NCBI RefSeq assembly: GCF_007556815.1
Contig: NZ_CP041743.1
Location: forward strand, 310,001 to 374,000
Source of the DNA: Paraburkholderia megapolitana
GTDB taxonomy: Bacteria > Pseudomonadota > Gammaproteobacteria > Burkholderiales > Burkholderiaceae
Length of the DNA stretch: 64,000 bases
Direction of reading: 5' to 3'
A program made the translations under genes and the position numbers. This document shows positions 1 to 64,000 of the stretch, in pieces. The number at the start of each line of letters is the position of its first letter. Position 1 is the first letter of the stretch. Under the pieces are notes generated by a model. It was not told the origin of the DNA, did not search any database, and worked only from the letters and a program-made list of their open reading frames with translations.

Positions 1-1500
1 CAGCGCTCGTGCTCAGGTCGTTGCCGTTGCCCAGAACATCGGCATTCGGGCTTTCCACAACCTTGTTTTCATCGCCAACGAGGTTGCTGCCACCACTCTT
101 GTCCAGGTTGTTCTGGTTACCCACGACGCCAGCGTTCGCGCTGTCAGCCAGCGTGTTCCCGTCACCGTGGACGTTGCTGTCGGCACTCTTGCTCAGATCG
201 TTGCCATTACCCAGAACATCAGCCCTCTCGCTCTCCACGAGCTTGTTGCCATCGCCAACGAGGTTGCTGCCACCACTCTTGTCCAGGTTGTTCTGGTTAC
301 CCACGACGCCAGCGTTCGCGCTGTCAGCCAGCGTGTTCCCGTCACCGTGGACATTGCTGTCGACACTCTTGCTCAGATCGTTGCCATTACCCAGAACATC
401 AGCCCTCTCGCTCTCCACGAGCTTGTTGCCATCGCCAATCACCTTGCTGTCTGCGCTCTTGTCCAGGTTGTTCTGGTTACCCACGACACCCGCACTCGTG
501 CTGTCAGCCAGCGTGTTGCCATCACCGTGGACGTTGCTGTCCCCACTCTTGTTCAGGTCGTTTCCGTTACCCAGAACGTCGGCGCGCGCGCTCTCCACGA
601 GCTTGTTGCCATCGCCAACCACCTTGCTGTCGGCACTCTTGTCCAGGTCGTTCTGGTTACCCAGCACACCGGCATTCGCGCTATCAGCCAGCGTATTCCC
701 GTCACCGTGGACATTGCTGTCAGCACTCTTGTTCAGGTCGTTGCCATTCCCCAGAACGTCGGCATTCGGGCTCTCCACAACCTTGTTTTCGTCACCAACG
801 AGGTTGCTGCCACCACTCTTGTCCAGAGCGTTCTGGTTACCCACGACACCCGCATTCGCGCTATCAGCCAGCGTGTTCCCGTCACCGTGAACGTTGCTGT
901 CAGCACTCTTGTTCAGGTCGTTGCCATTCCCCAGAACGTCGGCATTCGGGCTCTCCACAACCTTGTTTTCGTCGCCAACGAGGTTGCTGCCACCACTCTT
1001 GTCCAGGTTGTTCTGGTTACCCACAACGCCCGCATTCGCACTGTCAGCCAGCGTGTTTCCATCACCGTGGACGTTGCTGTCGGCACTTCCGCTCAGGTCG
1101 TTGCCATTACCCAGAACGTCGGCATTCGGGCTCTCCACAACCTTGTTTTCGTCACCAACGAGGTTGCCGCCACCACTCTTGTCAAGGTTGTTCTGGTTAC
1201 CCACGACACCCGCATTCGCGCTATCAGCCAGTGTGTTCCCGTCACCGTGGATGTTGCTGCCCGCACTCTGGCTCAGGTTGTTGCCGTTACCCAGAACGTC
1301 AGCATTCGGGCTCTCCACAACCTTGTTTTCGTCACCAACGAGGTTGCCGCCACCACTCTTGTCAAGGTTGTTCTGGTTACCCACGACACCCGCATTCGCG
1401 CTATCAACCAGTGTGTTCCCGTCACCGTGGATGTTGCTGCCCGCACTCGTGCTCAGGTCGTTACCGTTACCCAGAACATCGGCGTTCGGGCTCTCCTTGA
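1..1500. repeat. tandem 180-bp repeat with nested 45-bp period
   Basis: Near-identical blocks recur every 180 bp (compare 61, 241, 421, 601, 781, 961, 1141, 1321), giving a little over eight copies within the window. On the minus strand each block encodes four 15-residue subunits, so a 45-bp period is nested inside. Copies differ by scattered substitutions, and the phase is conserved throughout. The array continues past the left edge. Confidence 0.95.
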
Positions 1501-2257
1501 CCTCATTCTCGCCGCCGACGACAGTGCCAATAGGGCTCGCGTCAATCCTGTTCGCGCCGATATTAGTTACTTGTGGGCTATCTTGTATAACTGAACCCGG
1601 GCTCAAATTAGTGACTTCAGGACTATTCTCCCTGATTGCCCCATCAAGATTTCTCTGGATATCATTGACCTGATTTTGAGTTCTCGTCAGATCATTTTGA
1701 ACCTGATTGGCCAAGCTCTGTGCATTATTAGCCGTATCCCGCGCAGTATTGGCCGTATTCCGTGCAGTGTTGGCCGTATCCCGTGCAGTGTTCGCTGTAT
1801 CCCGTGCACTGTTCGCTGTATCCCGTGCAGTGCTCGCTGTATCCCGTGCACTGTTCGCTGTATCCCGTGCACTGTTCGCTGTATCCCGTGCAGTGCTCGC
1901 CGTATTCTGTGCAGTGCTCGCCGTATTCTGTGCAGCGTTCGCCGTATTCTGTGCAGCGTTCGCCGTATTCTGTGCAGCGTTCGCCGTATTCTGTGCAGCG
2001 TTCGCCGTATTCTGTGCGGCGTTCGCTGTATTCTGGACATTTACTGCTCCCTGTATATCCCTCTCTACGCAGTCGAGTGCGGCGCCTACCGAGCCCCCAG
2101 TCACCAAGTCTCTAGGAGATGGAAATAGTCCGCCGCCAAATGGGCCCGGATCCACAAGTTCAGATCTACAATTCACTGCCATTACAGATGAAGAAAAACC
2201 TCCCAACGCGAGTATCGTTGACGCACTTAACAATAACGGAATAATTTTCACCGACAT
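1..2257 (-). CDS. large secreted repeat protein, probable adhesin passenger (N-terminal part, cut by left edge)
   Basis: Reading leftwards from an ATG at 2257 there is one open frame to the window edge, about 752 codons with no stop. Residues 1-27 form a Sec signal peptide (basic start, PLLLSASTILALGG core, cleavage after VMA). Residues about 75-180 are roughly 14 Ala-rich heptads (AQNTANA, ARDTANS), a likely coiled coil, followed by a Gln/Asn-rich helical linker. From about residue 250 a 15-residue motif repeats without interruption, of the form NLVGDENKVVESPNA or DVLGNGNDLSTSAGS, with four variants making a 60-residue unit. Such G-N-x-N-L repeats suggest a parallel beta-roll as in YadA-type heads. 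The extended ESPR signal seen in the 35317-39717 adhesin is absent. Next to a TpgA-like lipoprotein, a trimeric autotransporter is the best guess, but the anchor domain would lie outside the window, so the family is not proven. Confidence 0.8.
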   Translation of the reverse strand, partial: MSVKIIPLLLSASTILALGGFSSSVMAVNCRSELVDPGPFGGGLFPSPRDLVTGGSVGAALDCVERDIQGAVNVQNTANAAQNTANAAQNTANAAQNTANAAQNTANAAQNTASTAQNTASTARDTANSARDTANSARDTASTARDTANSARDTANTARDTANTARNTANTARDTANNAQSLANQVQNDLTRTQNQVNDIQRNLDGAIRENSPEVTNLSPGSVIQDSPQVTNIGANRIDASPIGTVVGGENEVKESPNADVLGNGNDLSTSAGSNIHGDGNTLVDSANAGVVGNQNNLDKSGGGNLVGDENKVVESPNADVLGNGNNLSQSAGSNIHGDGNTLADSANAGVVGNQNNLDKSGGGNLVGDENKVVESPNADVLGNGNDLSGSADSNVHGDGNTLADSANAGVVGNQNNLDKSGGSNLVGDENKVVESPNADVLGNGNDLNKSADSNVHGDGNTLADSANAGVVGNQNALDKSGGSNLVGDENKVVESPNADVLGNGNDLNKSADSNVHGDGNTLADSANAGVLGNQNDLDKSADSKVVGDGNKLVESARADVLGNGNDLNKSGDSNVHGDGNTLADSTSAGVVGNQNNLDKSADSKVIGDGNKLVESERADVLGNGNDLSKSVDSNVHGDGNTLADSANAGVVGNQNNLDKSGGSNLVGDGNKLVESERADVLGNGNDLSKSADSNVHGDGNTLADSANAGVVGNQNNLDKSGGSNLVGDENKVVESPNADVLGNGNDLSTSA
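1734..2040. repeat. tandem 21-bp repeat encoding Ala-rich heptads
   Basis: About 14 head-to-tail copies of a 21-bp unit, in two sequence classes: GTATTCTGTGCAGCGTTCGC-type near 1900-2030 and GTATCCCGTGCACTGTTCGC-type near 1734-1900. On the minus strand they encode AQNTANA and ARDTANS heptads of the secreted protein. The repeat lacks spacers and is not CRISPR. Confidence 0.93.
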
Positions 2258-2707
2258 ACCGCCGACGTGATCACATTCGATCGACGTTGGGAAGGGACCA
2301 CTCATCGAGATACGATCCGATATGGATATGCTCCCCGACGAAGGCGCACGATCCAGTTCAGATACCGCAACAAAAGAGCACGAAGCCTTATTCCAGGCAG
2401 TTTTATAAATTCTGTTCATATCTACATAAAATCCATAGAATTCACATCTCGAATAAATTTAACAGACGTTAAAATCCAAACAAGATGCGAATATATATTC
2501 AAATAAATAAAAATTCGGCGAAATACATCGGTGAATGTTTTTCACAAAACCCGTCTTTATGAGGCGAAACGCGTGCCCGCAGAAAATCCCACCCAAGGCG
2601 AAGCAGTTCTTTTATGCTTCCATCGGATACTGTGACAACATTCACTAAATAGTCAGGACGATGATTCGCCCGGGTACGTTAGACGTAGATATTTCCGGTC
2701 ATCGAGA
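2258..2707. promoter_or_regulatory. AT-rich intergenic region upstream of the repeat protein
   Basis: This 450-bp gap separates the TpgA-like lipoprotein from the repeat gene. The stretch 2400-2520 is much richer in A+T than flanking genes and probably carries the promoter of the repeat gene. I could not pick a convincing -35/-10 pair. Short plus-strand frames here look non-coding. Confidence 0.4.
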
Positions 2708-3508
2708 TCACATAACACCAGTAATAGAAACCGAAACCCTTCGATCAGGCGCAAGACAGGCGATCGCGGAGGAGCCATTTCCCGGCCCGCAGTGCGATAC
2801 AGGTTGACTGGAGCCCACGCCTGCTACGCTGACAAGATGCCGGTTTACCCCTTTCGAGACGAGAAAGTTACGAACCGCGGTCGCCCGAGCAAGTGAAAGT
2901 TTGTAATTCGACGACAGAGAACCGATACGGTCGGTATGACCAACAATATGGACCCGAACCAGCTTGTTATATTTCCCTATGTGGGTAACCAGGTTGTCCA
3001 GTGCTTCGAGGCCGTCGGGTTGCATGTCGTCAAGATCCGATTTTCCGAACGGAAATAACGCATCGCTACGCATGGTGAGCTGCTCGACATTCTCAACCTC
3101 GACCTGCTTTTCTATCTTTGGTGTAATGGGCGTGGATGAGGTATGCAGAAAATCAGCACACGACGGATCGCGCCATTGAACACCGCTGACTTTTTTATCC
3201 TCGCCGAACGCCACCTGATACTGACAACTGACCACCTGATCTGCAGATCGAAAATTGAACAAATAATTCCAGGTACGCACCCCGAAGACGCTTTCATTAA
3301 AATGAGGTGCACCAATCAGGTTATAAACCTGATCCTTTGACAAACCGGCGCCAACATTCCGGAGATTATCCACATTGACAAATATTCCTTCGGCCATGGT
3401 TGCCGATTTCACGTCTGGAAATGAGCCAGCAGGATTATTTCCCGCACAACCCGCCAACATCGCCATGAGCCCACTTGCAAACAACGTATAAATCAGGTTA
3501 TTTTTCAT
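2708..3508 (-). CDS. TpgA-like lipoprotein: BamE/SmpA-like domain plus OmpA peptidoglycan-binding domain
   Basis: 266-residue lipoprotein. The start at 3508 is preferred over 3523 because AAGGA lies four bases upstream and the signal peptide then begins MKNNLIYTLFASGLM, ending in the lipobox LAGC. Residues about 45-115 resemble SmpA/OmlA/BamE (GLSKDQVYNLIGAP). Residues about 145-260 are an OmpA C-terminal domain with the peptidoglycan-binding pattern (VGHTDRIGS, LSLARATAVRNFL, DRRVSV). This pairing of domains is that of TpgA, which ties the trimeric autotransporter AtaA of Acinetobacter to peptidoglycan. The gene lies 450 bp upstream of a huge secreted repeat protein on the same strand, which fits that role. 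A general BamE/OmpA-type envelope lipoprotein is the alternative. Confidence 0.85.
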   Translation of the reverse strand: MKNNLIYTLFASGLMAMLAGCAGNNPAGSFPDVKSATMAEGIFVNVDNLRNVGAGLSKDQVYNLIGAPHFNESVFGVRTWNYLFNFRSADQVVSCQYQVAFGEDKKVSGVQWRDPSCADFLHTSSTPITPKIEKQVEVENVEQLTMRSDALFPFGKSDLDDMQPDGLEALDNLVTHIGKYNKLVRVHIVGHTDRIGSLSSNYKLSLARATAVRNFLVSKGVNRHLVSVAGVGSSQPVSHCGPGNGSSAIACLAPDRRVSVSITGVM

Positions 3509-3939
3509 AAAGTCCTTATTCATTTAATAACAAAAAATTCAATCAACGCATCAGTCCATATTCGATTCATGTGTAATACCGCGAGGTTACTCATCGCACG
3601 GCGCCGCCCATCCGGCCGATATAGCGACCAGGGGAGGATTTTTAAGCTGAGATCGAAAACTTCGATGGTGGTGAGGAAGCGCTTTGTTGATCCCAACCCA
3701 ACCAGTGGCACATGCTAGCCACCCGGTTAGCAGGCATCTATAGGACTGCTCTGATAACGGGGAGCATCAATAAAATTGGCCAAGCGAAGAGGGCACGTCA
3801 GAAAGCGGAAAATAAGCCGCGTGAGAACACTGGAAAGGTGCTTGATTGCATCACGCAAAAAACTGGTGCCGTGACGACGCAACCGACATTGCCTCGATCC
3901 GGTGAATGACATCCGCTCAATGCACTCATATGCGCCGAC

Positions 3940-4231
3940 GTGGCAAACGTCGTGCTGCCCGGTGGCATGCACGACGCGTCTCTGAGGCCGGGATGTTATG
4001 CGCTTGCGCACAGCGGTACGGCAGCACTCAGTCTCAATGTGCGGCGGGTATCGATTGCATTTACCGCCGGTTCAATTGTGGGGTCGCTGCTTGCCGGCAT
4101 CGCGATGAAAGCGCCAGGTAGCGATATACCGAGGTGACCGTTCGCTATGCTAAGCGGCGCGCTGACTGCTTATGCGCTCGGACTACATGAAGACCGGAGT
4201 CAGCCCGGAAGTTCGTCTTCGTCGGGCTGAG
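3940..4231 (+). pseudogene. possible remnant of a membrane-protein gene
   Basis: One plus-strand frame reads a hydrophobic stretch (SIAFTAGSIVGSLLAG), stops at TGA 4135-4137, then continues in the same frame with a second hydrophobic stretch (AMLSGALTAYALGL) to a stop at 4229. This could be the decayed C-terminus of a multi-pass membrane protein with an in-frame nonsense codon. I cannot name the family, and chance is not excluded. Confidence 0.2.
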
Positions 4232-4238
4232 CCGGTTC
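4210..4238. other. inverted repeat CAGCCCG/CGGGCTG
   Basis: Seven-base arms flank a 15-base loop just downstream of the speB stop. There is no U-tract on either strand, so terminator function is doubtful. Confidence 0.25.
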
Positions 4239-4254
4239 TAAAACAGGGGAAACG

Positions 4255-5217
4255 TTAGCGCGCCCCAACTTTCTGCTGCCGCCACAAGCACAACACATCG
4301 CAAGCAATATGCGCAGCCGCGAGCGCGGTGATCTCGCTCTGATCGTACGCGGGTGCGACCTCCACAACATCGGCACCGACCAGATTCAGCGCCCCAAGTC
4401 CACGCACGATCGCCAGCCCCTGCGCCGACGACAACCCGCCCGCCACCGGCGTACCGGTACCCGGCGCGAAAGCCGGATCGAGGCAATCGATATCGAAAGT
4501 CAGATACGCCGGCCGCATACCGACGATCGACACAATACGCTCCACCGCGGCACGCACACCATGCTCGTGCACCCAGGCAGCATCAAGAATATTGATGCCC
4601 AGAAAATCGTCGTTCCATGTACGGATACCGATCTGTACCGACGTAGCCGGATCGATCAATCCATCCTTCACCGCCTTGTAGAACATCGACCCATGATTGA
4701 GGCTATCGGGACTGTCGTCGGCCCACGTATCGCAGTGCGCGTCGAAGTGAATCAGCGATAGCGGCTTGCCGTACTTCTCCGCATGCGCGATCAGCAGCGG
4801 ATACGTGATGTAGTGATCGCCGCCGAACGTCAGCATCTTCGCGTTCGAACGCAGGATCGTGCGTGCGTGTTCGACGATGGCGGGTTTGATCGTCAGCGGG
4901 TTGTGCGCGTCGAACCAGCAATCGCCGTAGTCGGTCACGGCGAGGTCGTCGAACGGATTGAAACCCCATGGGTACGGATGCAGCTCCGAGAGTTGCACGC
5001 TCGCCGCCCGCACCGCCGCGGGCCCAAGGCGCGCACCCGAGCGAAAGGTAGTGGCGAGGTCGAGCGGTACGCCGGACACGACGGCATCGACGCCGTCGAG
5101 GTCGCGCGTATAGCGTCGTCGCATGAACGACAGCACGCCCGCATAAGTGTTTTCGATCGAGGAGCCGTAAAGGGACGGACGGCGTATTGCGCCGTCGCCA
5201 TAGAGCAGTTCGGTCAT
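4255..5217 (-). CDS. speB: agmatinase / ureohydrolase family protein
   Basis: 320 residues, normal for the ureohydrolase family, which hydrolyses agmatine (or a related guanidino compound) to putrescine and urea using two Mn ions. All metal-ligand motifs are visible: GGDH (H135), DAHCD (D159, H161, D163) and FDIDCLDPAFAPGTGTP (D242, D244). It is the last gene of the minus-strand group puuR-puuC-speB and follows puuC after 134 bp. Its place in a putrescine-degradation cluster supports agmatine as substrate. Guanidinobutyrase or guanidinopropionase activity cannot be excluded from sequence. Confidence 0.85.
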   Translation of the reverse strand: MTELLYGDGAIRRPSLYGSSIENTYAGVLSFMRRRYTRDLDGVDAVVSGVPLDLATTFRSGARLGPAAVRAASVQLSELHPYPWGFNPFDDLAVTDYGDCWFDAHNPLTIKPAIVEHARTILRSNAKMLTFGGDHYITYPLLIAHAEKYGKPLSLIHFDAHCDTWADDSPDSLNHGSMFYKAVKDGLIDPATSVQIGIRTWNDDFLGINILDAAWVHEHGVRAAVERIVSIVGMRPAYLTFDIDCLDPAFAPGTGTPVAGGLSSAQGLAIVRGLGALNLVGADVVEVAPAYDQSEITALAAAHIACDVLCLWRQQKVGAR

Positions 5218-5351
5218 GGAGTGAACCTGCAGGAACAGGCCGGCGGTATGCGTTGCTTCTTAGTGAGCATACCGGCCGGCGACGGATTCATTGGGAACGC
5301 GGCGGTGCACGCATCACATGGCGCATACCGCCGCGCTGGCGCGCGAATCCT

Positions 5352-6842
5352 TTAGCGCAACCGCACGAGCGTGGACTTCAGCTCGGTGTACTTCTCCAGT
5401 GCGTGCAACGACTTGTCGCGGCCGTTACCCGATTGCTTGTAGCCGCCGAACGGGAAGTTCATATCGCCCCCTTCGTCGTAGCAGTTGACCCACACGGTGC
5501 CGGCCCGCAGGCTGCGTGCAACTTCGTGCGCGGTGGTCAGGTTTCCCGTCCATACGGCGGCGGCGAGACCGTAGTCGCTATCGTTCGCGATGCGTACCGC
5601 CTCTTCAACGGTATCGAACGTGATCACCGACAGCACCGGTCCGAAAATTTCCTCACGCGCGATCTTCGCATCGGGCTTCACATCGAACACGGTCGGCTCG
5701 ATGTAAAAGCCACCGCTCTCCTGCTTCACACGCGAGCCGCCCAGCAGCAATTTCGCTTCGGCCCGACCAGCCTCGATATAACCAAGCACTCGATCGAGCT
5801 GCACCTGATCGACGATCGCCCCCATCGACGTCTGCGGATCGAGCGGGTTGCCCGGCGTATACCCACGCGCGGCCACAGCGAGCCGTTCAAGAAACGCATC
5901 CTTGATGTCGCGATGCACGAGCAGCCGCGAACCCGCCGTACACATCTCGCCCATGTTGTAGAAAATCGCGCCCGCTGCCGCGTTAGCCGCGCGATCGAGA
6001 TCCGGACAATCGGGCAGCACGATGTTCGGCGACTTGCCGCCCAGTTCGAGCCAGACGCGCTTCAGATTCGATTGCCCTGCGTACTGCATGATCAGCTTGC
6101 CGACATTCGTCGATCCGGTGAACGCGAGGCAATCGACATCCGCATGCAGCGCGAGCAGCTTGCCCGGCTCGCCGCCGCCCGGCACGACGTTAAAGACGCC
6201 GGCCGGAATGCCTGCGTCGAGCGCGAGCTGGGCGACGCGGATCGCGGTGAGCGGCGACTTCTCCGACGGCTTGAGCACGACACTGTTGCCGGCCGCAAGC
6301 GCCGGGCCGAATTTCCACGCGGCCATCAGCAGCGGAAAATTCCATGGCACAACTGCTGCAACGACACCGATCGGCTCACGTGTGACGAGACCGACCAGAT
6401 GATGATCGGACGGCACCACCTCGCCGCCCACCTTATCGATCGCTTCGGCGTACCACTCGACGCAATAGGCCGCACCCGGCACGTCGACACTCGTCGTGTC
6501 GGCGATCGGCTTACCGGCATCGAGTGTTTCGAGCAACGATAGTTCGTCGCGATGCTCGCGCATCAGCTTGGCCCAGCGCAGCAGCACCGACTTGCGCTTG
6601 CGCGGATTGAGGCCTGACCACACGCGCGCATCGAATGCGCGACGCGCAGCGGCGACTGCGGCATCGACATCCGCGGCACCGCTATCGGCCACCTTCGCAA
6701 GCAACTTGCCGTCGATCGGGCTCACGCAGTCGAACGTGCGCCCGCTCTGTGCATCGCGATACGCACCATCGATAAACGCGCGGCCTTCGATCGAAAGCGT
6801 AGCGGCCTTGTCCTGCCAGTAAGCCAGTGAGTTCTTGTCCAT
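5352..6842 (-). CDS. puuC: gamma-glutamyl-gamma-aminobutyraldehyde dehydrogenase
   Basis: 496-residue NAD(P)-dependent aldehyde dehydrogenase, the same length as PuuC. It should oxidise gamma-glutamyl-gamma-aminobutyraldehyde to gamma-glutamyl-GABA. Active-site residues are present: N168 in VVPWNFP, E266 in LELGGKSPN and the nucleophile C301 in NMGEMCTAGS. The Rossmann-fold FTGSTNVGK and the C-terminal PFGGYKQSGNGRDKS are also intact. It starts 45 bp after puuR and precedes speB on the same strand. Broader aldehyde substrates are possible, but the surrounding puu genes favour this step. Confidence 0.9.
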   Translation of the reverse strand: MDKNSLAYWQDKAATLSIEGRAFIDGAYRDAQSGRTFDCVSPIDGKLLAKVADSGAADVDAAVAAARRAFDARVWSGLNPRKRKSVLLRWAKLMREHRDELSLLETLDAGKPIADTTSVDVPGAAYCVEWYAEAIDKVGGEVVPSDHHLVGLVTREPIGVVAAVVPWNFPLLMAAWKFGPALAAGNSVVLKPSEKSPLTAIRVAQLALDAGIPAGVFNVVPGGGEPGKLLALHADVDCLAFTGSTNVGKLIMQYAGQSNLKRVWLELGGKSPNIVLPDCPDLDRAANAAAGAIFYNMGEMCTAGSRLLVHRDIKDAFLERLAVAARGYTPGNPLDPQTSMGAIVDQVQLDRVLGYIEAGRAEAKLLLGGSRVKQESGGFYIEPTVFDVKPDAKIAREEIFGPVLSVITFDTVEEAVRIANDSDYGLAAAVWTGNLTTAHEVARSLRAGTVWVNCYDEGGDMNFPFGGYKQSGNGRDKSLHALEKYTELKSTLVRLR

Positions 6843-6887
6843 CGGGATGCCTCAATGTTGTGAGTACAACGAACGCGTTGGCGCGGC

Positions 6888-7439
6888 CTAGAAGGTCGGT
6901 GGCGAATTCGCCGACACGACCTCGCAGACCTGCTCCGCGCTGGGATTGCGAAAGCGGTGCGGAAAACGGCTCTCGAAGTAATAGCTGTCGCCGGGGTCGA
7001 GCAGCCACGTCGTTTCGTTGACGGTCAGCTCGAGCTGGCCGCTCACCACGACGCCGCCTTCGTGCCCCGCGTGTTGCAGCATCTCCGGGCCGGTATCGGA
7101 AAGCGGCTGATACACCTCGCGCATGATGCACATGTTGCGGTCCTTCATACCGGAGCCCGCGAGATAGAACTCGATCGACTCATTGCCGAGATTCGGCATG
7201 TCCACGCGGCGCGACACGACACCGCGACTAGCCTCCACTTCGAACGTAAAGAATTCGGCGAGGCTCATCGGAATCGACTCGAGCAGTTTCTTCAGCGAGC
7301 CCACCGACGGGCTCACACGATTCTGCTCGATCAGCGAGATCGTTCCGTTCGTCACGCCCGCGCGTTTGGCCAGCTCGCGCTGCGACAGACCATGCTTCTT
7401 GCGGATGTACTGCAGACGGGTCGCTACTTCGATGGACAT
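6888..7439 (-). CDS. puuR: PuuR-type repressor (XRE helix-turn-helix plus cupin)
   Basis: 183 residues, close to E. coli PuuR (185). Residues about 8-62 form an XRE-family HTH (LSQRELAKRAGVTNGTISLIE). Residues about 110-178 form a cupin-2 sensor domain (HAGHEGGVVVSGQLEL, WLLDPGDSYYFES, PHRFRNPS). PuuR represses putrescine-degradation genes and is released by putrescine. Here it is the first gene of the minus group, so it probably regulates itself and the divergent puuD-led operon. Confidence 0.88.
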   Translation of the reverse strand: MSIEVATRLQYIRKKHGLSQRELAKRAGVTNGTISLIEQNRVSPSVGSLKKLLESIPMSLAEFFTFEVEASRGVVSRRVDMPNLGNESIEFYLAGSGMKDRNMCIMREVYQPLSDTGPEMLQHAGHEGGVVVSGQLELTVNETTWLLDPGDSYYFESRFPHRFRNPSAEQVCEVVSANSPPTF

Positions 7440-8347
7440 CGATACGCTCGTAGAACAAGGGGGCCGTGCGCGAAATGCGGCACGCGAGTGTTGAATATTC
7501 TAATCACTTTATTGCACGCGCTGCCTGGGAAAACCCCGAAAGCCAAGCGAAATAATCGCTCGCGCAAGCGCCGTTCCCATCCTGCATAGTCAGGTAGAAT
7601 GCCTCGGGTAAGCCCTGATGATGGTTTCGCAAAAAGCATTTGACGGCATTTTTGACTCGTATATCCTGAACTACAGGTCGTCGTCATACGGTCATCAGCG
7701 CCTCCCTGCAAAGCTTTTGCGGTGCAGCGAAACTGCCGGGCCAGTACATGTACGGCAAGACCGGCGTCACGTTTCTTTAAACGCCCTGTGCGTTGTATCG
7801 AGCGAGACGTTCAACACTGTCAACGCCAAGTCGAGTGTAATCGTGAGAGTCCGAGGCCCTTTGGTAAGGTGGGATCGTAGTCAGCCGGCGAGATGTCTTC
7901 GCGCTGACCGCACCATCGCCGACGGCAGCAACGGCAGGCTTGCGTTTCGCCGGTTTCTGTCCGTCTTCACGATCCTTTCCCGTCGCTCCGTTCGCCGTCA
8001 CAACGCTATTTCTGCGCGCGCGTTTATCGCTGTGCGCACCGACGAAGTCGCGTCGCTGCTGCCGTAGCGCCTTTCTTTTTTAGCCGTTCGCCTCGTTCGT
8101 CTGCGTCAGCGCGCTGTGCGTTTTTTACGCCTGTGTTAGCACGCGGTTACGTGCCGCCTGTGCAGTCTGTGCGACGCACTCGAACGAAGCGAACGGCTCA
8201 TCTGTTTATCACGCGCGGCGCGGTCCGCTGACGACCTCCGCCCGCCTCTTCCGGTGGCCTTGCGTATTGCGCACGGCAGCGGAATCGTGCCGCGCATACG
8301 GTGCAGCGCAAGCCGCACCGCGTTCAATCCAGATACTGCAACGCGCC
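7440..8347. promoter_or_regulatory. 908-bp divergent intergenic region between puuR and puuD
   Basis: Unusually long for a divergent regulatory region. An AT-rich patch lies at 7491-7516, next to puuR, and contains the palindrome GAATATTC (7493-7500). It is a candidate PuuR-type operator or promoter, by position only. The frames between 7618 and 8067 (plus) and 7777 and 8001 (minus) do not look like conserved proteins and have no good ribosome site. I see no named gene here. Confidence 0.4.
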
Positions 8348-9124
8348 ATGCAAACCAGACCAGTCGTCGGTATCAGCGCCGACAGAAACATGATGGGTGT
8401 GCACCCGTCGCACATGACCGGCGAAAAGTACATCGCTGCGATCGTCGACGGTTCGCAGGCCCTTGCGCTGCTGCTGCCCGCGCTCGGCGACCGGCAGGCC
8501 AGCGCCGACATCCTGCAGGCGGTCGACGGGCTGCTGTTTACCGGCAGCTATTCGAACGTCGAGCCGCAGCGTTACGGCGGTCACGCAAGCGCACCCGGCA
8601 CGTTGCACGATCCCGCCCGCGACGCAACAACGCTGCCGCTGATGCGCGCAGCGATCGCGGCGGGCGTGCCGGTACTGGCGATCTGCAGGGGGGTTCAGGA
8701 AATGAACGTGGTGTTCGGCGGCACGCTGCATCAAATCGTCCACACGGTGGAAGGTCTCCACGACCACCGTGAAAACAAGGAGGACACGCTGGACACGCAG
8801 TACGGACCGTCCCATTCGCTGCAGTTGACGCCTGGCGGCGTGCTGCAGCAGCTCGCAGCGGGTGCCGCGCAGGTGCGCGTCAATTCGCTGCATGGCCAGG
8901 GTATCGAGCGGCTCGGCGCCGGTCTCGTGACCGAAGCCGTGGCGCCGGACGGTCTGATTGAAGCGGTGAGCGTCGAGGGCGCGCGCGCCTTTGCGCTCGG
9001 TGTGCAGTGGCATCCGGAATGGAAGTTTGCTGCCGACCCGCTTTCCACAGCGATATTCCGCGCGTTCGGCGATGCTTGCCGGGCTCGAATACGGAACAGG
9101 GCCGGAGCCCTGAGCGCAGGCTGA
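8348..9124 (+). CDS. puuD: gamma-glutamyl-gamma-aminobutyrate hydrolase
   Basis: 258-residue class I glutamine-amidotransferase-like hydrolase (peptidase C26) that releases glutamate and GABA from gamma-glutamyl-GABA. The start at MQTRPVVGIS is chosen because the upstream 27 codons are not family-like. The catalytic triad is visible: C113 in AICRGVQEMN, then H222 and E224 in GVQWHPEW. It is the first gene of the long plus-strand polyamine operon, 64 bp before puuA. Confidence 0.9.
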   Translation: MQTRPVVGISADRNMMGVHPSHMTGEKYIAAIVDGSQALALLLPALGDRQASADILQAVDGLLFTGSYSNVEPQRYGGHASAPGTLHDPARDATTLPLMRAAIAAGVPVLAICRGVQEMNVVFGGTLHQIVHTVEGLHDHRENKEDTLDTQYGPSHSLQLTPGGVLQQLAAGAAQVRVNSLHGQGIERLGAGLVTEAVAPDGLIEAVSVEGARAFALGVQWHPEWKFAADPLSTAIFRAFGDACRARIRNRAGALSAG

Positions 9125-9188
9125 GTGCAGCATCCGCTGCTGCCAGCCTTGCGGTCAACCGGCCCGAGAAAACCTAGAGAGATAAATC

Positions 9189-10523
9189 ATGCATGAGATC
9201 GACGAATTCCTGAAGAAGCATCGCATCACCGAGATCGAAGCGATCATCCCCGACATGGCGGGTATCGCGCGCGGCAAGATCATTCCGCGCAGCAAGTTCG
9301 AATCCGGAGAATCGATGCGCCTGCCCCAGGCCGTGATGATCCAGACCGTTACCGGCGACTATCCGGAAGACGGCACGCTCACCGGCGTCACCGATCCCGA
9401 CATGGTGTGCGTCCCCGATCCATCCACTATCCGCATCATCCCGTGGGCCGTCGATCCTACCGCACAGGTCATTCACGATTGTGTTCACTTCGACGGTACG
9501 CCGGTCGAAATCTCGCCGCGCCGCGTGCTGCGCCGCGTGCTCGAGTTGTACAAGGCGAAGGGCTGGAAGCCGGTCGTCGCACCGGAGCTCGAGTTTTATC
9601 TCGTCGACATGAACAAGGACCCGGACCTGCCGCTACAACCGCCGATCGGCCGTACCGGTCGTCCGGAAACCGGACGCCAGGCGTATTCGATCGAAGCGGT
9701 CAACGAGTTCGATCCGCTCTTCGAAGACATCTACGAGTACTGCGACGTTCAGGAACTGGAAGTCGACACGCTGATCCACGAAGTGGGCGCCGCGCAGATG
9801 GAAATCAACTTCATGCACGGCGATCCGCTCAATCTCGCCGACCGCGTGTTCCTGTTCAAGCGCACGGTGCGCGAGGCGGCGCTGCGGCATCACATGTACG
9901 CGACGTTCATGGCAAAGCCGATGGAAAACGAACCCGGCTCGGCCATGCACATCCACCAGAGCCTCGTCGACGAGGAAACCGGTCAGAGCGTCTTCACCGG
10001 CCCGGACGGCAAACCGACCGAGCTGTTCCACAGCTACATCGCCGGGCTGCAGAAATACACCCCCGCGTTGATGCCGATCTTCGCGCCGTACATCAACTCG
10101 TATCGCCGGCTGTCGCGCTTTATGGCCGCGCCGATCAACGTGCAGTGGGGTTACGACAACCGCACGGTCGGCTTCCGCATTCCGCATTCGGGACCGGCCG
10201 CGCGCCGTGTCGAGAACCGCATTCCTGGCGTGGACTGCAATCCGTACCTCGCGATCGCCGCCACGCTGGCGGCCGGTTATCTCGGCATGACCCAGAAGCT
10301 CAAGCCCACCGAACCGCTCACCACCGACGGCTACGAACAGCCTTACCAGTTGCCGCGCAATCTCGAAGAGGGACTGACCTTGATGGGCGCCTGCGAACCA
10401 ATGGCCGGCATTCTCGGCGAACCGTTCGTCAAGGCGTACCTCGCCTTGAAGGAAACCGAATACGGTGCGTTCTTCCGCGTGATCAGTTCGTGGGAACGCC
10501 GGCATCTGCTGCTGCACGTCTGA
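9189..10523 (+). CDS. puuA: gamma-glutamylputrescine synthetase
   Basis: 444-residue glutamine-synthetase-fold ligase that condenses glutamate with putrescine using ATP. It has the N-terminal PuuA-like start (IPDMAGIARGKIIPRSKF) and the glutamine synthetase catalytic elements PELEFYL, GAAQMEINFMHGDPL, GSAMHIHQSL and NRTVGFRIPHSGPAARRVENRI. A ribosome site (GAGAG) precedes the ATG. It is the committing step of the gamma-glutamyl pathway and sits between puuD and the aminotransferase. Other polyamines as substrate are possible, as for Pseudomonas PauA enzymes. Confidence 0.9.
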   Translation: MHEIDEFLKKHRITEIEAIIPDMAGIARGKIIPRSKFESGESMRLPQAVMIQTVTGDYPEDGTLTGVTDPDMVCVPDPSTIRIIPWAVDPTAQVIHDCVHFDGTPVEISPRRVLRRVLELYKAKGWKPVVAPELEFYLVDMNKDPDLPLQPPIGRTGRPETGRQAYSIEAVNEFDPLFEDIYEYCDVQELEVDTLIHEVGAAQMEINFMHGDPLNLADRVFLFKRTVREAALRHHMYATFMAKPMENEPGSAMHIHQSLVDEETGQSVFTGPDGKPTELFHSYIAGLQKYTPALMPIFAPYINSYRRLSRFMAAPINVQWGYDNRTVGFRIPHSGPAARRVENRIPGVDCNPYLAIAATLAAGYLGMTQKLKPTEPLTTDGYEQPYQLPRNLEEGLTLMGACEPMAGILGEPFVKAYLALKETEYGAFFRVISSWERRHLLLHV

Positions 10524-10560
10524 CCGACCGACGTATAGCGCTCAAAGAAATGGAGGCAAC

Positions 10561-11994
10561 ATGAGTTACAGAATCGAAGATTCCGCGTATATCCTGCCCG
10601 CGCAACCCGCGGGCGGCCAGACACTGCCCTCGCGCAGCACCGCCGAATACCGCGCGCTCGATGCCGCGCATCACATTCACCCGTTCTCCGACATGGGTGC
10701 GCTGAACCGCGCGGGCAGCCGCGTGATCGTCAAGGCGAAGGGTGTGTACCTGTGGGATTCGGACGGCAACAAGATCATCGACGGCATGGCCGGCCTGTGG
10801 TGCGTGAACGTCGGCTACGGCCGCAAGGAACTCGCCGAAGCCGCGTATGGGCAGATGATGGAACTGCCGTTCTACAACACGTTCTTCAAGACCACGCATC
10901 CGCCGGTGATCGAGCTGTCGGCGCTGCTCGCCGAACTCACGCCCGAGCCGTTCAATCACTTCTTCTATTGCAACAGCGGTTCGGAAGGCAACGACACGGT
11001 ACTGCGCATCGTCCATCAATACTGGGTCACGCAAGGCAAGCAGTCGAAAAAGTACGTGATCTCGCGGCGCAACGGCTATCACGGCTCGACGATCGCGGGC
11101 GGCACGCTCGGTGGCATGGGTTACATGCATGAGCAGATGCCGTCGAAGGTCGAGCACATCGTCCATATCGACCAGCCGTATTTCTTCGGCGAGGCCGAAG
11201 GCAATCTCACGCCGGAAGAGTTCGGCCTTGCGCGGGCGCAGCAGCTCGAAGCGAAGATTCTCGAACTCGGCGCGGAGAACGTCGCCGCGTTTATCGGTGA
11301 GCCTTTCCAGGGGGCGGGCGGCGTGATCTTCCCGCCGTCTACCTACTGGCCGGAAATCCAGCGCATCTGCCGCAAGTACGACATCCTGCTCGTCGCCGAT
11401 GAAGTGATCGGCGGGTTCGGGCGCACCGGCGAATGGTTCTCGCATCAGCACTTCGGCTTCGAGCCCGACCTGATCACGCTCGCGAAAGGGCTGACCAGCG
11501 GCTACGTGCCGATGGGCGCCGTCGGCCTGCACGACCGCATCGCGAAGGCGATCATCGAGCACGGCGAGTTCAATCACGGCCTCACCTACTCCGGGCACCC
11601 GGTCGCGGCCGCGGTCGCGGTCGCCAACCTGAAGCTGCTGCGCGACGAGAAGATCGTCGAGCGCGTGAAGACCGACACCGGTCCTTACTTCCAGAAGCTG
11701 CTGCGCGAAACCTTCGCGCAACATCCGATCGTCGGCGACATTTCCGGTGTCGGACTCGTCGCAGGTCTGCAACTCGCGCAGGAGCCGAAGACGAGAAAGC
11801 GTTTTGCCAACGGCGGCGAGGTCGGCACGATCTGCCGCGACTTCTGCTTCAACGGCAACCTCATCATGCGCGCGACCGGCGACCGGATGCTGCTGTCGCC
11901 GCCGCTCGTCATCACGAAGCAGGAAATCGACGAGATCGTGTCGACGGCGAAGAAGGCTCTCGACTCAACCGCACAGCAAGTAGGTGTTTCGTAA
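10561..11994 (+). CDS. spuC: putrescine-pyruvate-type class III aminotransferase
   Basis: 477-residue PLP-dependent class III aminotransferase. It has CNSGSEGND near the phosphate site, RRNGYHGST, the cofactor Asp in LLVADEVIGGFGRTG and the Schiff-base Lys in ITLAKGLTSGYVPMGA. Length and motifs fit SpuC-type putrescine (polyamine):pyruvate aminotransferases. It starts 37 bp after puuA with GGAGG just upstream. Its presence next to the puu genes means both a direct transamination route and the glutamylated route are encoded together. GABA aminotransferase activity (PuuE-like) is an alternative. Confidence 0.85.
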   Translation: MSYRIEDSAYILPAQPAGGQTLPSRSTAEYRALDAAHHIHPFSDMGALNRAGSRVIVKAKGVYLWDSDGNKIIDGMAGLWCVNVGYGRKELAEAAYGQMMELPFYNTFFKTTHPPVIELSALLAELTPEPFNHFFYCNSGSEGNDTVLRIVHQYWVTQGKQSKKYVISRRNGYHGSTIAGGTLGGMGYMHEQMPSKVEHIVHIDQPYFFGEAEGNLTPEEFGLARAQQLEAKILELGAENVAAFIGEPFQGAGGVIFPPSTYWPEIQRICRKYDILLVADEVIGGFGRTGEWFSHQHFGFEPDLITLAKGLTSGYVPMGAVGLHDRIAKAIIEHGEFNHGLTYSGHPVAAAVAVANLKLLRDEKIVERVKTDTGPYFQKLLRETFAQHPIVGDISGVGLVAGLQLAQEPKTRKRFANGGEVGTICRDFCFNGNLIMRATGDRMLLSPPLVITKQEIDEIVSTAKKALDSTAQQVGVS

Positions 11995-12076
11995 CGGCAG
12001 TCCGTCCCGGCATGCGCGCGCCACACCCCACACGCGACACGCGCTCTGCCGGGTCCTTACCTTCAAAGGAAAAACC

Positions 12077-13210
12077 ATGAGCGCTAGTCAATCTGGACGT
12101 CCTCCTCGTCTTGCGGTCGCGGGGGCCGCGCTGGCTGTTATTGCCGGGCTTTGCACCGTGCTGCCGCCACCGGCCCGCGCCGCCGATACCGAACTGAACG
12201 TCTACAACTGGTCCGACTACATCGCGAAGGACACGATTCCGAACTTCGAAAAAGAGACCGGCATCCATGTGAAGTACGACAACTACGACAGCGACGACAC
12301 GCTGCAAGCAAAGCTACTGGCAGGCAGTTCCGGCTATGACATCGTGGTGCCGACGTCGAACTACATGGCCAAGCAGATTCAGGCGGGCGTCTATCAGAAG
12401 CTCGACAAGGCGCAGATGCCGAACCTGAAGAATCTCGATCCCGTCCTGATGAAGATGATCGCCGATGCCGATCCCGGCAATCAGTACGGCGTGCCGTGGG
12501 CTTACGGCACCGATGGCGTCGGCTATAACGTACAGGCCGTGCAGAAAGCGCTCGGCGCGAATGCACCGGTGGACAGCTGGGCGCTGGTCCTCGATCCGGC
12601 CAACCTGTCCAAACTAAAGGGCTGCGGCGTATCGTTCCTCGACCAGGCGGTCGACGTGTTTGCTGCAACGCTCCAGTACATGCATAAAGACCCGAACAGC
12701 ACGAACCCCGCCGACTATCAGGCCGCGTTCGAAGTGCTGAAGAAGGTCCGCCCCTACATCACGCAATTCAACTCATCGGGCTACATCAACGACCTCGCCA
12801 ACAACGACATCTGCGTTGCACTCGGCTGGTCCGGCGACGTCGGTATCGCGCGCCGCCGCACCCAGGAAGCGAAGCGCTCGTATGAGATCAAGTTCTCGAA
12901 CGCGAAGGAAGGCGGCCTGCTGTGGTTCGACGTGATGGTCGTGCCGAAGGATGCGCCGCACGCGGAAGCCGCGATGAAGTGGATCAACTACATCGAGGAC
13001 CCGAAGGTCAACGCCGCGATCACCAACGAAGTGTTCTATCCGACTGCCAACAAGTCCGCGCGCCAGTTTGTGACGCCGGGCGTGTCGGGGGACACCACCG
13101 TCTATCCGGGCGACGAAGTGCTGAGCAAGATGACCTTGATGCGGCCGATGCCGACGGACATCCTGCGGCTGCAGAACCGCCTGTGGGCGCAATTGAAGAC
13201 AGGCCACTGA
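12077..13210 (+). CDS. potF: putrescine ABC transporter, periplasmic binding protein
   Basis: 377 residues. The start at 12077 is chosen because AAAGGAAAAA lies directly upstream and it gives a clear signal peptide ending PPPARA. The mature protein begins with LNVYNWSDYI, the hallmark of PotF/PotD polyamine-binding proteins, and continues with the family pattern (GYDIVVPTSNYMAKQ, VPWAYGTDGVGYN). It delivers putrescine or other polyamines to PotHI. The gene is followed by a 235-bp gap with a strong hairpin before potG. Confidence 0.92.
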   Translation: MSASQSGRPPRLAVAGAALAVIAGLCTVLPPPARAADTELNVYNWSDYIAKDTIPNFEKETGIHVKYDNYDSDDTLQAKLLAGSSGYDIVVPTSNYMAKQIQAGVYQKLDKAQMPNLKNLDPVLMKMIADADPGNQYGVPWAYGTDGVGYNVQAVQKALGANAPVDSWALVLDPANLSKLKGCGVSFLDQAVDVFAATLQYMHKDPNSTNPADYQAAFEVLKKVRPYITQFNSSGYINDLANNDICVALGWSGDVGIARRRTQEAKRSYEIKFSNAKEGGLLWFDVMVVPKDAPHAEAAMKWINYIEDPKVNAAITNEVFYPTANKSARQFVTPGVSGDTTVYPGDEVLSKMTLMRPMPTDILRLQNRLWAQLKTGH

Positions 13211-13265
13211 GAGAGCGGTGGCCAACGGTTTTTCCACGAACGTGCTTGAACGCTGACGATAACCG

Positions 13266-13295
13266 CGACACAGGGGTCGCTCGATCCCTGTGTCG
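13266..13295 (+). promoter_or_regulatory. intercistronic hairpin between potF and potG
   Basis: A perfect 10-bp inverted repeat (CGACACAGGG/CCCTGTGTCG) with a 10-base loop lies 55 bp after the potF stop. No U-run follows, so it is more likely an mRNA-stabilising or partially attenuating stem. Such stems often keep binding-protein transcripts more abundant than those for membrane subunits. Confidence 0.6.
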
Positions 13296-13445
13296 TTCGA
13301 AACAGGCAACAGGCAGTTAGCCTGCGCGACCAACGCGCAGTCCCATGTTTTCCAGGTCGTAGGCATCTTTATGGCACCTTGCGAGCCGCTGTTGCGTCTT
13401 GCGCAGGGGGAGTCGCGCCCGCGATCCGCAACGAATGGTTACACC

Positions 13446-14600
13446 ATGATATCGACGCCTCCTATTCAAGCCGCTCAGGCGGCCGGTCAAACGGTTGCGA
13501 CAAAAACGAAATCGGATGAATTCGTCCGGATCGAAAACGTCGTGAAGAAGTTCGGCGACAGTATTGCTGTCGACAATGTCAATTTGAGTATCGCGAAGAA
13601 TGAACTGTTTGCGTTGCTCGGTAGCTCAGGGTGCGGGAAATCTACCCTGCTGCGAATGCTCGCGGGACTGGAAACAGCCACCTCGGGGCGCATCTTCGTC
13701 GACGGCGAAGATCTCGCTGCGCTGCCGCCGTATCGCCGTCCGGTGAACATGATGTTCCAGTCGTATGCGCTCTTTCCGCATATGAGCGTCGAGGCGAACG
13801 TCGCGTTCGGCCTCAAGCAGGAAGGCACACCGAAGAACGAGATTAAAGAGCGCGTCGCAGACGTTCTGAACCTCGTACAGATGAGCAAGTACACGCAGCG
13901 CAAACCGCATCAGTTGTCGGGCGGCCAGCAGCAGCGTGTGGCGCTGGCGCGCTCGCTGGTGAAGCGGCCCAAGCTGCTGCTGCTCGACGAGCCGATGTCC
14001 GCGCTCGACAAAAAGATCCGTCAGAAGACCCAGCTCGAACTCGTCAACATCATCGAGAAAGTCGACGTGACCTGCGTGATGGTGACGCACGATCAGGAAG
14101 AAGCGATGACCATGGCCGGCCGCCTCGCCGTGATGAGCGAAGGCCGCATCGTGCAGATCGGCTCGCCGACGCAGGTCTACGAATTTCCGAACAGCCGTTT
14201 TTCGGCGGAATTCATCGGCACGACAAATATGTTCGAGGGTCACGTCGTCGAGGACGAGCCGGATCACATCTTCGTCGAGAGCGAAGACCTCGAAACGCGC
14301 ATGTACGTGAGCCACGGGATTACCGGGCCGCTCGGCATGCCGGTCGGCATTTCGGTGCGGCCGGAACGTATCAAGGTCTCGCGCGAGCGGCCGTCCTCGC
14401 CGCATAACTGGGCACGCGGCGTGGTGTCCGACGTTGCCTACATGGGCAGCTACTCGCTGTATCACGTGCGTCTGCCGAGCGGCAAGATCGTCGTATCGAA
14501 CCTGTCTAGCTCGCATCTGATGAACGAAGGCGCGCCGGACTACAACGACGATGTGTTCGTCTACTGGTCGCCTAATAGCGGCGTGGTGCTCACACAATGA
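13446..14600 (+). CDS. potG: putrescine ABC transporter, ATP-binding protein
   Basis: 384 residues from the ATG at 13446. The ATP-binding cassette shows Walker A GSSGCGKST, the Q-loop FQSYALFPHM, the signature LSGGQQQRVALARSL, Walker B LLLLDEPMSALD and the switch His in MVTHDQEEAMTM. A C-terminal TOBE domain follows (SVRPERIKV). Start choice is uncertain because no strong ribosome site is seen. In-frame ATGs at 13290 and 13371 would add non-family residues. The stop overlaps the potH start by four bases (ATGA), indicating translational coupling. Confidence 0.92.
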   Translation: MISTPPIQAAQAAGQTVATKTKSDEFVRIENVVKKFGDSIAVDNVNLSIAKNELFALLGSSGCGKSTLLRMLAGLETATSGRIFVDGEDLAALPPYRRPVNMMFQSYALFPHMSVEANVAFGLKQEGTPKNEIKERVADVLNLVQMSKYTQRKPHQLSGGQQQRVALARSLVKRPKLLLLDEPMSALDKKIRQKTQLELVNIIEKVDVTCVMVTHDQEEAMTMAGRLAVMSEGRIVQIGSPTQVYEFPNSRFSAEFIGTTNMFEGHVVEDEPDHIFVESEDLETRMYVSHGITGPLGMPVGISVRPERIKVSRERPSSPHNWARGVVSDVAYMGSYSLYHVRLPSGKIVVSNLSSSHLMNEGAPDYNDDVFVYWSPNSGVVLTQ

Positions 14601-15568
14601 AAACCACCACTCCCTCCTCCACTACCGTGCTCGCCCCTGGCGCGCACGCTTCGTCCACGTCGATCGGTGCGTGGTTTCGCCGCCTGTTGCCGTCGGGTCG
14701 CACCACCGTAATCGGCGTGCCGTTCATCTGGCTCACGCTGTTTTTCGCGCTGCCGTTCGTGCTGGTGCTGAAGATCAGCTTTGCCGACCTGCGCCTCGGC
14801 ATTCCACCGTACACCGAACTGCTGACGGTAAAAGACGGCGTCGTGCATTTCGCGCTGCAGCTAGGACACTATCTGTTCCTGCTGCAGGACGACCTGTATG
14901 TGGCGACCTACATCAGCTCGCTAAAAATGGCCGGTGTGTCGACGATCTGTTGCCTGCTGATCGGCTATCCGATCGCCTACTACATCGCGCGCGCCGAGCC
15001 CGCCACGCGCAACATATTGATGATGGGCGTGATGCTGCCGTTCTGGACGTCGTTCCTGATCCGTGTGTATGCGTGGATCGGCATCCTGAAGGACGACGGC
15101 CTGCTCAATCACACGCTGATGGCGCTCGGCGTCATTCACTCGCCGTTTCGCCTCTATCACACCGACATCGGTGTCTATATCGGCATGGTCTATTCGTACC
15201 TGCCGTTCATGGTGATGCCGCTCTACGCACACCTCGTGAAGATGGACCTGACGCTGCTCGAAGCCGCCTACGATCTCGGCGCCAAACCGTGGACCGCATT
15301 CACGCGTATCACGCTGCCGCTGTCGAAGAACGGCATCATCGCGGGCAGCCTGCTGGTGTTCATTCCGGCGGTCGGCGAGTACGTGATTCCGGAACTGCTT
15401 GGCGGTGCCGACACATTGATGATCGGCCGGGTGATGTGGGATGAGTTCTTCAACAACATGGACTGGCCGATGGCATCCGCCGTCACGGTCGCGATGGTCT
15501 TGCTGCTACTCGTGCCGATGGCCGTATTCCAGTACTACCAGGTCAAGGAACTGGAGGGCGCGAAATGA
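14597..15568 (+). CDS. potH: putrescine ABC transporter, permease
   Basis: 323-residue inner-membrane permease with about six hydrophobic helices. The first is after residue 35 (PFIWLTLFFALPFVLVLKIS). The EAA loop reads EAAYDLGAKPWTAFTRITLP, which contacts the ATPase. It overlaps both potG and potI by four bases, so potGHI form one coupled block. Confidence 0.92.
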   Translation: MKTTTPSSTTVLAPGAHASSTSIGAWFRRLLPSGRTTVIGVPFIWLTLFFALPFVLVLKISFADLRLGIPPYTELLTVKDGVVHFALQLGHYLFLLQDDLYVATYISSLKMAGVSTICCLLIGYPIAYYIARAEPATRNILMMGVMLPFWTSFLIRVYAWIGILKDDGLLNHTLMALGVIHSPFRLYHTDIGVYIGMVYSYLPFMVMPLYAHLVKMDLTLLEAAYDLGAKPWTAFTRITLPLSKNGIIAGSLLVFIPAVGEYVIPELLGGADTLMIGRVMWDEFFNNMDWPMASAVTVAMVLLLLVPMAVFQYYQVKELEGAK

Positions 15569-16476
15569 TCCGGCCGAACAAATCCCTGTCTGCCGGCGTG
15601 CTGACGCTCGGTTTCCTGTTTCTCTACATTCCGATCATCAGCCTCGTCGTGTTCTCGTTCAACGAGTCGAAGCTCGTCACGGTGTGGTCCGGTTTCTCGT
15701 TCAAGTGGTACAGCGCGCTGTTGCAGGACGACGAGTTGCTGACCGCGGCGTGGCTGTCGCTGAAGATCGGTTTGCTGACCGCGTGTGCGTCAGTAGTGAT
15801 CGGTACGTGGGCCGGCTTTGTGCTTGCGCGCTTCGGGCGGTTTCGCGGCTTCACGCTGTTCGCCGGAATGATCAACGCGCCGCTCGTGATTCCCGAGGTG
15901 ATCCAGGGCATCTCGCTGCTACTGCTCTTCGTTGCGCTCGAACAGATGCTCGGCTGGCCGAAGGGCCGCGGCATCTTCACGATCTGGATCGGCCACGTGA
16001 TGCTGTGCGTGTCGTACGTCGCGATCATCGTGCAGTCGCGCGTGAAGGAGCTGAACAAATCGCTTGAAGAAGCCGCGCTCGATCTCGGCGCAACGCCGCT
16101 CAAGGTGTTCTTCCTGATCACGCTGCCGCTGATCTCGCAAGCGCTGATGGCCGGCTGGTTGCTGTCGTTCACGCTCTCCATCGACGATCTCGTGCTGTCC
16201 GCGTTCCTCTCCGGTCCCGGTTCGACGACGCTACCGCTCGTGGTGTTCTCGCGTGTGCGTCTCGGCCTGAATCCGGAAATGAATGCACTCGCAACGATCT
16301 TCATCACGATCGTCACGATCGGTGTGATCGCTGCCAACCAGTGGATCCTCGCACGCGATCGCAAACGCACCCGCGACACGCAGATGGCATTCGCCGCTGC
16401 AATGGCCAGCGACGCCGACGCTCACGTTCCTCAACCCGCCGCCGTCAGGAAACCGCTCGACGCGGCCCGCGCATAA
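15565..16476 (+). CDS. potI: putrescine ABC transporter, permease
   Basis: 303-residue second permease of the PotFGHI importer. It has an N-terminal helix (LTLGFLFLYIPIISLVVFSF) and the EAA loop EAALDLGATPLKVFFLITLP. The C-terminal tail after residue about 270 is hydrophilic and probably cytoplasmic. It overlaps potH by four bases and precedes the DUF3138 gene by 40 bp. Confidence 0.92.
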   Translation: MIRPNKSLSAGVLTLGFLFLYIPIISLVVFSFNESKLVTVWSGFSFKWYSALLQDDELLTAAWLSLKIGLLTACASVVIGTWAGFVLARFGRFRGFTLFAGMINAPLVIPEVIQGISLLLLFVALEQMLGWPKGRGIFTIWIGHVMLCVSYVAIIVQSRVKELNKSLEEAALDLGATPLKVFFLITLPLISQALMAGWLLSFTLSIDDLVLSAFLSGPGSTTLPLVVFSRVRLGLNPEMNALATIFITIVTIGVIAANQWILARDRKRTRDTQMAFAAAMASDADAHVPQPAAVRKPLDAARA

Positions 16477-16516
16477 GCAGCAGTGCCTTGCAATACGACT
16501 AACAAGGAGAAAATAG

Positions 16517-18127
16517 ATGAAGAAGAAACTTATCTGTCTGCTGGTCGCGGGGGCCTTGCCAGGCGTCGCGTTCGCGGACTCGACCAGCGATCAGATCAAG
16601 GCGATGCAGGCCGAGTTGCATGCGCTGCAAAAAGAAGTCAAGGAACTGCGTGCGCAGGTCGCGGGGAAGAAGGCGGCTCCTGGCACGCCTGCGGTAGCGA
16701 CGGGAGGCGGAGCCGCCGCACCCGAGGTAGCGGTCGCGCCGGTCGACGTCTCGTCGCCCGATTACGGCAAGGCTCGGGCCACGTTGACCAACGACGAAGT
16801 CGGCTCGATGAAACAGCAGATCGCGAATCAGCAGTTGAAGGTGGATTCGCTCGTCGACGCGGCCAATACCGGACCGCTTGCGGGTCTGTCGGTCACCGGC
16901 TACATCGATCCGACGTACATCTATAACCGCGCGGCAAGCAGCTCGTCGTTCCTGTTCGCGAATCACGAAAGCAGCTACAACTACTTCAACAGCACGTTCG
17001 GCGATCTGTACCTCGACATCAAGAAGACCTTCGGTGTCGGGCCAATGGCGCCGTCCGCCGAAATTACCTTGATGCCGAACCGCGGCAACGGCATCACGCT
17101 GTTGCAGAACGAGCACGGCAACATCGGCAACAACCTGCTGAACACCGCTGTCATTACCGTGCCGGTCACGGCGACGACGACCGTCGTGGCGGGTTTGATG
17201 CCGAGCTTCGGTGGCTATGAAGTGCAGCAGTCGAACCAGATGCTGACGCTCACGCACAATCTGCTGTATGACTTCTCCGACCCGGGCAGCTATATCGGCG
17301 TCGGCTTGAACTACACCGGCGACGGCAGCCCGTGGGCGTGGAAGTTCATGCTCGGCAACGAACAATACCGGACCTATGGCTCGGTGGTACAGGTCGGCAC
17401 CAATTCGCTCGGCGACCCGATCACCAGCAGCAACAAGATCCCGACCTTCACTGCGCGCGTCGACTACACGTGGTCGAGTGCGCTCGATATCGGCGGTTCG
17501 TTCAATATCGGCCGCCAGACGCTGGCATCGGCGCAGGCAACCGATGCCAACGGCCAGCCGGTTCCTGGCTCGTTCGTCTACGGTGTCGGTGGGCAGTCGC
17601 GTAATGCGTTCGGCGCGTTCTTCTTCGGTGAAGCCGACGCGACCTATACGCAGGCCGACGTGCAGTACAACGCCGAACTCGATTACGGCCAGCAGCAGAA
17701 CGCGGCGTACAACGGCGGCCAGGCACAGTGGTATGGCATCTCGCTGCTCGCCCACCGCAAGTTCTCGATGCCGGTGGTGGGACGCATGGGCGTGACCGCG
17801 CGCTATGACGCACTCGTCGACAGCAAGAACGGCGGCGGTGGTGGCGGTGTCGCGCTGAACGCGAACGGTATGGATACGGCGGATGGCTTCGGCATCGGCG
17901 CGGATTGCCTGGCCAGTTCGAAGGCCGGTGGTGGCCTCGGTTTCGAGTGCAAGGGTGCCATCCATCAGGACGTCGCGCTCGATCTGCTGTTCTATCCGAC
18001 TCAACAGCTCACGGTGAAGGTCGAATACCGGCACGACTGGGCCAACAAGCAGGTGTTCCTGCGCAACGACGGCTCGTATGCGAAGTCCAACGATCTGCTC
18101 GGCACGCAGTTGATCTACGCGTTCTAA
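16517..18127 (+). CDS. DUF3138 outer-membrane, porin-like protein
   Basis: 536 residues with a strong ribosome site (AAGGAG). It has a signal peptide (MKKKLICLLVAGALPGVAFA), then a short coiled coil (IKAMQAELHALQKEVKELRA), a low-complexity linker and a long region of alternating beta-strand pattern. It ends in a terminal Phe (GTQLIYAF), as in outer-membrane barrels. It matches DUF3138 proteins, common in Burkholderiales and of unknown function. Lying inside the polyamine operon after potI, it may be the outer-membrane channel for polyamines; that is inference. Confidence 0.85.
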   Translation: MKKKLICLLVAGALPGVAFADSTSDQIKAMQAELHALQKEVKELRAQVAGKKAAPGTPAVATGGGAAAPEVAVAPVDVSSPDYGKARATLTNDEVGSMKQQIANQQLKVDSLVDAANTGPLAGLSVTGYIDPTYIYNRAASSSSFLFANHESSYNYFNSTFGDLYLDIKKTFGVGPMAPSAEITLMPNRGNGITLLQNEHGNIGNNLLNTAVITVPVTATTTVVAGLMPSFGGYEVQQSNQMLTLTHNLLYDFSDPGSYIGVGLNYTGDGSPWAWKFMLGNEQYRTYGSVVQVGTNSLGDPITSSNKIPTFTARVDYTWSSALDIGGSFNIGRQTLASAQATDANGQPVPGSFVYGVGGQSRNAFGAFFFGEADATYTQADVQYNAELDYGQQQNAAYNGGQAQWYGISLLAHRKFSMPVVGRMGVTARYDALVDSKNGGGGGGVALNANGMDTADGFGIGADCLASSKAGGGLGFECKGAIHQDVALDLLFYPTQQLTVKVEYRHDWANKQVFLRNDGSYAKSNDLLGTQLIYAF

Positions 18128-18210
18128 TGGTTCGGGCCGAGGCGTGCTGTGGTGCAGGCAGCGCATGATTGCATCGCAGCGCGTTTCGGCCTCTCTGGTT
18201 TTTCTTGCCT

Positions 18211-19503
18211 ATGACTGGTTTTTCGCAGCAACCCCATGTCGCGTCGTACTACGCGGCAACCATTAACGACACGACCCGCCATGCGCCGCTCGACAGCACG
18301 ATTGCCGTCGATATCTGCGTGATCGGCGGTGGCTTGACCGGTATCTCCACCGCACTGAATCTCGCCGAGCGCGGCCATTCGGTTGCGGTACTCGAAGCAT
18401 CGAAAGTAGGCTGGGCCGCGAGCGGACGTAACGGCGGGCAATTGATTGCCGGTTTCGCATGCGGTATCGACGCGTTCGCGCAGTACCTGCCCGAAGAAGA
18501 CGTGCAGCGCATCTGGGCGATGGGCCAGGAGACGCTCGATATCGTTCGTATGCGCGTCGAGAAGCACCGCATCGACTGCGATCTGACCTCGGGCTACCTC
18601 ACGGCCGCGAACAAGCCTCGCGACGTCGACGAATTGCGCCGCGCACGCGACGATGCCGCGACGCGCTTTGGCTACGACCGGCTGCGTTATGTCGAACGCG
18701 ACGCGCTCGAGCAATACGTGCAGTCGTCGCGCTACCTCGGCGGCCTGTTCGATCCCGATAGCGGCCATCTGCATCCACTCAACTACACACTCGGTCTCGC
18801 ACGCGCCGCGAGTGCTGCAGGGGCGCGCATTTTCGAAGATAGCTGTGTCACCGCGCTGCGCCGCGAAAACGGCCACCATGTTGTGCAGACGGAGCGCGGT
18901 ACCGTACACGCCCAGTTCGTCGTGCTCGCCTGCAACACCTACCTCAATACGCTTGCACCGGCCGTCGCGCGCAAGATCATGCCGGTCGGCACCTACGTGG
19001 TTGCAACCGAACCGCTCGGTGAGGCGCGAGCACAGGCATTGATGCCCGCGCAGGCCGCGATCTGCGACACGCGCTTCGTACTCGACTACTTCCGCCCCTC
19101 TCCCGATGGTCGCGTGCTGTGGGGCGGCAAGGTCAGCTACTCGACGCGTGCGCCGCGCGATCTCGGCGAAGCGATGCGCCGCGACATGCTGAAGACGTTT
19201 CCGCAACTCGCCGACGTGAAGATCGATTACGCATGGGGCGGTCTCGTCGACATCACGATGAATCGTGCGCCGCACTTCGGCCGCATCGAACCTACCATCT
19301 ATTTCGCCCAGGGCTTCTCGGGGCACGGTGTCAATACGACCGGGCTCGCCGGTAAGCTGATCGCGGAAGCGATCGACGGCCAGGCGTCGCGCTTCGATCT
19401 GTTCGGCAAGATTCGCCACCGCGATTTTCCGGGCGGCGCTACACTGCGCACCCCGGCTCTCGTGCTCGCGATGGCCTGGTATCGAATGAAGGATCTGCTT
19501 TGA
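18211..19503 (+). CDS. puuB: gamma-glutamylputrescine oxidase-like FAD oxidoreductase (copy 1)
   Basis: 430 residues. The ATG at 18211 is chosen over 18169 because the protein then begins as PuuB does. D-amino-acid-oxidase fold: the FAD site CVIGGGLTGISTAL at about residues 33-50 and WAASGRNGGQLI are intact. The C-terminal AWGGLVDITMNRAPHFGR and GFSGHGVNTTGLAGKL match glycine-oxidase/PuuB types. It should oxidise gamma-glutamylputrescine to the aldehyde used by PuuC. The stop codon overlaps the start of a second paralogue. Confidence 0.85.
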   Translation: MTGFSQQPHVASYYAATINDTTRHAPLDSTIAVDICVIGGGLTGISTALNLAERGHSVAVLEASKVGWAASGRNGGQLIAGFACGIDAFAQYLPEEDVQRIWAMGQETLDIVRMRVEKHRIDCDLTSGYLTAANKPRDVDELRRARDDAATRFGYDRLRYVERDALEQYVQSSRYLGGLFDPDSGHLHPLNYTLGLARAASAAGARIFEDSCVTALRRENGHHVVQTERGTVHAQFVVLACNTYLNTLAPAVARKIMPVGTYVVATEPLGEARAQALMPAQAAICDTRFVLDYFRPSPDGRVLWGGKVSYSTRAPRDLGEAMRRDMLKTFPQLADVKIDYAWGGLVDITMNRAPHFGRIEPTIYFAQGFSGHGVNTTGLAGKLIAEAIDGQASRFDLFGKIRHRDFPGGATLRTPALVLAMAWYRMKDLL

Positions 19504-20807
19504 TGGCTGACAGTCTCGATCTGCGTGCGGACGCGTTGATCCGCAACTCCTGGTACGAAGCCAGCGCCCCGCGCCCCGCTACCGACGATCCGTCGTTACA
19601 AGGCGCGCATGACGCCGACGTATGCGTGATCGGTGCGGGTTATGCGGGTTTGTCGGTGGCGCTCGAATGCCGTGCGCGCGGGCTGTCGGTGATCGTGCTC
19701 GATGCGCACCGGCCCGGCTGGGGTGCGTCGGGGCGTAACGGCGGCCAGACGCTGGTCGGTTTTGCCAAGGACGAGGTGATCGAACGGCAGTTGGGGCTCG
19801 ACGGTGCGCGCGCTGCCTGGGCGCTGTCGGTCGAAGGTGTGCGGCTCGTGCGCGAGCGCATCGAGCGCTATGGTATCGACTGCGATTTCACGCCCGGCTA
19901 TCTGACTGTCGCGACGCGGCCCAAGCGTGTGCCGGACCTGCGTGCATGGATGGACGCTGCCACGCAGCGTTGGGGCTATACGCAGCTCAGCTGGCTCGAT
20001 ACCGATGCGATCCGCGCGCGCGTGGCATCGCAGCGCTATCTGGCCGGCGTCTACGATCCGCTCTCCGGGCATCTGCATCCGCTCAAATACTGTCTCGGTC
20101 TCGCCGATGCCGCGCGGCGCGAAGGTGCTCAGCTATTTGCGCATTCACCGGTGCTCGAAGTCGTGCGCGGCGCGCAACCGCGCGTGCGTACCTCGGCCGG
20201 CGAAGTGCGCTGTCGCTTTGTCGCGGCTTGCGGCAATGCGACGCTCGGCGGTGTGCTGCCGGCGGCGGTCGCGGCGCGCATCGCGCCGATCGCGTCGTAT
20301 ATCGTTGCCACCGAACCGCTCGGCGAAGCGCGCGCGAATGCGTTGATCGCAGGGCGTGAAGCGATCTGCGACAACAATTTCTTTCTCGATTACTTTCGCT
20401 TGTCCGCCGATCATCGGGTGCTGTTTGGCGGTCGTGCGAGTTCGACTGGCGCGTCGCCGGCGCAACTCACCGAGGCGATCCGTCAACGGATGCTCGCGGT
20501 CTTTCCGCAACTCGCCGATGTGCGTACGGCATACGCGTGGGGCGGGTTCGTCGATGTCACGCGGAACCGCGCGCCCGACTTCGGCATGATCGATCCGAAT
20601 TACTTCTATGTGCAGGGGTTTTCAGGGCATGGTGTCGCGCTGACCGGTATCGCGGGATGTGTCGTTGCTCAGGCGATCGCGGGTGACAGCGCTGCGTTCG
20701 ATCTGTTCGCCGCGCTCCGGCATGCGCGCTTTCCGGGTGGGCCGGCGTTGCGGGGGCCGGCGCTTGAGATTGGGATGTTGTATCACCGGGTGCGGGAGCT
20801 TTTTTAG
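19503..20807 (+). CDS. gamma-glutamylputrescine oxidase-like FAD oxidoreductase (copy 2)
   Basis: 434 residues. The ATG at 19503 shares one base with the preceding TGA. It is clearly paralogous to the gene before it: VCVIGAGYAGLSVALE, WGASGRNGGQTLV, AWGGFVDVTRNRAPDFG and GFSGHGVALTGIAGCV. It may act on a different glutamylated polyamine or form a hetero-oligomer with copy 1; neither is shown by sequence. It is the last gene of the puuD-led operon and is convergent with the amidase gene. Confidence 0.82.
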   Translation: MADSLDLRADALIRNSWYEASAPRPATDDPSLQGAHDADVCVIGAGYAGLSVALECRARGLSVIVLDAHRPGWGASGRNGGQTLVGFAKDEVIERQLGLDGARAAWALSVEGVRLVRERIERYGIDCDFTPGYLTVATRPKRVPDLRAWMDAATQRWGYTQLSWLDTDAIRARVASQRYLAGVYDPLSGHLHPLKYCLGLADAARREGAQLFAHSPVLEVVRGAQPRVRTSAGEVRCRFVAACGNATLGGVLPAAVAARIAPIASYIVATEPLGEARANALIAGREAICDNNFFLDYFRLSADHRVLFGGRASSTGASPAQLTEAIRQRMLAVFPQLADVRTAYAWGGFVDVTRNRAPDFGMIDPNYFYVQGFSGHGVALTGIAGCVVAQAIAGDSAAFDLFAALRHARFPGGPALRGPALEIGMLYHRVRELF

Positions 20808-20828
20808 GCTCGCGCGCCCGGAACCTGT

Positions 20829-22244
20829 TCAGGCCGTTTCCGGTTTCCCGACAGCCCACGTACCAATCACCTCCTCAATCGCCCGCGCCGCCGACAGCAG
20901 CGCTGCCTCCCCGCGCACCTTCCCCACGATCTGAATGCCAACGGGCAACCCGCTCGCGCTCATTCCGCATGGAATCGCGATGACCGGCATGCCGGTGAGC
21001 GTGACCGCATAACTGATTGCGAGCCAGTCGATATACGTCTCGAAGTGCTTGCCGGCCGCGTCGCGGATATCGCGAGCTTCGACTGGAAACGGCAGCACGA
21101 TCGCAGCCGGACAGATCAGCACATCGTAGTGTTGCAGCAACGCATTCATCTTGTGGAACAGCTCGCCACGTGTGCGGTGTGCCGAGACCATCGCGCGGTT
21201 ATCCACCTGCAAGCCGAACTCGATGTTCCAGATCACGTTCGGGTTCAACACATCGCGATGCTGGGCGAGCACATCCTCGTAGTTCGCCGCGTAGGCCACA
21301 CCACGCAGTGCGTGGAACGCGTGCGTCGCCGCGCTCAGATCGATGTCGCTCTGCTCCACGCCGATGCCTGCGTTGGTCAATCGATCCATCGCCTGGCGAC
21401 AGATTGCGAGAATTTCCGGCTCGGCGGTAGCAATTCCAAGTCCTTCGCTAAACGCGACGCGCGCTGGACGCTGCGGCTGGCGTGCGTGTTCGAGAAACGA
21501 GGTCGTCGGCTCGCTCAACGACAACGGTGCGGAGACTACTTCGCCACACATCGCGTCGAGCAGCAGCGCTGCATCCGTGACGTTGCGCGCCATCGGCCCG
21601 TGAATACCGAGCGTGTCGAAAGGATTGGCAGCCGGGCCGTATGCGACGCGCCCGGCCGTCGGACGCAAGCCCACTACGCCGCAAAACGAAGAAGGCGTAC
21701 GCAGCGAGCCCGCGAGATCCGAACCCTGCGCGATCCAGGCCGTGCCCGATGCCAGCGCCGCAGCTGCACCGCCGGACGACCCGCCCGCCGAGCGCGACAA
21801 GTCCCACGGATTACGCGTAATACCGAACACGCTGTTATAGGTATGTCCGCCCGAGCCGAACTCAGGCGTGTTGGACTTTGCGTAGACCACGCCGCCGCGC
21901 GCTTCGAGTAGCGTCACACCGGCATCCGAGGTCTCCGGAACGCGCTCACGATAGACCCGCGAGCCACGCGTCGTGCGCACACCGGCCACATCGGTCAAGT
22001 CCTTGATCGGTACCGGTAAGCCGCACAGCAAACCGCGCTCGCTAACCGGCTTCTTGAGCAACGCATCGGCATGCGCGTGCGCGCGCTCGAAACACAGCGT
22101 GGGCAGCGCATTGACCTGCGGCTCGACGCGCGCAATCTGCGCGGCCAGCGTATCGAGCAGGTCATGCGGACTCACTGTTTCTTCGCGTAAGAGATCGACG
22201 ACTTCGCACGCGCTGCGCTCAATCAGACTCAGGTCGACGGACAT
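20829..22244 (-). CDS. amidase signature family protein
   Basis: 471 residues. The Ser-cisSer-Lys triad of the amidase signature family is visible: Lys in PVPIKDLTDVAGV, cis-Ser in RSAGGSSGGAAAALASG and the nucleophile Ser in QGSDLAGSLRTPSSFCGV. This family includes GatA and stand-alone amidases. The lack of gatB/gatC neighbours and the high divergence favour a catabolic or detoxifying amidase. The substrate is not predictable. It is convergent with the polyamine operon and not obviously part of it. Confidence 0.85.
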   Translation of the reverse strand: MSVDLSLIERSACEVVDLLREETVSPHDLLDTLAAQIARVEPQVNALPTLCFERAHAHADALLKKPVSERGLLCGLPVPIKDLTDVAGVRTTRGSRVYRERVPETSDAGVTLLEARGGVVYAKSNTPEFGSGGHTYNSVFGITRNPWDLSRSAGGSSGGAAAALASGTAWIAQGSDLAGSLRTPSSFCGVVGLRPTAGRVAYGPAANPFDTLGIHGPMARNVTDAALLLDAMCGEVVSAPLSLSEPTTSFLEHARQPQRPARVAFSEGLGIATAEPEILAICRQAMDRLTNAGIGVEQSDIDLSAATHAFHALRGVAYAANYEDVLAQHRDVLNPNVIWNIEFGLQVDNRAMVSAHRTRGELFHKMNALLQHYDVLICPAAIVLPFPVEARDIRDAAGKHFETYIDWLAISYAVTLTGMPVIAIPCGMSASGLPVGIQIVGKVRGEAALLSAARAIEEVIGTWAVGKPETA

Positions 22245-22332
22245 GGTGGCTACTGGTTTTGTGGTGGGAGCGAGCGGTAGTTTCGCACGGTGTATTGATG
22301 GGTGCAGTCAACCCGGCAAGCTTATTCGTGGT

Positions 22333-23100
22333 TCAGCGGCTCCGCCGCTTCGCATGCGGGAGCCTGATCAACGAAAGCACCTTCCTGCCGAATGCCGATG
22401 GCGTAACCCTCGCGCGCGTTTCAGCAGGCGGCCGTATATAGGTCCAGTAATCGTGGCCCATCAATTCGATCAACCGTCGATGGATGATCGACAGACGTTC
22501 GAGCGCGGCCGCGGCCTGGCGGGCAAGTTCGTCCGTGGCGAAGCCGTAGCCTGCCAGCTTGTCTTCATCGTCCTCCCAGTTCCACTCGAGCAGGTAAGTC
22601 ATCTCGCCGCGAGACACGATGCGCACAGCCCATCCCTGATCGAGGTAGTCCCACACTTCCCGCTGCACGAGACCGCGAGACGCTGCCAGTGCCTCCAGAG
22701 CCTCCGCCGTCTCCGCGATCCAATCGATCCAGACAAAGCTCGTCAGGTCCTGTCCCGCGGCAATGAACGCCGGCTTCACCGCGAAGTGAGGAAATCCCCC
22801 CGTCTGTACCTCTCGTGCCTTTCCGTGCGCACTGGCAATGGCGATCAGTTGTTCGTAATAGCGCGCGAGATGGCTTTCGCGACCCAGCAGATCGCCGGTC
22901 GATAGATGTGTGTGCGCCGGCGACGCCAGGCCGAATTCGCGCAGCGGTTCGCTCAGACGCTCGCGCTCATCGTCGGACAAATCGCCGCCGGAGACGACGA
23001 AACGGCCGTCGTCGATGAGGAACACCGCATCGCACGAAAAATCGCGGACATGGGTTGCCGCCGCAATCCAGTCGTCGCCGTATCCATCTTCTATCGACAT
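22333..23100 (-). CDS. conserved-looking hypothetical protein
   Basis: 255 residues that I do not recognise. It is soluble, acidic in the first half (DGYGDDW, DLSDDERERL) and rich in Trp/aromatic residues in the middle (FVWIDWIAE, YLLEWNWEDDEDKL). A basic C-terminal tail (RLPHAKRRSR) follows. There is no signal peptide or membrane segment. It has codon use like its neighbours and a complete frame, so it is likely real. It sits between the amidase and the divergent phosphodiesterase-like lipoprotein. Confidence 0.6.
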   Translation of the reverse strand: MSIEDGYGDDWIAAATHVRDFSCDAVFLIDDGRFVVSGGDLSDDERERLSEPLREFGLASPAHTHLSTGDLLGRESHLARYYEQLIAIASAHGKAREVQTGGFPHFAVKPAFIAAGQDLTSFVWIDWIAETAEALEALAASRGLVQREVWDYLDQGWAVRIVSRGEMTYLLEWNWEDDEDKLAGYGFATDELARQAAAALERLSIIHRRLIELMGHDYWTYIRPPAETRARVTPSAFGRKVLSLIRLPHAKRRSR

Positions 23101-23338
23101 CGCGTCTCCCTGTGCGTTGCGCCGGTCTTCATAAGCCCCGTCATCCGGTATGTCCGCGGCTCGCTCAAGCGCCTACCGATCCTTACATCACCGACCGTGA
23201 CATTGTCATGTCGCCAAAATCTGTGTTGTTTTTGTGCATTTTGTGGTGATTTGTTGCAACGAGTGTGTATGTTTTCGCTTGTCCCGGTTCTCGCGTCGGG
23301 ACGATCCATCACCGGCGAACAACGTAGCGGAGCGTTTG

Positions 23339-25420
23339 ATGTCCCGGCACTTACAAAAAGTTTTTATCTGGATAATCACGAGTTTAGGACCGCTGTCGTG
23401 CGCTGTCCTGCTCGGCGGTTGTGGTGGAGACATTGGCGCATCGGCACCGTCAGGTCAGGTCGGTCAGGCTGCGCCCGGCGGTGCATCGACGACGACACCG
23501 CCGGCAGGCGGTACTTCGACCTCGCAACCCACGGGCCAGGCACGTCAGAAAGCGCTCGTGATTGGTGTGTCGGGCGTGCAGTACAGCGCGCTGCAACAGG
23601 CGCTCGCCCAGCACCAGGCGCCTAATCTCGCGCAGATGGCCATCGTGCCGGCGCTCGCAGGTGGCATCGCGGGAACGCCCACGCAACAGGCCACGCTCGC
23701 GGCGCCCGGCTGGGCCACCGTATTGACCGGCACATGGGCCAACCGGCACGGCGTGCGCCAGGACGATGCGACGCAGACCATCGCAGCCGATACCGTCTTC
23801 AAGCTCGCGAAGCTGGCCAACGCGCAAGGCACTGCTGAAATCGCGAGCTGGAGCACGCTCGATGCGTTGCTGTCCGGCGATGCGGATGCATCGGTCGATT
23901 GCGCGGGGGTCGATAGCTGTGTCGTCAAGGCCGCGACTGCGGCGATTTTGACCGGCAACGACGATCTGATTTTCGCCAATCTGAGCGGACCGGCAGTCGC
24001 CGCGCAGAGCGCCGGTCTACAGGCTGGTTATGTGAGCGCGCTTGCCACGGCAGATCAGGAAATCGGCCAACTACAGACTGCGATCGCCGCGCGTCAGAAG
24101 CAGAACGGCGTCAACGAAAACTGGCTCGTCATCGTGACAACCGATGAAGGGCTCGACGCTACCGGCTCGGAAAGCGGCCTTCCGTTGCTGTCGAACGAGA
24201 CGGCCTTCATCGCGTCGAATCAGCCTTTGACGGTAGGCTCGACCACTGCGTCGACAGGCACAATCGCTGCGAAGCCGACACTCGCGCAATTGCAGGCGGG
24301 CGCAACGCAGGCCGATATCACACCAACCGTATTGAGCTGGTTCGGTGCAGTAGCAAACCCCGCGCTCTACGCGATCGACGGCACGTCGCTCATCGGCAAG
24401 ATCGGCCCTCGCCTGCTGCAGGCAACGCCGGGCAGCGATCAGGCCAGCCTGAATCTGTCGTGGGCCCTGCCGCCCGTCACACCTTCACAGCTCTTGCTGT
24501 ACCGCGACGGCACATTGCTCGCAACGTTGTCGGGGAACACGCAGTCGTATGCCGACACTCAGCTCGGTAAAACGACCAGTGGCGCCTACTCGTTCAACTA
24601 CACGCTGGCCGCGGACGGCGCGGCCGTCTCCACGCTCGCGCAGATCAACTACGTGCAGTCGGTAGTACTCGACCCGACGCTCGGTTCGGGCCTGATCCAC
24701 TTCTTCTCGTTCGACAAGGGGCTCGCGGACGCGATCGCTCCGGGCGTGGCGCTCGCGCAATTCAACGCGACATCGACGACGACAGCCTCGTTCGTTCCCG
24801 ACAGTTTCGGCTTCAACGCGTTGCAGGTTGCATCGCTAATCAGCACGCCGAACGCAGGGAACGGCATGAAGCTCACCGACGACGTCAGCAACAAACCGCA
24901 GTTCTCGTTTGGCTTCTGGTTCTACTCGAACGACGGTCAGAGCGACTCGCCGGTAATCAGCAACAAGAACTGGTGGTCGGGCGGCAACCCCGGTTTCAAC
25001 ATCGCAGAAGAAAGCGGCAGCCAGTTGAAATTCAATATCTCCGACGGCTCCAGCCGCTCCGATGCAGCGCTCAATTTCACGAAGAACGCGTGGGTCTACG
25101 TCGCCATGACCGTCGACACGACCGCGCAAACCGCAGTTGGCTACATCTACGACCCGACGTACGGCATGGAGTCCGCCACGCTCAGCATGAGCGGTTTCAA
25201 CATGAGCAAGATTGCCGGCGTCTATTCGACCATCGGCTTTAACGAGGACGCGACGGGCAACTACTACACGCGAACCACCGACAGCGGCGGCAACCTCGGC
25301 ACGATGACCTTCAACGACATCGCGATGTGGAACAAGGTGCTGACCTCGGCACAGGTTCTATCGCTCGGCGCTTCGACGCATTCGCTGTCGACGCTCGTAC
25401 CCGGATCCGGAGGGAACTGA
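23339..25420 (+). CDS. alkaline-phosphatase-superfamily lipoprotein, probably catalytically dead, with LamG-like domain
   Basis: 693 residues from ATG 23339. A lipoprotein signal ends at LLGGC and is followed by a Gly/Ser/Thr/Pro-rich linker. Residues about 70-375 follow the type I phosphodiesterase/alkaline phosphatase fold (VIGVSGVQYSAL, APGWATVLTGTWANRHGV, NWLVIVTTDEG). Metal ligands look replaced: the usual D in IGxDG is S, the DxxGH pair is missing in ANLSGPAVAAQSAG, and TTDHG with its later HG reads TTDEG...SESG. Residues about 470-680 resemble a LamG/concanavalin-like sandwich (FSFGFWFYSNDGQSDSPVIS, AWVYVAMTVDTT). It may bind a surface ligand rather than hydrolyse one. Its stop overlaps the next small lipoprotein gene. 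Confidence 0.75.
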   Translation: MSRHLQKVFIWIITSLGPLSCAVLLGGCGGDIGASAPSGQVGQAAPGGASTTTPPAGGTSTSQPTGQARQKALVIGVSGVQYSALQQALAQHQAPNLAQMAIVPALAGGIAGTPTQQATLAAPGWATVLTGTWANRHGVRQDDATQTIAADTVFKLAKLANAQGTAEIASWSTLDALLSGDADASVDCAGVDSCVVKAATAAILTGNDDLIFANLSGPAVAAQSAGLQAGYVSALATADQEIGQLQTAIAARQKQNGVNENWLVIVTTDEGLDATGSESGLPLLSNETAFIASNQPLTVGSTTASTGTIAAKPTLAQLQAGATQADITPTVLSWFGAVANPALYAIDGTSLIGKIGPRLLQATPGSDQASLNLSWALPPVTPSQLLLYRDGTLLATLSGNTQSYADTQLGKTTSGAYSFNYTLAADGAAVSTLAQINYVQSVVLDPTLGSGLIHFFSFDKGLADAIAPGVALAQFNATSTTTASFVPDSFGFNALQVASLISTPNAGNGMKLTDDVSNKPQFSFGFWFYSNDGQSDSPVISNKNWWSGGNPGFNIAEESGSQLKFNISDGSSRSDAALNFTKNAWVYVAMTVDTTAQTAVGYIYDPTYGMESATLSMSGFNMSKIAGVYSTIGFNEDATGNYYTRTTDSGGNLGTMTFNDIAMWNKVLTSAQVLSLGASTHSLSTLVPGSGGN

Positions 25421-25671
25421 TGAACGCTTTCTATTCAATGACTATCACGCGTGCGCGCTCTGCTGTTTTGCTGGGAGCGGTGCTCTGTGCGTCGGCGGTG
25501 CTGCTCAGCGCGTGCGGCGGCGATTCGAAGTCGACATCTGGAAGCACGGGTCCTGGATCGTCGGCACAGACACCGCCCGCTCAGGGTGCATCGACGCCGG
25601 CGGGCGGATCGGCCCCTTCGGGCGCGTCGACACCGGCCAATACGAAGGCCGTACTTCACTGCGCGCCGTAA
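25420..25671 (+). CDS. small low-complexity lipoprotein
   Basis: 83 residues, starting in the TGATG overlap with the preceding gene. A signal peptide ends at the lipobox LLSAC. The mature part is only about 50 residues of Gly/Ser/Thr/Pro/Ala (GSTGPGSSAQTPPAQG), much like the linker after the lipobox of the preceding lipoprotein. The function is unknown, perhaps a surface spacer or a decayed duplicate of the neighbour's N-terminus. Confidence 0.7.
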   Translation: MNAFYSMTITRARSAVLLGAVLCASAVLLSACGGDSKSTSGSTGPGSSAQTPPAQGASTPAGGSAPSGASTPANTKAVLHCAP

Positions 25672-25743
25672 GCCGTAAGCCGCGAGTCGAGAACTGGACA
25701 ACCCAGAGCAATTCGCCATACCCGAACCCCACAAGGTGCTCCG

Positions 25744-27762
25744 ATGGTTTCGAATCCAAGACGTAACTTTCTGAAGTTCGCCGCAGGCTCGCTCGGCGCG
25801 ACAGCCGCGGCTTCGATGATGCCCGCCGTGATCCGTGACGCGTTGGCGACACCCGCATCGAACACGACCGGCACGCTCAACGACGTGCAGCACATCATCG
25901 TGTTCATGCAGGAGAACCGCGCGTTCGATCATTACTACGGCTCGTTGCGCGGTGTGCGTGGCTTCAACGACCGGATGGCGATCACGCTGCCGAACGGCGA
26001 CCCGGTGTGGAAGCAACCGACGAGCAACGGCGGCTACATGTTGCCGTTTCATGTCGACACGTCGACCACCAGCGCGACCTGCGAAGAAGCCGCGACGATG
26101 GACTACCCCACCGACATCGCGATGTGGAACAACGGGCTGTATAACGCGTGGAATACCGCGCGCAGCCCGGTGCTCGGAATGAGCTACTACACGCGCGCTG
26201 ACTTGCCGTTCTACTACTCGCTCGCCGATGCATTCACGATCTGCGATCAGTATCACTGTTCAACGCTCACGCAGACCAATCCGAACCGTCTGCATCTGTT
26301 TAGCGGCAGCAATGGGTTGTCCGTCGGTCAGCACCCGACGCTCGACAACACCGAGCCGACGCCCGGCTTCAGTTGGCCCACGGTTGCCGAAACACTCGAG
26401 GCGGCGAATATCAGCTGGAAGGTGTACCAGCAGTCGGACAACTTCGACGATAACGGCTTCGCCTGGTTCCAGAGCTTCAAGACGGCGCCGACCACGAGCC
26501 CGCTGTACCAGAAGGGCATCGCCGTCGTGAACGATCTCGCCCAGGCGCTCGCGGCAGACGTTGCCGCCGGTACGTTGCCGCAAGTGTCGTGGATCGTCGC
26601 GCCGGCCGCGCTGTCGGAGCATCCCGACTATCACCCCGCAGCCGGCGAAGATCTCACCGCGCGCCTGTTGACCGCACTCGTCTCCAACCCGGACGTGTGG
26701 TCGAAAACCGTCTTCCTGCTGAACTACGACGAACAAGGCGGTTTCTTCGATCACGATCCGCCGCCCACGCCACCCGCATCGGCCGCACAGGCGACGATGT
26801 CCACGACGGGCGAACTCTATGCCGGCAAACCGATCGGCCTCGGCTTCCGCGTGCCGATGATGATGATCTCGCCGTGGTCGAAAGGCGGGTATGTCTGTTC
26901 GCAGGTATTCGATCACACCTCGGTGATCCAGTTTATCGAGCAGCGCTTCGGCGTTCACTGTCCCAACATCAGCCCGTGGCGTCGCGCGATCTGCGGCGAT
27001 CTGACCTCGGCCTTCAACTTCAAGAATCCGGATGCGGTGTGGCCCAAAGCATCGATTCCGGATACCAGCGAGTACGTCGCGCAGGCCAACCTGCAATGCA
27101 GCACGCTGCCCTACCCCACGGTGCCGACAGTCCAGTCGATGCCGAGACAGGAACCGGGCACACGTCCTTCACGTGCATTGCCGTATGAGTTCCACGCAAG
27201 CGCACGTGTCGACCCGGCAAGTTCGACGTTCTGGTTGATCGTCGCCAACGGCGGCAGCGTTGGAGCAGCATTCTCGGCATACGACCTCGCGACGCCGACC
27301 AATCCGCCGCGTCGCTATGCAGTCGATGCCGGCGCACAGCTTTCCGATAGCTGGAGCGGTACCGCACTGACCGGCACGAAGTACGGCATCGCCTTGCACG
27401 GCGCGAACGGCTTCCTGCGTGCGTTTGCCGGCGACGTGGCGGCGACTGCCGCGGTGAACGCGGCGAACCCCGAGATCCGCGTCTGCTACGACGTGGCCAA
27501 TAGCGCCGTGTATCTGACGCTGATGAACAGCGGCCAGGGACCCTGCACGTTCACCGTCACATCGAACGCGTATCGCACCGATGGACCATGGACTTTCACG
27601 GTGGCCGCCGGCAGCACCGCGGGTACCGACTGGCCCGTTTCGGCAAGCCAGAACTGGTACGACTTCAGCGTCACGGTCGACGTACAGCCCACGTTCCTGC
27701 GCCGCTTCGCCGGACGCCTGGAAAGCGGCAGCGAACTGAGCAGCGATCCCGCTGCCGCGTAG
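25744..27762 (+). CDS. phospholipase C / phosphoesterase family, Tat-exported (copy 1)
   Basis: 672 residues. The N-terminus carries a twin-arginine signal (RRNFLKFAAGSLGATAAASM). The catalytic domain has the bacterial phospholipase C motifs IVFMQENRAFDHYYGSLRGV, TNPNRLHLFSG, NYDEQGGFFDHDPPPTPP and VPMMMISPWSKGG. Two C-terminal DUF756-type beta domains follow (YEFHASARV onward), typical of phosphatidylcholine-preferring enzymes. It probably cleaves phospholipid head groups outside the cell. A close paralogue follows after 77 bp. Confidence 0.88.
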   Translation: MVSNPRRNFLKFAAGSLGATAAASMMPAVIRDALATPASNTTGTLNDVQHIIVFMQENRAFDHYYGSLRGVRGFNDRMAITLPNGDPVWKQPTSNGGYMLPFHVDTSTTSATCEEAATMDYPTDIAMWNNGLYNAWNTARSPVLGMSYYTRADLPFYYSLADAFTICDQYHCSTLTQTNPNRLHLFSGSNGLSVGQHPTLDNTEPTPGFSWPTVAETLEAANISWKVYQQSDNFDDNGFAWFQSFKTAPTTSPLYQKGIAVVNDLAQALAADVAAGTLPQVSWIVAPAALSEHPDYHPAAGEDLTARLLTALVSNPDVWSKTVFLLNYDEQGGFFDHDPPPTPPASAAQATMSTTGELYAGKPIGLGFRVPMMMISPWSKGGYVCSQVFDHTSVIQFIEQRFGVHCPNISPWRRAICGDLTSAFNFKNPDAVWPKASIPDTSEYVAQANLQCSTLPYPTVPTVQSMPRQEPGTRPSRALPYEFHASARVDPASSTFWLIVANGGSVGAAFSAYDLATPTNPPRRYAVDAGAQLSDSWSGTALTGTKYGIALHGANGFLRAFAGDVAATAAVNAANPEIRVCYDVANSAVYLTLMNSGQGPCTFTVTSNAYRTDGPWTFTVAAGSTAGTDWPVSASQNWYDFSVTVDVQPTFLRRFAGRLESGSELSSDPAAA

Positions 27763-27839
27763 CGCATCGGCGGCGCACGGCATGACGGCTGCCGGCGTGT
27801 CCTGCCGGCAGTCATGACACCTCTTACCTGACGACAGCG

Positions 27840-30460
27840 ATGACCTCTAAAGACAGACGCAACTTCCTTCGCCTCGGTGCCGCCACGCTGGGTTCGGTTG
27901 CAGCGGGTTCGTTCTGGCCTCGACTGATCGAGAATGCTCTGGCAGTCCCGGCCAGCAATCCGACCGGAACGCCGGGTCTCGCCGACATCGAGCACGTTGT
28001 CATCTTCATGCAGGAGAACCGCTCGTTCGACCACTACTACGGCGCGATGAAAGGGGTGCGTGGCTATGGCGATCCACGCCCCACGTCGATTCCGAGCGGC
28101 AACTATGTGTGGTACCAGGCGGAAGGAACCAATCCGGGCTCGCTGTCGTTCTCGGCCCATGTCGATGTGTCGCTGTGGACGACCCCTTCGGGTTGGTATC
28201 AGACCAACCGCACCATACAGTCCAGCGAATACGTGTTGCCGTTCGCGTTGAACAAGACGGGCAATGTCGCCTTCCAGTATATGAACGACCTGAATCACAG
28301 CTGGAAGCAATCGCAGGACACGTGGAAGAACTGGGACACATGGGTACCGACGAAAAGCCGGCAATCGATGGGCTTTCTGACCGCCAACGAGTTGCCCTTT
28401 TACTACCCGCTCGCCAATGCGTTCTCGATTTTCGACGACTACCATTGTTCGGTATTTTCCGCGACGGATCCGAACCGGTTTTATCTGTGGTCGGGCACGT
28501 GTCCGCCGCCGATGAACTTTCCGGACAGCTACAACGTCGAGAGCGGTGGCTATTTCGCCGACATCGCCGACGACAACAACAGCAAGATCACGCCCGCCAT
28601 GTATGGACAAAGCCCCGCCGCGCGAGCGACCGCGGTGGCGGCAGGTGTGGCGGACTGGCAAACCTATGCCGAAACATTGTCGGACAGCGGCATCACGTGG
28701 AAGCTCTATCAGGAAGACGAGAACTTCGGCGACAACTATCTCCAGTACTTCAAGAACTTCCGCATCGATAACACCGGGACGACTATCGACAAGTCGAAAG
28801 ATCCCTATTTCCAGACACTTTATCAACGCGGGCGCGTTTTCGCGGCATCGACGGCTAACGTTGGAGATGCTTTAGTCGCAGAGTTTGCACGCGACGTCGC
28901 GGCGGGTATGGAGCCCGACAACCCCGCTCCAGGCACGATCAAGCCAGGTCTGCCGCGCGTTTCGTGGATCGTGGCGCCGACGAAATTCTCGGAGCATCCA
29001 AGCGCGTCACCAGGCGATGGCGAGTCGTTCACGGCGCGGCTGCTGAACATCCTCGTCAACGAGAACCCGGACGTTTTCTCGAAGACCGTGTTCATGTTGA
29101 TGTACGACGAGAACGACGGTTACTTCGATCACGTCCCTCCCCCCGTTCCGCCGATCAGCGCGCACTACGGACAGATGACGCTGGCCGATGCGGGCGCCGC
29201 CGAAAACATGTCTTCAGTTCCGGTCGGCCTTGGACCGCGTGTGCCGATGCTGATCGTCTCGCCATGGACGAAGGGCGGCAAGGTCAGCTCGCAAACTTCC
29301 GATCACAGCTCCGTGCTGCGCTTTCTCGAACAATGGCTGACGGCGAAGGGCCTGGCGTCCGCGGATGCGAGCAAGTGCGCGTTGATCTCGGACTGGCGCC
29401 GCGCTGTGTGCGGCGATCTGACCGAGGCGTTCGACTTCAGTCAACCGGCCGCGACGGGCACGCTCAATACCACGACGACGTTCAAGAACGGCACCGTGAG
29501 CGCCGCCGTGCCGGTGCCGCAGACCTTTCCCGCACTGCCTGGACCGCCGACACAAACCGCATGCCGGCTCGGCTACGAGTTCTTCGTCCACGCGCAGGTG
29601 GCAAGCGGACAGTTCTCGTTGACGTTCGCCAATACCGGATCAGTCGGCGCCGCGTTCATCGCGTACTGGATGCCGATGGCGGATGCGCAAACCACGTATC
29701 ACTACACGATCGAAGCCGGCAAGTCGCTCAATGCCACACCGGTGTCGATCGGCAGCGATGGTGTGTACGACTGGGCCGTGCATGGTCCGAACGGTTTTCT
29801 GCGTGAGTTCCGCGGCAACGTGAACAACGTGAGACAACTTGCGCAGGCGCCCGAGGTCGCGGTCTGTTACGACGTCGCTGGAGCCAATCTGCAGATCACA
29901 CTCGATAACCGCAACAGCACCGTGGCCTGCGTCTTCCAGTTGACGGACAACGCCTATTACCAGAACAAGCCAGTCGCGATAACGGTCGCTGCAGGGGCTG
30001 AACAATCGGTGACGTGGCTCGGTTCGTCGGACACGCTCAATGGCAGCACGATCTCTTCGGGCTGGTATGACGTCAGCATTCGTGTAGCCGGCGACACTGC
30101 GTGGTTGAGGCGCGTGGCTGGAGGCGTGCAGGCGCAATCGGGTGCGCTCAGGACCGATCCTGCTAACGGCAATCCGGCATTGTTCAAACCATCGTTTGCG
30201 TTGCAGCCTGTCGCAGCCGGCACGCTCCGGGTGGACTACGTGACGCCGCCGTGGAATCACCGGCCGTTGAACTGGTTCGGTGTGTTCAAGGCAACGGATA
30301 TGCCGGGTGCAGGCAACGAACTGCTGCGTACGAACGCTCCACGCGGTGTGGGTTCGGCCGTGCTGTTGACCGCAGGTCTACCCCCGGGCAGTACAACGTG
30401 TTCTATTTCTTCGACAACGTGTATACGGTGCTCGCGGGTCCGACTGCGTTCTCGGTTTAG
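27840..30460 (+). CDS. phospholipase C family (copy 2), frameshifted near the C-terminus
   Basis: Paralogue of the preceding gene with a Tat signal (RRNFLRLGAATLGS) and the motifs IFMQENRSFDHYYGAMKGV, TDPNRFYLWSG, YDENDGYFDHVPPPVPP and VPMLIVSPWTKGG, then DUF756-type domains. It is longer, with an extra C-terminal beta-sandwich-like domain (PLNWFGVFKA) reminiscent of SKICH-type folds. After LPPG, at 30381-30390 (CCCCCGGGCA), the frame must shift to read QYNVFYFFDNVYTVLAG and stop at 30460. The uncorrected frame runs to 30719 through the next gene. One base appears lost. The catalytic region is intact, so this is a real indel, a sequencing error or a recent lesion. Confidence 0.8.
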
Positions 30461-30492
30461 CGTCGTCAGGTTGTCGTCTCGAAGAGAGTGTC

Positions 30493-31308
30493 ATGGTCAA
30501 GCATCTGCATCTGATCTCAGGCTTGCCGCGTTCGGGCTCGACGCTGTTATGCGCGCTGCTGCGACAGAACCCTCGCTATACGGCGGCCATGACGAGCCCG
30601 GTGGCCATGCTGTGCGGCGCGATGCATCAAAAGATGTGCGACCCCGAGTTCGGTGCCTTCTTCGACGCCGAAAAACGCGCCCGCATGCTGCGCGGCGTGT
30701 TCGACAGCTACTACGCTGACAGTCCGTCCGACCAGGTTGTATTCGACACCAATCGCACCTGGACCGGTCGCTTGCCGTTGCTCGGCGAGCTGTATCCGCA
30801 GTCGCGTGTGATCTGCTGCGTGCGCGACGTAGCCTGGATTATCGACAGCATCGAGCAGATGCTGGCGAAAAATCCGCTGCAGCTATCGCGGATATTCCGG
30901 CTTCAACCTGGCGCCTCGGTCTATGCGCGCTCGGACGTGCTGATGAATCCCGATAACGGTCTGATCGGTCTTGCCTGGAGCAATCTGCGCGAGGCGTGGT
31001 TCGGTAACGATGCGAAGCGGCTGATCGTCGTGCCGTATGAACATCTGTCGCGCGAACCCGGTAGAACCATGCAACGCCTCTATGAAGCACTCGGCGAGCC
31101 GGACTTCACGCACGATTTCGATAACGTCGTCTACGACGAACCCGATTACGACGCCCTACTCGGCATGCCTGGCATGCACAAAGTCCGGCAGAAGGTCGCG
31201 CATCACGACCGGGCGCCTTGCATCCCGCCCGATCTGTACACGAAAGTGTCGGGCGCGAACTTCTGGCTCAAGCGGGAGATGAATCCGCGCGGTGTGGTGA
31301 TTGTCTAG
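30493..31308 (+). CDS. sulfotransferase family protein
   Basis: 271 residues. The PAPS 5'-phosphosulfate loop is at the N-terminus (GLPRSGSTLLCALL), and the 3'-phosphate site follows in the centre (RVICCVRDVAWIIDSIE). This marks a cytosolic sulfotransferase-fold enzyme that transfers sulfate from PAPS to an alcohol or amine acceptor. The acceptor is unknown. It follows the phospholipase genes by about 30 bp (from the corrected stop) and may be co-transcribed. In the uncorrected frame the upstream gene overlaps it by 227 bp. Confidence 0.8.
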   Translation: MVKHLHLISGLPRSGSTLLCALLRQNPRYTAAMTSPVAMLCGAMHQKMCDPEFGAFFDAEKRARMLRGVFDSYYADSPSDQVVFDTNRTWTGRLPLLGELYPQSRVICCVRDVAWIIDSIEQMLAKNPLQLSRIFRLQPGASVYARSDVLMNPDNGLIGLAWSNLREAWFGNDAKRLIVVPYEHLSREPGRTMQRLYEALGEPDFTHDFDNVVYDEPDYDALLGMPGMHKVRQKVAHHDRAPCIPPDLYTKVSGANFWLKREMNPRGVVIV

Positions 31309-31942
31309 CTCCGGCAAAATTACCAGGGCATATCATTTCGGCACGGATTTAACAAATTCACCTGCTTTCCTGATATCCATTTCAGCGATTTCGCATTAAT
31401 TACAAAATGCTTTCCATTTAATGCACATCAAACTTCAACAAATTACAAATTACATCAAAAAAAGTTTGACAGTAAGTTTCTCGCCTTATATCTTTTAATC
31501 ACTCAAATTTCATCGGTCATCCGTTTATTAATCGCCGCACTTGCTGGCGAGGCTTGCACACAGAACAATGCATTAAGAATCGCCATCGGATAGACGGTAT
31601 TCGGGAAAGCTTTTCGCATTGGCTTGCGCGTTGATTTGCGCATTGACCTGATTACCCATCAAGCCCGTCATTGTGCATATGCAAATCTGAATTTGATAAA
31701 CGAAAATTAATCGATATAAGCATAAGTGAATTGCTTTTCACTACCCTGATAATCAGAGGATTTATCTCTTAACTCGCAATCGATATTCAACAGGAGAGAA
31801 CGCCTATGTCGAGTTGAGGCGCCGGGTATTTGTCGTTGCTATTCCTGAGATTGAGTACTTCCCATGCCTTTTATGCGCGTTACGTCATCGTAGCCGTGGA
31901 TCGGCACGTCGATTCTTCGTCAACCATCGTGGAGTTGAAACA
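31309..31942 (+). promoter_or_regulatory. AT-rich 634-bp leader of the sedolisin gene
   Basis: Clearly lower G+C than its surroundings, with no convincing gene. It carries a consensus-like promoter at 31466-31494 (listed separately) and a small hairpin around 31726-31743 (AGTGAA/TTCACT). The in-frame extension upstream of 31943 (from 31814) lacks signal-peptide character and is not adopted. Confidence 0.5.
31466..31494 (+). promoter_or_regulatory. candidate sigma-70 promoter
   Basis: A perfect -35 TTGACA (31466-31471), 17-base spacer, and -10 TATCTT (31489-31494), in AT-rich DNA about 450 bp upstream of the S53 peptidase start. The long distance implies a long 5' leader, or that another promoter is used. 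Confidence 0.45.
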
Positions 31943-33895
31943 ATGAAGAAAGCTGTGCGTATCAATAGTGCATTTTCCGGAAATTTCGCCAAAGCGCTGC
32001 TGCCGCTCGCCATTGCCGCAACCCTCGTGCCGATGTCCGCGCACGCAGCGGATAGCTGGGTGGCGACCCGCACCGGTGCTTTCCTGTTGCCCGCGGCACA
32101 TCCCGCCGGCGCGGTAGCGCAATCGGAAGCCCGCACCACATCTGCGGCCACCGGTTATGCACTCGGCGATGCAGCGAACGAACTCACCAATACTCTGGTG
32201 ACGCCGCTCGAAATCAGCCAACCCCTGCACGTTACGGTCGTCCTGAAGGGCCGCAATGACAGCCAGCTCGATACGTTCCTGCGCGAGGTCAACCAGCCCG
32301 GTAGCCCGAATTACCGGCAGTATCTGACGCCGGAGCAGTTCAAGGCCCGCTACGCGCCGACTGACGCTCAGGTCCAGGCAGTCGTCGAACATCTGAAGGC
32401 AAGCGGTTTCACGAACATCTCGGTGTCCGAGAATAACAAGCTGATTTCTGCGGACGGCAACGCCAATAACGCACAGAGCGGCTTTCACACGAATCTGAAG
32501 CGCTTTAACTACCGCGGCAAACAGGTTTTCGCCAACGACTCGGCGGCACTGGTTCCGTCCTCGTTGAGTTCAAGCGTGGAGTCGGTGCTCGGCTTGCAGA
32601 ACGCAGGCGTGCCGCATCGGTTGATTCGCCGTTTTGTGCCGGCTAATGCTGCGCTTGCGAGCGCAAATGCTGAGGTGAATACCGAGGCCAAAGCGGCTGC
32701 GGGCAGTCAGGTCGCGCACCAGCCGACCGACTTCGCCAAGATTTACGATGCGGCCGGTCTGCCGGCTGCGACCAACACCACGGTGGGCATCATCACCTGG
32801 GGCGATCTGACCCAGACGATCGCCGATCTGAAAACCTTCACGACGAGCGCGAAGCTGGCGACCGTCAACACCAAGGTGGTCGCAGGTGGCAAAGGCACGC
32901 TGGCTGATGACGGCGACCCGAGCGAATGGGATCTGGACAGCCAGGACATCATCGGGACATCCGGCGGCGTCAAGCAACTGATCTTCTATTCGGCGATCAA
33001 CGGCGACAGCCAGGATAGCGGCCTGACCGATGCAACGTTGACGGACGCTTACAACAAGGCGGTGACCGACAATCTGGCCAAGGTTATCAACGTCTCGCTC
33101 GGGCTCGATGAAGCGTCGGCGAATTCGGACGGCTCGCTCGCCGCCGACGACGCGGTCTTCAAGCAGGCTGTTGCACAAGGTCAGATCTTCTCGGTGTCGT
33201 CGGGAGATGCGGGTGTGTATCAGTGGTCGACTTCGCCGCAGGGCGCGCCCGGCTACATCGGCACCAGCAGCGATGGCAGCACGGTGAAAACAACCATCAA
33301 TCTGTCGAAGTACAGCGTGTCGTCGCCGGCCAGTTCGCCGTATGTGGTTGCAGTCGGCGGCACGACGCTGTCGACCACGAACAAGACCACGTGGGCTGGC
33401 GAAACCGTGTGGAACGAAGGCTGGGCATTTGCCGATACCGACCAGTTCGGCGACCCGGTGGACGACTCCGTGCGGATCTGGGCGACAGGCGGCGGTGTGA
33501 GCCAGTATGAAACGGCGCCGACGTGGCAAACCACCGCATTGGGCAAGACGGTCACCAAGCGCGTAGTGCCGGACGTCGCGTTCGATGCTGCTTCCGGGAC
33601 GGGTGCCTTGATTGTCATCAACGGTCAGGCGGGACAACAGGTTGGCGGCACGAGCCTGGCGTCGCCGATTTTCGTCGGGGGATGGGCGCGGGTCGAATCG
33701 GCTCACCAGAACAGCCTGGGCTTGCCTACGTCGGGTTTCTATCAGACCTTCGTGAAGGACGCGTCGAACACTCATGACGTGACTTCGGGTAACAACGGTT
33801 ACGGTGGCAAGGGTTATGCCGCGAAGGCTGGTTGGGATGACGACACGGGCTTCGGCAGCCTGGACTTTACGAAGCTGAGCGCGACGTACAAGTGA
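31943..33895 (+). CDS. sedolisin / kumamolisin family secreted serine protease (S53)
   Basis: 650 residues from ATG 31943, with GGAG upstream. Signal peptide (residues 1-35) ending SAHA. The pro-kumamolisin activation domain spans about 85-230 (SPNYRQYLTPEQFKARYAP). The S53 catalytic domain is about 245-650, with the Glu/Asp pair E328 and D332 in SEWDLDSQDI, oxyanion Asp D422 in SVSSGDAG and nucleophile S571 in GGTSLASPIF. The C-terminal calcium site is DDDTGFGSLD. It should be an acid-active extracellular protease. It stands alone and ends at an intrinsic terminator. Confidence 0.92.
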   Translation: MKKAVRINSAFSGNFAKALLPLAIAATLVPMSAHAADSWVATRTGAFLLPAAHPAGAVAQSEARTTSAATGYALGDAANELTNTLVTPLEISQPLHVTVVLKGRNDSQLDTFLREVNQPGSPNYRQYLTPEQFKARYAPTDAQVQAVVEHLKASGFTNISVSENNKLISADGNANNAQSGFHTNLKRFNYRGKQVFANDSAALVPSSLSSSVESVLGLQNAGVPHRLIRRFVPANAALASANAEVNTEAKAAAGSQVAHQPTDFAKIYDAAGLPAATNTTVGIITWGDLTQTIADLKTFTTSAKLATVNTKVVAGGKGTLADDGDPSEWDLDSQDIIGTSGGVKQLIFYSAINGDSQDSGLTDATLTDAYNKAVTDNLAKVINVSLGLDEASANSDGSLAADDAVFKQAVAQGQIFSVSSGDAGVYQWSTSPQGAPGYIGTSSDGSTVKTTINLSKYSVSSPASSPYVVAVGGTTLSTTNKTTWAGETVWNEGWAFADTDQFGDPVDDSVRIWATGGGVSQYETAPTWQTTALGKTVTKRVVPDVAFDAASGTGALIVINGQAGQQVGGTSLASPIFVGGWARVESAHQNSLGLPTSGFYQTFVKDASNTHDVTSGNNGYGGKGYAAKAGWDDDTGFGSLDFTKLSATYK

Positions 33896-33946
33896 TGACT
33901 CGGCTGCGCTGTCTGTCCTGCTGGTGTGGGGCGGGTAGTTGAAATG

Positions 33947-33973
33947 AACACCCCTTTTCGAAGGGGTGTTTTT
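33947..33973 (+). terminator. intrinsic terminator of the S53 peptidase gene
   Basis: A perfect 10-bp stem AACACCCCTT/AAGGGGTGTT with a TTCG tetraloop, ending in a run of five T, 51 bp after the stop. It could also serve the convergent FkbM gene. Confidence 0.92.
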
Positions 33974-34001
33974 ACATGCGGGTCCTGCTTACAACGACGC
34001 G

Positions 34002-34874
34002 TTAATCCTCGCGCAGCGGATGATGCCCGGCGTCAGTAACTTCCGTGCATCCCTGTACGACGATATCCGACTCACGAGGCAGTGCGAGCATATTGAAGGA
34101 AGACAGATTGCGATAGACGTTCTCGTCCTCGCCAAGGAAATTCTTCGGATTGAATAGCGGGGATACGTGCCACCACAACCGGTATTCTTGCGCCCATAGC
34201 CATTCGATCAGTGCTTGCGATTTCTCTACGCGATCGTTTTCGAGGTACAGCGCCGGTCGGGATCGCTTCAATATCTGACATGCACCCTGCAGCGCTGCCA
34301 GTTCAAAGCCTTCGACGTCGAGCTTGATCAGGGAAACGTCCCTGTCGCCGAGCACGTCATCAAGCCGGACGCACGGAACTGCCATGAGATCGGGCGATGT
34401 TGCTTCGGACTGCATCGACACACCGCCGAAGTTGCCTGGCTGCGTGTAAGTCTGGCTCGGAAACCAGACTGTTCCGGCTTCGAGGCCACATGCGACCGGC
34501 CACGCACGCACATTGCCGATACTGTTCAATGCCAGGTTGGCGCACAGATTCTGGAAGACAAACGGCTGAGGTTCAAATGCAATCACCTCGGCGCCAGCAG
34601 CCGCAGCGAGTTTTGCCAGCGGCACCGTGTGCGATCCGATGTTCGCGCCGACTTCGACAACGACACCCGCATCTCTGACCATCTGCGACAGAAATTGAGT
34701 CTCGATCTCACCATATTCGCCGTAGCGGATCAGCGCCTGACCGATGTAAATGTCGTTGCGGTTAGCCAGCATGAACCCGTGGCGCGATCGCACGAGTGCA
34801 TAGGGCGGTGCGGTGTTGATCACGAGGTTCGGTTCGCGAGCGGGGGCAATTGGACTTGTCGGCGGATTGTTCAT
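34002..34874 (-). CDS. FkbM family methyltransferase (copy 1)
   Basis: 290 residues. SAM-dependent methyltransferase fold: motif I VVVEVGANIGSHTVPLA, acidic loop VIAFEPQPFVFQNLCANL and the FkbM-type IKLDVEGFELAALQGA. FkbM proteins commonly O-methylate sugars or polyketides. The gene lies 72 bp after an H-NS-like gene and both follow the trimeric autotransporter gene on the same strand, so a role in modifying surface glycans or the adhesin is possible but unproven. Confidence 0.82.
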   Translation of the reverse strand: MNNPPTSPIAPAREPNLVINTAPPYALVRSRHGFMLANRNDIYIGQALIRYGEYGEIETQFLSQMVRDAGVVVEVGANIGSHTVPLAKLAAAAGAEVIAFEPQPFVFQNLCANLALNSIGNVRAWPVACGLEAGTVWFPSQTYTQPGNFGGVSMQSEATSPDLMAVPCVRLDDVLGDRDVSLIKLDVEGFELAALQGACQILKRSRPALYLENDRVEKSQALIEWLWAQEYRLWWHVSPLFNPKNFLGEDENVYRNLSSFNMLALPRESDIVVQGCTEVTDAGHHPLRED

Positions 34875-34946
34875 TGGTGCGCGGACCGTGGCTGCAAATT
34901 TAATCGGTTCATCGTCGTTTTACCTGCTGCGTGGCGCGAACGCCGT

Positions 34947-35255
34947 TCATTCCGGTTTTTGCGCATCCGGGAGCAGGAACTGACTCCTGTCTTCCCCGCT
35001 GATCCAGAGCGGAGCGCGCCCGCGACCAGACCAGGTCGCACCCGTCGCTGGGTTCCAGTATTTCGGGGCCACGCGGGTTCCTGTACGTCGTGCGCGTCGC
35101 GGGGCATCGGTTTTGTTGTCGATGGTGATGCCGTACTCCGCCAGCAACGCCACGACACGTTCAGCAATTAACCTTGCCTCCTGTTCTCTTGCCAGATCTA
35201 TTTCAAACTCGATCTTTTTCAATTCGAGCTTCAATTCAACCAGTTTTTCCATCAT
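34947..35255 (-). CDS. H-NS family nucleoid protein
   Basis: 102 residues. The N-terminal half is a helical oligomerisation segment (ELKLELKKIEFEIDLAREQE). The C-terminal half has the H-NS DNA-binding signature PKYWNPATGATWSGRGRAP. H-NS proteins silence AT-rich, often acquired DNA. This copy lies directly downstream of the adhesin gene, which suggests local control of the adhesin or surrounding AT-rich regions. It is one of probably several paralogues in the genome. Confidence 0.88.
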   Translation of the reverse strand: MMEKLVELKLELKKIEFEIDLAREQEARLIAERVVALLAEYGITIDNKTDAPRRARRTGTRVAPKYWNPATGATWSGRGRAPLWISGEDRSQFLLPDAQKPE

Positions 35256-35277
35256 CCGCTCCGGCTATTTCGATACG

Positions 35278-35309
35278 TGCGTACATGACTCACCTAGCTC
35301 ATGTACGCA
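35278..35309. other. 11-bp inverted repeat after the adhesin stop
   Basis: Perfect arms TGCGTACATGA/TCATGTACGCA with a 10-base loop, located between the adhesin stop (35317) and the H-NS start (35255). There is no U-tract. It could be a rho-assisted terminator or an H-NS leader stem. Confidence 0.45.
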
Positions 35310-35316
35310 GTGCCAT

Positions 35317-38300
35317 TTACCACTGATAGGAAGCGCCTGCTCCGTACACGCTTCCTGCTGCGCCCGAACTCACGCCACCTCTCACGTTAATGTTGCCCGT
35401 GACGCGAGCAGTAAATCCGATGGCAAGCGCAGCGTAGCCCTGGTAGACACCGGTCCCGACTCCCACAGACACCGTCTTTCCTGGGTCTACTCCTGGGATC
35501 ATCGCCAGCGCAGTCGCGGCGGCGACACCCGAATACGCTTTACGCGCGACGCCATTCACGTGGTCCTGCACGGCGTTCAATTGCCCCATGTTGACGGCAT
35601 CGGTTCGATTGACGCCAGGCGCAACGTTCGCGACCCGTCGCTCGTTGCCTGGGGCCCCCACCGAGACGGTATTGGCTTGATCGGCAACCGAGCCACTTCC
35701 CAACGCGACAGCGTTTGGTGCTGTCACCGACGAGTTTGTGCCGATCGCGGTTCCATCGTTAGCCGATACGGACGAATTCTGACCAATCGCCGTGCTGTTA
35801 GCCCCGGTTGCCTTTGCGCTTTCACCGAGCGCCGTGCTATTGGGCGCCGAGGCAACGGAGTTCTGCCCGAGCGTGCTGCTGTTCGCTCCTGTCGAATTGC
35901 CGAGCTTCTCGTTGTTACTGGAAAGATTCTTCGACAGCGCAGCGACATCGTTACTGGTGTTGCTCAGGGCGGTCGTCAACGAGTCGAGTCCCGCCGATGT
36001 CGAGGTGGACAGGGAAGCGACTTCGCTGTTGGTGGCGTCCAGGCCCGTCGACAGCGACGCTACGTTGCTGTTGGTCGTCGACAGTTCTGTTGTTAGCGAA
36101 TCGACATCGCTTTTTACGTTACTGATACCTGTGGATGCCGAGGTAGACAGCGATGCCATGTTGCTGTTCGTGCTGTCCAGGCTGGTCGACAGTGAGCTGA
36201 GGCCCGTCGACGCCGAGGTGGAAAGTGCGGCGACATTGCTGTTGGCTGTGTCCAGACCTGTCGACAGCGATGCCACGTTGTTGTTGGTCGTGTTCAAACC
36301 CGTCGACAGTGAACCGAGTCCGGTCGAGGTCGTGGTGGACAACGATGCGACATTGTTGTTGGTGGTATCCAGACCTGTCGACAGCGATGCGACGTTGTTG
36401 TTGGTTGTGTCCAGACCCGTCGACAGTGAGCTGAGGCCGGTCGACGTCGTTGTCGACAGCGAAGCCACGTTGCTGTTGGTCGTGTCCAGTCCAGTCGATA
36501 GCGAGCTGAGGCCAGTCGATGTCGTCGTCGACAGCGAAGCAACATTGCTGTTGGTCGTGTCCAGTCCGGTCGACAGCGAGCTGAGGCCAGTCGAGGTCGT
36601 CGTCGACAGCGAAGCCACATTGCTGTTGGTCGTGTCCAGACCCGTCGACAGCGAGCTGAGGCCAGTCGAGGTCGTTGTCGACAGCGAAGCCACATTGCTG
36701 TTGGTCGTGTCCAGACCCGTCGACAGCGAGCTGAGGCCGGTCGACGTCGTCGTCGACAACGAAGCGACATTGCTGTTAGTCGTGTCCAGACCCGTCGACA
36801 GCGAGCTGAGGCCGGTCGACGTCGTCGTCGACAGCGAAGCCACGTTGCTGTTGGTCGTGTCCAGTCCAGTCGACAGCGAGCTGAGGCCAGTCGAGGTCGT
36901 TGTCGACAGCGAAGCCACATTGCTGTTAGTCGTGTCCAGACCCGTCGACAGCGAGCTGAGGCCGGTCGACGTCGTCGTCGACAGCGAAGCCACATTGCTG
37001 TTAGTCGTGTCCAGACCCGTCGACAGCGAGCTGAGGCCGGTCGACGTCGTCGTCGACAGCGAAGCCACGTTGCTGTTGGTCGTGTCCAGTCCAGTCGACA
37101 GCGAGCTGAGGCCGGTCGACGTCGTCGTCGACAGCGAAGCCACATTGCTGTTGGTCGTGTCCAGTCCAGTCGACAGCGAGCTGAGACCGGTCGACGTCGT
37201 CGTCGACAACGAAGCCACATTGCTGTTGGTCGTATCCAGACCCGTCGACAGCGAGTTGAGGCCAGTCGAGGTCGTCGTCGACAACGAAGCCACATTGCTG
37301 TTGGTCGTATCCAGACCCGTCGACAGTGAACTAAGGCCAGCCGACGTCGTCGTCGACAGCGATGTGACATTGCTGTTGGTCGTGTCCAGACCCGTCGATA
37401 GTGAGCTGAGGCCAGTCGAGGTCGTCGTCGACAGCGATGCAACATTGCTGTTGGTCGTATCCAGACCCGTCGACAGCGAGCTGAGGCCGGTCGACGTCGT
37501 CGTCGACAGCGATGCGACATTGCTGTTGGTCGTGTCCAGTCCAGTCGATAGCGAGTTGAGGCCAGTCGATGTCGTCGTCGACAGCGAAGCCACGTTGCTG
37601 TTGGTCGTGTCCAGACCCGTCGACAGTGAGCCGAGCCCTGCCAACGTCGAGGTGGACAGCGAGGCGACATTGCTATTGGTCTCCGACAGGCCGGTCGACA
37701 GCGAGTTGACACCGCTTTGCGCGGTGCTGATACCGGTGGAAGTCGAGGTAGATAGCGACGTCAATTGCTGATAGTTAACCGCATCAGTTGCATTGACACC
37801 ATCGGCCACATTGGTCAGGACCACGGGTGCCGTGGAACTGGTGCCACCCAACGTAACCTTGGTATGGTCCGCGTCGTCATACTGGACGGAGTTGGCTACA
37901 CCCGTCGACAGCGATGCGACATTGCTGTTGGTGGTGTCCAGGCTGGTCGATAGTGAGCTAAGCCCTGCTGTCGAGTTGGCAACGCCCGTCGACAGCGAGG
38001 CAAGATTGCTATTGGTCTCCGACAGGCCAGTCGACAGTGAGTTGACACCGCTTTGCGCGGTACTGATACCGGTGGAGGCCGAGGTCGACAGCGACGCGAC
38101 GTTACTGTTGGTCGTGTCCAGACCCGTCGACAGTGAGTTGAGGCCAGTCGAGGTCGTCGTCGACAACGAAGCCACATTGCTGTTGGTCGTATCCAGCCCC
38201 GTCGACAGTGAGCTAAGGCCGGTCGAGGTCGTCGTCGACAACGAAGCCACATTGCTGTTGGTCGTATCCAGCCCCGTCGACAGTGAGCTAAGGCCGGTCG

Positions 38301-39717
38301 AGGTCGTCGTCGACAACGAAGCCACATTGCTGTTGGTCGTATCCAGCCCCGTCGACAGTGAGCTGAGGCCGGTCGAGGTCGTCGTCGACAACGAAGCAAC
38401 ATTGCTGTTGGTCGTGTCCAGACCCGTCGACAGTGAGCTGAGGCCAGTCGATGTCGTCGTCGACAACGACGCCACATTGCTGTTGGTCGTGTCCAGACCG
38501 GTCGACAGTGAGCTGAGGCCGGTCGAGGTCGTCGTCGACAACGAAGCAACATTGCTATTGGTCGTGTCGAGTCCGGTCGACAGTGAGCTGAGGCCAGTCG
38601 ACGTCGTCGTCGACAACGAAGCAACATTGCTGTTAGTCGTGTCCAGACCCGTCGACAGTGAATTGACACCGCTTTGGGCGGTGCTAATACCGGTGGAGGC
38701 GGAGGTCGACAGCGAGCTAAGGCCAGTCGACAGTGAGTTGACACCGCTTTGCGCGGTGCTGATGCCTGTAGAAGTTGACGTAGACAGCGAAGCCACGTTG
38801 CTGTTGGTGGTGTCCAGTCCAGTCGACAGCAAGTTGACCGCCGTACTGGTCGCAAACAGCTGCGAGCCATTGACCGCATCGGTGCTACCTGTCGTGATCC
38901 GGCCCGCGGCCACGTTTGTGATCTGGCGTTCGGTGCCCGTGGCGCCGACCGATACCACGCCCGTCGGCGCACCTCCGGCGAAGTCGTAGTTCTGCCCTCC
39001 AACCACTCCGCTCGCAGTGGCAATGGCCGCCGCAGTGAGCGAGTTGCTACCGAGCGCTACGGAGTTGAGCGTCGAGGCAGACGCGTTGGCGCCCAACGCC
39101 AGCGAAGATCCCTCTCCCGCCCACGCCCCAGATCCGAGGGCAGTAGACTGAGTTCCGAGCGCTCTCGCCAAAGATCCAAGGGCAGTCGACTGGCTTTCGG
39201 ACGCTGTCGCCAAGACTCCGAGGGCAGTCGAGTTGGAACCGAGCGCTTTCGCCGAAGCTCCGAGGGCAGTTGAGCTGGTTCCCAGCGCGCTCGCCCCGGA
39301 TCCGATGGCAGTCGTGAATTCTTGCGACGCTGTCGCACCGGTTCCAAGGGCAGTCGTATTATTGGCGAGCGCTCTCGCACCGTTTCCGAGGGCAGTTGCC
39401 TGAGTTCCGGACGCTGTCGCACCGACTCCTATGGCAGTCGAGTTTACTCCAGACGCTGTTGTCGACGAGACATTCGTCGAGGTTGACGGCTCGCATCCAA
39501 TGGCAATCGCACCAGTCGCAGCATCCGGAGCAAACCCGTTCCCCGCCTTGTATTGAGCCTCCGCAGTACCCGCATACCCCCCAAAAATCAACACCGCAGC
39601 CGTCACGGCCTGAACAATCGCAGACTTATTCGGCTTGCCTCTCGCCGAAGCAATTTCCGACACGGCAGTCCAGGCGCCAAGCGATTCATTCCATACGCTT
39701 CGATATGCTCGATTCAT
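35317..39717 (-). CDS. trimeric autotransporter adhesin (YadA family)
   Basis: 1466 residues. The ATG at 39717 is chosen because AGGAG precedes it and the protein then begins with an ESPR-type extended signal (MNRAYRSVWNESLGAWTAVS). A YadA-like head (ATALGNGARA-type repeats) spans about 60-230 and a neck (TDAVNGSQLF) lies near 285. The stalk consists of two blocks of 25-residue repeats (SLSTGLDTTNSNVASLST core), split by another neck-like segment (DGVNATDAVNYQQL). A second short head (NSTALGESAKATGANSTAIG), a neck (RTDAVNMGQLNAVQ) and a YadA anchor ending in Trp (GAGASYQW) complete it. It mediates adhesion or autoaggregation at the outer membrane. Opposite-strand long frames are shadows. Confidence 0.95.
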   Translation of the reverse strand: MNRAYRSVWNESLGAWTAVSEIASARGKPNKSAIVQAVTAAVLIFGGYAGTAEAQYKAGNGFAPDAATGAIAIGCEPSTSTNVSSTTASGVNSTAIGVGATASGTQATALGNGARALANNTTALGTGATASQEFTTAIGSGASALGTSSTALGASAKALGSNSTALGVLATASESQSTALGSLARALGTQSTALGSGAWAGEGSSLALGANASASTLNSVALGSNSLTAAAIATASGVVGGQNYDFAGGAPTGVVSVGATGTERQITNVAAGRITTGSTDAVNGSQLFATSTAVNLLSTGLDTTNSNVASLSTSTSTGISTAQSGVNSLSTGLSSLSTSASTGISTAQSGVNSLSTGLDTTNSNVASLSTTTSTGLSSLSTGLDTTNSNVASLSTTTSTGLSSLSTGLDTTNSNVASLSTTTSTGLSSLSTGLDTTNSNVASLSTTTSTGLSSLSTGLDTTNSNVASLSTTTSTGLSSLSTGLDTTNSNVASLSTTTSTGLSSLSTGLDTTNSNVASLSTTTSTGLNSLSTGLDTTNSNVASLSTSASTGISTAQSGVNSLSTGLSETNSNLASLSTGVANSTAGLSSLSTSLDTTNSNVASLSTGVANSVQYDDADHTKVTLGGTSSTAPVVLTNVADGVNATDAVNYQQLTSLSTSTSTGISTAQSGVNSLSTGLSETNSNVASLSTSTLAGLGSLSTGLDTTNSNVASLSTTTSTGLNSLSTGLDTTNSNVASLSTTTSTGLSSLSTGLDTTNSNVASLSTTTSTGLSSLSTGLDTTNSNVTSLSTTTSAGLSSLSTGLDTTNSNVASLSTTTSTGLNSLSTGLDTTNSNVASLSTTTSTGLSSLSTGLDTTNSNVASLSTTTSTGLSSLSTGLDTTNSNVASLSTTTSTGLSSLSTGLDTTNSNVASLSTTTSTGLSSLSTGLDTTNSNVASLSTTTSTGLSSLSTGLDTTNSNVASLSTTTSTGLSSLSTGLDTTNSNVASLSTTTSTGLSSLSTGLDTTNSNVASLSTTTSTGLSSLSTGLDTTNSNVASLSTTTSTGLSSLSTGLDTTNSNVASLSTTTSTGLSSLSTGLDTTNSNVASLSTTTSTGLSSLSTGLDTTNNNVASLSTGLDTTNNNVASLSTTTSTGLGSLSTGLNTTNNNVASLSTGLDTANSNVAALSTSASTGLSSLSTSLDSTNSNMASLSTSASTGISNVKSDVDSLTTELSTTNSNVASLSTGLDATNSEVASLSTSTSAGLDSLTTALSNTSNDVAALSKNLSSNNEKLGNSTGANSSTLGQNSVASAPNSTALGESAKATGANSTAIGQNSSVSANDGTAIGTNSSVTAPNAVALGSGSVADQANTVSVGAPGNERRVANVAPGVNRTDAVNMGQLNAVQDHVNGVARKAYSGVAAATALAMIPGVDPGKTVSVGVGTGVYQGYAALAIGFTARVTGNINVRGGVSSGAAGSVYGAGASYQW
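36300..37650. repeat. 75-bp tandem repeat, stalk block 2 of the adhesin
   Basis: About 18 head-to-tail 75-bp units (for example matching blocks begin near 36484, 36559 and 36634). Each encodes 25 residues. Hydrophobic spacing 4-3-4-3-4-4-3 fits two heptads plus one hendecad of a trimeric coiled coil. Confidence 0.92.
38090..38690. repeat. 75-bp tandem repeat, stalk block 1 of the adhesin
   Basis: About eight further copies of the same 75-bp unit. They are separated from the other block by roughly 440 bp encoding a neck-like module and variant repeats (NSLSTGLSETNSN). Confidence 0.9.
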
Positions 39718-39838
39718 TTCCACTCCTAGATGGTGAATATCCTTTCGGGCGCCCAGATCGCGTGTCAATCTATCGATCTAAAAATCGCGATACCCTCGGC
39801 GCGGTCTTTTCCTTCTCGTCGCATCGTGTCCAGTCGAA

Positions 39839-39862
39839 GTACTCAACAGGCTGTTGAAGTAC
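39839..39862. promoter_or_regulatory. imperfect palindrome upstream of the adhesin
   Basis: GTACTCAACAG and CTGTTGAAGTAC are complementary apart from one bulged base, and lie about 120 bp upstream of the adhesin start. Possible operator, or a trace of a mobile-element end. Confidence 0.3.
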
Positions 39863-39927
39863 GCTTCACGTGCGACTCTGCATTTCCTGTGTTGACGGAG
39901 CGCGCTCTACGCCTTCGCTCTTGCAAA

Positions 39928-39954
39928 GCCACCGCGATGAGTGATCGCGGTGGC
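39928..39954. terminator. strong hairpin, possible terminator
   Basis: A perfect 11-bp stem GCCACCGCGAT/ATCGCGGTGGC with a five-base loop. On the minus strand it is followed only by a short TTT, so terminator activity for the EAL transcript is plausible but unproven. Confidence 0.4.
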
Positions 39955-40447
39955 GTACGTCATCGTTACTTCGTTTCTTTGGCACGAAGCACTTGTAATC
40001 GGCGCATGCCTGAACCAGCGCGCCATTCACACTTAAGTTCATCCAGCAGGGAATCCAGCTAACGAATCGCCCGGGTCGTATTTCGTTACCACCGGACTGA
40101 CAAAACAGCGGAGCGACTCCGATCTCATCCAGCCGCAAGCAGAAATTTACCGAGCACCACTCACGCCGGAAATAGGATCACTCCCAAAAGTGAGATGAGC
40201 CTGTTAGAAACTCCAGGATCCTGCGTGACCTGTACCGGTCAGCCCGGTGGCATTGCGGAAGTCGCCCGGTAACACGAAGCGGAATGCGCAGTGGAAGTGG
40301 AAAATCTGGAACGCCGCACTCGTAACCCTGGGCTGCAAGGACGGCGCGATTGAAGGTCTGATATCTATCGCGCCGATTCGCGGCACGGCACCACACACGC
40401 ATTGCGGGCGATGACCATGCAATGCGAAGCCTGACAACTTTCAGGTT

Positions 40448-41767
40448 CTAATTCGCCCTGGAGTCAATCACATGCTTCACAAAATCGTGAGCAGACATCG
40501 GGGCAGAGAATGCATTCCCTTGTCCCACCCGGCATCCCAATCGACGCAGCAAGGTCATGCAACCTTCGCTCTCGATTCCTTCCGCTACGATGCCCACGTC
40601 CAGAAGCCGCGCAAGATCAATCGCGGCCGCCACGATCCCCCGGCAAGTCACGAGATTTTCGATGTCGCGCACAAATGAGGCGTCGATCTTGATCTCGTCG
40701 AATGGCATCCTGGCAACCCGCTCGAGAGCAGCAGGCCTCACTCCAAAACCGTTCAGCGACACGATGAACCCACACGCACGCAGCGTATTCAGAGCCGTCG
40801 ACAGGGTGAGGTCATCGACCGTATGCGCGTCATCGATCAACTCGATCTTCAGCAAACCGGGCGACAGGTTCGCGCCGTGCATGCTGCTGGTCAGTCGCTG
40901 GACAAATTCGGGCGTACAGATTGCCTGCGATGAGATACCAACGGCCATAGGCACCTCGGCACGCCGGGCACGCAACTCATGAAGCACGCTGACCACGCGG
41001 TTTCTCATGAAACCGAACAGCAGCAAATCCAGGCCAAGGCGCCGAACAACCGGGAAAAGCTGTGTCGAAGGGATATCGCCCAACGTAGGGTGCCGCCAGC
41101 CTGCCAGCACTTCGGCCCCGACAATGTCGCGTGTTTGCAGGTCGTGCTGCGGCTGGAACTCCACATACAGACCATCGCCGGATATCACCGCCCTGACGAC
41201 TTCTTCGTCAGTTAGCGATTCGATGTCAATGCAATTGTCGGCCTTGACCGTGTGCTGCCGGGTCAGCGCAGTGAGCGCATCATGCAGACCCAATGGACCG
41301 CCGCTACGGGTAATCTCGACCTGCAAACCCGTCCGCCTTGCGAGGCTGGCATGGCACTCCAGGGCGCTCAGATCGATTCCCCCTACGCGAGCAAACTCCC
41401 GGTCGTTGACCACCGCGTTTCGTCCAAGCCAGGCGCTTCGACGTGGCCGCGCAACGGCAGGCGAGTATTCGCCCCACCACAGGACCCGCGGGCGCTGGTG
41501 GGCAGGAAGACGGGTGTTTGCCCTGAGCGTCTCGGGCAGGAGCAACGCACTGTGATCGTCCGAGTCAAGATCGGCCACGATGATGTCGAACGTCGACTCA
41601 CTCAAGCGAGAAATGGCATCCGCCAGCGACGACGCATTTTCAAAGCGTTCGACGCCCATGTTCCCCAGAATCGAGAACAGTTTTTGCGCGCGAACCGGGT
41701 CGGACACCAAAGTCATCACGCTGAGGGCGGAGAATTCGGGCAGTGATGTCGCTTGTTGGTCAGCCAT
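40448..41767 (-). CDS. EAL-domain protein with receiver-like N-terminus, probably not an active phosphodiesterase
   Basis: 439 residues. Residues about 15-130 resemble a receiver fold (DIIVADLDS keeps the phospho-Asp position, but the acidic pair is reduced to VSDP). Residues about 190-435 form an EAL domain. The signature reads EVLAGW; the metal-ligand Asn in VNLS is replaced (VGISS); the DDFG motif reads NGFG; KID and AEGIE are kept. Loss of these metal ligands suggests a c-di-GMP-binding or protein-interaction role rather than hydrolysis. It lies upstream of the adhesin on the same strand. Confidence 0.82.
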   Translation of the reverse strand: MADQQATSLPEFSALSVMTLVSDPVRAQKLFSILGNMGVERFENASSLADAISRLSESTFDIIVADLDSDDHSALLLPETLRANTRLPAHQRPRVLWWGEYSPAVARPRRSAWLGRNAVVNDREFARVGGIDLSALECHASLARRTGLQVEITRSGGPLGLHDALTALTRQHTVKADNCIDIESLTDEEVVRAVISGDGLYVEFQPQHDLQTRDIVGAEVLAGWRHPTLGDIPSTQLFPVVRRLGLDLLLFGFMRNRVVSVLHELRARRAEVPMAVGISSQAICTPEFVQRLTSSMHGANLSPGLLKIELIDDAHTVDDLTLSTALNTLRACGFIVSLNGFGVRPAALERVARMPFDEIKIDASFVRDIENLVTCRGIVAAAIDLARLLDVGIVAEGIESEGCMTLLRRLGCRVGQGNAFSAPMSAHDFVKHVIDSRAN

Positions 41768-41959
41768 GTCCGTCTGCCAGTTTTGAAGAAAGCGAAAGTC
41801 TATCTGCGCGCTTTAGACCGCCCTATCGGATCAGGACTAAAAGCGATATGAAAACCCCAACGCGACTCCAGCTAGAATGCTGACCAGACCCACATCCGGC
41901 ACCGTCGCCCGCGCGCATTGAGACCGCGAGCGCAAGACCGGCCCACCCAGGAGACCGTC

Positions 41960-43369
41960 GTGACATCACCCGCTCAACCGCACTCCGCTGCGCCCCCCAT
42001 CGACCCCGGCACCATCTCCGCCCGCCTCGATCGCCTGCCCGCCACACGTTCGATCTGGAAGCTCGTCGTGCTGCTAAGCCTCGGGTTTTTTTTCGAACTG
42101 TATGACCTGCTCTATACCGGCTATGTCGCACCAGGTCTCGTGAAGAGCGGCCTGCTCACTCCGACGACACAGGGTCTGTTCGGCACCACCGGCGTAGCAA
42201 GTTTTATCGCGGCGTTGTTTGCGGGGCTGTTCATCGGCACCATCGCGTGCGGCTTTCTCGCCGACCGCTTCGGCCGGCGCGCGATCTTCACGTATTCACT
42301 GCTGTGGTACACCGTCGCGAATGTCGTGATGGCGTTTCAGGAAACCGCCACCGGTCTCAACTTCTGGCGCTTCGTCGCGGGCGTCGGGATCGGCGTCGAA
42401 CTCGTCACGATCGGCACCTACATCTCCGAGCTCGTGCCCAAGCACGTTCGCGGTCGCGCGTTTGCCTGTGAGCAGGCCGTCGGCTTCCTGTCGGTACCGG
42501 TGGTCGCGTTTCTCTCTTATCTGCTGGTGCCGCATGCGCCGTTCGGAATCGACGGTTGGCGCTGGGTCGTGCTGATCGGCGCGCATGGCGCGCTGTTCGT
42601 CTGGTGGATTCGCCGGGCGCTGCCGGAAAGCCCGCGCTGGCTCGCACAACAGGGTCGGCTCGATGAAGCGGACCGCGTGATGTGCGCGCTCGAAGCAAAG
42701 GTCGAAGCGGAATCGGGGCGTCCGCTGCCGCCGCCTGCCGCTGCCGTGCCGGTACTTGCGCAGGGGCGCTTCGCGGATATGTGGGTACCGCCGTACCGCA
42801 ACCGCACACTGATGCTGGTGATCTTCAACGTATTCCAGACCGTCGGGTTCTACGGCTTCGCCAACTGGGTGCCGACGCTGCTGATCAAGCAGGGCATCAC
42901 CGTCACGACGAGCCTGATGTACTCGACGCTGATCGCGCTCGCCGCTCCCGTCGGGCCGTTGATCGGCCTCTTCATCGCCGATCGTCTCGAGCGCAAGACG
43001 GTGATCGTGTTAATGGCCGGGGCGAACATCGTGTGTGGCCTGTGGTTCAGTCAGGTTGCGAACGCGGTGCTACTCGTGAGCCTCGGCATCTGTCTGACGC
43101 TCGCGAACAACATCATGTCGTATAGCTTCCATGCGTATCAGTCGGAGCTTTTCCCGACCAGTATTCGTGCGCGTGCGGTTGGCTTTGTCTATTCGTGGAG
43201 CCGCTTCTCGGCGATCTTCACAGCCTTTCTGATCGCGGGAGTTCTCCGGGAGTTTGGGACGGTTGGCGTGTTCGTGTTTATCGCCGGGGCGATGGCGATG
43301 GTGATGCTGGCCATCGGCCTGATGGGACCGCGTACCCGTGGTATTGCACTCGAGGAGATTTCTCACTAA
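41960..43369 (+). CDS. MFS transporter, metabolite:proton symporter type
   Basis: 469 residues. The GTG at 41960 is used because AGGAG sits seven bases upstream; an in-frame start at 41918 has none. It has twelve predicted helices, the first [20 protein letters not shown]. The loop 2-3 motif reads [13 protein letters not shown], and a central hydrophilic loop is rich in Pro. The start of the protein and the ELYD motif fit the sugar/aromatic acid symporter branch. The substrate cannot be told. Confidence 0.82.
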
Positions 43370-43431
43370 CGCCAGCGTGCGTGCCCTGTGACACTCAGGT
43401 CGACGGGCACGCCGATGGCCAGCACGACGCG

Positions 43432-44442
43432 CTACGCTTCCAGCGCAAGCGTCGCAAACGTAGCGAGCCAATGCTCGCCCATGTAGTCGCCGGCTACGTG
43501 CGCGAGGGCGCTGTCCAGATGCCGCTCCGCCGCATCGAGAAGCGGTGCGCGACGTGCGTCGTCAGCAGGCAGTGCGCGGGCCAGCGAACGCTGGCACCAT
43601 GCACGACTCAGGTTCAAACCATCCAGATGAGCGATCTTGCCGTCGCTGCGGTCGGTCACGGTGACCGGCGTGAACAGCGTGGCCGGCTGGCTCCGTGCGA
43701 GATCGGGCAGAAAGCGCGTGAACCAGTCCGCAAATTGCGCTGCCGGTAGCACACGCCGCATCAGCTCGGCTTCCATCAGCGACGGCGACAGAAACTCGTC
43801 GCCCGCGGGCTCCCATGCCTGGCAAGCCGCATCGTTCAGATACCAGCGCTTCGCGGTCTCGACAATTAGCACAGCGAGTGCATCGCGCGATGTCTGCCGC
43901 GCGAAATCGAGTGTCAACGCCAACGCAAACGCCATGTTGAAATGCGTGCCGACTCGCAACGGATACGTCGCCTTCGGCAGAAATTCCTCGAAGCGCTCGA
44001 CGAAGGCATCGGTCAGCGGTGCGAACGTGGTTGCCCATCGTTCGGCATGTGGATGCGTCGAGGTATGTAGCTGACCAGCAAGCGCGAGCAACCAGGCCCA
44101 GCCATACGGCCGCTCGAACCCGCGATTGTGCGGTAGGTCGAGATACGCGCGTTCGCCCGCCACGTTCTCCGCAGTGAAATGACCATCGACCACGGCAACC
44201 ACTCGCCCTGCTTCCGGCAGATCGGGAAAGCGCTCCAGAAGATGCAGCACGAGCCAGTAGCCGTGCACGCACGAGTGCCAGTCGTAGCTGCCGTAGAAAA
44301 TCGGATGCAGCGCGCGCGGACCTTGCACGTCCTGCGGACCCGCGAGCGCATGAGTCAGTTTGTTCGGGTATTCGCGCGTCAGATGGTCGAGCGCAAGCGT
44401 CGCGAATTTCGATGCAATAGCAGAGGTGAGTTGGGCGGTCAT
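43432..44442 (-). CDS. DUF2891 family protein
   Basis: 336 residues from ATG 44442 (AAGAGA upstream; the longer frame from 44496 adds Cys-rich non-family residues). It has the conserved pattern of DUF2891: HPIFYGSYDWHSCVHGYWLV, RPYGWAWLLAL and GTHFNMAFALALTLDFAR. This is an alpha-helical-barrel-like, cytosolic family of unknown function, with conserved His/Asp/Trp that suggest a glycosidase-type toroid. It is convergent with the MFS gene at 41960. Confidence 0.85.
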   Translation of the reverse strand: MTAQLTSAIASKFATLALDHLTREYPNKLTHALAGPQDVQGPRALHPIFYGSYDWHSCVHGYWLVLHLLERFPDLPEAGRVVAVVDGHFTAENVAGERAYLDLPHNRGFERPYGWAWLLALAGQLHTSTHPHAERWATTFAPLTDAFVERFEEFLPKATYPLRVGTHFNMAFALALTLDFARQTSRDALAVLIVETAKRWYLNDAACQAWEPAGDEFLSPSLMEAELMRRVLPAAQFADWFTRFLPDLARSQPATLFTPVTVTDRSDGKIAHLDGLNLSRAWCQRSLARALPADDARRAPLLDAAERHLDSALAHVAGDYMGEHWLATFATLALEA

Positions 44443-44587
44443 CGGCGTCTCTTCGGAAAGCCAGCAGAAGTGAGGACAGGCGAAGCAGGAACGCATTGTG
44501 CCTCGATTGCGCTGCCGCTGCTATGTATGCCGATACGCGCCGCCGCCGCACGCGCCATGTAGCGCGGCTTAGCGACGCAACCTCTCA

Positions 44588-45823
44588 CTACTGAACCGGC
44601 AACACCGATCTGCTCGTCGGAGCGACTGAAACGAGCAGCGCTGCGCAGAGCGATAGTCCGGACACTATGAGCAGACCCGCTACTGTCCAGCCACAGTGTT
44701 CTTTAAGCGCGCCGAAAACGTAAGCGACAAGCGGTACCGGTAGATAGAAACTGCTGAAAAAGAGACCAATTGCCCAGCTTTCCCGAGACGGTGCAAGGGA
44801 TTCGCTCATCCACGTCAGCAGATTGACATAGGCGCCCGCACCGATGACAACGCCGAACACAGCTGACATTATGATATGGAAGGTCGGCGATCCACTCAAA
44901 CCACCGAACAGTGCGCCACCTACGATGGCCGCTGCCACAAAGCCACCGATTAACGTTCTGCGCGACCCGTACGTGTGGCCAAGCCAACCGCCGTGTAACG
45001 CAAACAATGTACCAAACCCATAGGCACCGACCGCCACATTGGCCAGGCTTGGCGGGAACCGTTGGCTTTCTTGCAGGTAAGGCACGTACTGCAGCAGATA
45101 ACCGTACACTGCAAAGCTAAGCAAGATCACCGCTGCGGTAGGCAACAACAGATGTGTGGACCGGCGAACTTGTGTAGTCCTATGGCGCGTGTCGCCTGGT
45201 GACTTGAACGCGTCACCTCTGTTCTTTTCGGTAAAGGCCGGCTTGACGAGCCATACAACAAGAAAAGTGGCAGGCAATGCTGTCAAACCAAGCACTGTAT
45301 GGAGGATCCTCCAGCCGTATGCGTGGAAAACAACGCCTCCTAAATTGGGTCCAAGAGCGGCACCGATCCCAAAGGTGAATGTAAACGCACCGGCCACCAG
45401 CGCGCGATTTTTTGGAAAATTGGCCATCCCGATGGCAAGGACGGCCACCAGGTGTACTCCAATCCCGATTCCGGTCAGAAATCTCAGCGCAATATATTGC
45501 GGTACGTTTTGTACATAGGCCACCAGACCCGTTCCGATAGAAAACAGGGCTAGCCCGCCGATGACGAGATGTTTCCGCGGTACGCGACCTGCCAGCCAGG
45601 CAGCGGGAAGTGCCGAGATGCCTGCGCCGAAATATAAGGCCACATACGACGTACTGAATTGCTGGGCCGACATGGCGAGTGCGAGCTGGACACTCGGGAT
45701 GACGACGGAGAACACTTGCCTGTCCAGCACGCTGACTACACAGGTCAGCATCAAGACAATGAACATGCCGTGAGATCCGGAATTTTCCTCCGGGTAACGT
45801 GTACTACGCATTGTTTCGATCAT
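44588..45823 (-). CDS. MFS transporter, coupled to a two-component operon
   Basis: 411 residues, about twelve helices. Typical ACS/organic-anion features include a start resembling MLTCVVSVLDRQVFSVVIPS and GAGISALPAAWLAGRVPRKH in the loop 2-3 motif. The ATG overlaps the stop of the upstream histidine kinase gene by four bases, so its translation is coupled to the sensor. This suggests transport of the compound sensed, or sensor-controlled export. The substrate is unknown. Confidence 0.82.
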   Translation of the reverse strand: MIETMRSTRYPEENSGSHGMFIVLMLTCVVSVLDRQVFSVVIPSVQLALAMSAQQFSTSYVALYFGAGISALPAAWLAGRVPRKHLVIGGLALFSIGTGLVAYVQNVPQYIALRFLTGIGIGVHLVAVLAIGMANFPKNRALVAGAFTFTFGIGAALGPNLGGVVFHAYGWRILHTVLGLTALPATFLVVWLVKPAFTEKNRGDAFKSPGDTRHRTTQVRRSTHLLLPTAAVILLSFAVYGYLLQYVPYLQESQRFPPSLANVAVGAYGFGTLFALHGGWLGHTYGSRRTLIGGFVAAAIVGGALFGGLSGSPTFHIIMSAVFGVVIGAGAYVNLLTWMSESLAPSRESWAIGLFFSSFYLPVPLVAYVFGALKEHCGWTVAGLLIVSGLSLCAALLVSVAPTSRSVLPVQ

Positions 45824-48219
45824 TTTTCGTGCTGCTCAACTCGGTCGACTTCGTGCCAGCAGCGCACGAAGTCGCGTAGCACGCTGGCGGAGAATTCCTC
45901 GTCTTCGAAATATTCTCCGGTGCGCAGCAAATGATCCAGTTGTTCGCCCATCTCCGCCATTTGCTCCCAACCGAGTGTTAGCGCTGCGCCGTGTATGCGA
46001 TGTGCAGCGCGAGCAGCAAGGTCTACCTCACCTAGCACAATCGCTTCGAGCAGCGCTGTTACGTCATCCGTCATCAAGCGACGAATCTTCTCCGAGTTGA
46101 AATCGGTGTGATCGGGTTGCGCATCTGGAAGCGGTCTCGCTTCGACACCGCACCAGAGCGAAATCACGTCCTCGAGTTTCGCAAGGCGGATCGGCTTGCT
46201 CAACACGCCGTCCATTCCCGCGTCGAAACAACGCTCCGTATGCGCGCTCCCCGTTGATGCAGAGATCGCGACGATCGGGCAGCGTTCGCGTTTCCTTTCT
46301 GTCTCCAGGTTGCGCATGGTGGCCGCCAGCGTATATCCGTCCATATCCTGTAGATGGCAGTCCAGCAGGATGAGGTCGAATGTATGGGCGGAAAACTCGT
46401 GTATTGCCGTCGCACCATCTTGCGCGACGGTGGCTTTGCAGCCCAATCGCGCAACCTGGGCCGCCAGCACCTCCTGATTCGCCGGCGTGTCTTCCACGAT
46501 CAGAACGTGTGCAGCAGAATTCGCGCTTGACGATGCATGCACCGAAATCAAAGCCGCCGGCACTTGCGTAGCGGGCAGTCGATCGGATTCACTGGCAATC
46601 GCGGCGCGTAGCGAAACGGTTATCGTCGTGCCTGTTCCGACAACGCTGTGCATCGCGACGGTACCGTGCATCAAGGTTACCAATTCGCGGCAAATGACCA
46701 GGCCCAGTCCAGTGCCTCCCGATGTCCTGTATGACTGATCGGCCTGGGAGTAAGGTTTGAACAAAGTTGCTTGCACCGCTGCGGAAATTCCGGCGCCGCT
46801 ATCGATCACCTTAATTTCCAGATGTTTGTGCTTTTCGTCGTCGCCATCGGTTGTGGAGACTTTTATCTTCACTTCGCCAGTCGACGTGAATTTAATGGCG
46901 TTCGATACGAGGTTATGTACAACCTGAGCGAGGCGAGACTCGTCCAGCATCAGCAGGCCAATGGCCGGTTGAATCTGCGTTGTCAGCGCGATGCCCTTCT
47001 CGCTCGCGCGCAACTGATGCAGATCCGCGACGTCATTCACGAGGGTTTGAATATCGACGGGACCTGGCATCAGCTTGAGTTGTCCCGCCTCCAGCCTGGT
47101 GATATCCAGCACGTTGTCCAGCAGTCGTAACAGCATGTTCGCGCCCGCGTTGGCGAGATTGACGAAATGCTGCTGGCGCTGGTCGAGCGTGGTGTAACGC
47201 AGCAGTTCTACGGCTGCGAGGACGGAATTCATCGGTGAGCGAATCTCATGACTCATCACCGCGAGGAACATCGTCTTCTCGCGCTCGCTGCGGATTGCCC
47301 GCTTATGCAGCCGGTTTGCCTGCCATGCCAGACCGATTAGAAGCACGATGGCGAGGCTGATCAATGCAAGCTCGTGGGCGTAATAGCCAGCGACAACACT
47401 GAGGGAAAGCGCGCCATGTTCGGTGGCGGCAAGCCAGCTGGCTCTTATGTCGTTTGCCTGAGATGCCGTAATAGCCGCCAGGGCTTTTTGTACGATCGAG
47501 TAGAGAACCGGCTGGTCACTGCTCACCGCCATCGAAAGATTCGACATCAGTCCGGTCGCAACACCCGATATTTGCAGAATCTCCTCGTACTGATGCAGCA
47601 GATACGGGATCAGAGAGGCTTCGCTGCCGAGGGTGACATCGGCTCTGCCGTCGGCGACCATCTCCAGCGCTTCTTCGGTCGAGCGGCCGATGACAACCCG
47701 ACTTTGTGGAGCCCGGCTGCGAATGATCGGCCCTAGCGCGCTCGCGGACGACAGCGCAATGACTTTGCCATTCAGATCCTCAATATCGAAGACAACCGGT
47801 TCCTTGCTTCGCGTCACTATGATCGTGGCGCCCGAATAAAAAGGCGTGGTATAGGAGACCCCATCGGTCTGCGGCAATGTGCCGGCGCTTCGCACTGAAG
47901 ACACCAGATCGACCTGGTTCTGTCTGAGCAGGTTAGTCCGTTGCTCGGCGGTTTCCGTTTCGACGTAGACAAACTTCAATCCCGTCTTGAGGGCAATGTT
48001 GGCGAGGTATTCGGCTGACAGGCCGTGCAAGGTTCCACCTTGCATGTACTCGATAGGCACCGAGTAGGCGCCGACCGCGACTCGCAATACAGGGTGATGG
48101 TGAATCCAGGCCTGCTCGTCGGAAGTCAGTCCGAGAGGGTTTGCATCCGGTGCTGCAGAGGCCCACGGATTGACAAGGCCGAGCAAAATCCACAGCACAC
48201 AGAAACGGAACACCCTCAT
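45820..48219 (-). CDS. hybrid sensor histidine kinase (BvgS/EvgS type)
   Basis: 799 residues with a signal peptide (1-23). A single periplasmic solute-binding (Venus flytrap, SBP_bac_3) domain spans about 40-265, and one membrane helix about 280-300. A HisKA domain holds H324 in MSHEIRSPMN. An HATPase domain covers about 425-540 (HNLVSNAIKF, DSGAGIS, GGTGLGL). A receiver domain has phospho-Asp D620 in LILLDCHLQDMDG, and an Hpt domain holds H740 in RAAHRIHGAALTLG. This is the unorthodox phosphorelay layout His-Asp-His feeding the adjacent NarL-type regulator. It overlaps the regulator and the MFS gene by four bases each. Confidence 0.9.
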   Translation of the reverse strand: MRVFRFCVLWILLGLVNPWASAAPDANPLGLTSDEQAWIHHHPVLRVAVGAYSVPIEYMQGGTLHGLSAEYLANIALKTGLKFVYVETETAEQRTNLLRQNQVDLVSSVRSAGTLPQTDGVSYTTPFYSGATIIVTRSKEPVVFDIEDLNGKVIALSSASALGPIIRSRAPQSRVVIGRSTEEALEMVADGRADVTLGSEASLIPYLLHQYEEILQISGVATGLMSNLSMAVSSDQPVLYSIVQKALAAITASQANDIRASWLAATEHGALSLSVVAGYYAHELALISLAIVLLIGLAWQANRLHKRAIRSEREKTMFLAVMSHEIRSPMNSVLAAVELLRYTTLDQRQQHFVNLANAGANMLLRLLDNVLDITRLEAGQLKLMPGPVDIQTLVNDVADLHQLRASEKGIALTTQIQPAIGLLMLDESRLAQVVHNLVSNAIKFTSTGEVKIKVSTTDGDDEKHKHLEIKVIDSGAGISAAVQATLFKPYSQADQSYRTSGGTGLGLVICRELVTLMHGTVAMHSVVGTGTTITVSLRAAIASESDRLPATQVPAALISVHASSSANSAAHVLIVEDTPANQEVLAAQVARLGCKATVAQDGATAIHEFSAHTFDLILLDCHLQDMDGYTLAATMRNLETERKRERCPIVAISASTGSAHTERCFDAGMDGVLSKPIRLAKLEDVISLWCGVEARPLPDAQPDHTDFNSEKIRRLMTDDVTALLEAIVLGEVDLAARAAHRIHGAALTLGWEQMAEMGEQLDHLLRTGEYFEDEEFSASVLRDFVRCWHEVDRVEQHEK

Positions 48220-48872
48220 GACGACTGCGCCGTGTGCTTGATCTTGAAAAGTTCGTTGTTCGACGTGACGCCCAGTTTGCGAAATGCCGCTGTTTTCTGG
48301 GTACTGATCGTCTTGAGGCTGCGATTGAATTTCTGTGCGATCTCAGTGATGGTCATGCCGTCGAGATAGCATCGAATCACCTCGCGCTCCCTCGCCGACA
48401 AGCCGGCGCCGGACAGAATATCCGTTCCGGCTTCCGGGTCGTATGACGTGCTGGTGTCGGCGATGCGGTAGGACATGTCCGTGTTGAGGTAGATGACCCC
48501 GGTTGCAACCGAACGTATCGCCTTGACGAGTTCGGTCATATCCGCGCCTTTGCCCACGAATCCCCGCGCGCCAACCCGCAGGGCCAGGGCGACCGTACCC
48601 GGGTCATGGTGTGTGGAGAGGATCAGGATCCGGCACTCGGGCGCCTTGACACGCACGGCACGGATCAGCGACGCACCGTCCAGTTCGTCCGCGCTCAGCG
48701 AGTAGTCGAGCAACAGCACGTCGATCGGCGTAGCGCGCAACCCAGCCAGGAGTTCACGGCTGGTGGCGTAGACCCCCACTATGTCTAGATCGGCTTCGGC
48801 ACCGAGGCAGCTGACCAGGCCGTGACGGACGATGGCGTGGTCATCGAGTACTGCAACGCGTAGTCGTTTCAT
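48216..48872 (-). CDS. NarL/FixJ-type response regulator
   Basis: 218 residues. The N-terminal receiver has DDH at 10-12, phospho-Asp D56 in VLLLDYSLS and the switch Lys in GFVGKGAD. The C-terminal LuxR-type helix-turn-helix is LSAREREVIRCYLDGMTITE followed by FNRSLKTISTQKTAAFRKLG. It is similar in design to BvgA/EvgA/RcsB. It is first in a three-gene operon with the hybrid kinase and the MFS transporter, and is presumably activated by the Hpt domain of the kinase. Confidence 0.9.
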   Translation of the reverse strand: MKRLRVAVLDDHAIVRHGLVSCLGAEADLDIVGVYATSRELLAGLRATPIDVLLLDYSLSADELDGASLIRAVRVKAPECRILILSTHHDPGTVALALRVGARGFVGKGADMTELVKAIRSVATGVIYLNTDMSYRIADTSTSYDPEAGTDILSGAGLSAREREVIRCYLDGMTITEIAQKFNRSLKTISTQKTAAFRKLGVTSNNELFKIKHTAQSS

Positions 48873-49259
48873 GAAAAGAGCTCACACATCGGCCGTCCCT
48901 TCCTTTCATTAGTCATTCAATTTCGAGCGTGCAGCAATTGTCAAAAAAATCGAATCACTAAAGTAATGTAGCAAGAATCCGCCGGAAAACAACGAGCGGG
49001 AGTGCGATAGGCGGCCGGCCCGCAAAGCTACCCGGAACGACCGTTGCGTCAACGAGGGAAGAAACGCCGTGATCGACCTTGCGAGGCGTCGATGTCAGTT
49101 CATTTTGAAGTCACAGCTATTTGTCGATCGATAATTCGACCAATAATCTATTTTTCACAAGAATAAATTGAAATTCAGCAGACCCTGCACTGTATGGACA
49201 ACGTTCCGCTCGAAAAATAGGACTATTCCTATTTCCTTCATTACGTTTGTTAAGGAATG
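48873..49259. promoter_or_regulatory. AT-rich gap upstream of the two-component operon
   Basis: 387 bp with no gene seen. A TTGACA sits on the minus strand near 48942, but no good -10 follows at normal spacing. This would suit an activator-dependent promoter. The part near 49240 (TTCCTT/AAGGAA repeat) lies just after the antitoxin stop. Confidence 0.35.
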
Positions 49260-49622
49260 TTAATTGGAGGGGTGCTGATGATCCGACGCAGACACCGCCT
49301 TTTCCACCACGTCGTTCAACCAGTCGTTGATGCTGACATCAGCCAGTTCGGCACGGATGGCGATCTTCTGCCGCAATTCGTCCGATTTTGGGCGAAAGGT
49401 CATTTTCCCTTTCCAGGTCTTCTCCGGCTGGATTCCGTTTTCTGCGCAATACCCCAGATATTCGTCGACGACCGTCCGGAAACTAAGATCGAGCTCGATA
49501 CCGTCTTTTCCGGCAAACGACAGCACCGTTTTGGCTCCAAGTACGGACCCATAAAGCATCTGGTCATCCGCGTCATATTCGACCTTACCAATAAAGCCTT
49601 TATATTCGACAGCATTCTTCAC
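49260..49622 (-). CDS. hicB: HicB family antitoxin
   Basis: 120 residues. A GTG start at 49622 is chosen because AAGGAG lies six bases upstream; the longer frame uses TTG at 49637. The N-terminal HicB fold (KNAVEYKGFIGKVEYD, YGSVLGAKTVLSFAG, FRTVVDEYLGYCAENG) is followed by a C-terminal ribbon-helix-helix-like region (IRAELADVSINDWLNDVVE). It neutralises HicA and probably autoregulates the pair. It sits directly after hicA. Confidence 0.85.
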   Translation of the reverse strand: MKNAVEYKGFIGKVEYDADDQMLYGSVLGAKTVLSFAGKDGIELDLSFRTVVDEYLGYCAENGIQPEKTWKGKMTFRPKSDELRQKIAIRAELADVSINDWLNDVVEKAVSASDHQHPSN

Positions 49623-49637
49623 AATCCACTCCTTCAA

Positions 49638-49922
49638 TCAAGAACACTTGCATCCATACATTGCCGGAGGATGCCTGGCTATCTGCAAATGGGTCCTCAA
49701 GTCATGCACCGCGCCTTTGTCCATTAACGGTTTCGGGTGAGGTCGATGCGAAATCCAGATAACGCCATTGCCAAAGTCGCTCCTCATGCCGCTCTTCGTG
49801 CGGTTGACCTTCGATCCCAACATCGTCAACAACCGCTCGACGTCGTTCCAGTCGACGTTTGGTGACGCAGGAAGCCTGACGACTTCGCACAAGATCTTGC
49901 AGAGCTTCGAGTTCAACGGCAT
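49638..49922 (-). CDS. hicA: HicA family toxin
   Basis: 94 residues from ATG 49922, which has GGAGA six bases upstream (an ATG at 49943 is in frame but lacks a site). It contains a double-stranded-RNA-binding-like fold with DWNDVERLLTMLGSKVNR and the subgroup motif HRPHPKPLMDKGAVHDLR. HicA toxins are mRNA interferases. The classical GSHH motif is not present, as in the subgroup with the HRPHP motif. It lies upstream of hicB on the same strand; the toxin-first order is typical. Confidence 0.82.
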   Translation of the reverse strand: MPLNSKLCKILCEVVRLPASPNVDWNDVERLLTMLGSKVNRTKSGMRSDFGNGVIWISHRPHPKPLMDKGAVHDLRTHLQIARHPPAMYGCKCS

Positions 49923-50373
49923 CTGGTTTCTCCATGGTGTCATAAAGTGACACCACAATCAAGCGTCACGAAATATCGGTGGCTGATGTGTGGTGCTCCG
50001 CCCAGCTACAAGGCATAAGGGTTCCTCGATCATCCCCGAAGGACCGGCCCCACACTCCTCTAACGAATGGCCAGCAATCGCAGCCCTCTCCCGATTTACC
50101 CGAATCCGCCACCCAACGTGCTGTGACGCACAATTCAATATCTCGATTACTCCGGTTGATCTGTCGGGAAAATCACATGGACTCCTTTCTCGCAATGCAC
50201 CAATGCCAGTTTCTTGACACGCATTGTCGAGACTGCTGTACTAAATAAACTAGAGTGATTTAATCGACACCGCCCGCGGCACGCCGAGCCGCAAACGGTC
50301 AGTCGTCAACGAGAGGCGCAACGAACGCCCATCCATCTCTGATCGACATCGTCAACTACCGGAGGAGCAACCC
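49923..50373 (+). promoter_or_regulatory. regulatory region of the fructose-type ABC operon
   Basis: 451 bp between hicA and frcB (divergent). No gene seen. A candidate promoter with a perfect -35 is at 50214-50242, and the frcB ribosome site is GGAGGAG. Confidence 0.45.
50214..50242 (+). promoter_or_regulatory. candidate sigma-70 promoter of the frc operon
   Basis: TTGACA at 50214-50219, a 17-base spacer and TGTACT at 50237-50242. An alternative -10, TACTAA, would need a 19-base spacer. Confidence 0.45.
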
Positions 50374-51378
50374 ATGAATCAGCATTCCCGCAAGCACCCT
50401 GTCGCACGGCGACTCGTTTCGATATGCGTGGCCGCATCCGCGGTCTGGTGCGCGAGCGCGACGCTTGCCGCCGACCAACCGGTCGTCGGCCTCATCACGA
50501 AGACCGACACGAATCCGTACTTCGTGAAGATGAAACAGGGTGCCGAAGGCGCGGCACAGAAGAGCGGTGCCAAGCTGCTCACCGCCGCGGGCAAGTTCGA
50601 CGGCGACAACGCAAGCCAGGTCACCGCCATCGAAAACATGGTGACCGCCGGCGCGAAGGCCATCCTGATCACGCCGAGCGATACGAAGGCAATCGTGCCG
50701 AGCATCCAGAAGGCACGCGCCGCCGGCACGATGGTGATCGCACTCGATACGGCGACCGAGCCGCAAACCGCTACCGATGCCCTCTTCGCCACCGACAACT
50801 TCAAAGCCGGCGTCCTGATCGGCCAATACGCGAAGGCGGCTCTCGGCAACAAGCCGGCGAAGATCGCGACACTCGATCTCGCGCCCGGTATCTCGGTTGG
50901 TGTGCAGCGACACAACGGCTTCCTGCAGGGCTTCGGTGTGAAGGAAGGCGACGCGGCGATTGTCTGCAGCCAGGACACACGCGGCGACCAGGCGAAGGGA
51001 CAGACGGCAATGGAAAACTGCCTGCAGAAGTCACCGGACATCAACGTCGTCTACACGATCAACGAACCGGCCGCGGCAGGCGCGTATCGCGCGCTGAAGT
51101 CCGCGGGCAAGGACAAGAGCGTGATGATCGTCTCGATCGACGGCGGCTGCGAAGGCGTGCGCAACGTCAAGGCCGGCGAGATCGCGGCAACCTCGCAGCA
51201 GTACCCGCTGAAGATGGCCGAACTCGGTGTGGAAGCCGGCGTCGAGTATGCGAAGACCGGCAAGAAGGTCGCCGGCTATCGCGACACGGGCGTCACGCTG
51301 ATCACCGACAAACCGATGGCCGGTGTCGACAGCAAGGACACGAAGTTCGGTCTCGACAACTGCTGGGGTAACAAGTAA
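50374..51378 (+). CDS. frcB: fructose-type ABC transporter, periplasmic binding protein
   Basis: 334 residues with a signal peptide ending ATLA. Periplasmic-binding-protein type 1 fold (peripla_BP_4): [38 protein letters not shown] and the C-terminal [13 protein letters not shown], which resembles FrcB fructose-binding proteins. It presents a sugar to FrcC. A strong ribosome site (GGAGGAG) precedes it. Ribose or another sugar cannot be excluded from sequence alone. Confidence 0.85.
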
Positions 51379-51430
51379 CGCGCGGGCAGCGGGACGCGCT
51401 CGGGCCCGTCTCGCACCAGCATTGAAGGCA

Positions 51431-51446
51431 GTGCGCCGCCGCGCAC
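51431..51446 (+). other. short hairpin between frcB and frcC
   Basis: GTGCGC/GCGCAC with a four-base loop in the 125-bp gap after the binding-protein gene, without a U-tract. It may protect the frcB mRNA 3' end. Confidence 0.35.
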
Positions 51447-51503
51447 CGCCCCGAATGCTCCCCTCAGCGCACCGCGCTACGCCTTTGCATCGAGGAAATC
51501 ATC

Positions 51504-52490
51504 ATGTCGACTCCCACCGCGTCCGCGTCCTCATCGCGCCGCCTCGCCGACCGTCTGCCGTCGCTTGCGGAAATCGGTCCGCTCATCGCGTTGCTACTGG
51601 CGGGACTGTTCTTCGTCTCGCAGAGCGATCGCTTCCTGTCGTTCCAGAATCTGTCGCTGATCCTGCAGCAGACGATGGTCGTCGCCGTCATTGCGATCGG
51701 CCAGACGCTGATCGTGCTGACGGGCGGCATCGATCTGTCCTGCGGCATGGTGATGGCGTTCGGCTCGATCATCATGACCAAGTTCGCGGTCGTGCTCGGT
51801 GTACCACCGGTGCTGGCGATCTTCTGTGGGATCGCAGCGAGCATGTTGTTTGGCGCGCTCAACGGCGTGCTGATCACGCGCATCAAGCTGCCACCGTTCA
51901 TCGTGACGCTCGGCACGTTGAACATCGCGTTCGCGATTACGCAGATCTATTCGAATGCGGAGAGCGTCTCCAGCCTGCCCGACGCGATCATGTTCTTCGG
52001 CAACACGTTCCGGGTCGGTCCCGCGGAGATCACTTACGGCACCGTGCTCGCGCTGCTGATGTATCTCGTCGCCTGGTTCGTGCTACGCGATACGGTGCCG
52101 GGGCGCCATCTATATGCACTCGGCAACAACGCAGAAGCTGCGCGCCTGATGGGCCTGTCCTCGCAACGCATCCTTCTCACGGTCTATACGCTCGCCGGCG
52201 CGATCTACGGGATTGCCGCGCTGCTGTCGGTTTCGCGTACCGGAGTCGGCGATCCGCAGGCGGGACAGACGGAGAACCTCGACAGCATTACGGCCGTTGT
52301 GCTCGGTGGGACGAGTCTGTTCGGCGGGCGCGGCTCGGTGGTGGGCACGTTGCTCGGCGCGTTGATTGTCGGCGTGTTCCGCAATGGCCTCACGTTGATC
52401 GGCGTGTCGTCGGTGTACCAGGTGCTGATCACCGGCATGCTGGTGATTCTCGCAGTCGCCGCCGACAAACTCTCACACCGTCGCGCGTAA
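51504..52490 (+). CDS. frcC: fructose-type ABC transporter, permease
   Basis: 328-residue polytopic permease of the ribose/fructose (BPD_transp_2) family with 8-10 helices. Family motifs include IGQTLIVLTGGIDLSCGMVM, GALNGVLITRIKLPPFIVTL and AVVLGGTSLFGGRGSVVGTL. The start has GAGGAAA upstream. It follows frcB and precedes the ATPase by 23 bp. Confidence 0.88.
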   Translation: MSTPTASASSSRRLADRLPSLAEIGPLIALLLAGLFFVSQSDRFLSFQNLSLILQQTMVVAVIAIGQTLIVLTGGIDLSCGMVMAFGSIIMTKFAVVLGVPPVLAIFCGIAASMLFGALNGVLITRIKLPPFIVTLGTLNIAFAITQIYSNAESVSSLPDAIMFFGNTFRVGPAEITYGTVLALLMYLVAWFVLRDTVPGRHLYALGNNAEAARLMGLSSQRILLTVYTLAGAIYGIAALLSVSRTGVGDPQAGQTENLDSITAVVLGGTSLFGGRGSVVGTLLGALIVGVFRNGLTLIGVSSVYQVLITGMLVILAVAADKLSHRRA

Positions 52491-52513
52491 GCGCAGGGAC
52501 ACAGGAGATCGAT

Positions 52514-53323
52514 ATGTCGACACCTCAATCCACTGCCGCTGCGTCCGGCACAGTCACACCGGTGCTGCAGGCTCGCGGCCTCGTCAAGCGCTACGGCCAG
52601 GTCACCGCGCTCGACGGCTGCGATTTCGAAGTCCTGCCCGGCGAAATCCTCGCGGTAATCGGCGATAACGGCGCGGGCAAATCGTCGCTGATCAAGGCGT
52701 TGTCCGGCGCGACTGTGCCCGACGAAGGCGAGATCCTGCTCGACGGCAAGCCGGTGAAATTCCGCAGTCCGCTCGACGCGCGCGAGCAAGGCATCGAAAC
52801 CGTCTATCAGGAACTCGCGGTCGCACCGGCGATGAGCATCGCGGAAAATCTGTTCCTCGCGCGCGAAATCGTCAAGCGTGGCTGGCGCGGCTCGATCCTC
52901 AAGATGATCGACAAGCGCCGCATGCTGGAGGAAGCAACCGCGCACATGAAGGATCTGCAGATCGGCATCCGCTCGATGCGGCAGGCCGTCGAAACATTAT
53001 CGGGCGGCCAGCGCCAGGGCGTCGCTGTCGCGCGCAGCGCGGCCTTTGCGCGACATGTAGTGATTCTCGACGAACCGACAGCCGCACTCGGCGTGAAGGA
53101 AGGCAACATGGTGCTGGAACTGATTCGCCGCGTGCGAGATCGTGGCTTGCCCGTCATCCTGATCAGCCACAACATGCCGCACGTGTTCGAGGTCGCCGAT
53201 CGTATCCACATCCAGCGTCTTGGCCGGCGCGCGGCAGTCGTCAACACGAAGGACATCCATATGTCCGAAGCGGTGGCGATCATGACCGGTGCGAAGGAAG
53301 CGGACGTCAAGGCGATCGCATGA
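52514..53323 (+). CDS. frcA: fructose-type ABC transporter, ATP-binding protein
   Basis: 269 residues, a single ATPase domain like FrcA rather than the double domain of RbsA. Walker A GDNGAGKSS, signature LSGGQRQGVAVARS, Walker B VVILDEPTAALG and the switch His in VILISHNMPHVFEV are intact. The ATG at 52514 has AGGAG upstream; the same frame is open further upstream across frcC but that part is shadow. It is followed by the ROK regulator. Confidence 0.9.
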   Translation: MSTPQSTAAASGTVTPVLQARGLVKRYGQVTALDGCDFEVLPGEILAVIGDNGAGKSSLIKALSGATVPDEGEILLDGKPVKFRSPLDAREQGIETVYQELAVAPAMSIAENLFLAREIVKRGWRGSILKMIDKRRMLEEATAHMKDLQIGIRSMRQAVETLSGGQRQGVAVARSAAFARHVVILDEPTAALGVKEGNMVLELIRRVRDRGLPVILISHNMPHVFEVADRIHIQRLGRRAAVVNTKDIHMSEAVAIMTGAKEADVKAIA

Positions 53324-53363
53324 TCTCTCTGCGCAACTTCGCGCACAACTGACAGACACGCTC

Positions 53364-54596
53364 ATGAATCCCCCTACCCGTTCGCCGCCCAGACGCACGG
53401 TCGGCTCGAACCAGGTCGGCATGCGCCAGTTCAACGAGCGGATCGTGCTGCAGGCAATTCGCCTGCACGGCCCGTTGCCGAAGGCCGACGTCGGCCGGCT
53501 CACACGGCTGTCGATGCAGACTGTGTCGATGATCGTCGAACGGCTGATTAGCGATGGACTGCTTGCCAAGCAGCCGCGTGTGCGTGGTCGCATCGGTCAA
53601 CCGTCGGTGCCGATTGCGCTACGGCCCGACGGCGCGTTCACGATCGGCATCAAGGTCGGGCGCCGCAGCCTCGATGTGCTAGCGATGGATTTCACCGGCA
53701 ACGTCTGCTGCCGCGAGGTGCTCGACTACGCGTATCCCGACCCGCGTATGCTGTTTCCCGCACTCGAAAGCAAGCTTGCGCGCGTGAACGATGCGCTCGG
53801 CGCGCGGGCCGCGAAAGTGGTCGGTGTCGGTGTGGCTGCGCCGTTATGGCTCGGTGGCTGGCGCGACTTTCTCGGTGCGCCGCAAGAAGCGCTCGATGCA
53901 TGGCACGACATCGACATCCGCAGCCGCATCGAAGCGATGACCGGCCTGCCCGTCGAATTCGCGAAAGACACGACAGCAGCGTGCGCCGCCGAACTCGTGA
54001 TGGGCCAGGGACGTGGCATTCACAACTTTCTGTATCTGTTCGTCGGCACGTTTATCGGCGGTGGGCTCGTGATCGATGGGCGCCTGCACAGCGGTCCGCA
54101 CGACAATGCCGGCGCGGTCGGTTCGATCCCGCTACCGGGCGCTACACGTCAGGGTACGCAGCAGCCGGCGCGGCAGCTGTTGCACGCGGCATCCGGTTTC
54201 GTGCTCGAACAGGCGATCGCCGCAGCGGGCGAACCACCGGCTGCTGCACACGACCATCGTGCGCTGTCAGCCGACCTGTGGCGCCACACCGAACAGTGGC
54301 TCGATACTGCGTGCCCGGCGATTGCCGGCGCGTTAACGAACGCCGCAGCGCTACTCGATCTCGATGCAGTGGTGATCGACGGGGAGCTCGACCGGCAACT
54401 CGTGCGCGAAATCATTCGTCGCACGGAGCGCGTGCTCGATGGTTTCGAATGGGAGGGGATAGTGCGACCGCAACTGCTCGAAGGAACCATCGGTGCAGAC
54501 GCACGTGCGATGGGCGGCGCAATATTGCCGCTCTATGCGCATTTTGCCCCGGTACACGAGCTGTTTTTGAAGCCGGCCGCTGAGGCCGATCAATGA
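53364..54596 (+). CDS. ROK family transcriptional regulator
   Basis: 410 residues from ATG 53364. The N-terminal winged helix-turn-helix is at about 20-85 (LHGPLPKADVGRLTRLSMQT). The ROK sugar-kinase-like sensor domain follows (VVGVGVAAP, FAKDTTAACAAELV, FVGTFIGGGLVIDGRLHSG). The zinc-site cysteine cluster of classical ROK proteins is not obvious. It sits right after frcA on the same strand and is probably the sugar-responsive repressor of the operon. Confidence 0.85.
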   Translation: MNPPTRSPPRRTVGSNQVGMRQFNERIVLQAIRLHGPLPKADVGRLTRLSMQTVSMIVERLISDGLLAKQPRVRGRIGQPSVPIALRPDGAFTIGIKVGRRSLDVLAMDFTGNVCCREVLDYAYPDPRMLFPALESKLARVNDALGARAAKVVGVGVAAPLWLGGWRDFLGAPQEALDAWHDIDIRSRIEAMTGLPVEFAKDTTAACAAELVMGQGRGIHNFLYLFVGTFIGGGLVIDGRLHSGPHDNAGAVGSIPLPGATRQGTQQPARQLLHAASGFVLEQAIAAAGEPPAAAHDHRALSADLWRHTEQWLDTACPAIAGALTNAAALLDLDAVVIDGELDRQLVREIIRRTERVLDGFEWEGIVRPQLLEGTIGADARAMGGAILPLYAHFAPVHELFLKPAAEADQ

Positions 54597-54604
54597 GATC
54601 GCGC

Positions 54605-55423
54605 TCAGTCCAAGTACGTCACACCATCACGATGACTGAGATGTTGTAGGACCGGATCTTCCGTGTGGACCGCGACGAGATTCATGCCGGCAGAGAAACA
54701 ACGATATCCCAACTCATCGACCAATGCTCTGATCGCGGCCTCGTCAGATTTGAAAATTTCGATCAAAAGTATCGGCTTGATATTTTGCAGCGTCTTACGG
54801 GCTCCGCGCAGCACCTCAACCTCCATACTTTCGACATCGAGCTTGATGAGATCGACACGCTGAAGATCCAGCGAATCGATACTCACCATCGGCACCGTTA
54901 CGCCCCGCGATGGCTCGTACGAAATGCTCTGACCGATATCTTCGGTGTTCTCTCTCTGACGCAATTCGAAGCTGCCAAAGCTGGCGTGTGCGAAATAATC
55001 TGGCTGGGGAATAATCAATTCTCCGCAGTGCTCACCGAGTGCGGCAAGCCTCGCGCGTGCGTTCAGGCAATTATTGATGGCAATGTTGCCTGCCAGCGCG
55101 TAGTAGAGAATCTCCTGTGCCTCAAAGCCAAGCACCCGTCCCCAGCCATGCATGTGGCGACCCCATTCGATCGTATGCACGCCAATATTGGCACCACCGT
55201 CGATGGCAAAAACGCCATCGCCGAAATAGTGGCGACGCCAGGTGAGCAGTACAAGTACGAAGTTCACTTCACTCGCGCTGAAACTCGACGTTTGCAGAAT
55301 ATCTTGTCCTACACCGTAGACGTCCCCGGAGCTTTTAACGTTGTAGTCGTTACGATTGACAATCATCGTGCCGTGATTCGAGGCCGCGAGTATGAAGGCA
55401 ATTGGACGAGCGGGAAATGACAT
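54605..55423 (-). CDS. FkbM family methyltransferase (copy 2)
   Basis: 272 residues. SAM-binding motif VFAIDGGANIGVHTIEW, then LGFEAQEILYYALAGNI, and the FkbM hallmark IKLDVESMEVEVLRGARKTL. It is only distantly similar to the copy at 34002. It lies 105 bp after the TPR/glycosyltransferase-like gene on the same strand and probably acts on the same glycan or glycoprotein. Confidence 0.82.
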   Translation of the reverse strand: MSFPARPIAFILAASNHGTMIVNRNDYNVKSSGDVYGVGQDILQTSSFSASEVNFVLVLLTWRRHYFGDGVFAIDGGANIGVHTIEWGRHMHGWGRVLGFEAQEILYYALAGNIAINNCLNARARLAALGEHCGELIIPQPDYFAHASFGSFELRQRENTEDIGQSISYEPSRGVTVPMVSIDSLDLQRVDLIKLDVESMEVEVLRGARKTLQNIKPILLIEIFKSDEAAIRALVDELGYRCFSAGMNLVAVHTEDPVLQHLSHRDGVTYLD

Positions 55424-55528
55424 GGAGTAGGTGCCCCTGTGAAGACTCTTTCCCTGCCAGAGTAGCGCACCCGTATCGCGAAGGAAAGACAGATGAGGGT
55501 ACGGCTCTTCGTTATCCCCGTGACGTGC

Positions 55529-56953
55529 TCATTGCGCAGTCAGCCACGTTGCAGCATCTTGCACAACCGAATCCCAGTCGCCTTCCCGCGTTTGCCGCAA
55601 CACGGTTGCGCCTTCGATCCACGGCGTCGTCGTTCCCTGCGTACCCCAACGCCAGTCTCCAGATGTATTAACCGGCACACAAGTCGGTTTGCTCATCATT
55701 GCCGCAAGATTGGCGACCGCCGAATCCACCGCGAACACCGCGTCCAGCTCGCCAATGCATGCAGCCGTATCGTCGAAATGGAAGATACCCGGCAGGTAGC
55801 GGCTGACATCGCCAGCGGGTGTGCCGGCTTGCGCTTCAACGAGCGGATGGTGCAGATTGACGAAATGCACGCGCTCCGTCACAGCGGGATTCGTCGTAAT
55901 CCGGTTCAGCATCTCGAGCGGCAGGCTACGGCGTGCGGCCCAGCAACGCGCGATGCTGCCCAGCTCGGGCATATGCCGTTGACGGCAGTCCCAAAACAAG
56001 CCGACAAGTCTCTTTCCCGGATGTTGCGAACGCAACTGCTGTGCCCACTCCCTCGCAATCTGCTGCTTCGTTGAGGGAGCCCGCAGGTACGCGCGAAAAC
56101 GATATCCGGACACCGGGTGACTCGCATTGAGCAACGGCAAGCGAAGCAGCGTTGCGTGCAGATGCGGCGCGAACGCCTGCACCCTCGCCTGCACCGCGTC
56201 AGGCAACGGCGCGTGCGATTGCTGCGGACTCTCCATACTGACGACTTCGCAATCGGGAAGCGACGCCTGCATCAGTTGATGAATCTGCGGCGCGCAAGTA
56301 ATCATCATGCTCGCACCCGCTGCCCGCCAGTCGGCCACACATGCTGCCAGCAGGAAGTTGTCGCCGAAACCGAGCTGGTGCGTGATCAGCACGCGCTGCC
56401 CGCGCAAGTCGGGTTCGCCGGTCCACTCGGGAATGTCTGCCGGACGGTAGCTGAAGGCGTCGCCAGAGTCGCTGCGCATCTGCCAGTGGGTGAAGCCGCG
56501 CGGGTCGCCCGCCTTGAGCATCGCCTCGCCCAGCAGGGACTCCGCCTCCGCGTGCACGTGCATGCTGTCAGCGATCTGCCGCACCTCGTCCAGCAACGGA
56601 ATAGCCCTTGCGAGATCGCCGGCCATCATCAGACTGTAGCCGAGCCTCAGTCGGTAAATCGCGGACTCGCCGAATGTCGACAGATCGTGTGCCAACATGC
56701 CGGCCGCTTCGGCATGGCGTCCCAACAGATTGAGTGCGGTAGCGCGCATCGCCCGAAAATCGGCGTGATGAGGACTGAGCGCCAATGCCCGGTCGGCCCA
56801 CGGAAGCAAGCGGTCCTCGCGCTTGAGGACGGTCAATATTTCGATCGCCTCCCATATGATCGATAGATCGTGCGGGTTGTTCGTATGACGTTCGGACGCG
56901 GCTTGTAGTCGCTGTTCCAACTCGATGGTCGCGTTATCTGCCGAATTGTGCAT
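55529..56953 (-). CDS. TPR-domain glycosyltransferase-like protein
   Basis: 474 residues from ATG 56953 (the longer frame to 57019 has no clear ribosome site). The first about 190 residues are helical TPR-like repeats (LSPHHADFRAMRATALNLLG, IYRLRLGYSLMMAGDLARA). The rest resembles a GT-B, heptosyltransferase/GT9-like fold (RVLITHQLGFGDNFLLAACV, VFAVDSAVANLAAMMSKPTC, PWIEGATVLRQ). Such TPR-GT proteins occur in protein or surface-polysaccharide glycosylation clusters. The adjacent FkbM methyltransferase supports a glycan role; the acceptor is unknown. Confidence 0.75.
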   Translation of the reverse strand: MHNSADNATIELEQRLQAASERHTNNPHDLSIIWEAIEILTVLKREDRLLPWADRALALSPHHADFRAMRATALNLLGRHAEAAGMLAHDLSTFGESAIYRLRLGYSLMMAGDLARAIPLLDEVRQIADSMHVHAEAESLLGEAMLKAGDPRGFTHWQMRSDSGDAFSYRPADIPEWTGEPDLRGQRVLITHQLGFGDNFLLAACVADWRAAGASMMITCAPQIHQLMQASLPDCEVVSMESPQQSHAPLPDAVQARVQAFAPHLHATLLRLPLLNASHPVSGYRFRAYLRAPSTKQQIAREWAQQLRSQHPGKRLVGLFWDCRQRHMPELGSIARCWAARRSLPLEMLNRITTNPAVTERVHFVNLHHPLVEAQAGTPAGDVSRYLPGIFHFDDTAACIGELDAVFAVDSAVANLAAMMSKPTCVPVNTSGDWRWGTQGTTTPWIEGATVLRQTREGDWDSVVQDAATWLTAQ

Positions 56954-57186
56954 CGCCACGTTGACTAACCTTGCGTAGAGCTTGTGTATTACGAGGTAGC
57001 TTCGTCCAGCAGGTATCACGCCTGATCAGGGAACCGCGAATTTGCCGCAGTCACGAGCAGAATTTCCGTAAGCGCATGTCGAAGCAACGACTGCGAAGAT
57101 TCTATCCGATGATTCGATATGGCGATCGAATGAGGGAGATAGCGCAACCGCAATTGCTCGATGCGACCTTCTGCAGCACGCCCGGT

Positions 57187-60100
57187 TCAGCTCGCTTCAG
57201 CGCCGTGCGCCACGGGCGTACCACCAGCGGCCGCGGGCACCGACCCGTCATCGAGTAGCGGTTGCAAGGCCGGCGCGAGCGACTTCAGCAACTGCACCGA
57301 CAGTGCACTCGTAAAGTCGTAATGCGCCGCATACGGTTCGTGCACATACGCAGTCAGCGTACCGAAGAAGCGGTCGCCAATAGCAAACACGAAGGTCGCG
57401 CTGCGGTTCACCTTGCGCGACTCGATCAACCGCGCGCCTCGCGCAAATACATTGAAGCGCTGGTCGCCGGTGCCGGTCTTGCCGTACACCTCGAGCGTTC
57501 TACCGTCGGGAAGCGCAATGCCTTGCGCAAGACGCTTCGCGGTTCCACCGTTCACGACATCGCGCAACAGCCCCCGGGTAACGGCGGCGATCTCGGGGGA
57601 CACCAGTGGCTGCGGTGCCGCCGCTACTCGCGTGAAGCGCGTTTCGTAAGGTGTGCCCTGAGCAAAATCGAGCGACGTGATGCTCTGCGTTGGAAGCTTG
57701 TTGCCGTCGTTGGCAACGATGCCGATCAATTGCGCGAGTGCGACCGGTCGATCGCCCGACGCGCCGATTGCCGCTGCATACGACGGCGTGAGATTCGCAA
57801 ACGGATAACCCAGCGTCTGCCACGACTTGCCGATCGCGTCATAAGCACGCAACTCGACCATATGCCGGATACGGCGATCCTGCGTCGCGTGATAGCGCGT
57901 CCTGAACAGCCAGCTATAGGATGCGAAGCGCGCGTCCTGGCTCGCGTCCTGTACCTGTTTCGCCGTTGCATCGGGATGACTGCGCAGATAGTCGAGCGTC
58001 CATAACTCCAGAGGATGCACACTCGCGATGTAGCCACGATCGTTCAAACTAAAGTGGTCGGCACTGTACTTCGTATAGAGCTTCGCCAGATCGTCGTCCG
58101 ATAGCGAGGCCGCCGGCGTGCCCTTCAACGCAGCACGCATCTGCGTGTCGAACCACGATAGCGTGCCGTCGGGGGCGACACTGCGCAACACGGTTGCAAC
58201 TTTCGCCGGCGATCTGTGCACGCCGAGCAGCAAGATGGCAAGCGCTTCGTCGGATGTCTTGTCGTGGTACTTCGTGTAAAAACGATTCATGTACACGCGA
58301 CTTTCTTCATCGACGAAACGGCGCAAATACATCTGACGTGTCGCCGGATCGTCGAGCCATTGTGACGACGGCCCCGATGTCTCGATCATCTCGTAGCGCA
58401 CGATGTCGCGCATCAACCGCACGAAGACGAGGTTCACCGAATGCTGGAACGCGCGATGTACCGTCAGGATGCGACCGTTGTCGCTCGACTCGAAGTTGGT
58501 AAACACCTGCGCGCCGCCACCCGTATAGAACGTTTCGCCGGCGCTCGCCGAATACTTGCGCTCGACCGCGGCATCGAGCATCGCGCGCAATGAATGATCG
58601 GGCGTCTTCGCCAGGTAGTCGAGCGCCCAGCGCGTCAGCACGTCCTGCCGGTCGGGCTGCACGGCGCGCAGTTGGGCGGCGCTCAGCGACGCATAGCGCG
58701 CATGCAGCGTCGACACGATCTGCAAGTATGTAATGATCGTGCGCAGCTTCGCGGTCGAACCGAGATTCAGGCGTGCACCCGAATTGATGTCGAACGGCTG
58801 GTCGACGCTGTCGGTCTGCACCCGTACGAGGTTCGCGCCGCCGCGCCGTTCAAACAGCGTGAAGCTGTAGGTGATCTTCGACGGATCGTCCTGGGTGCGT
58901 AGCATCTCGAATCCATACAGGCCGGCGGCCGCTGCGCCATCGCGGGTCGCAGCGGCGGCAAGCCGCTCGCTCACGGCCTGCTGGACGGTATTGTCGAGCG
59001 TCGCTGTTGCATGCAGATCGAGGCGATCAAGATCGTAGAGGTTCGTCACGCCGAGCGTGCCGAGCAGTTGCGCCCGCAACGAGGTCACCGCCTTGCGCGT
59101 GACAAACGATGCGGCCGGCGGCGCCTTCGATGTCCGCTGCAAAACCAGCGGTGCATTGAGCGCGGCGTCGCGCAGCGACAATGAGATGACGCCGCCTGAA
59201 GCGAGCAGCCGGAGGTAACTGTCGGTCAGCCGCTGGAGCTCCGGATAGTCGCGTTGCAGAAAGAACGACGGCGCGCGCTGCGCAATCATCAACGACAGAA
59301 CCTGCCGGAACGCGAGCCCCTGCGCGGCGAGCTGATCGGGATCGTTCGACACCGGCTCCTTCAGGATGCGATTCACCTCGGCGAAATCGCGCCCGTACCA
59401 CGCCGCCAGACCATCGCCAATCCCGTTGATTTCGCCGATGCCCGGTTGCGCGGCAAGCGGCACCGAATTCAGATACCGGACCACGATCTGCCGCCGTGCC
59501 GGCATCGTTTGCGCTCCGTGCAGATAGGCGCGTATCGAAGCGGAGGCGATCTGCCGTAGCTTTTCCGGCGGCGTCGCCGTACGACCACCTGCGGAGTGAC
59601 GGAATTTCTCGATTTGTGTCGCCAGTGTGCTGCCGCCAGGTGTCTGCTGATGCGCCTTGAAGACGCGCACGCCCTGATCGGCGAGTGCACGGCTAAAACG
59701 GCCCCAGTCGATCGCGGGATTACGGTTCGGCTGATCCGCATCGAGCAGGTAGCGGTCTTCGATGAACAGCAGCGCGTTCACGACCACCGGCGGCACGGCC
59801 GCGTAGTCGTTATAGATTCGCGCGGGATAACGCGCACTAAAAAGCGGCGCACCGGTAGCGTCGAACAACTGCAGCCCCGCCTGATCCTTCTCGTCGTAGG
59901 GCAGGAAAAACCCGTCTTCCGCGAGATCGACCATGCGCGCCGAATCGCGTGCCTGGGCCGCTATGCCATAGCCTCGTTGAGTCAGGCGTCGCTCGAACGA
60001 CGGCAGCAGCGCATAGCCGAGCCGGACGTCGTAGGGGCCTTGAGCGGGGAAATGGATGCTGTTGCTGGGACCGTCGCTAACGGTAAAACCGACGTCGCGC

Positions 60101-60276
60101 GTCAGCTCGGACAGGTAGTGCGCCTGCAGCCGCGAGGTTTCGATTTCGAGCTGTGCTACGCGGACCGCGATCGCCACGGCCAGCAGGAATGCAATGAAAA
60201 GTAGCCACTTGAACCGCGTCCAGAAAGACGCGGTGCCGATCCCGCGAAGCGGTATGCGAACCAGCGGCCGATTCAT
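57187..60276 (-). CDS. class A penicillin-binding protein (bifunctional transglycosylase/transpeptidase)
   Basis: 1029 residues from ATG 60276, which has GGGAAGG upstream. It has an N-terminal membrane anchor (FKWLLFIAFLLAVAIAV). The GT51 glycosyltransferase domain carries catalytic E173 in LLFIEDRYLL and PGGSTLATQIEKF. The transpeptidase domain carries S507/K510 in GSTAK, S613-N615 in HSVN and KTGTGD near the C-terminus. It is longer than PBP1a/1b (about 850), mainly from an insert between SxN and KTG (about 640-800). It polymerises and cross-links peptidoglycan; the insert makes it a divergent paralogue rather than a plain mrcA/mrcB. Confidence 0.85.
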   Translation of the reverse strand: MNRPLVRIPLRGIGTASFWTRFKWLLFIAFLLAVAIAVRVAQLEIETSRLQAHYLSELTRDVGFTVSDGPSNSIHFPAQGPYDVRLGYALLPSFERRLTQRGYGIAAQARDSARMVDLAEDGFFLPYDEKDQAGLQLFDATGAPLFSARYPARIYNDYAAVPPVVVNALLFIEDRYLLDADQPNRNPAIDWGRFSRALADQGVRVFKAHQQTPGGSTLATQIEKFRHSAGGRTATPPEKLRQIASASIRAYLHGAQTMPARRQIVVRYLNSVPLAAQPGIGEINGIGDGLAAWYGRDFAEVNRILKEPVSNDPDQLAAQGLAFRQVLSLMIAQRAPSFFLQRDYPELQRLTDSYLRLLASGGVISLSLRDAALNAPLVLQRTSKAPPAASFVTRKAVTSLRAQLLGTLGVTNLYDLDRLDLHATATLDNTVQQAVSERLAAAATRDGAAAAGLYGFEMLRTQDDPSKITYSFTLFERRGGANLVRVQTDSVDQPFDINSGARLNLGSTAKLRTIITYLQIVSTLHARYASLSAAQLRAVQPDRQDVLTRWALDYLAKTPDHSLRAMLDAAVERKYSASAGETFYTGGGAQVFTNFESSDNGRILTVHRAFQHSVNLVFVRLMRDIVRYEMIETSGPSSQWLDDPATRQMYLRRFVDEESRVYMNRFYTKYHDKTSDEALAILLLGVHRSPAKVATVLRSVAPDGTLSWFDTQMRAALKGTPAASLSDDDLAKLYTKYSADHFSLNDRGYIASVHPLELWTLDYLRSHPDATAKQVQDASQDARFASYSWLFRTRYHATQDRRIRHMVELRAYDAIGKSWQTLGYPFANLTPSYAAAIGASGDRPVALAQLIGIVANDGNKLPTQSITSLDFAQGTPYETRFTRVAAAPQPLVSPEIAAVTRGLLRDVVNGGTAKRLAQGIALPDGRTLEVYGKTGTGDQRFNVFARGARLIESRKVNRSATFVFAIGDRFFGTLTAYVHEPYAAHYDFTSALSVQLLKSLAPALQPLLDDGSVPAAAGGTPVAHGAEAS

Positions 60277-60618
60277 GGCTGCCTTCCCTGCCTGCAATTG
60301 TGTTGCAAGTGCGGCGACAAAAGCGTCGCTTGAATATCAGTCTAGCGCCCTTTAAAGAAACGGGTTGTGCCACTGTTGTGCCGTAAAAACATTTACTTTC
60401 GACCGCGCCATACGCGTCAAACACGACTAGAATATTTAGTCCGCAGTAAGCGAATCCTCCCTGTTTCAACATCCCACCATCGCCTGCATCACGTCCACCG
60501 CCGAAGCACCCCGCACAACGCGTCCTACTGGACGAATACCGGTTTCCAGCACCTTTCCCCGCATTTTGCTGATAGCCTGCGCATTCATCGAAATCCGCGG
60601 CTAACCTCGCTAACCTTC
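60277..60618. promoter_or_regulatory. 342-bp divergent region
   Basis: Lies between the PBP gene and the FAD oxidoreductase gene. The frame is open upstream of 60619 but has no ribosome site or FAD-protein character. No clear promoter boxes were chosen. Confidence 0.3.
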
Positions 60619-61899
60619 ATGCAAAGTTTCTACGAAGCAACGGTCGTGCGGCCCGAACGGCCGCCGCTTACCGGCACGCAAAGCGCATCGGTGTGTATCG
60701 TCGGCGGTGGGCTTGCCGGGCTGTCGACGGCGCTCGGGCTCGTCGAACGCGGCATGCGCGACGTGGTCGTGCTCGAAGCGCAACAGGTCGGCTTCGGTGC
60801 GTCGGGTCGCAACGGCGGCTTTGTGTTCGGCGGCTACAGCCTCGACTGCGCCGACCTGCTGCGTACGTTGGGACCGGTCCACGCCAAGGCGCTCTACACG
60901 CTCACCACCGACGCGGTCGAGTTGATGCGCGAACGCATCCGCCGCTACCAGATCGATTGCGATGCGACCCACGCGGGGGTGATCCTCGCCAACTGGTTCG
61001 ACGAGCCGGCTCGCCTCGAATCGCAGCGCCGGCTGATGAAGGATGCTTTCGACGTCGACTGGGAACCCGTGAGCCGCACCGACCTCGCCGCACAGCTTCG
61101 GACCAGCCGCTATTACGGCGGCCTGCTGGAGCGCAACGCATTCCACTTTCATCCGCTGAAATACGTGCTGGGTGTCGCCGCTGCCGCGGTGGCAGCCGGG
61201 GCACGCATCCATGAGCATTCGCCGGTCGTGCGGCTCGAACCGCAACCCGGTGGCGGTTTTCTGGTGCGCACCGCCAACGGCACCGTCGAAGCCCAACATG
61301 TCGTGATGGCGGGCGGCGGCTATGCACGCAACGTCTATCGCCGTGTCGAGCGTGCGGTACTGCCGATCGCCACCTACGTCGTGGCAACCGAGCCGCTCGG
61401 CGCACGTCTGAAAGATGCAATCGACTGCGCATCGGCGGTCTACGACACGCGCTTTGCCTTCGACTACTACCGTCCGTTGCCCGATACGCGCATCCTGTGG
61501 GGCGGCCGCATCTCGGTGCTCGAACGTTCGCCGGGCAGCATCGCGCGGTTGCTGCGGCGCGATCTGTTGCGGGTGTACCCGCAACTCCACGATGTACATA
61601 TCGACTACGCGTGGGGCGGTTTGATGAGCTACGCGCGGCACAAGATGCCGCAGATCGGCCGCAGCCCCGACGGCGTCTGGTATGGCGTCGGCTTCGGCGG
61701 CCATGGCATGGCGCCCACTACCGTATCCGGCGAACTGCTGGCGGCGGCGATCTCCGGCGAAAAACCGCTGCCGGACGCGTTCGCCGCGTTCGGGCTCACA
61801 CGTACCTTCGGCGTGGCCGGGCTCGCGGCCGCCCAGCTCACGTACACCACGATGCAGACGCGCGATGCGATCGCCGGGCGCCGCCGGGGTTCATCGTAA
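60619..61899 (+). CDS. FAD-dependent oxidoreductase, PuuB-like (copy 3)
   Basis: 426 residues from ATG 60619, matching the length of PuuB. D-amino-acid-oxidase fold: VCIVGGGLAGLSTALGLVER, FGASGRNGGFVFGG and AWGGLMSYARHKMPQIGR with GFGGHGMAPTTVSGEL. It is related to the two oxidases at 18211-20807 but lies 40 kb away from them. It is followed by a TetR regulator on the same strand. An amine or glutamyl-amine substrate is likely, not proven. Confidence 0.82.
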   Translation: MQSFYEATVVRPERPPLTGTQSASVCIVGGGLAGLSTALGLVERGMRDVVVLEAQQVGFGASGRNGGFVFGGYSLDCADLLRTLGPVHAKALYTLTTDAVELMRERIRRYQIDCDATHAGVILANWFDEPARLESQRRLMKDAFDVDWEPVSRTDLAAQLRTSRYYGGLLERNAFHFHPLKYVLGVAAAAVAAGARIHEHSPVVRLEPQPGGGFLVRTANGTVEAQHVVMAGGGYARNVYRRVERAVLPIATYVVATEPLGARLKDAIDCASAVYDTRFAFDYYRPLPDTRILWGGRISVLERSPGSIARLLRRDLLRVYPQLHDVHIDYAWGGLMSYARHKMPQIGRSPDGVWYGVGFGGHGMAPTTVSGELLAAAISGEKPLPDAFAAFGLTRTFGVAGLAAAQLTYTTMQTRDAIAGRRRGSS

Positions 61900-62028
61900 G
61901 CATGCCGAAACCCTTCCGCGGAAATGCAAAAAGAGCCGTTAAAAACAGGCTCAAAACTACTGGATCGGTAACCAGACCGGCGATTTTGCCATGCTAGAAT
62001 GCGCGCTCATCGCCGCTGAAAACGCACC

Positions 62029-62703
62029 ATGAAACAGGCAACCCAGGCTGCCCCGCCCGACCCGGACGGTCCTCCATCCGAAAGCCGCCGTAAGTACGAT
62101 CCCGAACAGACGAAGCGCAACATTCTCGATGTCGCCACCCAGGAGTTTTCCGCCATGGGACTGGCGGGCGCGCGCGTCGATGCGATCGCCGAACGCACGC
62201 ACACCACGAAACGCATGCTGTATTACTACTTCCGCAGCAAGGAAGGGTTGTACGAAGCCGTGCTCGAGAAGGTGTACAGCGACATCCGCGCGCTCGAACA
62301 GGACCTGCACATCAGCGAACTTACGCCCGTCGAAGGCCTGTGCACGCTGGTCGAATTCACCTTCGACTATCACGACATACACCGCGATTTCGTACGTCTT
62401 GTCACGATCGAGAATATCCACGGCGCAAGGTATGCCGCGCAGTTGACGTCGTTCAAGTCGCTCAACGCCAGCGCGATCCAGACGATCCATGACCTGCTTG
62501 CACGCGGTGTGGCCACCGGAGACTTTCGCGCCGACATCGACGCGATCGACCTGCATCTGTTGATCAGTTCGCTGTGCTTTCACCGGGTCAGCAACCGGCA
62601 CACGTTCGGTACCGCGTTTGGCCGCGACCTGTCGCATCCGGGAATGCGGGAACAGCATCGCGCGATGATCGTCGATGCGACGCTACGCTTCGTGAAGCGC
62701 TGA
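62029..62703 (+). CDS. TetR family transcriptional regulator
   Basis: 224 residues. The N-terminal helix-turn-helix is at about 25-75 (KRNILDVATQEFSAMGLAG, TKRMLYYYFRSKEGLYEAVL). The C-terminal ligand domain resembles TetR_C_33-type proteins (HRDFVRLVTIENIHGARY). It is probably a repressor of the convergent MFS gene or of the upstream oxidase. The start is well placed, with a 128-bp gap from the oxidase. Confidence 0.88.
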   Translation: MKQATQAAPPDPDGPPSESRRKYDPEQTKRNILDVATQEFSAMGLAGARVDAIAERTHTTKRMLYYYFRSKEGLYEAVLEKVYSDIRALEQDLHISELTPVEGLCTLVEFTFDYHDIHRDFVRLVTIENIHGARYAAQLTSFKSLNASAIQTIHDLLARGVATGDFRADIDAIDLHLLISSLCFHRVSNRHTFGTAFGRDLSHPGMREQHRAMIVDATLRFVKR

Positions 62704-62729
62704 CACTCGTTAGCGCTAGTCAACGCTCG

Positions 62730-64000
62730 TCAACGCGCCGAGTCAGCCTGAAGCACGATCCGCCGGATATCGCCGACCACGAAGAGATACGACGCCGCGC
62801 CGGCCAGCGCAATCGCACCGATAAGCGCAAGCGCCCACACGAACGATCCGGTCGCCGCAACGATGAAGCCCACCGCGAGCGGCGTCACGATGCCCGCCAG
62901 ATTCGCGGCAAAATTGAAAATTCCGCCAGTTACGCCGAGCAATCCCTCCGGTGCGATGTCCGACACGAGCGTCCAGCCGAGCGCCGCCATCCCCTGCGCG
63001 AAAAACGCAATCGAAAGGATTGCGATCACCGCCCCATTGCTCTCTACGTAGTTCGCCAGCACGATCGTCGAAGCAAGCAGCAGCCCCGCGATGATCGGCA
63101 GCTTGCGTGCGACGTTCGCCGATCGGCCGTGCCGTAGCAGCCAGTCAGAAAGCGTCCCACCGAACATCACGCCAAGCGACGCCGCAATGAACGGCATGAT
63201 CGCGAAGAAGCCGATCTTGAGCCAGCCCATGTGACGCTCGGTTGCGAGGTAGGTTGGGAACCAGGTGAGGAAGAATACGAGCGTCGCATTGCCCGCGAAC
63301 TGGCCGAGACAGATGCCTGTCAGTTGACGGTGCTTGAGCAAACGCCCGATCGTGCGCCACTTGAAGCCGCCTTTCTGCGCGCCCGTCGCCGTCACGTCTA
63401 CCGGCAACGTCTGCGTGAGACCGCCACCAGCCTCGATGTACTCCAGTTCCGCGGCATTCGCCGCCGGATGGTCGCGCGGCTCGCGATAGCACCGCCACCA
63501 CACAATGCCGAACACGATACCCACACCGCCCACCACATAAAACAGCGCACGCCAGCCGAAAGCACCCATCAGCGCGAACAGGAACGGGCTAAAGAACGCA
63601 AGGCCAATATATTCGCCGACCGTATACGTACCGGTCGCCATCGCGCGTTCGCTCTGCGGAAACCATGTTGCGACGACGCGGCTATTGACCGGAAAACACG
63701 GGGCCTCGGTGACGCCGAGTCCAAGCCGGCACGCGAACAGCGCGGCCGCACTGCTTACGAACCCTTGCGCGAGTGTGAAAAGCGACCAGAGCGTCATCGA
63801 CAGAAAGTACGTGACCTTGCTGCCGAAGCGATCGAGAAACAGACCGCCCGGTATCTGCGACGCGACATAGCTCCATGAGAACGCCGAGAACATCACGCCC
63901 ATCAACGCCGCGTTGATCCCGAGTTCTTTCGTCAACTGCGGCGCGGCGATGCCGAGCACGGTCCGGTCGAGATAGTTGATCATCGTGCCGACCGCCAGCA
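62730..64000 (-). CDS. MFS transporter, anion:cation symporter family (5' end outside window)
   Basis: The frame is open to the right edge, where the codons read LAVGT before MINYLDRTVLGIAAPQL, so the true start lies beyond 64000. The visible 423 residues contain helices 1-12 with the ACS-family loop GLFLDRFGSKVTYFLSMTLW and EAPCFPVNSRVVATWFPQSE. Relatives transport hexuronates, glucarate or other organic anions. It is convergent with the TetR gene, 26 bp apart. Confidence 0.85.
   Translation of the reverse strand, partial: LAVGTMINYLDRTVLGIAAPQLTKELGINAALMGVMFSAFSWSYVASQIPGGLFLDRFGSKVTYFLSMTLWSLFTLAQGFVSSAAALFACRLGLGVTEAPCFPVNSRVVATWFPQSERAMATGTYTVGEYIGLAFFSPFLFALMGAFGWRALFYVVGGVGIVFGIVWWRCYREPRDHPAANAAELEYIEAGGGLTQTLPVDVTATGAQKGGFKWRTIGRLLKHRQLTGICLGQFAGNATLVFFLTWFPTYLATERHMGWLKIGFFAIMPFIAASLGVMFGGTLSDWLLRHGRSANVARKLPIIAGLLLASTIVLANYVESNGAVIAILSIAFFAQGMAALGWTLVSDIAPEGLLGVTGGIFNFAANLAGIVTPLAVGFIVAATGSFVWALALIGAIALAGAASYLFVVGDIRRIVLQADSAR

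What the first reader, a model, noticed from the sequence alone, without database searches (positions are those of the whole stretch)
1..3508. TpgA-like lipoprotein beside a giant repeat protein: a candidate two-component adhesin system
The lipoprotein at 2708-3508 combines a BamE/SmpA-like domain with an OmpA peptidoglycan-binding domain, the layout of TpgA, which anchors a trimeric autotransporter to the cell wall in Acinetobacter. Here it lies upstream of a secreted protein with heptads and beta-roll repeats but without an ESPR signal. The pairing suggests an adhesin system of unusual passenger design and gene order (accessory gene first).
Basis: partly seen in the sequence, partly recalled or inferred. 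Interest (0 to 1): 0.75.

Follow-up and report, generated by a model that had tools for sequence, protein, structure and literature searches.

The report
Giant adhesin with cell-wall tether partner
A Paraburkholderia bacterium carries a giant surface adhesin together with a small lipoprotein that probably ties the adhesin's outer-membrane anchor to the cell wall; this kind of pair is already known, but here the helper gene comes before the adhesin gene, which is uncommon.

Summary
The core of the finding holds. The gene just upstream (2708-3523, minus strand) encodes a BamE+OmpA protein whose N-domain is nearest, among solved structures, to TpgA-N of the AtaA-TpgA complex 9VNJ. It has a lipobox, unlike Acinetobacter TpgA, and keeps the expected peptidoglycan-binding Asp and Arg. 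Gene order is uncommon but not unique: of 63 full-length BamE+OmpA loci surveyed, 52 have the TAA first, 6 the accessory first (this one, a four-member clade in another genus, one tpgA-TAA-broken-tpgA locus) and 5 no adjacent TAA. The same genome has a second pair in the usual order. The cassette sits between an MFS gene and speB, neighbours in 21 of 29 relatives examined. Against a working pair: this TAA alone among 58 paired barrels lacks the acid of one AtaA-TpgA salt bridge; its barrel's place is unresolved (the larger tree puts it nearer barrels without accessory); and the lipoprotein's profile fits the genome's other paired TAA better.

The parts
1..2419 (-). N-terminal 806 residues of a 1,864-aa trimeric autotransporter adhesin; the gene continues left of the window to position -3175 (G000:C1:306825-312419)
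   Evidence: YadA_anchor at residues 1804-1864, YadA_head with two matched stretches, the best at 1705-1729
2342..2419 (-). ESPR (extended signal peptide region), TAA residues 1-26
   Evidence: Pfam PF13018, 28.9 bits, cut-off 25
1739..2032 (-). heptad (coiled-coil-like) array, TAA residues 130-227, 14 motif-matched units
   Evidence: lag-7 identity 0.76 over residues 127-250; 21-bp tandem array, 15 copies
1..1516 (-). first part of the 15-residue beta-roll-like repeats (60-residue super-repeat), TAA residues 302 onward, passing to a 14-residue period near residue 1530 left of the window
2420..2707 (-). 288-bp AT-rich spacer (39% G+C) between accessory stop and TAA start; no sigma-70-type consensus found in 2300-4300, terminator-like sites there 5 against 2.3 (sd 1.6) in shuffles, one of them in the spacer
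2708..3523 (-). TpgA-like lipoprotein, 271 aa
3446..3448 (-). lipobox cysteine C26 (LAGC)
   Evidence: sequence; C26 in 10 of 10 rows of A1, in at least 90% of 52 rows of A2
3182..3388 (-). BamE-like domain, residues 46-114; nearest solved chain 9vnj_B (TpgA-N)
   Evidence: E 7e-14
2774..3058 (-). OmpA C-terminal-like peptidoglycan-binding domain, residues 156-250; D198 and R213 kept in 63 of 63 rows
3952..4220 (+). decayed second copy of the 3' end of the MFS gene that lies left of the TAA (intact copy at -3679 to -3411), about 80% identical, with an in-frame stop and an indel
4255..5217 (-). agmatinase-type gene (speB; name from my reading, no family search made), right-hand neighbour of the inserted cassette

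Best explanation
An AtaA/TpgA-type two-component adhesin anchor. Proposed mechanism: the TAA is exported by Sec through its ESPR signal peptide, trimerises, inserts its YadA/Hia-type barrel in the outer membrane and displays a very long beta-roll fibre. The lipoprotein is lipidated at C26 and sorted to the outer membrane (Ala at +2; sorting rule recalled), its BamE-like domain binds the periplasmic turns of the barrel, and its OmpA domain holds peptidoglycan, so that pulling force on the fibre is passed to the cell wall and the barrel resists extraction; it may also help surface display. Shown here: open frames, domains, homology to TpgA-N, conserved peptidoglycan residues, adjacency, and that such pairs are the rule in relatives. 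Inferred: lipidation, binding to this TAA, peptidoglycan binding, force role, expression. The cassette was probably gained between the MFS gene and speB; by parsimony the accessory-first order arose at least twice.
For: Domains and open frames. N-domain best solved relative is TpgA-N in the AtaA complex, E 7e-14 against 5e-3 for the best BamE chain; full length, the best NCBIfam hit is TpgA (138 bits). The residues that I match to TpgA K64/D65 (placed by me on the printed 9vnj_B alignment) are kept; the barrel has R at the K3576 position. Peptidoglycan D/R pair in 63 of 63. TAA adjacent at 58 of 63 full-length loci. Across 58 pairs the accessory and barrel distance matrices correlate (rho 0.50; 0 of 999 permutations as high), though shared ancestry of the genomes also raises this. 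Accessory tree: window sister to 20 TAA-first rows, set of 21 at 98/97. Barrel tree of 41 rows: window with 11 of the 12 barrels paired with BamE-type accessories, 94/84, just under the starred level. Of the genome's nine TAAs only the window's and the C3 one have a barrel whose distance profile agrees with the lipoprotein's (0.39 and 0.70; the other seven 0.04 or less). Low G+C of accessory (49%) and spacer (39%) against 60% for the window, and MFS-speB neighbours in 21 of 29 relatives, fit a gained cassette. Functional precedent: TpgA of Acinetobacter Tol 5 binds AtaA and peptidoglycan and aids display (PMC5861075, passages; PMC13082670, parts 1, 3 and 5 of 5 read).
Against: The TAA has Ala at the AtaA D3601 position; 57 of 57 other paired barrels, and 3 of 3 beside BamE-only accessories, have Asp or Glu there, so one of the two reported salt bridges cannot form as described. 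By identity the barrel is about equally near to paired and unpaired ones (means 55.4% and 54.7% over the last 77 columns). In the 81-row tree the best placing is a starred group (95/80) with the 20 unpaired barrels, 7 TAA-first and 4 accessory-first ones, apart from the Paraburkholderia/Burkholderia paired clade; holding it with that clade costs 2.1 log units (p-AU 0.256, not rejected), holding it with the unpaired clade 20.7 (p-AU 0.11, not rejected). Over 178 C-terminal residues (neck included) the TAA is nearest to TAAs of which the 20 examined have no accessory in about 2 kb of flank. The lipoprotein's profile fits the C3 TAA's barrel better than its neighbour's (0.70 vs 0.39). The NCBIfam TpgA model scores 138 bits, far under its cut-off of 350. 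The 288-bp spacer and lack of RNA data leave co-transcription open.
Confidence: 0.65

Rival explanations
1. Partner mismatch: the lipoprotein is a TpgA paralogue that serves the C3 TAA (or a lost TAA), and its place before this TAA is a by-product of the insertion or rearrangement; this TAA stands on its own, like Paraburkholderia TAAs without an accessory.
For: C3 barrel fits the lipoprotein's profile better (0.70 vs 0.39); acid lost at the D3601 position; none of 20 TAA loci chosen from the best 38 matches to the TAA's 178-aa C-terminus has a TpgA-like ORF (own HMM, E up to 0.01) in about 2 kb of flank; the 81-row barrel tree leans away from the paired clade; accessory-first is uncommon (6 of 63); a decayed duplicate of the MFS end shows that the place was rearranged.
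Against: The C3 TAA already has its own accessory directly downstream. Adjacency on one strand is unlikely by chance. No clear TAA remnant was found in window 3400-5300 with 41 barrels and three whole TAAs as queries (best E 0.025, inside the speB frame). Accessory-first pairs exist elsewhere as a clade of four.
Confidence: 0.22
2. General envelope protein: the lipoprotein is an ordinary OmpA/Pal- or BamE-type factor with no tie to the adhesin.
For: Both domains are common; the OmpA half alone matches many OmpA, YiaD and Pal families.
Against: The combination is found beside TAAs at 58 of 63 loci; of 369 genomes of the class 38 had any match at E<=1e-25, and apart from G000 only two genomes (three loci) matched over nearly the whole model; N-domain nearer to TpgA-N than to BamE.
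Confidence: 0.07
3. Decaying cassette: both genes are open but no longer expressed or no longer interact after insertion.
For: Long end branches of both proteins (accessory 0.66; barrel 0.57 and 0.63), interface Ala, decayed MFS copy beside it, no promoter consensus.
Against: Both frames are open although one is 1,864 codons long and repetitive; D/R, K/D, lipobox, ESPR and anchor are kept.
Confidence: 0.06

Closest known systems
AtaA-TpgA of Acinetobacter sp. Tol 5 (complex 9VNJ)
   Same: TAA plus BamE-like + OmpA-like accessory in adjacent genes; N-domain sequence relation E 7e-14; peptidoglycan residues and K/D pair kept
   Different: TpgA of Tol 5 is encoded downstream and reported not to be a lipoprotein (PMC5861075, passages); here upstream, with a lipobox; the barrel is nearer to Hia (2e-16) than to AtaA (0.018) and lacks the D3601 acid
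TAA-tpgA-like pairs of Paraburkholderia and Burkholderia (e.g. the C3 pair of the same genome, L039; L032, whose accessory is identical to P0007 of P. phenazinium)
   Same: same domain make-up, lipobox, about 48% identity, sister branch in the accessory tree
   Different: TAA first in all 20 rows of that sister clade
Accessory-first clade of genus g274 (L126, L127, L143, L145) and L128 of g285
   Same: BamE+OmpA accessory directly upstream of a YadA-anchored TAA
   Different: separate branch (100/99); the five TAA frames are shorter, 509-1,381 aa; L128 also has a broken second accessory after the TAA
SadA-SadB of enterobacteria
   Same: TAA with a lipoprotein helper
   Different: SadB is an inner-membrane trimeric lipoprotein without similarity to TpgA (PMC8151025, passages)

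Membership tests
Trimeric autotransporter adhesin (type Vc) | C-terminal YadA-type anchor | tested here: met
   PF03895, 54.1 bits, cut-off 22.7; Hia barrel 2gr8 E 2e-16
Trimeric autotransporter adhesin (type Vc) | Sec signal, often with ESPR | tested here: met
   PF13018; hydrophobic stretch ending VMA at residue 81 by eye; no signal-peptide program was run
Trimeric autotransporter adhesin (type Vc) | YadA-head or neck and coiled-coil parts | tested here: met
   PF05658, two matched stretches; heptads
Trimeric autotransporter adhesin (type Vc) | trimeric, surface displayed, adhesive | not testable with these tools
   needs experiment
TpgA family | BamE-like N-domain related to TpgA-N | tested here: met
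   9vnj_B E 7e-14; PF04355
TpgA family | OmpA C-terminal-like domain with peptidoglycan-binding Asp/Arg | tested here: met
   PF00691; D and R in 63 of 63; their role is recalled from OmpA work, not from a call
TpgA family | gene adjacent to a TAA | tested here: met
   upstream, not downstream
TpgA family | score over NCBIfam TpgA equivalog cut-off | tested here: not met
   138.4 vs 350 bits; two TAA-adjacent relatives, L039 and L127, also fall short (129.9 and 173), so it is called TpgA-like, not TpgA
TpgA family | both salt-bridge sites at the barrel interface (K3576-D65, D3601-K64) | tested here: inconclusive
   K/D kept on the accessory, R for K3576, Ala for D3601
TpgA family | binds TAA barrel and peptidoglycan | not testable with these tools
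   structure prediction switched off

The most novel reading that the evidence does not exclude
Accessory-first order is a recurrent second architecture of TAA tethers, reached independently in at least two lineages, in which a lipid-anchored tether is made before the giant fibre; and within Burkholderiaceae the TAA tether is modular: the barrel-contacting N-domain, the OmpA domain and the lipid anchor are gained, lost or swapped together with the barrel type (BamE only; BamE+OmpA; an unrelated Cys-rich N-domain + OmpA beside another barrel type).
Probability: 0.3. Interest if true: 0.5.

Novelty: new member of a known kind. Interest (0 to 1): 0.32.

Why it matters
It extends a force-bearing adhesin tether known from Acinetobacter to a probably lipid-anchored, accessory-first pair in Paraburkholderia, and gives natural variants (no acid at one salt-bridge site, with or without lipid anchor, with or without the OmpA half) with which the role of each hold can be tested. 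Most of it is a known kind of system.

Tried and rejected
Rejected: LPXTG, RTX or T1SS substrate (YadA anchor found). Rejected: unique gene order. Looked for and not found: a TAA remnant upstream of the lipoprotein gene that would show a simple tandem duplication; OmpA remnants behind the BamE-only accessories of L041 and L042. For L046 that same tblastn also showed none, yet one search lists a separate 215-aa OmpA-domain ORF on the other strand right behind it (9496-10140), so the tblastn was not fully sensitive. Relatives of the passenger repeats (residues 280-1480): none at E<=1e-20 among 8,000 scored candidates, which says little for such biased sequence. A genome-contig scan with the lipoprotein gave one OmpA-only match. 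Partner matching by distance profile pointed first to the C3 TAA and is reported as evidence against. An early impression that L045 lacks a TAA (narrow query) was wrong: one search finds one. Mobility genes in the flanks were not searched for by family. Print: searches (of open-licence PMC papers); no listed title, abstract or passage that I saw describes accessory-first order. Papers seen: PMC13082670 parts 1, 3 and 5; passages of PMC7688925, PMC8151025, PMC6604945, PMC6363060, PMC5861075; all others as listings. Two key works (Yoshimoto 2025; Dorison 2026 preprint) are known to me only as references in PMC13082670: the first is not held, preprints are not held.
Full report
WHAT IS THERE. The window is G000:C1:310001-374000. 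Its first 2,419 bases encode, on the minus strand, the N-terminal 806 residues of a 1,864-residue protein whose gene runs left to window position -3175. Pfam finds an ESPR at residues 1-26 (28.9 bits, cut-off 25), two YadA-head stretches (best 1705-1729) and a YadA anchor at 1804-1864. Order of parts: ESPR and signal peptide; 14 heptads (residues 130-227); a beta-roll-like array with 15-residue period and a 60-residue super-repeat (identity at lag 60: 0.87 over residues 281-800, 0.84 over 801-1400); more divergent 15-residue and then 14-residue repeats; neck and barrel.

Upstream of it, 288 bp away, lies a 271-aa ORF (2708-3523, minus) with BamE and OmpA domains and a lipobox LAGC26. Its N-domain is nearest to chain B of 9VNJ, TpgA-N in complex with the AtaA barrel (E 7e-14; BamE chains 5e-3 and weaker). 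The best NCBIfam family is TpgA at 138 bits, under the cut-off of 350; an accessory in the usual order (L039, 130 bits) and one of the other accessory-first clade (L127, 173 bits) also miss it. I call it TpgA-like.

WHICH ORGANISM. A same-genus relative's accessory (L032, G007) is identical over 264 residues to P0007, named Paraburkholderia phenazinium, and L037 (G081) is 98.9% identical to P0011, P. kururiensis; hence Paraburkholderia.

HOW COMMON. In 97 genomes of the genus (own one included), 14 have a match to the lipoprotein at E<=1e-30. In 398 genomes of the family, 41 match the alignment at E<=1e-55; in 369 of the class, 38 match at E<=1e-25, and apart from G000 only G261 (two loci) and G370 over nearly the whole model. 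I fetched 15 genus loci and 60 more. Left out: two 480-bp contig-end matches (G535:C4, C5). Of these 75 plus the window, 63 ORFs are full-length BamE+OmpA; dropped from the count are BamE-only, OmpA-only, two-part and broken ORFs (L041-L046, L124, the second ORFs of L120 and L128, L158-L163). Order in the 63: TAA first 52 (ten of them from the by-hand look), accessory first 6, no TAA adjacent 5 (L119, L120, L148, L151, L154; L148 is at a contig start). The six are the window, L126, L127, L143, L145 (one genus, g274) and L128 (g285), where an open accessory precedes the TAA and a second, broken one follows. The accessory tree puts the window as sister to 20 TAA-first rows (set of 21 at 98/97) and the g274 four in a clade of their own (100/99), so by parsimony the order arose at least twice; L128 may be a third case. 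Some genomes give several of the 63 rows. The window's own genome has a second pair in the usual order (C3:3386802-3387593 behind the anchor at C3:3387661).

IS THIS TAA THE PARTNER? For: adjacency; a two-matrix comparison over 58 pairs gives rho 0.50 with 0 of 999 permutations as high (genome ancestry alone may give part of it); among the nine TAAs of the genome only the C3 one (0.70) and the window's (0.39) fit the lipoprotein's profile, the other seven being 0.04 or less. In a 41-row barrel tree the window joins 11 of the 12 barrels paired with BamE-type accessories (94/84), and 20 barrels of TAAs without a found accessory form another clade (95/98). Against: the C3 barrel fits better than the neighbour's; by identity the window's barrel is as near to unpaired as to paired barrels (means 54.7% and 55.4%); in an 81-row tree the best placing is a starred group (95/80) with the 20 unpaired barrels, 7 TAA-first and 4 accessory-first ones, while neither the paired clade (2.1 log units worse, p-AU 0.256) nor the unpaired clade (20.7 worse, p-AU 0.11) is rejected; and at the position of AtaA D3601 the window TAA has Ala while 57 of 57 other paired barrels have Asp or Glu. 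That position is one of two salt bridges described for AtaA-TpgA (K3576-D65 and D3601-K64; PMC13082670, part 3 read). The residues matched to K64 and D65 are kept, and K3576 is Arg. These sites do not mark partners cleanly: 18 of 20 unpaired barrels also have the acid.

HOW IT WOULD WORK. By analogy with AtaA-TpgA, where the accessory binds barrel and peptidoglycan, aids display (PMC5861075, passages) and in simulation about doubles the extraction force (PMC13082670, abstract and part 1). The OmpA domain keeps the Asp/Arg pair that holds peptidoglycan in OmpA (role recalled; residues in 63 of 63). TpgA of Tol 5 is reported not to be a lipoprotein. Here the lipobox suggests a third hold, in the outer membrane. 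A rough motif count finds a lipobox in 40 of 63 accessories (L143 is by eye a miss of the motif search). Of the 23 without one, 16 stand beside barrels of a 20-row clade that by eye is AtaA-like (my count).

HOW IT GOT THERE. In 21 of 29 genus loci with a close speB match, an MFS gene lies directly convergent with speB (the 29 best besides the own one were kept as loci, of 47 matching genomes, own one included). In the window's genome the TAA and accessory lie between them, and a decayed second copy of the MFS 3' end (3952-4220, about 80% identical by my count of the printed alignment, with a stop) lies on the speB side. G+C is 49% for the accessory, 57% for the TAA, 60% for the window and 62-63% for speB and MFS. 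This fits gain of the cassette; whether the MFS end was duplicated or brought along is open. I did not search the flanks for mobility genes by family.

SIDE FINDING. Three accessories in the genus sample (L041, L042, L046) have only the BamE domain; L046 has a separate OmpA-domain ORF on the other strand right behind it (9496-10140), L041 and L042 show no OmpA remnant within about 3 kb. Three others (L043-L045) have the OmpA domain behind a Cys-rich N-domain (no Pfam match besides OmpA in the two tested, L043 and L044), and L043 and L044 stand behind TAAs of a different barrel type (L045's barrel was not compared). The accessory's N-domain seems to follow the barrel type, on few cases.

VERDICT. 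A real, open TpgA-like/TAA pair in the less common order. The kind of system is known; print already lists TAA-TpgA-like pairs in Burkholderia and other genera. Interaction with this very TAA is likely but not shown.

Noticed in passing
L041:8866-9354, L042:8896-9363, L046:8656-9402: TAA accessories made of the BamE-like domain alone, directly after TAAs whose barrels belong with the TpgA-paired ones; L046 also has a separate OmpA-domain ORF on the other strand at 9496-10140.
   Followed up: partly
L043:8566-9390, L044:8683-9474, L045:8383-9429: TAA accessories with an OmpA domain behind an unrelated Cys-rich N-domain; L043 and L044 follow TAAs of another barrel type, as if the adaptor domain is swapped with the barrel.
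   Followed up: partly
L128:7183-12849: accessory - TAA - broken second accessory on one strand; a possible intermediate between the two gene orders.
   Followed up: partly
window 3952-4220 and L073:10321-10589: Imperfect direct repeat (3' end of an MFS gene) flanking the TAA-accessory cassette; MFS and speB are neighbours in 21 of 29 relatives examined.
   Followed up: yes
G000:C1:878623-883500 (L070): Two TAAs in tandem with closely similar barrels; nine YadA anchors in this genome in all.
   Followed up: no
plasmid records: TpgA-like proteins (31-48% identity in the 30 rows listed) on 69 plasmids, 51 of them Escherichia, often annotated OmpA family or BamE; the E. coli, Salmonella and Burkholderia ones were not fetched.
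   Followed up: no
window 35320-39777 (G000:C1:345320-349777): A second TAA lies inside the window, frame of 1,486 aa on the minus strand with a YadA anchor at its low end; no TpgA-like ORF found in the fetched flanks (L071).
   Followed up: partly
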